Below, one piece after another: positions 1 through 38,482 of a DNA stretch of 38,482 bases. The notes beneath the pieces are model-generated. The model had not been told where the DNA came from. It made no database searches and worked only from the letters and a program-made list of their open reading frames with translations. The stretch's first letter is position 1. Every line of letters starts with the position of its first letter. The position numbers and the translations under genes were made by a program. Origin of the DNA: Oscillospiraceae bacterium (GTDB lineage Bacteria; Bacillota; Clostridia; Oscillospirales; CAG-272). The DNA lies in the NCBI GenBank assembly GCA_015064795.1, contig SVRO01000003.1, positions 1 to 38,482 of the forward strand, in the 5' to 3' direction.

Positions 1-473
1 AGCATCATTACCGCCACGTTTACGTTTTCGGAGCTTGCTACAAACTCAAAAAACTCATGAAGCGATATGTTAGAACGGTAAAAATGCGATATCTCAGACG
101 GAAAAACATTCTCTCTATCATAAACATCATCATTATATTTAGAAACTGTTCCATACATAGCCGTAATAAGTGCTTTTACTGCTTCAAATGCTTTTAGCAC
201 AGATTCGCGGCGATCAAGCCCTTCAAACAAAGAACAGATTTCTTCTGCCGTGCTTTGCTTTTTGTCCTCGGAAAGTCCGAGAAGCGTGTCAGTAGTGACA
301 CCATAATATTTTGAAAGCTCTACAAGCATTGAAAGATCAGGTGTCGAGGCACCATTCTCCCATTTGGAAATCGTTTTATTTGAAATAGATAGGCTTTGTG
401 CCACATCTTCTTGTGTTACTCCCTTTGAAGTGCGGAGCTCCACCAATTTTTCTGCAATCTTACATTTGTACAT
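1..473 (-). CDS. XRE-family helix-turn-helix regulator, 3' end cut by the window edge
   Basis: The minus-strand frame is open from the ATG at 473 to the window edge (157 codons), so the C-terminus lies outside. Residues about 6-60 form a Cro/C1-type HTH: KGVTQEDVAQ, then SISNKTISKWENG, then a segment ending in YYGVTTDTLLG, which is the usual end of the HTH_3 fold. The rest (about 65-157) is helical and polar and not recognised. An AGAGGT ribosome site precedes the start. A near-perfect promoter lies directly upstream, so the gene is probably its own transcription unit. It is likely a DNA-binding repressor or activator. The target is unknown; autoregulation is an inference from the inverted repeats beside the promoter. 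Confidence 0.88.
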   Translation of the reverse strand, partial: MYKCKIAEKLVELRTSKGVTQEDVAQSLSISNKTISKWENGASTPDLSMLVELSKYYGVTTDTLLGLSEDKKQSTAEEICSLFEGLDRRESVLKAFEAVKALITAMYGTVSKYNDDVYDRENVFPSEISHFYRSNISLHEFFEFVASSENVNVAVMM

Positions 474-518
474 ATTTTTTACCTCTCGAAAAATTCAAGT
501 TCCGGAGCTTGTAACTAT

Positions 519-547
519 ATTATATACGAAACTGGCAGTAGAGTCAA
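519..547 (-). promoter_or_regulatory. Sigma-70/A promoter of the XRE regulator
   Basis: On the minus strand, TTGACT (542-547) and TATAAT (519-524) are separated by exactly 17 bp. They lie about 45 bp upstream of the XRE start codon. This is 5/6 plus 6/6 matches to the consensus. Confidence 0.8.
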
Positions 548-550
548 CAG

Positions 551-582
551 AGAGAAATTTTATTATTTCTCTGAAACAGAGA
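551..582. repeat. Overlapping inverted repeats next to the XRE promoter
   Basis: AGAGAAAT (551-558) pairs with ATTTCTCT (565-572). The end of the latter, TCTCT (568-572), also pairs with AGAGA (578-582), giving two mutually exclusive palindromes that share an arm. They sit just upstream of the -35 box of the XRE promoter. An operator role is plausible but unproven; AT-rich chance palindromes are the alternative. Confidence 0.4.
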
Positions 583-633
583 TTTATCGAAAGGATAACA
601 AAATGGTGGTTGAAATTGTAAAATGTATAAAAT

Positions 634-669
634 ACCGCCGAGAGCGACCAAACGGTTACTCTCGGCGGT
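634..669 (-). terminator. Terminator-like hairpin downstream of truB
   Basis: ACCGCCGAGAG (634-644) and CTCTCGGCGGT (659-669) form a perfect 11-bp GC-rich stem with a 14-nt loop. On the minus strand it is followed by ATTTTATACATTTT. It lies 20 bp past the truB stop and would end the trmB-nitroreductase-truB unit. Confidence 0.8.
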
Positions 670-688
670 GTTCTTATCTGTATACATA

Positions 689-1615
689 TTATTCTAACTC
701 AAAAAGCTTGATGGACTTGATGACACTTCCCTCCTCGTACTCGCGCACTTCTCCAAGCGCAAAAAAACTTCCATCCTCACGGCATACGCGCACACGCGTA
801 TTTTCTGCCAAGGTCGTTCCGATCTTTTTTTGATAGATTTCACATCCGCTTCGGAAAAGCCGTTCGTAGAATGCCGGAAGCTTTACGCGCGGAAGTAACG
901 CAAAAAGCGACTCGATTGGTATCAAAAGTGATTGCAAGGCCGCATTGTCCATATTTTGCAAAGCTTCAAGTGTATAACTTTGATCGATGCAAAAGCCGCC
1001 CGTTTCGGTTCGTTCCAGGGAGGCCATAACGGCACCGCAACCAAGCGTCTTACCAATGTCGGCACAGAGCGTGCGAATATAGGTTCCGGAGGAGCATTCC
1101 ACGTCAAGAATATAGTCGCTCGCGCTCTCGGTTGGTGTGCATACGAGCGAGAAAATTGTAACCTCGCGCGCCTGACGCTCCACGGTAATCCCCTTCCTTG
1201 CCAGGTCAACCAGCTTTTGCCCCTGCACCTTAAGTGCGCTATACATCGGGGGAACTTGGGAAATATTGCCCACAAAGCCTTCACAAGACGCCAAAACCTG
1301 CTCGGTGCTTGGCAATTCCTTGGTTTCGGAAAGAATATTTCCCGTAATATCCTCGCTATCGGTCGTGATACCAAGACGCATAACGGCACGGTAACGCTTT
1401 TGGTCAGACACCAAATACTCCGCCGCTTTTGCCGCACGACCGACAAGCACCACCAAAACGCCCGTTGCCATGGGGTCAAGCGTTCCCGTGTGACCGACAC
1501 GCCGCGTTCCGTATAAGCGTCTCACCTTATTCACAATATCGTGCGAGGTGACGCCCGCGTGCTTGTTGATCACAAGAACGCCGCTTGGATCAAGACCTCC
1601 GTTTTGTTCTTTCAT
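689..1615 (-). CDS. truB: tRNA pseudouridine(55) synthase TruB
   Basis: TruB isomerises U55 in the T-arm of most elongator tRNAs to pseudouridine. The 308-aa length matches bacterial TruB. The N-terminal INKHAGVTSHDIV stretch is the family's first conserved segment. The GHTGTLDPMATGVL motif (residues 41-54) carries the catalytic aspartate, Asp47. The last 60-70 residues resemble the small C-terminal PUA-like region. An AGGAGATCGG ribosome site sits immediately before the ATG. It is the last gene of a tight group after trmB and a nitroreductase (10-nt gap) and is followed by a strong hairpin. It shares the tRNA-modification theme with trmB. Confidence 0.97.
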   Translation of the reverse strand: MKEQNGGLDPSGVLVINKHAGVTSHDIVNKVRRLYGTRRVGHTGTLDPMATGVLVVLVGRAAKAAEYLVSDQKRYRAVMRLGITTDSEDITGNILSETKELPSTEQVLASCEGFVGNISQVPPMYSALKVQGQKLVDLARKGITVERQAREVTIFSLVCTPTESASDYILDVECSSGTYIRTLCADIGKTLGCGAVMASLERTETGGFCIDQSYTLEALQNMDNAALQSLLIPIESLFALLPRVKLPAFYERLFRSGCEIYQKKIGTTLAENTRVRVCREDGSFFALGEVREYEEGSVIKSIKLFELE

Positions 1616-1625
1616 TCCGATCTCC

Positions 1626-2180
1626 TCACAGAATCATATCCTCGGTTTTCATCTTGGGGACGTGATGTACGTCGTTTTCGTCACGGTAGTATGTAAGTTT
1701 GCCGTCTACTGCATCTTCAATGATCACAGTCTCGTCGGGCTTGCCAAGCGCAAGGATCAAACGAGGCTTTTTCTCCGGCGGAATGTTAAGAAGCGTAGAG
1801 ATCTTTTCCGCATCAAAGCTTCCGATCATACAACCGCCAAGCTCCATCTCGGCCGCTGAAAGCATAATAGTCTGCGCGGCAATGCCAACATCACGTGTAA
1901 AAATATCTTGCTCGGCACAAATCACAATGTAAGCGGTGGGCTCGTGTCCCGTTGGTGGAAAACGGCGGTCGGTAAGCGCGCCCGCCCACTTCGTGAGAGC
2001 CAGCACCTTGTCGCACTCAGCCTTTTCGTAACACAAACGGAAACGAAGCCCTTGCGCATTTCTTGTGGATGGCGTATATCTTACGTTATCAACAAAGCTC
2101 ACAAGTGTTTCTTTTGATACACTTACAGAGCTGTCAAAGCTGCGATAGCTTCTATTTTTCAGCAAAAGATCTCGAATCAT
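1626..2180 (-). CDS. Nitroreductase-family flavoprotein
   Basis: A 184-aa protein with the nitroreductase fold signature. It starts with LLLKNRSYRSFD, where RSYRxF is the FMN-phosphate-binding segment. It has the STRNAQGLRFR segment typical of the P-(S/T)-x-x-N-x-Q region. Its second half has IAAQTIMLSAAEMELGGCMIG, the usual dimer/FMN helix with a GGC turn, and ends with LILALGKPDE. Such enzymes reduce nitro, quinone or enone substrates with NAD(P)H through bound FMN; the natural substrate cannot be read from sequence. Its start overlaps the trmB stop by 4 bp (ATGA), so translation is coupled to trmB. Confidence 0.9.
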   Translation of the reverse strand: MIRDLLLKNRSYRSFDSSVSVSKETLVSFVDNVRYTPSTRNAQGLRFRLCYEKAECDKVLALTKWAGALTDRRFPPTGHEPTAYIVICAEQDIFTRDVGIAAQTIMLSAAEMELGGCMIGSFDAEKISTLLNIPPEKKPRLILALGKPDETVIIEDAVDGKLTYYRDENDVHHVPKMKTEDMIL

Positions 2181-2845
2181 TCTTCATTCTCCTTTATTGG
2201 AAATCGCAAACAAGCCGCATAGATCGGCTGACCTTTCGACGAAAAGAGTGTTTCGTATTCGGTCATTACGTTGCCCTCGTTGTGTTCGGAGTTGTGCAGA
2301 TCACGCGTGATCCACTCGCTCTCAAGCCCAAATGCCGCAAATTCCTCAATGCTGAAATCAAAAAGCCCTTCGTTATCGGTCTTAAAGACAAGAATACCGT
2401 TCGGCACTAACAATTCCTGATACAACGCAAGAAACGTGTGATAGGTCAAGCGTCTTTTCGCGTGTCCCGATTTGGGCCAAGGGTCGCTGAAATTGAGATA
2501 AATGCAGTCGATGCTTCCCTTGGGAAACCACTCGAGCAGATTTTTTGCGTCACCAATCAAGAAACGCAGATTGTCATTTCTCTCCTCGGAAGACTTTTTC
2601 GCCTTTTCCAAGGCAAGACATGCAACGTCCGGCACCTTTTCCATGGCAATAAAATTCACGTCGGGATGCGCGTTTGCCATGCCGCAAGCAAAGCTCCCCT
2701 TTCCGCAACCGATCTCCAAATGAAGTGGTCTCTTACAGGAAAAGGCGTACCCCGGCTCTTCCTTCAGTCTTTCGACCTCGGTTATCAAAAGCTCGCGGCA
2801 TGCCTCAATTCTTGCCGCGCCATTTTTCTTTTTTCTCATTCTCAT
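2177..2845 (-). CDS. trmB: tRNA (guanine-N7)-methyltransferase TrmB
   Basis: TrmB methylates G46 in the variable loop of tRNAs using SAM. The 222-aa protein has the SAM-binding motif LHLEIGCGKG (residues 41-50). It also has the family-defining YLNFSDPWPKSGHAKRR stretch in the middle, which contains substrate- and SAM-contacting residues. The MRMRKKK start is typical of clostridial TrmB and supports the ATG at 2845. That ATG is 11 nt from its GGAG, a longish spacing; another out-of-frame ATG lies closer. It heads a compact unit with a nitroreductase (4-bp overlap) and truB. No clear promoter is visible between ychF and trmB, so readthrough from ychF is possible. Confidence 0.96.
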   Translation of the reverse strand: MRMRKKKNGAARIEACRELLITEVERLKEEPGYAFSCKRPLHLEIGCGKGSFACGMANAHPDVNFIAMEKVPDVACLALEKAKKSSEERNDNLRFLIGDAKNLLEWFPKGSIDCIYLNFSDPWPKSGHAKRRLTYHTFLALYQELLVPNGILVFKTDNEGLFDFSIEEFAAFGLESEWITRDLHNSEHNEGNVMTEYETLFSSKGQPIYAACLRFPIKENEE

Positions 2846-2852
2846 AAAGCAT
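2805..2852 (-). other. 15-codon overlapping frame at the trmB start
   Basis: On the minus strand an ATG at 2852 follows the same AGGAG used for trmB and opens a 15-codon frame (MLYENEKKEKWRGKN) ending with TGA at 2805. It begins 7 nt before the trmB ATG in another frame. It may be an accident of sequence or a small leader that competes for the ribosome site. No conservation data are available here. Confidence 0.2.
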
Positions 2853-2873
2853 CGTTCTCCTTTAGGTGAAAGT

Positions 2874-2903
2874 AAGGGGCATCTCCCAAGGAGGTGGCCC
2901 CTT
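2874..2903. terminator. Strong hairpin between ychF and trmB
   Basis: AAGGGGC and ATCTCC (2874-2886) pair with GGAGGT and GCCCCTT (2890-2895 and 2897-2903), a 13-bp stem with one bulged G and a 3-nt loop. On the plus strand it is followed by a T-rich tract (TTCTTTTATCTT). On the minus strand, where ychF would need it, only ACTTTC follows. It is therefore a better terminator for plus-strand (antisense) transcription and perhaps a weak attenuator between ychF and trmB. Confidence 0.55.
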
Positions 2904-2917
2904 TCTTTTATCTTCGA

Positions 2918-4012
2918 TTATACATTAAAGCGGAAAAGTACGATATCACCGTCGGCAATCACGTATTCCTTACCTTCGCTTCGAAGAAGACCTGCCTCCT
3001 TCACGGCGTTCATGGTTCCCAAGCGAACAAGGTCGTCAAAGGACACGATCTCGGCGCGAATGAAGCCGCGTTCAAAATCACTGTGGATCTTTCCTGCCGC
3101 CTGTGGTGCCTTGGTACCCTTGGTGATCGTCCACGCGCGAACCTCCTTGGGACCTGCCGTCAGGTAACTTATAAGACCAAGAAGTGCGTAGCTTGCCTTG
3201 ATCAAGCGGTCAAGACCGCTCTCCTCAATGCCCATGTCCTCAAGGAATGCCTTCTTTTCTTCTGCGTCAAGCTCGGCGATCTCAGCCTCAATCCCTGCGC
3301 AAATGGCAATGATCTCGGACTTCTCACTTTCGGCATAGGCCTTCAGCTTACAGTATCTCTCGTTTTCAAGCGGTTCGTGCCCCGCCTCCTCCTCACAAAC
3401 GTTTGCCACATAAATGATTGGCTTCATCGTGAGAAGCGGAGATTCCTCCAGTATAGACCGTTCTTCCTCGGAAAGCTCCATAGTTCTTGCGCACTTGCCT
3501 TCTTCCAGGACGACCTTTACGCGCTCCAAAAGCTCAACCTCGGTGGCAAGCGTCTTGTCACCCTTCATAGCCTTTTTGACGCGGTCGATTCTTCTATCAA
3601 GAATTTCAATATCCGAGAAGATAAGCTCAAGGTTAATGGTCTCAAGATCGCGCATCGGATCAATATTTCCGTCCACGTGAATAATATTATCGTCCTCAAA
3701 GCAACGGACAACGTGAACAATAGCGTCCACCTCGCGAATGTGCGAAAGGAACTTGTTGCCAAGGCCCTCTCCCTTGGAGGCACCCTTGACAAGACCTGCA
3801 ATATCCACGAATTCGATCACGGCGGGCGTGTATTTTTCGGGGTTATACATCTCGGCCAAAACGTCAAGACGGCTGTCGGGAACAGCTACCACGCCGACGT
3901 TCGGCTCGATCGTACAGAACGGATAGTTTGCAGATTCCGCGCCTGCATTGGTGAGCGCGTTAAAAAGTGTACTTTTGCCAACGTTTGGCAAACCAACGAT
4001 TCCAAGTTTCAT
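2918..4012 (-). CDS. ychF: YchF/Obg-family redox-responsive ATPase
   Basis: YchF is a universally conserved TRAFAC-class NTPase (Ola1 in eukaryotes) that prefers ATP and associates with ribosomes. The 364-aa protein opens with [20 protein letters not shown]; its P-loop is GLPNVGKST (residues 7-15). The switch/G3 segment is [19 protein letters not shown]. The usual NKxD motif is replaced by NVCEE, the YchF hallmark linked to ATP preference. A TGS domain occupies the last 85 or so residues ([16 protein letters not shown] onward). I chose the ATG at 4012 because the family starts there and GAAAGG lies just upstream; an in-frame ATG at 4027 lacks support. A good promoter precedes it. Confidence 0.97.
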
Positions 4013-4047
4013 GTTTCTGCCTTTCAAAGTCTTTTTTTATCCTACCT

Positions 4048-4076
4048 ATTATATACCATTTTTCATCTTTTGGCAA
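4048..4076 (-). promoter_or_regulatory. Promoter of ychF
   Basis: On the minus strand, TTGCCA (4071-4076) and TATAAT (4048-4053) are 17 bp apart, 36 bp upstream of the ychF start codon. Confidence 0.75.
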
Positions 4077-4127
4077 GAGCGTTTTTATATTTTTAGGCGT
4101 TTTTTGCAACAAATTCTAAAAAAACTA

Positions 4128-4156
4128 TTTTCATTTTCACAAAAACATGGTATACT
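4128..4156 (+). promoter_or_regulatory. Promoter of the two-component/HtrA operon
   Basis: TTTTCA (4128-4133) and TATACT (4151-4156) are 17 bp apart and divergent from the ychF promoter. The -10 is preceded by TGG, an extended -10 that would compensate for the weak -35. The implied leader is about 110 nt and AT-rich. Confidence 0.55.
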
Positions 4157-4271
4157 ATATAGGAATAGGAATAATTTACTTATTTTTGGCAAAATTCACA
4201 AACTCATCACAGGATTTCCTATTTCTTATTTTATAATAAAATTGAAATACTTATATGCAGGAGGACTTGTT

Positions 4272-4964
4272 ATGATGGACACCAAAATACTCATTGTAGA
4301 CGATGATCCCGCCATTTGCGATGTGATCAAGATCTACTTTGAGAATGAGGGTTACGAGATCAAAATTGCAAATGATGGCGCGGAGGGCGTGAATTATTTT
4401 AAAATGTACGAGCCCGATCTCGTATTGCTCGATATCATGCTTCCCAAGAAGGACGGCTGGCAGGTCTGCCGCGAGATCCGCGAAATCTCTTCCAAGCCCG
4501 TTATCATGATCACTGCTAAAGGCGAGGTCTTTGATAAGGTTTTAGGTCTTGAGCTCGGTGCCGACGATTTCGTGGTAAAGCCCTTTGATATGAAAGAGCT
4601 TTCGGCAAGAGTAAAGGCGGTCCTCCGTCGCTCGCAGGCACATTCCGCGCATGACGACGACGAGGTCATCAAATTTGAAAATATCGAGATCAGTCTTCAA
4701 AAATATGAGTTGAAGCTGAACGGCAAATCGGTGGATATTCCCCCCAAGGAGCTTGAGCTTCTCTACTTCCTTGCATCCAATTACAATCGCGTATTTACGC
4801 GCGATCAGCTTTTGGACAAGGTATGGGGCTTTGATTATCTCGGCGACTCCCGTACCGTAGACGTTCACGTGAAACGCTTGCGCGAAAAGCTGGAGGGTGT
4901 TTCGGATAAGTGGAACCTCAAAACCGTTTGGGGAGTTGGTTATAAATTTGAGATTTTGAGCTGA
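4272..4964 (+). CDS. OmpR/PhoB-family response regulator
   Basis: A 230-aa two-domain regulator. The receiver domain (about 4-120) has the acidic pocket Asp10-Asp11-Asp12, the phosphoacceptor Asp54 in LVLLDIMLP, the switch Thr81 in MITAK and Lys103 in VVKPFD. The C-terminal winged helix (about 135-230) has the PhoB-type PPKELELLYFLASN, FTRDQLLDKVWG and SRTVDVHVKRLREKL segments. I chose the ATG at 4272 after GGAGG; the frame stays open further upstream but has no ribosome site and no family match there. It is followed 39 bp later by its presumed cognate kinase and then by an HtrA protease, which suggests an envelope-stress or cell-surface role. The signal is unknown. Confidence 0.95.
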   Translation: MMDTKILIVDDDPAICDVIKIYFENEGYEIKIANDGAEGVNYFKMYEPDLVLLDIMLPKKDGWQVCREIREISSKPVIMITAKGEVFDKVLGLELGADDFVVKPFDMKELSARVKAVLRRSQAHSAHDDDEVIKFENIEISLQKYELKLNGKSVDIPPKELELLYFLASNYNRVFTRDQLLDKVWGFDYLGDSRTVDVHVKRLREKLEGVSDKWNLKTVWGVGYKFEILS

Positions 4965-5003
4965 CGTCCTGTCAAGCGAGACAAACTGAAAAAAGGGTGC
5001 AGT

Positions 5004-6467
5004 ATGTTTAAAAGCGTTTTTGCCAAATATATTACGGCGTTTATCCTTATTATTTTCATCAGTTTCTCTATGATGCTTTCGATCATCGTCTCCCTTGTCA
5101 ACAATTATTCGGTCAATATTCGCTCGGAAATCGTAAAAAGCGCGGCGCGCTCAGCGGAATCGTATTTGACTCTCCGCTTTGAAGAAGCCGACTCCTACGA
5201 TCTGCGCGATTTTGTTCTTGAGAACTATACCGATGTCAACAACATCATGGAATCGGTTGCCAAAAAATGCGATGGTGTTTCTCTTATGCTGGCTGACCGT
5301 AGCGGCAATCTGATCCTATATGCGCACCCCGAAAAATCGGGATATTTTCAAACGCCCATCTTTCTCCCCGCGGATATGCACGAATTGCTTCTTGATAAGC
5401 AGGATGCAAGATCGGTGGGAACGCTTTCTGGCGTGTTTGAATCCGCGTATATCTCCTATGCTACGCCGATGTTGGACGATGAAGCGAATTATTGCGGCTC
5501 GGTGATTGCCAGCACCTCGGGAAGCTCGGTAGAAACGCTTCTCAATAAGATGATCAAAACCATCTTCATTTCTTCGCTTTGGATCCTGATTGCCGTGTTG
5601 ATCGCCGTGTATTTTATCACGGAAATGATCACGGGCCCGCTTCGCGAGATGAACAAGGCAGCTAAAAAATTCGGAAGCGGACGCTTTGATATCCGCGTAC
5701 CCGTGCGAGGAAACGACGAGGTGGCCGAGCTTGCCAAAGCCTTCAACGACATGGCTACGTCACTTGACAATTTCGAAAACACGAGAAATACGTTTATGGC
5801 AAATGTTGCTCACGACCTGCGAACCCCCATGACCACCATTTCGGGTTTTATCGACAATATTTTGATCGGTGCCATTCCTAAGGAAAATGAGGCTTATTAT
5901 CTCGGTATCATCAAAGAGGAAATCAAACGCCTCTCAAGGCTTGTCTCTTCCCTGTTGGATATTACGCGTTTGCAGGCGGGTGACCGCAAGCTTGTTATGG
6001 CAGATTTTGATATCTGTGAGCTTGCCCGCTTGATCCTTATCTCCTTCGAGCAAAAGATCGATTCTAAAAAGCTCAACGTAGAATTTGATTGCGAAGAAGA
6101 ACGGATGACGGTAAATGCCGACCGCGATGCCATTTATCAAATTCTGTATAATATTTGTGACAACGGGGTTAAATTTGCAAGAAATGGCGGCGATTACCGC
6201 ATTCGCATCCAAAATGCCGACAAAAAGAAAATACTCGTAAGCGTTTATAACACGGGGGAAGGAATCTCCCCGGATGACCTCCCTCATATTTTTGAACGCT
6301 TTTATAAAGCCGACAAGAGTCGCGGCGTCGACAAAAACGGGGTGGGCTTGGGTATGTATATCTCGCGAACCATCATAGAAGCTCACGGCGAGAAAATATG
6401 GGTAGAAAGCAAACACCACCAATTCAGCGAATTCTTCTTCACTCTTCCCAAAGGAAGTCAAAATTAA
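5004..6467 (+). CDS. Membrane-bound sensor histidine kinase
   Basis: A 487-aa kinase. TM1 spans about 9-33, an extracytoplasmic sensor region 34-184, TM2 about 185-208, and HAMP about 209-262 (GPLREMNKAAKKFG to AFNDMATSL). HisKA carries His270 in NVAHDLRTPM, and HATPase_c the N box with Asn383 and Asn387 (YNICDNGVKF). The G1 position reads YNTGEGIS, with Asn where Asp is common, a variant I believe is frequent in Firmicutes kinases. This is followed by an F box (HIFERFYK) and GVGLGMYIS. The sensor part has a PAS/dCache-like look (SLMLADRSGNLILYAHPE) but no identifiable ligand motif. It should phosphorylate the adjacent OmpR-type regulator. AAGGGTG precedes the start. Confidence 0.95.
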   Translation: MFKSVFAKYITAFILIIFISFSMMLSIIVSLVNNYSVNIRSEIVKSAARSAESYLTLRFEEADSYDLRDFVLENYTDVNNIMESVAKKCDGVSLMLADRSGNLILYAHPEKSGYFQTPIFLPADMHELLLDKQDARSVGTLSGVFESAYISYATPMLDDEANYCGSVIASTSGSSVETLLNKMIKTIFISSLWILIAVLIAVYFITEMITGPLREMNKAAKKFGSGRFDIRVPVRGNDEVAELAKAFNDMATSLDNFENTRNTFMANVAHDLRTPMTTISGFIDNILIGAIPKENEAYYLGIIKEEIKRLSRLVSSLLDITRLQAGDRKLVMADFDICELARLILISFEQKIDSKKLNVEFDCEEERMTVNADRDAIYQILYNICDNGVKFARNGGDYRIRIQNADKKKILVSVYNTGEGISPDDLPHIFERFYKADKSRGVDKNGVGLGMYISRTIIEAHGEKIWVESKHHQFSEFFFTLPKGSQN

Positions 6468-6506
6468 GATAACATCCTCATTATCATAAGCAAGGAAAGG
6501 TACACC

Positions 6507-7955
6507 ATGGACGAAAAAAATACGAATTTTGAAAATCAGAATACCGAGGAGGCGGCGGAGACAAACGAGCCGAACGATAGCGTAAAGCAAGACGAGGTAT
6601 CCGTTACCGAAAAAGCGGAAGAACAGAACGCACCCGTTTCCGCGCAACCTGAAACGGAAATTCCTGCGCCTACTGTCGTATACCGTTGGGACTATAACGA
6701 GCAAGCGCGGGTTGACCGTTCCCGTTCTTCTAAAAGAAAAAACAGCGGCAAGGCTCTATACGCCGCTATTCTCGCCTCGATCTTTTTGCTTACCGTATTT
6801 CTTTTGGTTGGTGCAATGTTCCTTGGTAGTTTTGTCAATTCAAGAAAGGATGACGACGCATACGCGTCGCTCAGCGATCTCTATGACGCGTGTCTTCCCT
6901 CTTACGTGGCAATAAGCACCGTCACCTCGTCGGGTGAAGGTACGGGTTCGGGTATCATCCTTACATCCGACGGATATATCGCCACTAACTACCACGTGGT
7001 AGAAAACGCCAAAACCATCCGAGCCATCACAAGTGACGGGCAATCCTACGATGCGGAATTCATCAACGGCGATGAGTTGAACGACGTTGCCGTGCTCAAG
7101 GTAGAAGCACACAACCTCAAGGCCGCCAAAATCGGAACCTCGGAAAATTCCCGAGTGGGTGACCAAGTCATAGCAATCGGAACCCCTCATAGCATTGATT
7201 ATCAAGGGACGATGACGTCGGGATATATTTCGGCACTGAACCGCCGCTTCGTTGAGCAAAACGAAAACGGAACGGTAAAAAAGGTTCTGTACCTCATTCA
7301 GACCGACACGAGCGTAAATCCGGGAAACTCGGGTGGCCCGCTCTTTAACCGAAACGGTGAAGTTATTGGTATCGTTACCCTGAAGATTGCAGGAGCGAAC
7401 TACGAGGGGCTTGGCTTTGCGATTCCGATGGAAAGCGTGATGCCTCTGATAAACGACATCATGAGAAACGGTGAGATCACGGATCCCGATGCAGGCGGTG
7501 CCAATCACGGCGCGGCGCTTGGCGTAAGTGGATTTGACGCCGTAAAGGATACAAAATATCTCCTGTCGGGCAGCTATCACTTCGAGGTCGTTTTCGACGA
7601 AGAGCTTGGCGAGGATTGCTTGTTATATCCTTCCATTTACGGAGATATCAAATTGCCGATCCGTGACGAAGCAGTGCTTGCAGAGTACAATATTACGGAA
7701 TACACATTCTTTACAGCAGAGCATACCGGTGTGGTAGTGATCTCTACTACGGAAAATTTTGACTCGGCAAAAAAACTGAAGTTATACGATATCATTCTTA
7801 CGGCCGACGGTCTTCCCTGCACGCAAACGACAACGCTTCGTGCATTGGTTTCCACAAAGAAGATCGGAGAGGAGATCAAGCTTGAGATCTTCCGCGACGG
7901 CGAAATCCGCACAGTAAACGTCAAGCTGGGCGCTTCCGCCGACATGACCGATTAA
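6507..7955 (+). CDS. Membrane-anchored HtrA/DegP-like S1C serine protease with PDZ domain
   Basis: A 482-aa protein. An acidic, low-complexity cytoplasmic tail (1-80) precedes one TM segment (83-107). The trypsin-like protease domain (about 120-325) has catalytic His163 (TNYHVV), Asp193 (LNDVAVLKV) and Ser275 (NPGNSGGPL). A C-terminal PDZ-like domain covers about 337-475. The PDZ appears split by an extra segment of about 60 residues (roughly 345-405) between its first strand (GAALGVSGF) and the later KLYDIILTADG and EEIKLEIFRDG elements. HtrA proteases degrade or refold misfolded exported proteins at the outer membrane face. It is the third gene after a regulator and kinase, so it is probably a stress target of that system. 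A bidirectional terminator follows the stop. Confidence 0.94.
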   Translation: MDEKNTNFENQNTEEAAETNEPNDSVKQDEVSVTEKAEEQNAPVSAQPETEIPAPTVVYRWDYNEQARVDRSRSSKRKNSGKALYAAILASIFLLTVFLLVGAMFLGSFVNSRKDDDAYASLSDLYDACLPSYVAISTVTSSGEGTGSGIILTSDGYIATNYHVVENAKTIRAITSDGQSYDAEFINGDELNDVAVLKVEAHNLKAAKIGTSENSRVGDQVIAIGTPHSIDYQGTMTSGYISALNRRFVEQNENGTVKKVLYLIQTDTSVNPGNSGGPLFNRNGEVIGIVTLKIAGANYEGLGFAIPMESVMPLINDIMRNGEITDPDAGGANHGAALGVSGFDAVKDTKYLLSGSYHFEVVFDEELGEDCLLYPSIYGDIKLPIRDEAVLAEYNITEYTFFTAEHTGVVVISTTENFDSAKKLKLYDIILTADGLPCTQTTTLRALVSTKKIGEEIKLEIFRDGEIRTVNVKLGASADMTD

Positions 7956-7996
7956 CAAAAAAGGTTGCAGAACAAAGTTCTGCAGCCTTTTTTGTT
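7954..7996. terminator. Bidirectional terminator between htrA and fucI
   Basis: A 20-bp arm (7954-7973) pairs with 7977-7996 around a 3-nt AAA loop with one mismatch. It is flanked by A-run and T-run on both strands. The hairpin overlaps the stop codons of both convergent genes, so it serves both. Confidence 0.92.
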
Positions 7997-9822
7997 TACT
8001 TATAAAGGGGACCGTAGGTCGCGCAAGCGCGGTAGTCCTGACCTTCCTTATCCATGCCAAATGCGTTCCATGCAGCAGGACGGAAAATATCGTCCTTGGG
8101 AACATTGTGCATACATACGGGGATGCGAAGCATCGAACACATGGTGATCAGGTCGGCGCCGATATGGCCGTAGGAAATGGCACCGTGGTTGGCTCCCCAA
8201 TTTTGCATTACGTCATAAGCCGTCTTGAAGGGCGATCCCTCCTTGCCGTCACAACGGGGCGCAAACCAAGTGCAAGGCCACGTGGGGTCGGTGCGTGCCA
8301 TCAGCTTATCGGTAACCTCGTCGGGAAGCTTCACAGTCCATCCCTCTGCAATCTGAAGAACCGGGCCAATACCCTTTACCAGATTGAGACGGATCATGGT
8401 AGCGGGCATTTCGGCACGGGTTACGAAATGGCTGGAGAAGCCGCCGCCACGGAAGTTATCAAAGCCTGCTTCGCACCACACGGTTGCGTCGGTCATCTTC
8501 TTAATATCTTCCTCGGTAACCTCCCACCATCTCTTCATAATGGGGTTACCGTTCTCATCGGTGCATTCGCCGCAAGCATCAAGACAAGCAGCACCCGAGT
8601 TAAGCAGGTGAATAATACCGTCGGATTCAGCAGCCTTACCTTCGAGCTTATATCCCGTAACTCTTTCGGTAGCATCGCCCGACCAATAGGTACGAACATC
8701 GGCAAAGATCTGTGCGCGATGCGTAAGCAGTCTCATAAAGAGCATACCGAGACCGTTGAGCACGTCGTTTTCGGTAGCAAGCGTATAGGGCTCACGCGCG
8801 CCCTCGTAGTCAAAGGTCGAGGAAAGAAGAGCCTCGGGATAGTCACAGTTGGGCCAATGGTCGGTCCACTGTCTCTGTCCCTGGAAGCCGCCTGCAATCG
8901 CATTGTGACCAACCTTTTCCTCCTCGGCAAAGGCAGGAAGATTGGGATTACCGCGCATAAGATCCTTGATGATGCAGTACATCTTGACGGTAAATTCCCA
9001 CTGCTTTTCCTTTTCCTCGGGCGTGAACTTGATACGGCGCGTTTCGCCAAGGAATTCCACTTCCTCGGGGTTGTTGTCGGGGCCTTCCTTGCAATGTTCC
9101 TTCGTCCATGCAAGTGCCTTCTGATACTCTTCCTCATTGTAGATTCCCTCTTCCATGCGGCGAAGGATCTCTACTTCGTCAACCGACTCGACGCGCATGC
9201 CAAGATACTTTTCGATGAAATCCTGATCGATAATGGAGCCCGCAATACCCATGCACTGCGAACCGATCTGGAGATAGGATTTACCACGCATGGTAGCAAC
9301 CGCCACGGCGGCGCGACCGAAACGGAGAAGCTTTTCCTTCACGTCCTCGGGGATCTCGGTCACCTGATCTCTGTCCTGCACCTCATGGCCGTAGATGCCA
9401 AATGCGGGAAGTCCCTTCTGCGCGTGTCCGGCAAGAACGGCGGCAAGATAAACGGCGCCGGGTCTCTCGGTTCCATTAAAGCCCCAAACACCCTTGATCG
9501 TATGCGGATCCATGTCCATCGTCTCGGAGCCGTAGCACCAACAAGGAGTTACCGAAAGTGTGATGGAAACGCCTTCCTTCTTAAACTTGTCGGCACAAGC
9601 AGCTGTTTCCGGAACACGGCCGATCGTGGTATCGGCCATAACCACCTTCACGGGCTCACCGTTGGAGTAGAACAGATTCTCCTCAAACAGTTTTTTGGCG
9701 GCTTTCGCCATAGCCCAAACCTGAGGTTCAAGGCTCTCTCGGAGCTGTCTCGGGCCGCGGCGGCCGTCAACGATGGGACGAATACCGATTACGGGATAAT
9801 CACCAATGATTTTGTTTGCCAT
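7996..9822 (-). CDS. fucI: L-fucose isomerase
   Basis: FucI interconverts L-fucose and L-fuculose (and D-arabinose/D-ribulose) with a divalent metal in the cytoplasm. The 608-aa protein follows the Escherichia family member throughout: [12 protein letters not shown] at the N-terminus, [33 protein letters not shown], and [13 protein letters not shown]. It also has [19 protein letters not shown], metal/catalytic Glu in ATENDVLNG and Asp in FADVRTYWS, the NWGANHG His and the [14 protein letters not shown] end. GGAG lies 8 nt before the ATG. No fuculokinase or aldolase is next to it, so this is an orphan fucI. The divergent AraC-type gene and the operator-like repeats between them suggest sugar-responsive control. 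Confidence 0.96.
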
Positions 9823-9856
9823 TCTTTTTTCTCCTTTTTAATATTTTGGTTTTTTA

Positions 9857-9885
9857 TTGACAAAATGAACAAACTGTGTTAAACT
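9857..9885 (+). promoter_or_regulatory. Promoter of the araC-type gene
   Basis: TTGACA (9857-9862) and TAAACT (9880-9885) are 17 bp apart on the plus strand, about 100 bp upstream of the AraC-type start. The -35 is perfect and the -10 matches 4 of 6. No equally good promoter was found for fucI on the other strand, which fits an activator-dependent fucI promoter. Confidence 0.6.
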
Positions 9886-9898
9886 GATTTTATATTTA

Positions 9899-9934
9899 TG
9901 TGCTTTCTTACATAATATCATCTTTTGAAGCACA
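9899..9934. repeat. Inverted repeat in the fucI/araC intergenic region
   Basis: TGTGCTT (9899-9905) and AAGCACA (9928-9934) are perfect 7-bp inverted arms separated by 22 bp. They lie between the plus promoter and the direct repeats. A possible second regulator site or a chance palindrome. Confidence 0.35.
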
Positions 9935-9939
9935 TTTAC

Positions 9940-9971
9940 ATGGATTTTTGTAACAATTTTATGGATTTTTG
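9940..9971. promoter_or_regulatory. Direct-repeat operator candidate for the AraC-type regulator
   Basis: ATGGATTTTTG occurs at 9940-9950 and again at 9961-9971. The start-to-start distance is exactly 21 bp, two helical turns, which is the half-site spacing known for AraC/XylS proteins on araI. The site is upstream of fucI on the minus strand and just before the regulator's own ATG. Assignment of the bound protein is inference. Confidence 0.6.
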
Positions 9972-9988
9972 AACAATGAGGCCATTTT

Positions 9989-10798
9989 ATGAAACTTTCA
10001 CAACAACCGTTGTTTCCAATCAATGCAAGCAAATCCAATATTTCCATTGCAGCAGGCGGCTTTGTTATTACCGACGAGAGATGGCATCGTGAACCCGTTT
10101 CGGATCCCTTTTCAAGACTGTATTACGTCACCGACGGAAGCGGTGTCATCTATTCGGATACCGAAAGCATGAAGCTCGAGCCGGGGTACGTTTATCTTGC
10201 CCCCTGCGGCTCAAAATTCGGACATTATGGTACCGATTCGGTGGAAAAGCTGTATTTTCATATTGGTATGATCCTTCCAAACGGCTACGATTTCTTGGAC
10301 GGCTTTGATCATTTTTCCCGTCTGCCTTGGCCGATCGAGCATACCCAAAAAATGACGAAATGGTATCTCAGTGACGATTTCACCGACCACTTGCTTTTAA
10401 AGGGCGAGATCGACCGTACGGTTATGGCGTTTGTGGAAGCCGAAAAATATACGCCAATACACCGCATGAAATATTCCGCCTCGGTCACGAACGCAATCAA
10501 TTTTATAAGAAAGAATCTTTCGGCTTCGCTCTCGGTGCAAGACGTTGCCGATCACACGCTCTGCTCGCGCGGAAGACTTTCCTCCGCGTTCAAAGAGGAG
10601 CTTGGACAATCTACCGCCCGTTACATCGAAAATCTTCTCATGATCCGTGCGCAGACCATGTTGCTTTACACCGACTACACCATCGGCGAGATCAGTACAC
10701 TTCTCGGATTTTGTGATCAGTTTTATTTCTCACGGCGGTTTAAACAGTACTTTTCTCTATCTCCCAAGGAATACAGAAAACGCAAGGAAGAACCATAA
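9989..10798 (+). CDS. AraC-family transcriptional regulator
   Basis: A 269-aa protein with a cupin-like N-terminal sensor (about 1-145; GSGVIYSDTESMKLEPGYVY, then LAPCGSKFG) and an AraC double-HTH at about 165-265. The first HTH is SLSVQDVADHTLCSRGRLSSAF; the second is TIGEISTLLGFCDQFYFSRRFK, ending in FSLSPKEYRKR. It is divergent from fucI and 21 bp ahead of an SGNH hydrolase, so it probably responds to fucose or a related sugar and controls both sides. The ribosome site is weak (GAGG at distance 8). The ligand is not identifiable from sequence. Confidence 0.93.
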   Translation: MKLSQQPLFPINASKSNISIAAGGFVITDERWHREPVSDPFSRLYYVTDGSGVIYSDTESMKLEPGYVYLAPCGSKFGHYGTDSVEKLYFHIGMILPNGYDFLDGFDHFSRLPWPIEHTQKMTKWYLSDDFTDHLLLKGEIDRTVMAFVEAEKYTPIHRMKYSASVTNAINFIRKNLSASLSVQDVADHTLCSRGRLSSAFKEELGQSTARYIENLLMIRAQTMLLYTDYTIGEISTLLGFCDQFYFSRRFKQYFSLSPKEYRKRKEEP

Positions 10799-10819
10799 TA
10801 TAAAGGAGATTGCTTACTC

Positions 10820-11461
10820 ATGAAAACCATTCTTTTTCAAGGAGATTCCATAACCGATTGCGGCTGGGATCGCAACAATCCAAACTCGCTCGGACAAGGA
10901 TACGCACAGCTTGTGGCGGCCGAGCTTGGATTTGAAGCCCCCGGCGAATATACTTTTTATAACCGCGGCATTAGCGGCAACCGCATTGTCGATCTCTATG
11001 CGAGGATCAAAGCAGACATCATCAATCTGAAGCCTGATTATATGAGCATTTTGATTGGGGTCAACGACGTGTGGCATGAGATCATGAAGAACAATGGCGT
11101 AGACGCTGAAAAGTTTGAAAAAATCTACACCATGCTTTTGGAGGAGGTTTTGCAGGCACTTCCGAACTTGAAAATTTTTCTGATTGCCCCCTACGTTGTC
11201 AAAGGCAGCTCTACTGACAATACGCAGGACGCCCCAAACCGCTTTCAAATCTTTCGCGAGGAAGTGGATAAACGCATTGCGGCCGTGGAAAAACTCGGTG
11301 AAAAATTCCATCTTCCCGTTCTGCATTTACAAGAGAAATTTGATGAACACATTGCCAAAAACAACAACGCTTCATATTGGGTTCGTGACGGCGTGCATCC
11401 CGCGCTTTACGGCCACGAGCTGATCGCACGCGAATGGCTCCACATCTTTCGCACGCTATAA
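10820..11461 (+). CDS. SGNH/GDSL-type hydrolase
   Basis: A 213-aa cytoplasmic-looking esterase with no signal peptide. Block I is FQGDSITD with nucleophile Ser10, block II is NRGISGNRI (Gly), block III is LIGVNDVWHE (Asn), and block V is RDGVHP with Asp190 and His193. This subgroup is often a carbohydrate esterase or deacetylase. The location after the AraC-type gene and beside fucI supports a role in removing acyl groups from imported sugars, but the substrate is inference. AAAGGAG precedes the start. A convergent terminator separates it from ispE. Confidence 0.93.
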   Translation: MKTILFQGDSITDCGWDRNNPNSLGQGYAQLVAAELGFEAPGEYTFYNRGISGNRIVDLYARIKADIINLKPDYMSILIGVNDVWHEIMKNNGVDAEKFEKIYTMLLEEVLQALPNLKIFLIAPYVVKGSSTDNTQDAPNRFQIFREEVDKRIAAVEKLGEKFHLPVLHLQEKFDEHIAKNNNASYWVRDGVHPALYGHELIAREWLHIFRTL

Positions 11462-11474
11462 TGGCAAAATATAA

Positions 11475-11530
11475 AAAAGAGTCGCCAAGGGTGAGCGAAA
11501 CGGGGTTCACTTCATCAAAGCGACTCTTTT
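11475..11530. terminator. Bidirectional terminator between the SGNH hydrolase and ispE
   Basis: AAAAGAGTCGC (11475-11485) and GCGACTCTTTT (11520-11530) are perfect 11-bp inverted arms. A shorter GTGA/TTCAC element lies inside the 34-nt loop. T-runs follow on both strands. Confidence 0.85.
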
Positions 11531-11533
11531 CTT

Positions 11534-12403
11534 TTAAACGGGATAGCAAATCTTTGCCATAGCTCCCCTTTCTACAAGCTTACGCCGTGCGCCCTCGGCT
11601 TCTTTTTCGGTCTCAAAAAGACCGAATACCGAGGGGCCGCTTCCGCTCATTCTTGCGGCATACGCGCCGTTTTCACGCAAGATATTCATGGCTTCGGTCA
11701 CTGAAGGGCGAATCTCGCAAATAACACCCTCAAATACGTTGAAAAAGCCTTTTGACGCCATTTTTGCGTCTCCCGCCATCATTCCCTCGCGCAACGCTTT
11801 CAGCGCACTTTCGTTCCACGCGCGATTCGAAAAATCATCATACCTCTCATCTAAGCGGCGGTATGCCTCGGGCGTAGAAACTCCTTCTCCAAGCTTTGCG
11901 CACAAAATGGGACATTTGGGAAAGGAGGTCTCGCAGGGAAATATTTCTTCACCGATCCCGCGAACGACCTTCGTGCCGCCCAAAACGCAAAAAGGAACAT
12001 CCGCACCAATCGAGAGGGCAAGACGCAAAAGCTCTTCCTGCGAAAGACGGTTATCAAAAAGACGGTTCATTCCCCTAAGAACCGCGGCCGCGTCCGTGCT
12101 TCCACCTGCCATGCCAGCCGCAACGGGAATTCGCTTGCGGATCTCGATTGCAACACCGCAATCCTTGGAAATTGCTTCCAAATATTTCGCAGCGGCACGA
12201 TATGCCGTATTTTCTTTTCCAACGGGAATGCTCTTGGTGTCAATTACCAATTTTATCTCGTTTGATACACTTTTCTCTATATAAACCTCGTCATACCAAT
12301 CAACACTCTGCATAACGCTGACGATGTTATGGTATCCGTTTGGACGTTTATTTTCAATATCGAGAAAAAAATTCAATTTGGCATACGCTTTTTCAAAAAC
12401 CAT
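11534..12403 (-). CDS. ispE: 4-diphosphocytidyl-2-C-methyl-D-erythritol kinase
   Basis: IspE is the GHMP kinase of the MEP (non-mevalonate) isoprenoid pathway and phosphorylates CDP-ME with ATP. The 289-aa protein has the substrate segment AYAKLNFFLDI with Lys9, the PNGYH motif, the ATP loop PVAAGMAGGSTDAA (93-106) and GADVPF with Asp135. It ends with MSGSGPSVFGLF, the third GHMP motif. GGAG precedes the ATG. It is monocistronic here, with an extended -10 promoter upstream. Its presence implies that the organism uses the MEP route. Confidence 0.96.
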   Translation of the reverse strand: MVFEKAYAKLNFFLDIENKRPNGYHNIVSVMQSVDWYDEVYIEKSVSNEIKLVIDTKSIPVGKENTAYRAAAKYLEAISKDCGVAIEIRKRIPVAAGMAGGSTDAAAVLRGMNRLFDNRLSQEELLRLALSIGADVPFCVLGGTKVVRGIGEEIFPCETSFPKCPILCAKLGEGVSTPEAYRRLDERYDDFSNRAWNESALKALREGMMAGDAKMASKGFFNVFEGVICEIRPSVTEAMNILRENGAYAARMSGSGPSVFGLFETEKEAEGARRKLVERGAMAKICYPV

Positions 12404-12434
12404 AAAAACTCTCCTCAGTATTTGCTACGACATT

Positions 12435-12440
12435 ATTGTA
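12435..12440 (-). promoter_or_regulatory. Extended -10 element for ispE
   Basis: On the minus strand TACAAT is preceded by TATGG, an extended -10 pattern, 31 bp before the ispE start. The -35 at 17 bp (TTTCTT) is poor. Confidence 0.45.
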
Positions 12441-12503
12441 CCATATTTGCGTTCAAAAAGAAAGGTTTTTGCAAAAAATTATATTTATTAACATTTCTAT
12501 GTA

Positions 12504-12532
12504 TTGACGAAAACGTGAAAACGAGTTATAAT
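12504..12532 (+). promoter_or_regulatory. Promoter of the AI-2E transporter/htpG unit
   Basis: TTGACG (12504-12509) and TATAAT (12527-12532) are 17 bp apart, 27-42 bp before the possible start codons. No CIRCE inverted repeat (TTAGCACTC-N9-GAGTGCTAA) is visible near it, so HrcA control of htpG is not supported. Confidence 0.8.
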
Positions 12533-12574
12533 AGAATATATATTGCTATTATTGAAAGGATGTCGGGACAAAGG

Positions 12575-13948
12575 ATGTTTGATTTTAACGACAAGAAGAA
12601 AAAAACACTTGCGATCTGCGCCGCGATCTACGCCGTATTGGTGCTTCTTTTTGTGCTGATCGTAAATTTTGATAAATTCAGCGCATGGGGAAATTGGATC
12701 AAAGAGAAGTTTGACGTTTTCACCCCCATTATTATCGGCGCGATTCTTGCCTATCTCTGCGCCCCGCTTGTGCGCTTCTTCCAAAACGTCTTTTTGAAGC
12801 GCATGAAGAACAACCGCGCCAAGCGCGGTCTGTCCATTCTGTTTACGTATATCGTTGTATTCGGCGTAGTAATTGCTTTTGTTGCCTTGATCATTCCCCA
12901 GCTTCTCAGCAGTGCGGAGGAATTTTTCAAAAAGATGACGGATGGAACGTACTTGAATAACGCCATCGAATCGGTAAATGAAATCTTAAACAAGTTCTTG
13001 CGCGATAAAGCTGAGGATCAGTTTGAGTTTATTGATAAGCAAAAGATTATTGAATACATCCGCGCATTCTTCAACAATTCCGGTACTCTTTTCCAAAAGC
13101 TCGGTAATTTTGTTTTAGCTTATGCGTCCAACTTCGTGATCAGCATCAAAAACATTTTTCTCGGTTTCCTTCTTTCCGTTTACTTCCTCATCTTTAAAGA
13201 AAAGATCTATGCGCAAACCAAAAAGGCCATGCTTGCGATCTTCCCAACGAAAAAATACGAATCCATTTCTTCGTGGGCCTCGTATGCCAACGATACCTTT
13301 GGTGGCTTCGTCGTAGGCAAATTGCTCGACGCCATGTTCATGGTGATCGCCTGCTCCATTGTCTTTGGTATTGCCGGCATTCCTTATACGATACTCATTT
13401 CGGTTATTATCGGTTTTTCCAATATCATTCCCTTCTTTGGCCCCTTTATCGGTGCAATCCCCTCGGGCTTTATCGTACTGATCGCATCCGACACCTCCAA
13501 GCTCATCCTGTTCGTTGTTCTGCTGCTTATCATTCAGCAGTTTGACGCTAACGTAATGGAGCCGAAGATCGTGGGTGATAAAACGGGGCTCACCTCGCTC
13601 GGCGTTATCGTGGCCGTCCTTATCATGAGTGGATATTTTGGCATTCTCGGCACTGTCTTTGGTGTTCCAATCTATGCCATCCTCTGCTCCCTCATTGGCA
13701 GTTGGGTAGACGGCGGCCTGAAAAAGAAGGAGCTTTCCACCGAGCTTGCTGATTATTATCCTGAAAATTCCTTGGTCAATCCCAGAGAAACGACCGAAAA
13801 GAAGTCCAGAAATATTTTCCATCTCATTGGCATCTTCTTTGCCTTTCTTTTCCGAAAGATCAAGAAGCTCTTCGCTTTTTTCGCCGCGAAGTCAAAGGCA
13901 AAAAAGCGTCACAACGAAGAAAACAAAAATAACGAAGATGAAAAATAA
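12575..13948 (+). CDS. AI-2E transporter (PerM/YdiK) family membrane protein
   Basis: A 457-aa polytopic protein (462 aa if the in-frame ATG at 12560 is used). Hydrophobic segments include the first about 15-35, IIIGAILAYLCAPLV, LFTYIVVFGVVIAFVALII and two or three in the second half. The family core FGGFVVGKLLDAMFMV, PYTILISVIIGFSNIIPFFGPFIGAIP and QQFDANVMEPKIVGDKTGL is clear. Members export small molecules or act as Na+/H+ antiporters; the cargo is unknown. The C-terminal 70 residues are basic and lysine-rich. GAAAGG abuts the ATG at 12560 and is 15 nt from 12575, so the start is uncertain. It is followed by htpG after 30 bp. Confidence 0.9.
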   Translation: MFDFNDKKKKTLAICAAIYAVLVLLFVLIVNFDKFSAWGNWIKEKFDVFTPIIIGAILAYLCAPLVRFFQNVFLKRMKNNRAKRGLSILFTYIVVFGVVIAFVALIIPQLLSSAEEFFKKMTDGTYLNNAIESVNEILNKFLRDKAEDQFEFIDKQKIIEYIRAFFNNSGTLFQKLGNFVLAYASNFVISIKNIFLGFLLSVYFLIFKEKIYAQTKKAMLAIFPTKKYESISSWASYANDTFGGFVVGKLLDAMFMVIACSIVFGIAGIPYTILISVIIGFSNIIPFFGPFIGAIPSGFIVLIASDTSKLILFVVLLLIIQQFDANVMEPKIVGDKTGLTSLGVIVAVLIMSGYFGILGTVFGVPIYAILCSLIGSWVDGGLKKKELSTELADYYPENSLVNPRETTEKKSRNIFHLIGIFFAFLFRKIKKLFAFFAAKSKAKKRHNEENKNNEDEK

Positions 13949-13978
13949 TAAACTTCGTCCTTGTTGGGAGGTTATAAC

Positions 13979-15829
13979 ATGTCAGAAATGAAAAAAGGAA
14001 GCATTTCCGTAGAAACACAAAATATTTTCCCAATCATTAAGCGTTGGCTCTATTCCGAAAAGGATATTTTCCTGCGCGAAATCGTTTCCAATGCCACCGA
14101 CGCCATTACGAAAATGAAGCGCCTTTCATCGCTCGGTCAGATTCCTGCCACCGACGAGGCTTACCGCATTGACATTACACTTGACAAAGCGGAAAAGACC
14201 ATCACCGTAAGCGACAACGGCATCGGTATGTCCGAGGAGGAGCTGACGAAATATATTTGTCAGATCGCACTTTCGGGTGCCGTTGACTTTGTTCAAAAAT
14301 ACGAGGACAAGAACGATACTGCCGCCGGTGGCATCATCGGGCACTTCGGCCTTGGCTTCTATTCGGCCTTCATGGTAAGCGAAACGGTGGAGATCCTTAC
14401 GAAATCCTACACCGATGCCCCTGCTGTTCATTGGATCTGCTCGGATGCTGACGAATACCAGATCGAGCTTGACGAGCGCGAAGCGGGACGCGGCACGACC
14501 ATCGTGATGCACATTGCCTCCGACGAGGAGGAATATCTCAACGCATTCAAGCTTCAGGCAATTCTTGACAAATATTGCTCGTTTATGCCCGTTGAAATCT
14601 TCTTCAAGGAGATTGGTGAAGAAAAGGCCGATGGAGAGGTTGCCGAGGAAAAGCCGATCAACGACACAACGCCGCTTTGGCAAAAAAACGCCTCAGAATG
14701 CTCCCCCGAAGAATATAATGCTTTTTATAAGAAGGTTTTTGCCGATTATAAGGATCCGCTTTTCTACATTCACATCAATGCCGACTATCCGCTGAATTTC
14801 AAGGGTATCCTTTTCTTCCCGAACATCACCAACGACTTTGAGTCGCTTGAGGGACAGGTCAAGCTCTATTACAATCAGGTCTTTGTAGCTGACAATATTA
14901 AGGAAGTCATTCCTGAGTATATGCTCATGCTCAAGGGCGTTCTCGATTGCCCGGAGCTTCCGCTGAACGTCTCACGAAGCTATTTGCAGACCAATTCTTA
15001 CGTTTCCAAGCTTTCGGCGCACATTGTCAAAAAGGTGGCGGATAAGCTGAATGCGCTTTGCAACACCGACCGTGAAAACTACGAGAAGATATGGGAAGGC
15101 ATCAAGGTGTTTGTGGAATACGCTTGTATTCGTGACCGAAAATTTTACGAAAGAGTGAAGGATTCCCTTCTCCTCAAACTGACCGACGGCTCGCACGTTA
15201 CCTTCAAGAATTATTTGGAGGAAGCCAAGGAAAAACACGAAAACACCGTTTACTATACCTCCGACAAGGCACTTCAAGCTCGTTACATCTCGCTTTTTGA
15301 GGAAGAAGGCATTCGCGTTGCTTCCTTCGAAAAGGCGGTGGAAACGCAGTTCCTATCCGCGCTTGAGCAGAATATGGAAAACGTCAAATTCGTCCGTGTG
15401 GACGCCGACGTGGCCTCTGCGCTCAAAACGGGAGAGACCACCGAGGAGAATGAGGAGCTGGTTGCACTCTTTCGTAAGGTAAGCGGCAACGAAAAGCTTC
15501 AAGTAAAATTGGAGGCTTTAAAATCTGCCAAAACTCCTGCGATTTTGAATTTGGACGAAAATGCGCGTCGTTTTGAGGATATGATGCGGATGTACAACAA
15601 CGCCGAGGTTCCCGTAGGACTCGCCAAGGAGGGCGAAACGCTGGTGCTTAACACCGCGTCTACCTTGATCACAAAGCTTGCCGAGGATCTGAAAGCCAAG
15701 AACAACGAACGTGCAGAAAAACTCGCCGCTCACATTTACAGACTTTCGGTCATCTCCCAAAGGCGCTTGACCGCTGAAGAAATGCAGGACTTCTTGGACG
15801 AAAGTTTCTCGCTTCTTGAGGAAATATAA
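13979..15829 (+). CDS. htpG: Molecular chaperone HtpG (bacterial Hsp90)
   Basis: The 616-aa length is typical for HtpG. The GHKL ATPase domain shows Glu34 and Asn38 in FLREIVSNATDAI, Asp79 in SDNGIGM and the lid GHFGLGFYSAFMV (121-134). The middle domain contains LNVSRSYLQ, with the conserved Arg that senses the gamma-phosphate. The C-terminal dimerisation region runs to the end. It acts as an ATP-driven cytosolic chaperone. I chose the ATG at 13979, preceded by GGGAGG at 8 nt; a frame start 18 nt upstream lacks a ribosome site. It lies between a PerM-type protein and a TSCPD protein whose start overlaps its stop. Confidence 0.97.
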   Translation: MSEMKKGSISVETQNIFPIIKRWLYSEKDIFLREIVSNATDAITKMKRLSSLGQIPATDEAYRIDITLDKAEKTITVSDNGIGMSEEELTKYICQIALSGAVDFVQKYEDKNDTAAGGIIGHFGLGFYSAFMVSETVEILTKSYTDAPAVHWICSDADEYQIELDEREAGRGTTIVMHIASDEEEYLNAFKLQAILDKYCSFMPVEIFFKEIGEEKADGEVAEEKPINDTTPLWQKNASECSPEEYNAFYKKVFADYKDPLFYIHINADYPLNFKGILFFPNITNDFESLEGQVKLYYNQVFVADNIKEVIPEYMLMLKGVLDCPELPLNVSRSYLQTNSYVSKLSAHIVKKVADKLNALCNTDRENYEKIWEGIKVFVEYACIRDRKFYERVKDSLLLKLTDGSHVTFKNYLEEAKEKHENTVYYTSDKALQARYISLFEEEGIRVASFEKAVETQFLSALEQNMENVKFVRVDADVASALKTGETTEENEELVALFRKVSGNEKLQVKLEALKSAKTPAILNLDENARRFEDMMRMYNNAEVPVGLAKEGETLVLNTASTLITKLAEDLKAKNNERAEKLAAHIYRLSVISQRRLTAEEMQDFLDESFSLLEEI

Positions 15830-16080
15830 TGAAACACATTGAATATTTTACCTCCGGTGTTTGCTCGCGTAAAATTGATGTAGATATTGAGGATGGCATC
15901 ATAAAAAAGGTTGTTTTTACAGGCGGCTGCGCCGGAAACACACAGGGCGTTGCCGCGCTCATTCAGGGGATGACAGTGGAAGAAGCCATTTCCCGCCTTG
16001 ACGGTATTAAGTGCGGCTTTCGCCCTACCTCTTGCCCCGATCAGCTGGCAAAAGCGTTAAAGAAAGCATTAAAATCCTAA
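15829..16080 (+). CDS. TSCPD-domain protein (TIGR03905-like)
   Basis: An 83-aa protein whose ATG shares one base with the htpG stop (TAATG), so the two are translationally coupled. It has conserved cysteines Cys12 (SGVCSR), Cys34 (GGCAGN), Cys62 (IKCGFR) and Cys69 in the family-naming TSCPD motif (67-71). The same domain is found at the C-terminus of some B12-dependent ribonucleotide reductases. The stand-alone form has no established function. The four Cys could bind a metal or Fe-S cluster. Its coupling to htpG is a context clue without known meaning. Confidence 0.9.
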   Translation: MKHIEYFTSGVCSRKIDVDIEDGIIKKVVFTGGCAGNTQGVAALIQGMTVEEAISRLDGIKCGFRPTSCPDQLAKALKKALKS

Positions 16081-16119
16081 ATTTTTTTGCATATTTGTCA
16101 ATAAATTTTGGTAATTTTG

Positions 16120-16148
16120 TTGACAAATGATGAATTCGGTTGTATAAT
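16120..16148 (+). promoter_or_regulatory. Consensus promoter of the lysine-riboswitch transporter
   Basis: TTGACA (16120-16125) and TATAAT (16143-16148) are 17 bp apart, a 12/12 match. Transcription should start near 16155, at the 5' side of the riboswitch P1 helix. Confidence 0.92.
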
Positions 16149-16152
16149 AAAA

Positions 16153-16312
16153 TAGATAGAGGTGCGAGCTTGATGACTACTCTGCAAAAAGGTGAACCAG
16201 CACCGCAGAGGAAAGGCAAGCCCGCCGAAATGAACCACTCACTGCTTGGGGTGGCTCGTTGGACCGTCGCAAAATATGCGCCGGACTGTCACGTACCGTG
16301 GAGCGCTATCTC
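16153..16312 (+). promoter_or_regulatory. Lysine riboswitch (L box) aptamer
   Basis: The conserved L-box core is readable in order: AGAGGTGCGAGC (from 16158), a CTGCAAAAAGG/GAGGAAAGG region, GCCCGCCGAAATGAA, GGACTGTCACG and the closing TGGAGCGCTATC. P1 is formed by AGATAG (16154-16159) with CTATCT (16306-16311). The motif order matches the lysine class (Rfam RF00168 family). It lies between a consensus promoter and an intrinsic terminator in front of an NhaC-type transporter, so lysine should switch off that gene. Confidence 0.93.
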
Positions 16313-16342
16313 ATTTTCCGAATTTTAAAATTTCGAGCTTTT

Positions 16343-16396
16343 GGGATAGTGTTACCGATGGTGACTCTATCCCTTTCTTAATTTAATTTTTTTAGG
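16343..16396 (+). terminator. Riboswitch-controlled intrinsic terminator
   Basis: GGGATAG and GTTACC (16343-16356) pair with GGTGAC and CTATCCC (through 16373), about 13 bp with one T-T mismatch and a short loop, followed by a T-rich tract ending in TTTTTTT. The 5' arm GATAGTGT (16345-16352) can instead pair, with G-U wobbles, to GCGCTATC (16303-16310), the 3' side of P1. This gives a mutually exclusive antiterminator. Confidence 0.88.
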
Positions 16397-16407
16397 AGGA
16401 CATGGTC

Positions 16408-18024
16408 ATGTCAAAAACACGTAAGCTGACAACGGCCATCGCACTTGTGCTTGCGCTGGTTGTCATTGTTCTTGCCGCTATCTTGACGCACGAGAATGGC
16501 GCAAGCGAAACGGCATGGGCACTTCTTGCTCCCGTAATCGCTATTGCGCTCGCTCTCATCACAAAAGAGGTTTATTCTTCCCTCTTTATCGGTGTCGTCG
16601 TCGGCGCACTTCTTCATTCCCAGAGTAGCTTTACCGGAACACTCGATACCGTGATCAACGATGGCTTGATCGCCGCCGTTTCGGACAGTGCTGGTATCTT
16701 CATCTTCCTCGTGCTTCTCGGCATTATTGTGGCTCTCGTCAACAAGTCGGGCGGCTCACAGGCGTTTGGCCGTTGGGCAGAAACGCACATCAAGTCCAAA
16801 GTTGGTGCACTTCTTGCCACCTTTGCTCTCGGTGTTCTGATTTTCATTGATGACTATTTCAACTGCTTGACGGTAGGCTCGGTTATGGGCCCCGTAACCG
16901 ACTCGCATAAGATCTCGCGTGTTAAGCTTGCGTATATCATTGATGCCACCGCCGCTCCCATCTGCATGATCGCACCGATCTCCTCTTGGGCAGCCGCCGT
17001 TTCCGGTGCCGTTGAAGGAACCTCTTATTCCGGTCTTGAGCTTTTCGTTCGCGCCATTCCCTTCAACTTCTATTCGCTTCTTACCATCGTTTTCGTTGTG
17101 GCTCTCTCTATTATGGGCTTTGACTACGGAAAGATGTCGAACTTTGAAATCAAAGCACAGAATGGTGACCTTTACGGAAATGACGATCGCGAACAGGCAC
17201 ACGAGACCGAAGCATTTAATGCAAAGGGACGCGTAATCGACCTTCTGCTTCCCATTGTTGTACTTATCGTTCTTTGCGTCATCGGTCTTATTTATGTTGG
17301 CGGCTTCTTTGGTGTTGACGCTTGGGGTGGCACCGATTACAAGGGAGACTTTATCGGCGCGTTTGGTAACACCGATGCATACATAGGACTTCCTTGGGGT
17401 GGATTGATTTCGCTCATTTTTATGGTAATTTATCTGATGGCTCGCCGTCTAATCACCTTCAAAGATGCTATGGCTTGTATCCCGAAGGGCTTCATTGCCA
17501 TGGTGCCTGCCATTTTAATCTTGACGCTTGCAACAGCGCTTAAGAACACCTCTGGACTCCTTGGTGCAGACGTATTCGTTAAGGGCGTAATGGAGACCTT
17601 CCCTGTGGCACTTGCTAAGCTTTTGCCTGCCGTTATCTTCCTTGTTGCCAGCTTCTTGGCTTTTGCAACGGGAACCTCGTGGGGAACTTTCGGTATTCTT
17701 ATCCCAATCGTCACTAATATGTTTGACGAAAGCTCTCCCCTCTTCTTCGTCGGTATTTCCGCTTGTCTTGCAGGTGCTGTTCTCGGAGACCACTGCTCGC
17801 CTATTTCGGATACCACCATCATGGCATCGGCCGGTGCACAGTGCAATCACGTTGACCACGTTTCCACGCAGCTGCCTTACGTTCTCAGTGTTGGCGCGAT
17901 TTCCTTCTTGATGTTTATTCTTGCAGGATTTATCCAAAACGCAATTATTACGTTGGCAGTTGGCACCGTTCTTACGGTTCTCTTCCTCTTTGTTGTGAAG
18001 AGAATTGTCAAGAAAAAGGCATAA
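16408..18024 (+). CDS. NhaC-family transporter, probable lysine permease (LysW-like)
   Basis: A 538-aa polytopic protein of the NhaC ion-transporter superfamily with about 11-12 hydrophobic segments. It has family motifs FIDDYFNCLTVGSVMGPVTD (mid-N half), PICMIAPISSWAAAVSG, GTSWGTFGILIPI and GDHCSPISDTTIMASAGAQ. By family alone it would be called Na+/H+ antiporter. The lysine riboswitch directly upstream argues for lysine uptake, as proposed for the LysW group of NhaC proteins found behind L boxes by comparative genomics. I chose the ATG at 16408, 7 nt after AGGAGGA; the ATG at 16402 is too close to it. It is monocistronic, ending in a strong bidirectional terminator. Confidence 0.93.
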   Translation: MSKTRKLTTAIALVLALVVIVLAAILTHENGASETAWALLAPVIAIALALITKEVYSSLFIGVVVGALLHSQSSFTGTLDTVINDGLIAAVSDSAGIFIFLVLLGIIVALVNKSGGSQAFGRWAETHIKSKVGALLATFALGVLIFIDDYFNCLTVGSVMGPVTDSHKISRVKLAYIIDATAAPICMIAPISSWAAAVSGAVEGTSYSGLELFVRAIPFNFYSLLTIVFVVALSIMGFDYGKMSNFEIKAQNGDLYGNDDREQAHETEAFNAKGRVIDLLLPIVVLIVLCVIGLIYVGGFFGVDAWGGTDYKGDFIGAFGNTDAYIGLPWGGLISLIFMVIYLMARRLITFKDAMACIPKGFIAMVPAILILTLATALKNTSGLLGADVFVKGVMETFPVALAKLLPAVIFLVASFLAFATGTSWGTFGILIPIVTNMFDESSPLFFVGISACLAGAVLGDHCSPISDTTIMASAGAQCNHVDHVSTQLPYVLSVGAISFLMFILAGFIQNAIITLAVGTVLTVLFLFVVKRIVKKKA

Positions 18025-18038
18025 ATTTATTTAAATAA

Positions 18039-18070
18039 AAAATGCGGTTGCCGCTTGGCAACCGCATTTT
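18039..18070. terminator. Bidirectional terminator between the NhaC-type gene and the serine hydrolase
   Basis: AAAATGCGGTTGCC (18039-18052) and GGCAACCGCATTTT (18057-18070) are perfect 14-bp arms with a 4-nt loop and A/T runs on both sides. Confidence 0.95.
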
Positions 18071-19843
18071 TCATTGGATATTTTCTGCTTTTTTTACTTT
18101 GAGTATAGGAGCAAAAGCCTTTCGAAGCTTCAGCTCCACATAATCCTCACCAAATCGGTTGATAACACCCGAGACCAAGGGAATCGGCGCTTCGGAGACC
18201 TGTTTAAGAAGGTCAGTCGCCGTTTCGATAACGAATTCTTCCCCCGGTAACTCAGCATGAAAGATGCGAACATCACCGCATACTCCAAAAACAAATTTTA
18301 AAATTCTTGAGCACGGAGTTTCCAGAAAATCAAGCCGAACGATAAGAACCAATCGATCCTCTTCGTCGTATTTAAATTTGGCCGAGGATGCAACCAAAAA
18401 ATCCAATGTTCCAAAAAGACAATGCGTTTGAATCGGCGTTTCAAAGCCAAGAGGTATCTCCCTTTCCACGTTTGTCTCACGGTAAACGAGATAGGGGATT
18501 CCCTCTTTTTTTAAGAAAGAGATCGATTCAAAGCCTTTGGTATATTGGTTGTGAACACCTTGCAGAACAAGCGGCATAAGACCTACTGCGTTTTTATCTC
18601 CCTTTTCAAAAGCATAATCTCCAACGATATCCTCAAAGAGATCCTTTCCTTTTCCCACAAGCCAAGTGAAAACCCGCTCACGCCATGTTTTTTTGACGGG
18701 ATAGTAAAGGGACAGGGATTTTATTTTTGCTTGTAGGCACTTTTTTGCTTTAACGTTTTTGGGCAATACGGATTCAAAATCACGGTCAAACGCTTTTATC
18801 GCATAATGAAAATACGAGCCTGTATGGAAGAATTCACCGTTTCCCGCATGAGAGAGTAGCACGATGCCGCTTCGGCGGAAGCAAAGAACGTTCTGCCCAA
18901 GCATTCCGTTGAACAAGAAGACATCCGCGTGCTTCCCTACCCAAAACTGATAGCCGTAATCAAAATCTTGGCTTTCCTTAGTAACCTCTACGTGCTTGGC
19001 AGTGGCAATCTGCACATACTCGGAAGAAAGGATGCGCTTTCCCTCGTAAATGCCGCCTGCAAGAACCGTATGTGCGATCTTTACAAGATCCTTCGGTAAC
19101 AGGTAAAGTCCCCATCCACCTTTTTCAATATTTTGTGGCGACTTTTCCCAATAATAATTGGTAATGCCAAGCGGCGCAAAAAGACGCTCATCCAAAAAGG
19201 CTGTCAGGCTTTTTCCCGTTTTTTTCACGATGATTGCTGCAAGGAGATAGGTGTTTAAGCTATTATAACGAAAGGTTTTTCCAAGCTCACCCTTGGTTGC
19301 CGAGTTCAAAAATTCCTTCAGCCACTCGGTCGTGGTCATCGAATCCAACTCTGCAAATTGCAATGTGGATCGCATGGTAAGAACATCGTTTACGCGCAGA
19401 TCCTTGAGCTTGAGCTTGGCGATCGCCCCAAATTCCTTGGGAAATATATCCAAAATTTTTTCATCGGTGGAAAGAAGGCCGTCGTCAATCAGCATGCCGA
19501 TTGCAAGAGAAACAATGCTTTTACAAGCGGAAAACGTATGCTTCCAAATCCCCGTATCCTGTGCTCCAAAGCTTGCTTCACATAGCAGTTTCCCGTTTCT
19601 CGCGATCAAAATGCTGTGCATATTCAAAGACGGATCCTTGTGCAGTCGTTCCAGAAAATCGCAGATCAAATCCGAAGGAATCCCCGCCTCCTCAGGTAAA
19701 CAACAAGAAAGCGGCGTGCCAGAGTTCTCCACCGAAAAGGCAGGCTTAAAGGAGACCGCCTCCAAGATGGGCTCTGTCGCATTTTTGCTATCCAAAATTC
19801 TCGACAAAAGCTGTGCTGACGGTGGCAAAAGAAAAGAATTCAT
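18071..19843 (-). CDS. Serine hydrolase of the beta-lactamase class C/PBP-like fold
   Basis: A 590-aa cytoplasmic-looking protein with no signal peptide. The hydrolase domain covers about 45-345. It has SxxK as SACK (Ser105, Lys108) in HTFSACKSIVSLAIGML. A tyrosine motif FRYNSLNTYLL (Tyr193) follows, closer to the YxS-NT type of 6-aminohexanoate-dimer hydrolases than to the canonical YxN. The late motifs are FNGMLGQNVL and SHAGNG. The last 240 or so residues form an extra domain rich in strands that I do not recognise. The substrate is unknown. GGAGG precedes the ATG. It is the last gene of the methionine-containing run, 15 bp after metA, possibly co-transcribed without sharing function. Confidence 0.88.
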   Translation of the reverse strand: MNSFLLPPSAQLLSRILDSKNATEPILEAVSFKPAFSVENSGTPLSCCLPEEAGIPSDLICDFLERLHKDPSLNMHSILIARNGKLLCEASFGAQDTGIWKHTFSACKSIVSLAIGMLIDDGLLSTDEKILDIFPKEFGAIAKLKLKDLRVNDVLTMRSTLQFAELDSMTTTEWLKEFLNSATKGELGKTFRYNSLNTYLLAAIIVKKTGKSLTAFLDERLFAPLGITNYYWEKSPQNIEKGGWGLYLLPKDLVKIAHTVLAGGIYEGKRILSSEYVQIATAKHVEVTKESQDFDYGYQFWVGKHADVFLFNGMLGQNVLCFRRSGIVLLSHAGNGEFFHTGSYFHYAIKAFDRDFESVLPKNVKAKKCLQAKIKSLSLYYPVKKTWRERVFTWLVGKGKDLFEDIVGDYAFEKGDKNAVGLMPLVLQGVHNQYTKGFESISFLKKEGIPYLVYRETNVEREIPLGFETPIQTHCLFGTLDFLVASSAKFKYDEEDRLVLIVRLDFLETPCSRILKFVFGVCGDVRIFHAELPGEEFVIETATDLLKQVSEAPIPLVSGVINRFGEDYVELKLRKAFAPILKVKKAENIQ

Positions 19844-19858
19844 AAATCCTCCTTTCTT

Positions 19859-20776
19859 TTATCGGAGTTCGTTCAAATTATAAGGTGTCGTTTGATAAAC
19901 GAAATAATTCAGCCAGTTGGAGAACAGAAGGTTTGCGTGTGCACGCCAAGTGACGAGGGGAGCCCTCGTGTCATCGTCATTCGGGAAATAGTTAAGCGGC
20001 ACGCCAATAGAAAGTCCCAAATTTTTATCACGCACATATTCTCGGTTCAAGGTTTCGGCATCGTACTCCGAGTGTCCCGTAATAAAGATCTGTCTGCCGT
20101 TTTCGGTAGAAATAGCGTAAAGTCCCGCCTCCTCGGAAGCGGCAAGCACCTTAAGCGCGGAGCAAGCCTTTACGTCTTCGGGGCGAATCGTCGTGTGTCT
20201 GGAGTGCGGAACCATAAAAACGTCGTCGAATCCACGGAACAGAATCGAGCTTTTTCGCACGACCTTGTGCGGAAATACACCAAACATTTTCTTTTCAAGC
20301 GGGTATTTTTGAATGCCGAAATGGTAATAAAGTCCCGCCTGTGCGCCCCAACAAATATGAAGCGTGCTATGAACGTGGCGCTTCGACCACTCCATGATTT
20401 CGCAAAGCTCCTTCCAATATTCCACCTCCTCAAACTCCAGCTTCTCTACGGGTGCCCCCGTAACGATCATGCCGTCAAAGGACTGATCCTTTACGTCGTC
20501 AAAGGTTTTGTAAAAGGTGCGAAGATGCTCCTTAGAAATATTTTTGGATTCATAGCTCTTAGTATGAAGCAATTCCACCTCAACCTGAAGAGCCGTATTT
20601 CCCAGCAAACGCATAAGCTGTGTCTCGGTGTCGATTTTGGTCGGCATCAAATTCACGATGGCAATGCGGAGAGGACGAATATCCTGAGAGACTGCTCGCG
20701 CCTCGTCCATAATGAAAATATTTTCATCGGTCAAGGTTTTATACGCGGGCAACTCGTTTGGTATCTTAATGGGCAT
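19859..20776 (-). CDS. metA: Homoserine O-acetyltransferase (MetA family, acetyl type)
   Basis: MetA acylates homoserine in methionine biosynthesis. The 305-aa protein has the nucleophile Cys142 in [19 protein letters not shown], and the His/Glu pair in [10 protein letters not shown] near residues 235-237. Residue 111 is Glu (TGAPVE). In this family Glu at 111 was shown to select acetyl-CoA and Gly (as in E. coli) succinyl-CoA, so an acetyltransferase is predicted despite the old name succinyltransferase. It starts 11 bp after metY, with AAGGAG before the ATG. Together the two give homoserine to O-acetylhomoserine to homocysteine. Confidence 0.96.
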
Positions 20777-20787
20777 AGTACAACTCC

Positions 20788-22071
20788 TTAATCAATCTGG
20801 TCAAGTGCCTGTTTAATGTCGTCGATCAGATCCTGCGCATTCTCAATGCCGCAGGAAAGCCGAACGAGGTCGGGCGAAACGCCTGCCGCCAAAAGCTCGT
20901 CATCGGTCATCTGGCGGTGCGTAGCACTTGCAGGATGCAAGCAGCAGGAGCGCGCGTCGGCAACGTGCGTTTCGATAGCAATCACGCGAAGCTTCTTCAT
21001 AAAGCTCTCTGCTGCCTTACGTCCACCCTTTACACCGAAGCTTACGACACCGCAAGAACCGTTCGGCAGATATTTTTCGGCAAGAGCGTGATATTTATCG
21101 TTTTTAAGGCCGCAATATCTGACCCAAGAGATTTTGTCACTGCTCTCAAGGAATTCGGCAACCGCCTGCGCGTTTTCGCAATGACGCTTCATACGAACGT
21201 GAAGGCTTTCGAGGCCAAGATTCAAAAGATATGCGTTGAAAGGAGCTTGGATCGAGCCGAAGTCACGCATAAGCTGTGCCGTTGCCTTGGTAATAAACGC
21301 GCCCTCAAGACCGAATCTTTCGGCGTAAACGACGCCGTGATAGCTGTCATCGGGTGTGCAAAGACCTGCAAATTTTTCAGGATACTTCGTCCAATCAAAT
21401 TTTCCCGAGTCCACGATACATCCACCGACGGCCGATCCGTGACCGTCCATGTACTTGGTGGTGGAATGCGTTACAATATCCGCGCCCCACTCAAACGGGC
21501 GGCAATTCACAGGCGTTGCAAAGGTGTTGTCAATGATCAGCGGAACGCCGTGCTTGTGTGCGGCATTCGCAAAGCGCTCAATATCTAAAACGCAGAGTGC
21601 GGGATTGGCAATGGTCTCACCAAACACCGCCTTGGTATTCGGCCTAAAGGCTGCCTCCAGCTCCTCGTCTGTGCAGTCGGGCGACACAAAGGTGAATTCA
21701 ATCCCCATCTTGCGCATGGTTACGGCAAACAGGTTGAAGGTACCGCCGTAAATCGACGAGCTGGACACAATATGGTCGCCACAGGTGGCGATATTGAAGA
21801 TGGCGTAGAAGTTCGCCGCCTGTCCAGACGAGGTCAGCATAGCAGCACATCCGCCCTCAAGCTCTGCAATTTTGGCGGCCACGAGATCGTTGGTCGGATT
21901 CTGAAGGCGAGAGTAGAAATAACCCGATGCCTCCAGATCAAACAGCTTTCCCATATCCTCGCTCGTATCGTATTTAAAGGTCGTGCTCTGCACGATCGGA
22001 ATCTGGCGAGGTTCGCCGTTTCCGGGGGTGTAGCCCCCCTGTACGCAAATAGTTTCCAATCTTTTTTTCAT
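20788..22071 (-). CDS. metY: O-acetylhomoserine sulfhydrylase
   Basis: A 427-aa PLP enzyme of the Cys/Met metabolism family that makes homocysteine from O-acetylhomoserine and sulfide. It begins with [30 protein letters not shown], typical for MetY. It contains YSRLQNPT, the PLP-phosphate segment [27 protein letters not shown] and the Schiff-base Lys206 in [12 protein letters not shown] chose the ATG at 22071 after AGAAAGGAAACG; the open frame extends further but without family match. It is placed ahead of metA, matching the acetyl-type MetA. No SAM riboswitch or T-box is visible in the 25-bp gap upstream. Confidence 0.96.
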
Positions 22072-22096
22072 GATATATCGTTTCCTTTCTGTTGAA

Positions 22097-22843
22097 TTAT
22101 CGGAATGTTGTAACGCCGTCCGCAAGGAAAGCGTTCGTTCTCATTATGGTTACCCAAAACGTCTCTTCGTCGGTTTGGTCAATTTCACACTCCTTACAAA
22201 GCATATCCAAAAGGAGCGTGGGATTTAAATAATTGTCACTGCTTACGTTCAAAACGGCATTTACCTTGACCGTACCCGAAAGCTCATCGTAACAGGCGTC
22301 AAAGGAATGGATCTGCGGGATCATGTCAAATTCCTTTTCGCCCGATTTGGTGGTTTTGGTGGCCATCCATGAGGGCCTTGCCGCAAGCGCGTTCATCGTT
22401 TTCGCGACTTTCTCGGAAAGTCCTGCGTAAGAAATCTCCATTTCATAACCTGACCAAACGTAATCCGAAAATTTGGTTTCGGGAATATAAACATCGAGAA
22501 TACGCATCTCCTCTGTCACCTCACGGTTAAGAAGCGTTTTGATTTCCTCGCATGAGATCTCTCGCTCAATGCGGATGTCCAGCATCTCGCATTCGCTCTG
22601 TGTACCGATGGAAAGCGGCGTGGAAAAGACCAGCTTAATATGCGGGTTAAATCCTTTGGTATACCAAACGGGGATTCCCGCACGCGAAAGAATGCGATGC
22701 ATCGTTCGCTGAAGATCCAAATGGGAAATATACTGCAGATCTCCCACCTTGCGAAAACGAATACGCACGTTGATCGGCTCGTCAAGAAGTGGACGGTCTT
22801 TTTTGGTATAACAGGCTTTCAGCTCTTTGCTTTCGGACAACAC
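22097..22843 (-). CDS. Radical SAM-linked protein (DUF2344/TIGR03936)
   Basis: A 248-aa protein with the family's opening RIRFRKVGDLQYISHLDLQ, RILSRAGIPVWYTKGFNPHIKLVFSTPLSIG, and later SECEMLDIRIE. It is usually fused to, or beside, a TIGR03960-type radical SAM protein, as here. It starts with GTG and overlaps the 3' end of the radical SAM gene by 25 bp, with GGGAGGTGAGAGG upstream. The function is unknown; the constant pairing suggests one complex or one reaction, possibly on RNA or a ribosomal component. The C-terminal half has no motif I recognise. Confidence 0.92.
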   Translation of the reverse strand: MLSESKELKACYTKKDRPLLDEPINVRIRFRKVGDLQYISHLDLQRTMHRILSRAGIPVWYTKGFNPHIKLVFSTPLSIGTQSECEMLDIRIEREISCEEIKTLLNREVTEEMRILDVYIPETKFSDYVWSGYEMEISYAGLSEKVAKTMNALAARPSWMATKTTKSGEKEFDMIPQIHSFDACYDELSGTVKVNAVLNVSSDNYLNPTLLLDMLCKECEIDQTDEETFWVTIMRTNAFLADGVTTFR

Positions 22844-24687
22844 GACCTCTCACCTCCCAGCTTATTAGCACCACAACCGCTGCACTGCTCGCGGCAATTC
22901 GGTGTGGTTCGTTCTTCATATGCCTTTTCGCTTTCGCGCAAAAAGAAGCTCTTTTCTACCCCGCAATCAATGATATCCCAAGGAAGCACCTCGTCCTTAC
23001 CAAATGTGCGGTTGGCGTAAAAGGCAGGATCAATGCCTGCTTTTTCAAAAACAGACAGCCATTTGTCATAATCGAAATATTCGTCCCATGCGTCAAAAAC
23101 AAAACCTTCGTCGGCCGCGATCGCAAGTGCCTTGGCAAGCTTACGGTCGCCTCTGGCAAGGACCGCCTCCACGCGCGACGTGCCGGGATCGTGGAAGAGA
23201 TAGCGAATTTTACGGTCATTGATCCTATCTCCGATCAATTCCTGCTTCCTTACAAATTCTTCTGCGCTATCCTGCGCCTCCCACTGAAAAGGCGTGAAGG
23301 GCTTCGGAACGAAGCAGGCTACGCTGATGGTCACCTGCGGTGCGCGCGCCTTGTTGCGCTTTGGATTTTTATAAAACTCGTCAAGCACCTTCTTGGCCAG
23401 TGCTACGATTCCTTCAAGATCCTCGTCGGTTTCGGTAGGCAGACCCATCATGAAATACAGCTTGACCTGCGTTTTTCCCGACTCAAACGCCACGTTTACC
23501 GCACGCAGCAAATCCTCCTCAAAGACGTTTTTGTTGATCACGTCACGAAGCCGTTGCGTACCCGCCTCGGGCGCGAAGGTCAGCGACGCACTTCGCACGG
23601 ACGCCACCTTGTCCATCAGCTCCTTGGTAAAGCTATCCACACGAAGCGACGGCAAGGAAAGGCTGACCATATGTTCATCCGTCCAGGAAAGAAGTGTGTC
23701 GGTAAGCTCGGGGAGTCTGGAGTAGTCACTGATCGAAAGCGAGGAAAGCGAGATTTCGTCATAACCCGTAGACTCAAACAAGCATTTGGCCTGACGGTTT
23801 AAGACCTCGGGGCTTTTTTCTCTTACCGGGCGGTATACCATACCCGCCTGGCAGAATCGGCACCCGCGGATACAGCCTCGGTAAACCTCAAGCATAATGC
23901 GGTCGTGTACCGTTTCAATGTAAGGCATAACTACCTTTTCCGGGAAATACGACGCATCCAAATCTTTCATGATACGCTTGGTGATTTTGGCGGGAATGTC
24001 GTCATAAACGGGGCGGTATTCCTTCACTGTGCCGTCCTCGTTGTAGGATACATCATAAAAGGACGGAACGTAAAGTCCACCGATCGTACGCGCCGCCTCA
24101 TGAAGAAATTCGCGCTTGGAATAGTGTCCGCTTTCCTTCATTTTAATGTAGAGCTTGGTGAACTCCACGAGCATATCCTCGCCCTCTCCGATCGAGAAGC
24201 AGTCGAAGAAATCGGCCACGGGCTCGGCGTTATACGCACACGGGCCGCCACCGATAATGATCGGGAGCTCGTCATCTCGATCCTTGGCGTAAAGCGGAAT
24301 GTTGGCAAGCTTGAGCATAGCCAGCACATTGGTGTAGGACATTTCATACTGAAGTGTAAAACCGATGATGTCAAAATCGGTAAGCTTGTCCTTGCTCTCG
24401 TGTGCGGTCAGCGGAAGTCCGTGCTTCTGCATTTTTTCCATCATATCAGTCCAGGGCATGTAAGCACGCTCACACCAAATGTCCTCTTCCTTATTCAGCG
24501 CGCCGTACAAAATACGAACGCCGAGGTTGGACATTCCGATCTCATACGAGTCGGGAAAGCAAAAGGCCCATCTTGCCTTGATCTTGCTTTTATCCTTTAG
24601 GATCTGATTATATTCTCCGCCCGAATAGCGACCGGGCTTGGAGACTGATTTTAAAATTGTACTTCTGTTTTTCATGTTATTACTCAT
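22819..24687 (-). CDS. B12-binding-like radical SAM protein (TIGR03960 family)
   Basis: A 622-aa enzyme. The N-terminal part (about 35-190) resembles a cobalamin-binding Rossmann domain (FCFPDSYEIGMSNLG, FDIIGFTLQYEMSYTN, IIIGGGPCAYNAEP). The radical SAM core has C272xxxC276xxC279 in YRGCIRGCRFCQAG, then SLSSLSISDYS, the LSLPSLRVDS segment and FAPEAGTQRLRDVINK. The C-terminus has a second cysteine cluster, Cys598, Cys602, Cys605, Cys616 and Cys617. I chose the ATG at 24687, which overlaps the preceding stop as ATGA; an in-frame ATG at 24675 is the alternative. No strong ribosome site is visible, so coupling is likely. The substrate is unknown. Confidence 0.92.
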   Translation of the reverse strand: MSNNMKNRSTILKSVSKPGRYSGGEYNQILKDKSKIKARWAFCFPDSYEIGMSNLGVRILYGALNKEEDIWCERAYMPWTDMMEKMQKHGLPLTAHESKDKLTDFDIIGFTLQYEMSYTNVLAMLKLANIPLYAKDRDDELPIIIGGGPCAYNAEPVADFFDCFSIGEGEDMLVEFTKLYIKMKESGHYSKREFLHEAARTIGGLYVPSFYDVSYNEDGTVKEYRPVYDDIPAKITKRIMKDLDASYFPEKVVMPYIETVHDRIMLEVYRGCIRGCRFCQAGMVYRPVREKSPEVLNRQAKCLFESTGYDEISLSSLSISDYSRLPELTDTLLSWTDEHMVSLSLPSLRVDSFTKELMDKVASVRSASLTFAPEAGTQRLRDVINKNVFEEDLLRAVNVAFESGKTQVKLYFMMGLPTETDEDLEGIVALAKKVLDEFYKNPKRNKARAPQVTISVACFVPKPFTPFQWEAQDSAEEFVRKQELIGDRINDRKIRYLFHDPGTSRVEAVLARGDRKLAKALAIAADEGFVFDAWDEYFDYDKWLSVFEKAGIDPAFYANRTFGKDEVLPWDIIDCGVEKSFFLRESEKAYEERTTPNCREQCSGCGANKLGGERSCCPKAKS

Positions 24688-27413
24688 TTCAGTTTGGATT
24701 TCGTGTATATCAGCGAAGGCACTAACCAAAGCACCTGATAGATCACAATATACAAGGAAGGAACATACGCATACAGTTTTCCCACCATAACGAACGCGGA
24801 TAAAATTACGCCCAGCAAGAGCGACAAAAGGCGGAAGCATCTCTGCTTGCTATAAATACGCTTGATGTTAAAGCATTGCTCCAGGATCTTGAAGATCATA
24901 TGCGAATTCTTCGAGGTGACGATTCCGCTATCCGAATGCTTTCCGATGGGAATAAGCTCGTTAGGTGTAGGACGTATGACCTTGATGGACACATTCTTAT
25001 CGTTTCGAAGTGCTGCAATCATTTTCTCGTTCACGTTGGGATCCAGGGTTCGAATACCAACGCGAACACCGTTTCTCAACATCTCTGCGGCAAATTTTTC
25101 AAAACGCTGGGTAACCGTATACTGCACGTAAAGCTTCGCACAAAGCTCACCACCAATTGCCAAATACAGAATACAGATCTGTCCGCTTTCGATTTTTTTC
25201 TCGTCGTCAGTGTTACGCTTTGGGAAATATCCATGACTTCGCATAAAAGCAAGATTGCCGATGTAAACCGTTTGATCCTCAACAGTTGCTTTCACGCCAC
25301 CAACCGAAATATCGGTGATGCGTACGTTTTCTTTTTTCTCAATCTCCTTGGCCGAATTATCAAAAACGTTGCAAAGCGGTGCGCCGATAACGGTAAAGAC
25401 CGAAAGTGCATAAGAAAGCAACGAATAAAAGTCCATATCGTTATAAGAACGAACGCCAACCACGCGCGCACCGTGTTTTCCAAACATTTCCGAGTCCTCA
25501 AGGTAGATCGTATCGGTGTCGTTGTACTCCTCAGATACGGCGTCGCCGATCACCGCACTGTCAAGCTTGGAAAGTCCCTTCGTCAAGTGGAAGAAAGGAT
25601 ATATGTTGGCAATCAGAAATTGCATCGGCACGCAAATAAACATGGAAAAGGCAAACGACGCAAAGAAGGTGGAAATATCGTCGGTCAAAAACAAGGAAAA
25701 CAAGGAAACCACAAGAGCACCGAGAGTCGAAAAAGCAAGCTCATGGAAATATTCCGAAAGCTGAAGGGATCGGCGACCTGAGCGCGTGAAGAAGTTGCCC
25801 ACGAAAGTAACCTTCTCCACGAAGAATTCCTGCCCAAACGAAAAAACGTTGGATTCGTTTTGTGCCTTTTCTTCCAATCGTTCAAGTGAAAGCTTTGGTT
25901 TGCGATCCGAAACGACATCAAAGGCCAACCTTTCGCGCGTAAGACGCATACCATCGTCCGCAATACCAAACAAGAGGAAGATCGCCATTGCAAAATTGTA
26001 AACAGACATTCCGCTCTCTCGGAAAAAGAGCAAAACAATAAGATTATACGTAAAATTCAGCACAGAAAGACAAGCAATTGGTCCAAAAGGATCCCCCTGT
26101 AATACCATACACGAACGAAGTCCAATTCCTATCCTTTTGCGCGAAATAGCAATGAGCAATGCAGATAAGAGCAGTGCCGTAAAGTAATAAACCGACGGCT
26201 GATTCAGCCAATTTGAAAGATATGGCAGTCTTATGGCCGTCATGGGTAGATTTTCAAGGAACAGGATCAAAATACTCAAAAAAAATGTAGCGATCAAACG
26301 GTCACGAATCCTTCGGTTCTCGGAGGCATATCGCTTTTTTATAGAATCGATCTGTTTTGCATTGCGAAACTCCTCGCCGTCGTATCCGTACGTACGCTCA
26401 CCGGTGAATTCCTCAAAGAATGGGTCGTAAAATCCGTTTCTGGCAGAGCGAACGCGTGCATACCCCACCGAGCTTTCAAGCGCTTCCTTGCTACCGAGGG
26501 CTAACGCGAGATTGATATCAATATCATCAAAGTCCGGTGCGTCGATCGGCTCTTCTTCACGCAGTTTGTTTTCGGTTTTCGTTTTGCCCAAGCCAAAAAA
26601 ACGATTTGCCTCGTCATCCTCTAAATACAGGTCTTTATATTCGTCAAGAGGCTCGTAGCAAATTTTTTCCTCGCGTGCATCCAAAAGAATCAGCATGTCC
26701 TCTGCTTTCGTTTTCTCCTGTGAAAAAGAAACGCTCTCGTCCTTTGGTACATTCGCTTCGCAAGAAACAGCATTATCCAAAAGAATGTCCGCGTTGTCGG
26801 CAAGAGATTCCTTGTCCAATAGCCCAATGTCTTCTAACAACAGTGGCTCGCATTCGTCCGCAGCAAGATTTTCTTCGGGCTCAATTGCTTCTGACAGCTT
26901 GTCTACAGGGTCTTGGACAACCGGCTCGTTATCCGCATCACTTAGCATTTCCGAATTGTCGGTATCCACTTCCGAATGAAGCTTCTCCACCTTTTTTGGT
27001 AAGTTCCAAATCTCATCTGCGGAAACCGAATCGGAAACAAGGCTTTCCACGCGCTCGCGAAGCTTTTCTTCAAGCTCGGGATCTTCAACCTCCGCTTCGG
27101 GCTCATCTACAGCCAAAGCCTCCTCGACATCAAGAAAAATAACCGTTTCATCTTCCGCGACAACGGGCGTTCCCGCGGTATCCTCACCCGTTTCTACGGC
27201 AAACTCATACCCTTCGATGTTGTATTCCGAAGGTTCACAAGACTCGGCTTCCTTTTTGGGGGCACCGATATTTTTTTTCAAAAGATCAAGAAGCTCCTCG
27301 GGTGTTTCACCGCTCGGCTTCACCGAATCCACACCGGGAGCAGACTTCTTTTCCACCTTTTGCTGAAGGCGTGCAAGAAGCTCGGATATTTCGTTATTCG
27401 GCTTATTTTCCAT
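24684..27413 (-). CDS. Degenerate P-type-ATPase-like membrane protein with long acidic N-terminus
   Basis: A 909-aa protein. Residues 1-350 are acidic, repetitive in Glu/Asp/Leu and probably disordered. Hydrophobic segments lie near 374-390, 408-424, 444-464, 471-487, 563-579, 582-605, 861-880 and 883-902, an arrangement like heavy-metal P-type ATPases. The stretch after TM6 (TDTIYLEDSEMFG, 633-645) aligns with VDTVVFDKTGTLT, but the catalytic Asp is Glu639 and KTGT is gone. The N-domain HP motif is AP (678-679), while GVKATVEDQTVYIGN still looks P-type. TGDN reads TLDP (789-792), GDGxND is absent, and no TGES is seen. It is likely catalytically dead. The ATG at 27413 follows GGAG; a TTG at 27428 is rejected. 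Confidence 0.75.
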   Translation of the reverse strand: MENKPNNEISELLARLQQKVEKKSAPGVDSVKPSGETPEELLDLLKKNIGAPKKEAESCEPSEYNIEGYEFAVETGEDTAGTPVVAEDETVIFLDVEEALAVDEPEAEVEDPELEEKLRERVESLVSDSVSADEIWNLPKKVEKLHSEVDTDNSEMLSDADNEPVVQDPVDKLSEAIEPEENLAADECEPLLLEDIGLLDKESLADNADILLDNAVSCEANVPKDESVSFSQEKTKAEDMLILLDAREEKICYEPLDEYKDLYLEDDEANRFFGLGKTKTENKLREEEPIDAPDFDDIDINLALALGSKEALESSVGYARVRSARNGFYDPFFEEFTGERTYGYDGEEFRNAKQIDSIKKRYASENRRIRDRLIATFFLSILILFLENLPMTAIRLPYLSNWLNQPSVYYFTALLLSALLIAISRKRIGIGLRSCMVLQGDPFGPIACLSVLNFTYNLIVLLFFRESGMSVYNFAMAIFLLFGIADDGMRLTRERLAFDVVSDRKPKLSLERLEEKAQNESNVFSFGQEFFVEKVTFVGNFFTRSGRRSLQLSEYFHELAFSTLGALVVSLFSLFLTDDISTFFASFAFSMFICVPMQFLIANIYPFFHLTKGLSKLDSAVIGDAVSEEYNDTDTIYLEDSEMFGKHGARVVGVRSYNDMDFYSLLSYALSVFTVIGAPLCNVFDNSAKEIEKKENVRITDISVGGVKATVEDQTVYIGNLAFMRSHGYFPKRNTDDEKKIESGQICILYLAIGGELCAKLYVQYTVTQRFEKFAAEMLRNGVRVGIRTLDPNVNEKMIAALRNDKNVSIKVIRPTPNELIPIGKHSDSGIVTSKNSHMIFKILEQCFNIKRIYSKQRCFRLLSLLLGVILSAFVMVGKLYAYVPSLYIVIYQVLWLVPSLIYTKSKLK

Positions 27414-27436
27414 AATCTTTCTCCGCAAAATTTCGT

Positions 27437-28282
27437 TTAGGCTTTCTTGTGATGCTGCTTGGACGCCTCCGCCAAAATGACCGACGCCGCGGTCGACACG
27501 TTAAAAGAGTTCACCTTTCCATACATGGGAATGGAAACCACAAAATCACTTCTCTCAAGAACCAGCTTGGAAACACCGTCGCCTTCGCTTCCAAACACGA
27601 TAACGGCACCACCCGAAAAGTCGGTATCGTAATAGTTTTGACCTCCCGCCTCAGCGGCGTATACCCAAAGTCCCTGCTTTTTCAAGGACTCCAGCGTAGA
27701 AACGATATTGGATACCTTGGCGATGGCCAAATGCTCGATCGCACCGGCAGACGCCTTGCTAACGAGTGGCGTAAGACCGCTTGCACGTCTCTTGGGAAGA
27801 ATGAGCCCGTGCGCCCCCACGCCCTCGGCACAACGGATCAACGCCCCGAGGTTATAAGGGTCCGTAATGCCGTCCGAAACGACGATCAACGGCTTTTCCC
27901 CACGTTCCTCGGCAATTTTCAAAATATCCTCAACCGACGAATATTCCTTTTCGGCCGCCATAGCAACGATGCCCTGATGTGGCGCAAAACCCGAAACCGA
28001 ATCCAATTTCGCCTTTTCTACCTCAAGGATCGGAATTCCCATCCTGCGAGCCTCAGCCACAAGGACGATGATCGAGCCCTCAAGCTCTCCCTTGCGAATC
28101 CAGATTTTATCAATCGAGCGTCCCGAACGCAACAGCTCACGAACGGCATTGCGGCCAATTACAAGCCCCGAGCTTTCTTCTTCCTCGCGCGGTTCACGGG
28201 AAACCGTTTTCTCGTCTCCGTTTCGCCAATCGCTCTTTCCTCGATACGATTTTTGATGACGTTCCGTTTTGTTATATGCCAT
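27437..28282 (-). CDS. rlmB: 23S rRNA (guanosine-2'-O-)-methyltransferase RlmB-like (TrmH/SpoU family)
   Basis: A 281-aa SPOUT methyltransferase. It has a basic N-terminal tail (1-40) and a substrate-binding domain (about 40-115, GLVIGRNAVRELLRSG). The SpoU knot domain follows with IVVSDGITDPYNLGALIRCAEGVGAHG (motif 1), VIVFGSEGDGVSKL (motif 2) and IPMYGKVNSFNVSTAASVILAEA (motif 3). RlmB 2'-O-methylates G2251 in E. coli 23S rRNA; the related TrmH or another rRNA target cannot be excluded by eye. GGAAGG precedes the ATG. It is the first gene of a seven-gene minus-strand run. Confidence 0.93.
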   Translation of the reverse strand: MAYNKTERHQKSYRGKSDWRNGDEKTVSREPREEEESSGLVIGRNAVRELLRSGRSIDKIWIRKGELEGSIIVLVAEARRMGIPILEVEKAKLDSVSGFAPHQGIVAMAAEKEYSSVEDILKIAEERGEKPLIVVSDGITDPYNLGALIRCAEGVGAHGLILPKRRASGLTPLVSKASAGAIEHLAIAKVSNIVSTLESLKKQGLWVYAAEAGGQNYYDTDFSGGAVIVFGSEGDGVSKLVLERSDFVVSIPMYGKVNSFNVSTAASVILAEASKQHHKKA

Positions 28283-28327
28283 AAGTTTATCCTTCCCAAC
28301 AATGTCTATATTATATTAGTTCTTTAT

Positions 28328-28356
28328 ATTATAGCATCTTTTTTCACTTTTGTATA
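28328..28356 (-). promoter_or_regulatory. Promoter of the rlmB operon
   Basis: On the minus strand, TATACA (28351-28356) and TATAAT (28328-28333) are 17 bp apart, about 45 bp before the rlmB start. The -10 is perfect and the -35 is 4/6. A second TATAAT-like box lies a few bases downstream. Confidence 0.55.
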
Positions 28357-28414
28357 TACCTTTTTCAAATTTTTGATTTTTTCTTCCTTTTGAACAGAAA
28401 AACAGAAAAAGTCC

Positions 28415-28443
28415 TTGAAAAAAATGCGCAAATGTAGTATAAT
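28415..28443 (+). promoter_or_regulatory. Promoter of the Gfo/Idh/MocA-coaE-prfA-topoisomerase run
   Basis: TTGAAA (28415-28420) and TATAAT (28438-28443) are 17 bp apart, 34 bp before the ATG. It is divergent from the rlmB promoter. No terminator was seen before 36166, so it may drive all seven genes. Confidence 0.8.
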
Positions 28444-28477
28444 AACTGTATATATAGTTTCAAAGGGAGGAGCGGGT

Positions 28478-29614
28478 ATGGATTTCAAACATTTGAAGAT
28501 CGGTCTGCTTGGCTTCGGCAGTATGGGACGTGCGCATTCCTATGCCATAAAAAATCTGCCATTCTTCTATACAGAGCTCCCCTTTTCCGCGGAAATCGTT
28601 GGCGTATGCACCACAAGTATGGAAAAAGCCGAGAAAGTCTGCCGTGAATTTGGCTTTTCCGTTCCCACGGTAAGCGAGGATGATCTGCTCCTGAGCCCTG
28701 ACGTTGATATCATTGATATCTGTACGCCCAATATTTATCATTACGACACCTTAAAGAAGGCGTTACTCGCAGGCAAGCATATCTATTGTGAAAAGCCTCT
28801 CTGTGTTTCCGCCGCGCAGGCCCACGAGATTGCCCTTCTTGCAGAAAAAAGTGGGAAAATACACAAGATCGTTTTCAACAACCGCTATATTCCCGCCGTT
28901 ATGCGTGCCAAGGAGCTGATCGAGGAGGGGCGCTTAGGAAGGCTTCTTTCTTTTGATGCCGCCTATCTGCACAGTAGCTCGGTTTTCACGGAACGAAACG
29001 CAGGATGGAAACAAAACAAAGACATCTGTGGCGGCGGCGTTCTTTTTGATCTTGGATCGCACGTTATTGACATGATATACCATCTTTGCGGTAACTTTCA
29101 CTCGGTTTGCGCCACCACGCAGATCGCCTTCCCAACTCGCACGGGAATGGACGGCAAGCCTTGGCAAACCAATGCCGATGAGGCCTTCTATATGCTGGCA
29201 AAGCTTTCGTGCGGTGCTATGGGAACCCTTCGCGCCTCCAAAATTTCCTGCGGTGCAAACGACGATCTTTTCTTTGAGATCTACGGTGAAAAGGGTGCGC
29301 TCAAATACTCGTTGATGGAGCCGAATTGGCTTTGGTTTTACGATAACACAAAAGAAGAAAAGGCACTCGGCGGAGAACGCGGCTTTACCAAAATAGAGGC
29401 CGCGGGCCGTTATGCGTTGCCCGGTGGCATTTTCCCCTCGCCGAAGGCACCGATCGGATGGCTTTCGGGACATGTAGAAAGCTATCGCGATTTTTTGAAT
29501 TCTGTCTCAAAAGAAACACAATCAAACCCAAATTTCTTCGATGCAGCTTACGTGCAAAAAATTATGGAAGCGGCATACCTCTCGGCTGAGCAAGGCGTAT
29601 GGATGGAGATTTGA
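28478..29614 (+). CDS. Gfo/Idh/MocA-family oxidoreductase
   Basis: A 378-aa NAD(P)-dependent sugar or polyol dehydrogenase. The Rossmann motif is GLLGFGSMGRAH (9-20). DVDIIDICTPNIYHYD and the catalytic-region HIYCEKPLCVS motif (EKP) follow. The C-terminal alpha/beta domain contains GGGVLFDLGSHVIDMIYHLCG, with the Asp/His substrate residues DLGSHVID. The substrate is not predictable. I chose the ATG at 28478 after GGGAGGAG; a TTG at 28415 coincides with the -35 box and is rejected. It is the first gene of an otherwise housekeeping run, 13 bp ahead of coaE. Confidence 0.94.
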   Translation: MDFKHLKIGLLGFGSMGRAHSYAIKNLPFFYTELPFSAEIVGVCTTSMEKAEKVCREFGFSVPTVSEDDLLLSPDVDIIDICTPNIYHYDTLKKALLAGKHIYCEKPLCVSAAQAHEIALLAEKSGKIHKIVFNNRYIPAVMRAKELIEEGRLGRLLSFDAAYLHSSSVFTERNAGWKQNKDICGGGVLFDLGSHVIDMIYHLCGNFHSVCATTQIAFPTRTGMDGKPWQTNADEAFYMLAKLSCGAMGTLRASKISCGANDDLFFEIYGEKGALKYSLMEPNWLWFYDNTKEEKALGGERGFTKIEAAGRYALPGGIFPSPKAPIGWLSGHVESYRDFLNSVSKETQSNPNFFDAAYVQKIMEAAYLSAEQGVWMEI

Positions 29615-29627
29615 CAAGGAGAATACC

Positions 29628-30242
29628 ATGAAAATTATTGGTCTGACGGGCCCAAGCGGCGCCGGCAAAGGACTTTGCGACGAATATTTTCGCGCGGTGG
29701 GAATTCCGTGCATCGATACGGACAAGGTTTACCACGATCTGCTGATTCCCCCGTCTCAATGCGCCGACGAGCTTGCAAATCGCTTTGGCCAAGAAATACG
29801 AAACCCCGATCAAACGATCAACCGCCAAAAGCTTGCAAGTATCGTTTTTTCGGACAAAAGCGGCAAGGCCGCAAAGGATCTGAACGCGATTTCCCACAAA
29901 TACGTCCGCAAAAAAACGCTTGCCTTACTTGAGGAATTTCGGGTGGAGGCAAAAAGCGCGGCAGTAGTCGACGCACCGCTTCTCTTTGAAGCGTTGTTTG
30001 ACCGTTTTTGCGATTTTACCATAGCCGTTCTTGCCGAGCGTGAGATTCGTGCAGCCCGTATTATGAAGCGAGATACGCTTTCACGTGAAAAAGCCGACGA
30101 ACGGATCGCGGCACAACAAAAGGACGAATTTTACCGTTCGAAAGCCAAATATACCCTATACAACGACGGAGAAAAAAACGAATTATTTTTGTCACTGGCC
30201 GACATTTTAACAAAAGAAAGTGTCTCGTTAGAAACAAAATGA
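29628..30242 (+). CDS. coaE: Dephospho-CoA kinase
   Basis: CoaE phosphorylates dephospho-CoA at the 3'-OH of ribose, the last step of CoA synthesis. The 204-aa protein has the CoaE order of segments: P-loop GLTGPSGAGKG (5-15), IPCIDTDKVYHDL, LASIVFSDKSG, NAISHKYVRKK, VVDAPLLFEALFD and the DTLSREKADERIAAQQ lid/helix. The P-loop Ser/Thr that normally follows GK is Gly15, a departure from GKS/T. Otherwise it looks intact and functional. AAGGAG precedes the ATG, chosen over an earlier in-frame ATG inside the preceding gene. The preceding stop is 13 bp upstream. Confidence 0.94.
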   Translation: MKIIGLTGPSGAGKGLCDEYFRAVGIPCIDTDKVYHDLLIPPSQCADELANRFGQEIRNPDQTINRQKLASIVFSDKSGKAAKDLNAISHKYVRKKTLALLEEFRVEAKSAAVVDAPLLFEALFDRFCDFTIAVLAEREIRAARIMKRDTLSREKADERIAAQQKDEFYRSKAKYTLYNDGEKNELFLSLADILTKESVSLETK

Positions 30243-30255
30243 AAAGGAGAATCGT

Positions 30256-31623
30256 ATGAAGAACGAACTCATCTACCAAAAGAAAAACTTTTACGAGCTT
30301 TTCGGCACAGCCGAAAAAAAGGCGGCACACGATTACGCCGTTGGATATACGAATTTTTTGGATAAAGCAAAAACTGAGCGTGAGGCGGTAAGCTATGCCG
30401 TAGCCAAAGCCGAGGCCAACGGCTTTCTTCCCTATTCCTTCGGCATGAAGCTGAATGTCGGTGGAAAGTATTATTTCAATAATCGTGAAAAAAATCTATT
30501 TCTTTTTACGATTGGAAAAGAGCCGCTGGAAAACGGATTCCGAATTTCCGCCGCGCACGTGGATTCGCCTCGTCTTGACCTCAAGCCTTGCCCGCTTTAC
30601 GAGGAAGGCGGTATGAGCTTTTTGAAGACGCACTACTATGGCGGCATTCGTAAATATCAGTGGGTCACGGTACCGCTTGCCCTTCACGGCGTAGTGATCA
30701 AGGCGGACGGAACGTCGGTAAATGTTACCGTAGGCGAGGACGCGGGTGATCCTATCTTTTATGTAAACGATCTGCTCCCGCATCTTGGCCACGACGACGA
30801 TAAAAAGCCGCTCGGTGACGCCATCCCTGCCGAGAAATTGAACATTCTCGTCGGAAGCGAACCGCTCGGTGACACCGATGCGCCTATCAAAGCGAATATT
30901 CTCGCTATTCTTCATGAAAAATACGGCATCACCGAGGAGGACTTTTTGTCCGCCGAGCTTTCTGCCGTTCCTGCCGATAAGGCGCGCGATATCGGCTTTG
31001 ACCGCTCTCTCATCGGTGCATACGGCCACGACGACCGCGTGTGCGCTTACCCCGCACTCACCGCGCTCTTTGATTGCGCGGATAGCGAACACTCCCTTAT
31101 GTGCATTCTTGCTGACAAGGAGGAAACGGGAAGCGATGGAAACACGGGTATGCAGGCCGATCTCATCTGCGACCTCATTCACGAGATCTCACTCGCCATG
31201 GGCGTTAATCCCACCGTCGTAAGATACAACTCTAAATGTCTGTCCGCCGATGTTTCGGCTTGCTTCGACCCCAACTTTCCCGAAGTCTTTGAAAAGAGAA
31301 ATTCTCCCCTGCTTTCTTGCGGTGTCGTTTTGACCAAATATACGGGCGCACGCGGTAAGAGCAGCACCAACGACGCCAGCGCCGAATATATCGGCTGGCT
31401 CCGCGGCGTGATGGCCAAGGACAACGTTCTCTGGCAGGCGGGAGAGCTTGGAAAGGCCGATTGCGGAGGAGGCGGCACGGTGGCCAAGTATATCGCAAAG
31501 CATAATATCGAAACCGTCGATCTCGGCGTCCCCGTTCTTTCCATGCACGCGCCTTACGAGGCAGTGGCCAAGGTGGATGTCTACGAGACCTATCGCGCCT
31601 TCTGTGCCTTTTGCAAAAACTAA
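30256..31623 (+). CDS. M18-family aminopeptidase
   Basis: A 455-aa dinuclear-zinc aminopeptidase that trims acidic or hydrophobic N-terminal residues in the cytoplasm. Metal and catalytic segments are AAHVDSPRLDLKP (His101, Asp103), LADKEETGSDGNTGMQ (the Glu-Glu pair), GAYGHDDRVCAYPAL and the final SMHAPYEAVAKVDVYE (His). Length and order fit the group typified by aspartyl aminopeptidase and LapB-like enzymes. AAAAGGAG precedes the ATG. It lies 13 bp after coaE and 24 bp before prfA, as part of a housekeeping operon. Confidence 0.94.
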   Translation: MKNELIYQKKNFYELFGTAEKKAAHDYAVGYTNFLDKAKTEREAVSYAVAKAEANGFLPYSFGMKLNVGGKYYFNNREKNLFLFTIGKEPLENGFRISAAHVDSPRLDLKPCPLYEEGGMSFLKTHYYGGIRKYQWVTVPLALHGVVIKADGTSVNVTVGEDAGDPIFYVNDLLPHLGHDDDKKPLGDAIPAEKLNILVGSEPLGDTDAPIKANILAILHEKYGITEEDFLSAELSAVPADKARDIGFDRSLIGAYGHDDRVCAYPALTALFDCADSEHSLMCILADKEETGSDGNTGMQADLICDLIHEISLAMGVNPTVVRYNSKCLSADVSACFDPNFPEVFEKRNSPLLSCGVVLTKYTGARGKSSTNDASAEYIGWLRGVMAKDNVLWQAGELGKADCGGGGTVAKYIAKHNIETVDLGVPVLSMHAPYEAVAKVDVYETYRAFCAFCKN

Positions 31624-31647
31624 TTTCCGAGAAAGGTTCTCTCACGT

Positions 31648-32712
31648 ATGCTTGAAAAATTAAAGGCCGCCGAAGGAAAATACATCGGCATGGAGGCAGA
31701 GCTTGCAGATCCCGCTATCTTTTCGGATAACGAAAAATATGCGACACTTATGAAGGAATACAAGACTCTGACTCCGATTATTGAAAAATATCGCGAATAT
31801 AAAAAGGCGGATGCCGAGCTTTCGGATCTCAAAGAAATGCTGGATGGTAGCCTGGATGCCGAGATGCGTGAAATGGCTTCGGAGGAATATAAGCAGACGC
31901 AAAAAACGCTCACAGAGCTTTTGGATGAACTAAAGATCCTTCTACTCCCCCGTGACCCCAACGACGACAAAAATGTAATCGTCGAGATCCGTGCAGGTGC
32001 GGGCGGCGAGGAGGCGGCACTTTTTGCGGCCGTGCTTTACCGTATGTATAGTATGTACGCCGAAACGGCAGGCTTTCGCACCTCGCTTATGAATGCCAAC
32101 GAAACCGAGCTTGGCGGATTTCGCGAGATCTCTTTTATGATTGAAGGAGACGGCGCGTACTCTCGCTTTAAATTTGAGAGCGGTGTTCACCGCGTACAAC
32201 GCGTTCCCGAAACCGAATCGCAAGGAAGAATACAGACCTCAACGGCAACGGTTGCCGTTCTTCCCGAGGTTGAGGAGGTTGAAGTTGAGATCAATCCGCA
32301 GGATCTCGTTTTTGAATCCTGTAAGTCCAGCGGTAGCGGCGGTCAGCATATTAACAAGACCGAGTCTGCCGTGCGCTTAACGCACAAACCCTCGGGCATC
32401 GTCGTAGAGTGTCAGGAGGAGCGGAGCCAATTCAAAAACAAGGACAAGGCTCTCAAAATGCTTCGCGCCAAACTCTACGAGATCAAGCAAACCGAGCAAT
32501 CGCAAAAGATCGCCTCAGAGCGTCGAAGCCAAGTCGGCACGGGCGACCGAAGCGAGCGCATCCGTACCTACAACTATCCGCAAGGTCGCGTGACCGATCA
32601 TCGCATCTCGCTTACGCTTTATTCGCTGGAGGCCTTTCTCAACGGCGACATTGGAGACATGATCGACGCACTGATCACGGCGGATACCGCAGAAAAATTA
32701 AAAAACAACTAA
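31648..32712 (+). CDS. prfA: Peptide chain release factor 1
   Basis: RF1 reads UAA and UAG and triggers peptide release. The 354-aa protein has the class-I GGQ tripeptide at 231-233 (SSGSGGQHINKTES), whose Gln is the usual N5-methylation target. It has the RF1-type PxT codon-recognition motif as PET (187-189) in VQRVPETESQG. The RAGAGGEEAALFA segment (115-127) is standard RF1. The ribosome site GAAAGG is 11 nt from the ATG and lies in a small GAGAA/TTCTC hairpin (31629-31641). No prmC gene follows, although prfA-prmC-tsaC is a frequent order; here prfA is directly followed by tsaC. Confidence 0.97.
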   Translation: MLEKLKAAEGKYIGMEAELADPAIFSDNEKYATLMKEYKTLTPIIEKYREYKKADAELSDLKEMLDGSLDAEMREMASEEYKQTQKTLTELLDELKILLLPRDPNDDKNVIVEIRAGAGGEEAALFAAVLYRMYSMYAETAGFRTSLMNANETELGGFREISFMIEGDGAYSRFKFESGVHRVQRVPETESQGRIQTSTATVAVLPEVEEVEVEINPQDLVFESCKSSGSGGQHINKTESAVRLTHKPSGIVVECQEERSQFKNKDKALKMLRAKLYEIKQTEQSQKIASERRSQVGTGDRSERIRTYNYPQGRVTDHRISLTLYSLEAFLNGDIGDMIDALITADTAEKLKNN

Positions 32713-32725
32713 AGCAGGTGTTATT

Positions 32726-33760
32726 TTGACCACAAAAGTAATTGACGTTAAGAACGGGTTTCAAAGCCAAGACGACATAAAGGAAGCCGCAAGCATCCTT
32801 TTGGCAGGAGGCCTCGTCGTGTTCCCTACCGAGACGGTCTACGGCCTCGGCGGTGACGCTACAAATGAAAGCTCTGCCCAAAAGATTTATGCCGCCAAGG
32901 GCAGACCCTCGGACAACCCTCTAATTATTCATATTGCATCCCCCGAGGAGGCCGAGCCGTACGCCGTGACGAGTGAGACTTATTACCGACTCGCTAAGGC
33001 ATTTATGCCGGGGCCGCTCACCGTGGTCCTGCCGCGCAAGGAAAGCATTCCGCTTCGCACAACCGGAGGACTCCAAACGGTTGCCGTTCGCTGTCCATCT
33101 CACCCCATAGCAAGAGCGTTGATACGCGAGGCGGGAATTCCCATTGCCGCGCCCTCGGCCAATCTGTCGGGCAAGCCGTCTCCCACCTGCGCGCGCCACG
33201 TAATCGAGGATCTTTCGGGACGCGTCGATATGATTCTTGACGGCGGCAACTCGGAGATCGGTTTGGAATCCACCATCGTCGCACTCGACGGAAACCGGGC
33301 AACGCTTTTGCGTCCCGGTGCCATTACCGCCGACGCCCTTCGGTGCGTTTGCGAAAGCGTGACAGTAGCTCCGTCCGTTGTCGCGCAGCTTGCCGAAAAC
33401 GAGCGCCCACTCTCTCCCGGCATGAAATACAAGCATTATGCGCCAAGCGTTCCTTTTGTCCTGTTAAAAGGAAGTAAAAATAACATTCTTGATTTCTTAA
33501 AAAAAGAGCAAAAGGAAAAAAAATGTGCAATCCTTTGCTACAGCGAAGAGACCGCAGAGCTTGAAAACAAAAACCTCGTCGACATTGGAAAATCGGAAAA
33601 TCTCGATGAACAGGCCAAGCGGCTTTTCACCGCGCTTCGCGACGCCGACAAGCTAGGAGTAGACATCATATACGGTCATCTGCCAACCACCGACGGCATT
33701 GGCCTTGCCCTTTATAACCGTATGCTTCGCGCCGCGGCGCATACCATCCTTGAAGTTTAA
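32726..33760 (+). CDS. tsaC: L-threonylcarbamoyladenylate synthase (Sua5 type)
   Basis: The enzyme makes threonylcarbamoyl-AMP from Thr, bicarbonate and ATP for t6A37 of ANN-decoding tRNAs. The YrdC domain (about 10-200) has VFPTETVYGLGGDA and the KGRPSDNPLIIHI motif (Lys/Arg/Ser/Asn), followed by TVAVRCPSHPIARAL and APSANLSGKPSPT. The extra C-terminal domain (about 225-344, SPGMKYKHYAPSVP onward) marks the two-domain Sua5 form rather than short TsaC. The start is TTG, with AGGTG 6 nt upstream; the frame has no better ATG nearby. It sits 13 bp after prfA and 16 bp before the topoisomerase subunit. Confidence 0.96.
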   Translation: MTTKVIDVKNGFQSQDDIKEAASILLAGGLVVFPTETVYGLGGDATNESSAQKIYAAKGRPSDNPLIIHIASPEEAEPYAVTSETYYRLAKAFMPGPLTVVLPRKESIPLRTTGGLQTVAVRCPSHPIARALIREAGIPIAAPSANLSGKPSPTCARHVIEDLSGRVDMILDGGNSEIGLESTIVALDGNRATLLRPGAITADALRCVCESVTVAPSVVAQLAENERPLSPGMKYKHYAPSVPFVLLKGSKNNILDFLKKEQKEKKCAILCYSEETAELENKNLVDIGKSENLDEQAKRLFTALRDADKLGVDIIYGHLPTTDGIGLALYNRMLRAAAHTILEV

Positions 33761-33776
33761 CACACGGAGGTAGCTC

Positions 33777-36002
33777 ATGGCAAAGAAAAGCAAATACAAC
33801 GAGCCAAAGGAAATCGTTTACGCGCCCGCGCGCGAGCAGCTCATAACCGAAACCATTGAAAAAAACTATATGCCCTACGTTATGAGCGTCATCATTTCCC
33901 GTGCCATTCCCGAGATCGACGGCCTTAAGCCCTCGCACCGAAAGCTTCTGTATACCATGTATAAAATGGGGCTTCTGAAAGGCCCAAAGACCAAGAGCGC
34001 AAACGTCGTCGGACAAACAATGAAGCTGAATCCGCATGGTGATATGGCGATCTATGAAACGCTCGTCCGTCTCACGCGCGGCAACGAAGCATTGCTCCAC
34101 CCGCTGATCGACTCCAAGGGAAGCTTTGGTAAGCAATATTCCTCCGATATGCGCTTTGCTGCCTCGCGTTACACAGAGGTCAAGCTGGATCCGATCTGCG
34201 AGGAGCTTTTTAAGGGCATTGACAAAAACGCCGTAGAATTCGTTCCCAACTACGATAACACCATGGAAGAACCGCTACTTCTTCCCTCCACTTTTCCTAA
34301 TATTCTCGTCATGCCAAACTCGGGCATTGCCGTGGGTATGGCCTCGTCAATCTGCTCCTTTAACTTGGAGGAGATCTGCGACGGAACGATCGCTCTGCTT
34401 CGTAATCCGAAAACAAGCATCGAAAAGCTGCTTGACATCATCAAGGCACCCGACTTCCCGGGTGGCGGTACCATCATCTACAACCGCGATCAGATGCGCG
34501 AGATCTACGAGACCGGTCAGGGCTCAATTAAGGTGCGCGCGCGATACAATTACGATAAAGCCGCCAACTGCATCGACATTATTCAGATCCCCTACTCCAC
34601 TTCCATTGAGCTCATCATCAAGCGCATCACCGAGCTTGTGAAGGAAGGTAAGCTCAAGGAGATCACCGATTTCCGCGACGAGATCGACCTTTCGGGCTTC
34701 AAGCTGACCATCGACATCCGCAAGGGTACCGACCCCGACAAGCTGATGGCCAAGCTTTATAAGCTGACACCGCTCGAGGATAGCTTCAAATGCAACTTTA
34801 ATATTCTAATTGATTCTACACCGCGACAGATGGGCGTTGCCGAGGTTCTTACCGAATGGATCAAATTCCGCATGGGATGCCTCCGCCGTGAATTGCAGTA
34901 TGACCTGGACAAGAAAAACGAAAAGCTTCATCTGCTTCTCGGCCTTGCCAAGATTCTACTTGACATTGACAAGGCAATCAAGATCATTCGAAACACCGAG
35001 CATGACGCCGATGTAATCAAAAATCTTATGGAGGGCTTCGGCATCGATGAGATACAGGCCGACTTCATTGCCGACATCAAGCTTCGTCATCTCAACAAGG
35101 AATATATTTTGAGCCGCATCGACGAGATCAAGGGACTTCAAGAGGAGATCGCACAAATCGAGGATATCCTCGGTGACGACCTGAAGCTGAAGGCACTCAT
35201 CTCCAAGCAGCTCACCGAGGTCAAGAAAAAGTACGGCAAGCCGAGAAAGACCTATTTGATATACGACGGTGACGTTGAGGAATACGTGGAGGATGAAAAC
35301 GAGGACAACTACAACGTCAAGGTCTACCTCAGCCGCGAGGGATATTTCAAAAAGATCACCGCACTCTCACTCCGCGGAAATGACGAGCACAAGCTCAAGG
35401 AAGGCGACGAGATCGCGTATTCGTATGACGCCACGAACAACTCCGAGCTTATCTTCTTCTCAGATAAGTGCAAGGTCTACCGCGCAAAATGCTCGGATTT
35501 TGAAAACACCAAGGCCTCAGCCATGGGTGACTTTATCCCCGCCAAGCTCGGCATGGATAGCGGCGAAAAACCCATCTTCATGCGTCTGTACACAACGCCG
35601 ACCGCCGACGAAAACATGGTCTTTATCTTCGAGAACGGCAAGGGTGTTCGCGTACCCCTTTCCTCTTACGAGACCAAGGCGACGCGCAAAAAGCTCGTAG
35701 GTGCCTACTCGGACGCTTCGCCCATTGTGGCCGCGCTCTACGAGAAGGAAAAGGATCCGTATGACATTATGATGGTCAGCTCCGACGATCGCGCCATCGT
35801 CTTTAAGACCTCACTCATTCCACTTAAGACCACCCGTTCGTCGTCGGGCGTGACACTGATGAGCCTGAAAAAAGGCAGCAAGGTGGTAAGCGTTCGCACC
35901 GACGTACCCGAGGACACCAAGGGCTATAAGAAAACCAAGCTTCCCGCGACAGGCACTCTGCTTGCCGAAAAGGATATTAAAAAACAACAGCTTACATTTT
36001 GA
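33777..36002 (+). CDS. Type IIA topoisomerase subunit A (ParC/GyrA family, divergent)
   Basis: A 741-aa DNA cleavage-rejoining subunit. The winged-helix/tower core (about 20-490) has the Arg131-Tyr132 catalytic pair in FAASRYTEVKL and IDGLKPSHRKLLY. The region that is KYHPHGDSA in E. coli GyrA reads KLNPHGDMA here, so the Ser83 position is Met90, the first His is Asn85, and the Asp87 position is Glu94. The C-terminal part (about 500-741) forms degenerate beta-pinwheel blades with no QRRGGKG GyrA box, which favours topoisomerase IV-like activity over gyrase. No B subunit is adjacent. GGAGG precedes the ATG. I leave the symbol open between parC and a second gyrA-like lineage. Confidence 0.9.
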   Translation: MAKKSKYNEPKEIVYAPAREQLITETIEKNYMPYVMSVIISRAIPEIDGLKPSHRKLLYTMYKMGLLKGPKTKSANVVGQTMKLNPHGDMAIYETLVRLTRGNEALLHPLIDSKGSFGKQYSSDMRFAASRYTEVKLDPICEELFKGIDKNAVEFVPNYDNTMEEPLLLPSTFPNILVMPNSGIAVGMASSICSFNLEEICDGTIALLRNPKTSIEKLLDIIKAPDFPGGGTIIYNRDQMREIYETGQGSIKVRARYNYDKAANCIDIIQIPYSTSIELIIKRITELVKEGKLKEITDFRDEIDLSGFKLTIDIRKGTDPDKLMAKLYKLTPLEDSFKCNFNILIDSTPRQMGVAEVLTEWIKFRMGCLRRELQYDLDKKNEKLHLLLGLAKILLDIDKAIKIIRNTEHDADVIKNLMEGFGIDEIQADFIADIKLRHLNKEYILSRIDEIKGLQEEIAQIEDILGDDLKLKALISKQLTEVKKKYGKPRKTYLIYDGDVEEYVEDENEDNYNVKVYLSREGYFKKITALSLRGNDEHKLKEGDEIAYSYDATNNSELIFFSDKCKVYRAKCSDFENTKASAMGDFIPAKLGMDSGEKPIFMRLYTTPTADENMVFIFENGKGVRVPLSSYETKATRKKLVGAYSDASPIVAALYEKEKDPYDIMMVSSDDRAIVFKTSLIPLKTTRSSSGVTLMSLKKGSKVVSVRTDVPEDTKGYKKTKLPATGTLLAEKDIKKQQLTF

Positions 36003-36016
36003 AAGGAAATAAAACC

Positions 36017-36154
36017 ATGGCAAAAGATCAAGCAAAGAAACTGAGCAAAAGAGAGAGACGCAAGGTACTTATCGTAAGACTTATGTGCCTGTTTCTCACG
36101 CTTCTTATGGTGGCCGGCGTGGCATATTATGCCCTTGTCTTCCTTTTGCAGTAA
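36017..36154 (+). CDS. 45-aa single-span membrane protein
   Basis: A small gene 14 bp after the topoisomerase subunit, with GAAAGGA in place. The first 16 residues are basic (MAKDQAKKLSKRERRK). They are followed by one long hydrophobic span (about 17-45, LIVRLMCLFLTLLMVAGV, then AYYALVFLLQ) that reaches the C-terminus. A positive-inside reading puts the N-terminus in the cytoplasm. No homology is recognisable. It ends just before a strong terminator and is therefore probably the last gene of the operon. It is a credible small protein because ribosome site, spacing and terminator all fit. Confidence 0.72.
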   Translation: MAKDQAKKLSKRERRKVLIVRLMCLFLTLLMVAGVAYYALVFLLQ

Positions 36155-36165
36155 TCGAAAAACGG

Positions 36166-36206
36166 CAACAAAGCACGGCGATGCAACGCATTGCCGTGCT
36201 TTGTTG
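36166..36206. terminator. Terminator ending the topoisomerase operon
   Basis: CAACAAAGCACGGC (36166-36179) and GCCGTGCTTTGTTG (36193-36206) are perfect 14-bp arms. An inner ATGC/GCAT mini-stem sits in the loop, and TTATTTATT follows on the plus strand. On the minus strand it directly follows the stop of the short frame at 36211. Confidence 0.92.
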
Positions 36207-36210
36207 TTAT

Positions 36211-36357
36211 TTATTCACTTACGAATGAGAGCGTAGGATAGCCGTTGGCATCCGGACTCGCTTTGTAGAGATCACCATCTCCGTTAAGACAAGTTTCCCA
36301 ATCCGCATAGCCACCGATAGCAATGCGAATAACACAGATAAAATTCTTGTTTCTCAT
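36211..36357 (-). pseudogene. Probable 3' remnant of a secreted-type protein gene
   Basis: A 48-codon minus-strand frame ends with NGDGDLYKASPDANGYP and then TLSFVSE, 5 bp before a terminator. The C-terminus resembles the end of the larger gene at 37508, which reads VYEGDLTDDGYPLFSVEK. Shared features are GDL, a D-rich stretch, GYP and a short tail. No ribosome site or start is convincing, and the upstream DNA holds the fba promoter. I read it as the tail of a deleted or rearranged gene, but a small real protein cannot be excluded. Confidence 0.4.
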
Positions 36358-36386
36358 ACACATTTCTATTTTTTTTCCTTTTTCTC

Positions 36387-36415
36387 TTGATTTTGGTGAA
36401 TAAATGTGGTAGAAT
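36387..36415 (+). promoter_or_regulatory. Promoter of fba
   Basis: TTGATT (36387-36392) and TAGAAT (36410-36415) are 17 bp apart, about 60 bp before the ATG. The rest of the 321-bp region between 36155 and 36475 holds only the terminator and the minus-strand remnant. Confidence 0.65.
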
Positions 36416-36442
36416 AATAATGTATGAATTAAATTCAGGAAA

Positions 36443-36459
36443 CTCCGCCCTGTGCGGAG
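36443..36459 (+). other. 5' leader hairpin of fba
   Basis: CTCCGC (36443-36448) and GCGGAG (36454-36459) form a perfect 6-bp stem with a 5-nt loop, 1-2 nt before the GAAAGGGT ribosome site. It may protect the mRNA 5' end or the ribosome site; chance is possible. Confidence 0.4.
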
Positions 36460-36475
36460 AGAAAGGGTAAAAAAT

Positions 36476-37435
36476 ATGGCACTTGTAACAACCAAGGAAA
36501 TGTTCAAGAAGGCATACGAGGGTAAGTATGCAGTTGGTGCGTTCAACATCAACAACATGGAGATCATTCAGGCAATCACCGAGGCTGCCGCTGAGCAGAA
36601 GTCTCCCGTGATCCTTCAGGTTTCCGCCGGCGCGCGCAAGTATGCAAAGCACGCGTATCTTATGGCTCTGGCTAAGGCTGCGGCTGAGGACAGCGGTGTG
36701 GATTTCGCGCTTCACCTTGACCACGGCGCAGATTTCGAGATCTGCAAATCCTGCATCGACGGTGGCTTCACCTCGGTCATGATCGACGGCTCGCACCATA
36801 GCTACGAGGACAACATTGCTCTCACGCGCAAGGTCGTTGAGTACGCACATGAGCGTGGCGTAGTCGTTGAGGGTGAGCTTGGCGTTCTTGCCGGTGTTGA
36901 GGACGACGTCGTTGCCGAGAAGTCCTCCTACACCCGTCCCGAGGAGGTTGAGGATTTCGTAAGCCGCACGGGCGTTGACTCGCTTGCGATCTCGATCGGT
37001 ACCTCTCACGGCGCATACAAGTTCACGGCAAAGCAGTGCACGAGAAACGAGGAGGGCATTCTCGTTCCCCCGCCCCTTCGCTTCGATATCCTTGAGGAGA
37101 TCGAAAAGAGAATCCCCGGATTCCCGATCGTTCTTCACGGTGCTTCCTCGGTTCCGCAGGATTACGTTAAGGAGATCAATGCCCTTGGCGGTAAGCTTCC
37201 CGACGCCGTTGGTATTCCCGAGGAGCAGCTTCGTCATGCGGCTACCTCTGCTGTATGTAAGATCAACATTGACTCCGATATCCGTCTCGCTATGACCGCA
37301 GGCATCCGCCGCGTTCTGAACGACGAGCCCTCGGTATTCGACCCCCGTGGATATCTCACCGTTGCACGCGCCGAAGTTAAGAAGATGGTCACGCACAAGA
37401 TCGTCAACGTTCTCGGTTCGAACGGTAAGGCATAA
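36476..37435 (+). CDS. fba: Class II fructose-1,6-bisphosphate aldolase
   Basis: The enzyme cleaves fructose-1,6-bisphosphate to DHAP and glyceraldehyde-3-phosphate with Zn2+. The 319-aa protein has the proton-transfer Asp82 and Zn-binding His83 in ALHLDHGADFEIC. GGFTSVMIDGSHHSYEDN, VEGELGVLAGVEDD and SIGTSHGAYKF (second metal His) follow, then IVLHGASSVP (third). Length and NINNMEIIQAI near the start fit class IIA/B aldolases. The gene uses a narrow codon set (many GAG, AAG, GGC and CTT), consistent with high expression. I chose the ATG at 36476 behind GAAAGGGT. It has its own promoter and terminator. Confidence 0.97.
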   Translation: MALVTTKEMFKKAYEGKYAVGAFNINNMEIIQAITEAAAEQKSPVILQVSAGARKYAKHAYLMALAKAAAEDSGVDFALHLDHGADFEICKSCIDGGFTSVMIDGSHHSYEDNIALTRKVVEYAHERGVVVEGELGVLAGVEDDVVAEKSSYTRPEEVEDFVSRTGVDSLAISIGTSHGAYKFTAKQCTRNEEGILVPPPLRFDILEEIEKRIPGFPIVLHGASSVPQDYVKEINALGGKLPDAVGIPEEQLRHAATSAVCKINIDSDIRLAMTAGIRRVLNDEPSVFDPRGYLTVARAEVKKMVTHKIVNVLGSNGKA

Positions 37436-37452
37436 GATTATAAAAAAAGTCA

Positions 37453-37481
37453 GGGGCTACTGCATTGCAGTAGCCCCTTTT
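37453..37481. terminator. Terminator of fba
   Basis: GGGGCTACTGC (37453-37463) and GCAGTAGCCCC (37467-37477) are perfect 11-bp arms with a 3-nt loop, followed by TTTT on the plus strand. An A-run on the other side would also serve the convergent gene. Confidence 0.93.
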
Positions 37482-37507
37482 CTCTCCGTTGCGGAAAGAT
37501 TTCGTTC

Positions 37508-38482
37508 TTATTTCTCAACCGAGAACAAGGGATAGCCGTCGTCCGTAAGATCCCCCTCATAAACAAGAGTAACACCTCTGCCGTAGCTTACCTCGCCGTT
37601 TTGCTTGGTAACGAAGGCACGGATCTCGAGTTTATAGTTGGAATCCAAAGCAAGCTCCGTTATCGTAACCAATGCGCCGTACTTATAGCCAAAATGTTCC
37701 TTAATGGTGTATTCAGTAGTGCCTCCGTAGATCGAGGAGTAGGCTTTCGTGCTTGTATCCGAAACCTTCTCTGTTCCACTCTCGGTGGTGATAGTCACCT
37801 CATATCCGAAATTCTTGTAGTTCAAGGAATCCAGACCCGCGATCGCACGAAGCGAGAACTTGCCCTCCTCACCCCTCGTTACCTGATAGGCAATGAAAGA
37901 AGCGTCAACATTGGGAAGCACGGGAACAACGGGCGTACCGTCAAAGCTCTCGTCGGCGACAGGCTTATCGTTGGTCACAACCCCAATTGCGCGCTCATTC
38001 TCGACACCGAGAACCAAGCGATCCTTTTCCGCGTTAACGGTCGGTACAGACTCCACCGACTTCAGATCATCTATCCAAAGAGTTACTTTCACACCGTCTC
38101 CCAGTTTCGTAAGACGGAAACCAAGCATACCCATCTCGTATTTCACGTGATCCTCGGTAACGGTAACGTTATAAGTGAGCGTCGTCCATTCGTTCGCCGC
38201 CAGATCCACGGTGAGATTGCCGCCCTTCCAGAAATAATTGTTAGCGTCAGGCACCTCTTTTCCGGGGGCCACCGTCTCGGCGACGGCAGATTTATGTGCA
38301 TTTATCATACCGTACTGCACGGTCGCGGCGGTGTCTGCCTTCACCTTCACCGTGATCGTAAAGCTTTTTCCGATATCGTCCACGGTAAGATAATCGTACT
38401 TCAATACGTTATAGAAGTTGATCAGGGAGTTGTTGTAGCCACCGGCCGCAACCACTTTCGAGCCGTCCACACTGGCAATAAC
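37508..38482 (-). CDS. Secreted-type protein with CBM-like and C-terminal beta domains, 5' end outside the window
   Basis: The minus-strand frame is open from the window edge to the stop at 37508, about 325 residues. The visible first 150 residues look like a carbohydrate-binding (CBM4/9-like) beta-sandwich: GKSFTITVKVKADT, then NEWTTLTYNVTVTEDH, and a WIDDLKSVES end that is typical of such modules. A linker rich in Val/Pro/Asp (about 165-190) leads to a second beta-rich domain (SFIAYQVTRGEEGKFSLRAI, SLNYKNFGYEVTI, YKLEIRAFV) and a GYP-type tail. No LPXTG or membrane anchor is present at the C-terminus. It is probably exported; the N-terminus is outside. Catalytic domains, if any, lie beyond the edge. 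Confidence 0.72.
   Translation of the reverse strand, partial: VIASVDGSKVVAAGGYNNSLINFYNVLKYDYLTVDDIGKSFTITVKVKADTAATVQYGMINAHKSAVAETVAPGKEVPDANNYFWKGGNLTVDLAANEWTTLTYNVTVTEDHVKYEMGMLGFRLTKLGDGVKVTLWIDDLKSVESVPTVNAEKDRLVLGVENERAIGVVTNDKPVADESFDGTPVVPVLPNVDASFIAYQVTRGEEGKFSLRAIAGLDSLNYKNFGYEVTITTESGTEKVSDTSTKAYSSIYGGTTEYTIKEHFGYKYGALVTITELALDSNYKLEIRAFVTKQNGEVSYGRGVTLVYEGDLTDDGYPLFSVEK

Follow-up and report, generated by a model that had tools for sequence, protein, structure and literature searches.

The question raised by this locus is how fucI, a sugar isomerase gene of an uncharacterised gut bacterium, is controlled, and whether a direct repeat in the 166 bp between fucI and a divergent AraC-family regulator gene (positions 9823–9988, 24% G+C) is the operator through which the regulator acts. 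The window, i.e., the whole stretch of DNA analysed, is 38,482 nucleotides long, and the genes around the intergenic region are:

7996–9822, minus strand: fucI, L-fucose/D-arabinose isomerase, 608 aa (TIGR01089, NF008220, PDB match 3a9r)
9989–10798, plus strand: AraC-family regulator, 269 aa, with a cupin-like N-terminal half and two C-terminal HTH motifs (PF12833/PF00165, AlphaFold2, Foldseek)
10820–11461, plus strand: GDSL/SGNH acylhydrolase (PF13472), 21 bp 3' of the regulator gene

FucI scored 927 bits against the curated L-fucose isomerase model TIGR01089 (cut-off 850) and 988 bits against NF008220, and its three Fucose_iso domains each lie above cut-off. Since the protein passes the L-fucose isomerase models and its best PDB match and closest solved relative, 3a9r, is a D-arabinose isomerase, the substrate may be L-fucose and/or D-arabinose. 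The sole linked deoxyhexose kinase/aldolase pair found in the same genome (G000:C55, L146:3306-5528) consists of an FGGY kinase and a class II aldolase; these were rejected as dedicated fucose enzymes, their best scores being to rhamnulokinase and rhamnulose-1-phosphate aldolase, with the kinase below its curated cut-offs, and no operator of the fucI-site class lies near them. The acylhydrolase gene is possibly co-transcribed with the regulator gene, and its product may deacetylate the sugar substrate of the regulator. Elsewhere in the window, a 914-aa ORF without any Pfam match (24684–27428, minus strand) overlaps the end of a radical SAM gene (22819–24840).

The C-terminal double-HTH region of the regulator matches PF12833 (3.5e-19) and PF00165 (3.7e-19), which places the protein in the AraC/XylS family. 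No Pfam match was found in its N-terminal part. An AlphaFold2 model built from 20 homologues (pLDDT 86.8) is beta-rich at residues 17–95, has helices at 116–151 and ends in two HTH units, and Foldseek searches with this model recovered full-length AraC-family proteins (ToxT, Rns) as well as the sensor domains of AraC and BgaR. Both results indicate an N-terminal cupin-like sensor/dimerisation domain of the AraC subtype. The score against the AraC equivalog PRK10572 is 90 bits (cut-off 208), and judged by its sequence the regulator is AraC-like and not E. coli-type AraC itself.

The 11-mer ATGGATTTTTG occurs at 9940–9950 and again at 9961–9971, a step of exactly 21 bp, which confirms the periodic direct repeat that the first-pass annotation had described in this 166 bp divergent region. 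Longer versions, ACATTTACATGGATTTTTG (9932–9950) and ACAATTTTATGGATTTTTG (9953–9971), are identical at 16 of 19 positions with the same 21-bp step. The half-sites are:

9961–9971, minus strand: promoter-distal half-site, CAAAAATCCAT in fucI sense; the more strongly conserved of the two in the close loci L003–L009
9940–9950, minus strand: promoter-proximal half-site, CAAAAATCCAT in fucI sense; its end abuts or overlaps the expected -35 position
9898–9908, plus strand: possible third half-site, ATGTGCTTTCT, two 21-bp steps (42 bp) away from the proximal one and over the fucI start site

Taken by itself, the direct repeat is modestly significant. Among 2000 dinucleotide shuffles of the 166-bp region an identical 11-mer arose once at spacing 21, six times at spacings of 19–23 and 112 times at any spacing. 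The pair, allowing up to three mismatches, occurs once in the window and in none of 100 shuffles. The same annotation had pointed to an inverted TGTGCTT/AAGCACA pair:

9898–9905 and 9928–9935, no strand assigned: inverted pair ATGTGCTT / AAGCACAT, considered a chance occurrence

The pair is indeed present, but its significance did not hold up: an inverted 8-mer within 60 bp turned up in 488 of 2000 dinucleotide shuffles and none was seen in the alignment of relatives, so it was rejected as an operator.

The direct repeat is accepted as real because it is conserved. A genome-collection search provided 80 homologous regulators, 72 of which were held out from motif definition. The same 21-bp pair is found upstream of all seven regulators of L003–L009 (43–52% identity), and the alignment of these upstream sequences with that of the window spans the regulator promoter, the divergent -10 and both half-sites. 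The divergent neighbour in six of the seven is a GH29 alpha-L-fucosidase gene (PF01120), which ties the regulator to fucose although the neighbouring gene differs. One further locus with a regulator of 50% identity (L002) has no clear pair. In four loci of other Clostridia (L013, L015, L017 and L052) the regulator gene is divergent from that of FucI, and a 21-bp pair is present with an extended -10 at 22–23 nt. The downstream half-site ATGGAGATTT of distant loci can double as a Shine-Dalgarno sequence (GGAG).

Pairs of ATGGANNTTT were also tallied at each spacing from 11 to 45 bp in the 72 held-out homologues, a set picked by similarity to the window regulator, so that its rows are not independent. 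Spacing 21 occurred in 17 loci with strict thresholds (any other spacing in 4 at most) and in 25 with looser ones (any other in 7 at most), and 21 bp is the sole sharp peak. Phylogenetic footprinting, proposed as a check in the first-pass annotation, thus bears out both the pair and its 21-bp spacing upstream of orthologous regulators. That the repeat is an accident of A/T-rich DNA, as the 112 shuffles with a repeat at some spacing might suggest, is refuted by conservation, which in many loci extends to the sequence, the spacing and the distance from the promoter, and has next to no probability.

The position of the pair relative to the two promoters bears on what it does. The promoter elements are:

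9912–9920, minus strand: extended -10 of fucI, TGATATTAT (TATTAT with TG before it), agreeing with TGNTATAAT at 7 of 8 positions and separated from the proximal half-site by 22 nt
9935–9940, minus strand: TGTAAA at the -35 position of fucI, a 3/6 match to TTGACA with a 17-bp spacer
9857–9885, plus strand: regulator promoter of near-consensus sequence, TTGACA-17-TAAACT, its -10 preceded by TG; same arrangement in L003–L009

The clear promoter on the regulator side had been recognised earlier; the accompanying statement that only this side has one needs revision, as a promoter is recognisable for fucI too, made up of an extended -10 and a poor -35. Such a -35 would be expected of an activator-dependent promoter. 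The gap between the half-site and the extended -10 is 22 nt (21 in two cases) at all 13 sites of the same class, made up of the eight close loci and five remote sites. Thirty held-out sites with a 21-bp pair gave a similar picture: extended -10 matches of at least 6/8 numbered 21 for a gap of 22 nt and 5 for one of 21 nt (the next highest gap, 17 nt, had 7), and at 7/8 or better the numbers were 11 at gap 22, 4 at gap 21 and no more than 1 at any other gap. A gap of 21–22 nt is found at about 25 of the 30. Two features of a class II activator site are seen here: two direct half-sites at a 21-bp step, and a proximal half-site at or overlapping the -35 at a fixed distance, as judged from the conserved 22-nt gap and an estimated start site. 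A fixed distance to a promoter without a -35 is what an activator touching RNA polymerase at that position would need, and it is the main evidence that the site serves activation of fucI rather than its repression.

Repression of fucI by the unliganded regulator, for instance through 9898–9908 as a possible third half-site, with activation secondary, has some points in its favour, since the sequence ATGTGYTTTYT is found at 42 bp in five of the eight close loci (the window, L003, L004, L005 and L007), L006 has a weaker match at 43 bp, and AraC itself represses by looping. As a match the third site is weak, it is absent in L008 and L009, and both main half-sites lie upstream of the -10, which is the position of an activator; repression as the primary role is accordingly unlikely. 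Tentatively, 9898–9908 could serve repression as a third half-site.

From the promoter sequences, transcription is estimated to start at about 9905 (minus strand) for fucI and about 9892 (plus strand) for the regulator gene. The operator would therefore lie about 47–80 nt into the regulator transcript, i.e., in its leader, a point missing from the first-pass annotation and corrected here. The regulator promoter faces the fucI promoter, a layout kept in all eight close loci, and the estimated transcribed regions of the regulator promoter and of the fucI/fucosidase promoter overlap. Since the operator falls roughly between +47 and +80 of that transcript and a near-consensus promoter faces it, the chief role of the pair might be autoregulation, with the regulator halting transcription of its own gene about 45 bp past the start and fucI expressed independently. 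This would leave unexplained both the constant 22 nt between the pair and the divergent extended -10 and the sites before remote fucosidase genes and operons, and is improbable. As the regulator promoter implies a 5' mRNA leader that contains the repeats, these could also work as an RNA element and not as DNA. The absence of any Rfam match and a leader fold no better than shuffles (z -0.55) make this very improbable, and the repeats also precede fucosidase genes, where they would be outside such an mRNA.

The motif was then followed across genomes. Across the genomes of eight relatives and that of the window itself, the pair with up to three mismatches occurs 27 times (window included), compared to once for the reversed pattern, and 13 of the 27 show the class-A geometry of half-sites, gap and extended -10. 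Sites of this class precede other fucose genes in the relatives: GH29 fucosidase genes in L124 and L133, and in L130 an operon for a GH20-like protein, fucosidase and FucI (genome G063). For the site in L133 and similar ones, the protein that recognises them may be a local AraC paralogue. The genome to which the window belongs, assembled to 78% completeness, yielded no site of the class other than that in the window, and no GH29 gene. In L121 and L123 a site with full promoter geometry precedes the gene for a large protein of about 1000 aa (L121:3063-5999 and L123:2936-6001), a candidate uncharacterised fucose-related protein; that of L121 has no Pfam or PDB match.

A pair directly beside the relatives' own fucI genes was looked for and is absent in most. 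Six loci (L092 and L095–L099) have fucI without an adjacent pair, and the G059 fucI has a similar upstream sequence with no pair in the upstream stretch examined; only the G063 fucI is part of an operon headed by the pair (L130). This distribution, which counts against the activator reading, suggests that the regulon shifts between fucosidases and fucI.

What was observed are the conserved repeats, their constant geometry and, in relatives, further copies in front of fucosidase genes and of a fucosidase-fucI operon; from this we infer binding by the regulator, the direction of its effect, the kind of inducer and negative autoregulation of the regulator gene. The direct repeat at 9940–9971 is predicted to serve the neighbouring AraC-family regulator as its operator and fucI as an activator site (probability about 0.88), and very probably acts as a sugar-sensing on-switch of that gene. 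The AraC-type 21-bp site for fucI activation suggested at first pass is thus supported by the conserved pair and by the fixed distance that separates it from a divergent extended -10. The regulator dimer would be switched by an inducer connected with fucose breakdown, be it L-fucose, D-arabinose or a derivative, and would occupy the two half-sites, which at a step of 21 bp (two turns) lie on the same face of the DNA. With the end of the proximal half-site at about -35 of fucI, the bound protein would stand in for the missing -35 contact and recruit RNA polymerase to the extended -10 TGATATTAT, by class II activation as at araI1-I2. Since the strong regulator promoter faces that of fucI and its transcript reads through the operator, repression of the regulator gene, either by bound regulator or by polymerase coming from fucI, is probable. 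More tentatively, the face-to-face layout of the eight close loci may form a two-way switch, in which activation of fucI blocks transcription of the regulator gene through the operator in its leader and the third half-site holds the fucI promoter off in the uninduced state; this is possible, although on balance doubtful.

AraC binds direct half-sites 21 bp apart, and at araBAD the I1-I2 sites share with the present pair both this period and the position relative to the promoter. The E. coli araI1-I2/pBAD system further resembles the fucI locus in that the proximal half-site lies at a poor -35, the regulator gene is divergent with its promoter in the same intergenic region, and the regulator is a cupin plus double-HTH protein. 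It differs in half-site sequence; at fucI there is an extended -10, no CRP site or araO2-like distant site was identified, and the operator lies inside the predicted leader of the regulator.

For AraC-family RhaR regulons of Bacillales, Bacteroides and Enterococcus, direct repeats with 21-bp periodicity were predicted by comparative genomics (PMC3870299), likewise for deoxyhexose catabolism; those regulons comprise rhamnose genes, their motif sequences are unrelated and their regulators are not orthologous. AraC-family sugar activators of Caldicellulosiruptor bescii have long-spacer tandem repeats upstream of mapped promoters, which were read as activator sites for other sugars (PMC8579813). 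That 21-bp direct repeats are predicted before the promoters of other Firmicute AraC sugar activators (PMC3870299, PMC8579813) favours an activator reading at fucI. The C. bescii fucI-alfA operon is under FucR, for which repression from tandem 5' UTR sites is predicted (PMC8579813). The clostridial fucI of C. phytofermentans is strongly induced by fucose, and its fucose microcompartment locus, unlike the locus described here, has a DeoR-type regulator, with no AraC-type fucose regulator described (PMC3557285). A literature search, with subscription papers outside its scope, turned up no account of an AraC-type fucose regulator that uses the present motif.

The operator is another instance of a well-known AraC-type kind, and for the wider field its design is ordinary. 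What it provides is a probable function for a large unnamed group of AraC regulators of gut Clostridia, known largely from MAGs, and a testable motif for them, AAAAATCCAT-N11-AAAAATCCAT-N22-TANNNT. The link of this group to fucosidase and fucose isomerase genes points to the use of fucose from host and plant glycans.

Most of the remaining 14 occurrences of the pair look like a second class, with similar half-sites in an orientation that is usually opposite to the likely promoter. These 21-bp ATGGATTTTT-like repeats are found in the window's own genome (L120, G000:C77:712-742) and in relatives (L127–L132, L135 and L136), with more than two in a row in L129. The own-genome copy had been considered as a further site of the fucI class and was assigned instead to a PocR-type regulator. 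Repeats of this second class adjoin PocR-domain AraC regulators in L120 and L129, and elsewhere lie beside transporter, GH20-like and other genes.
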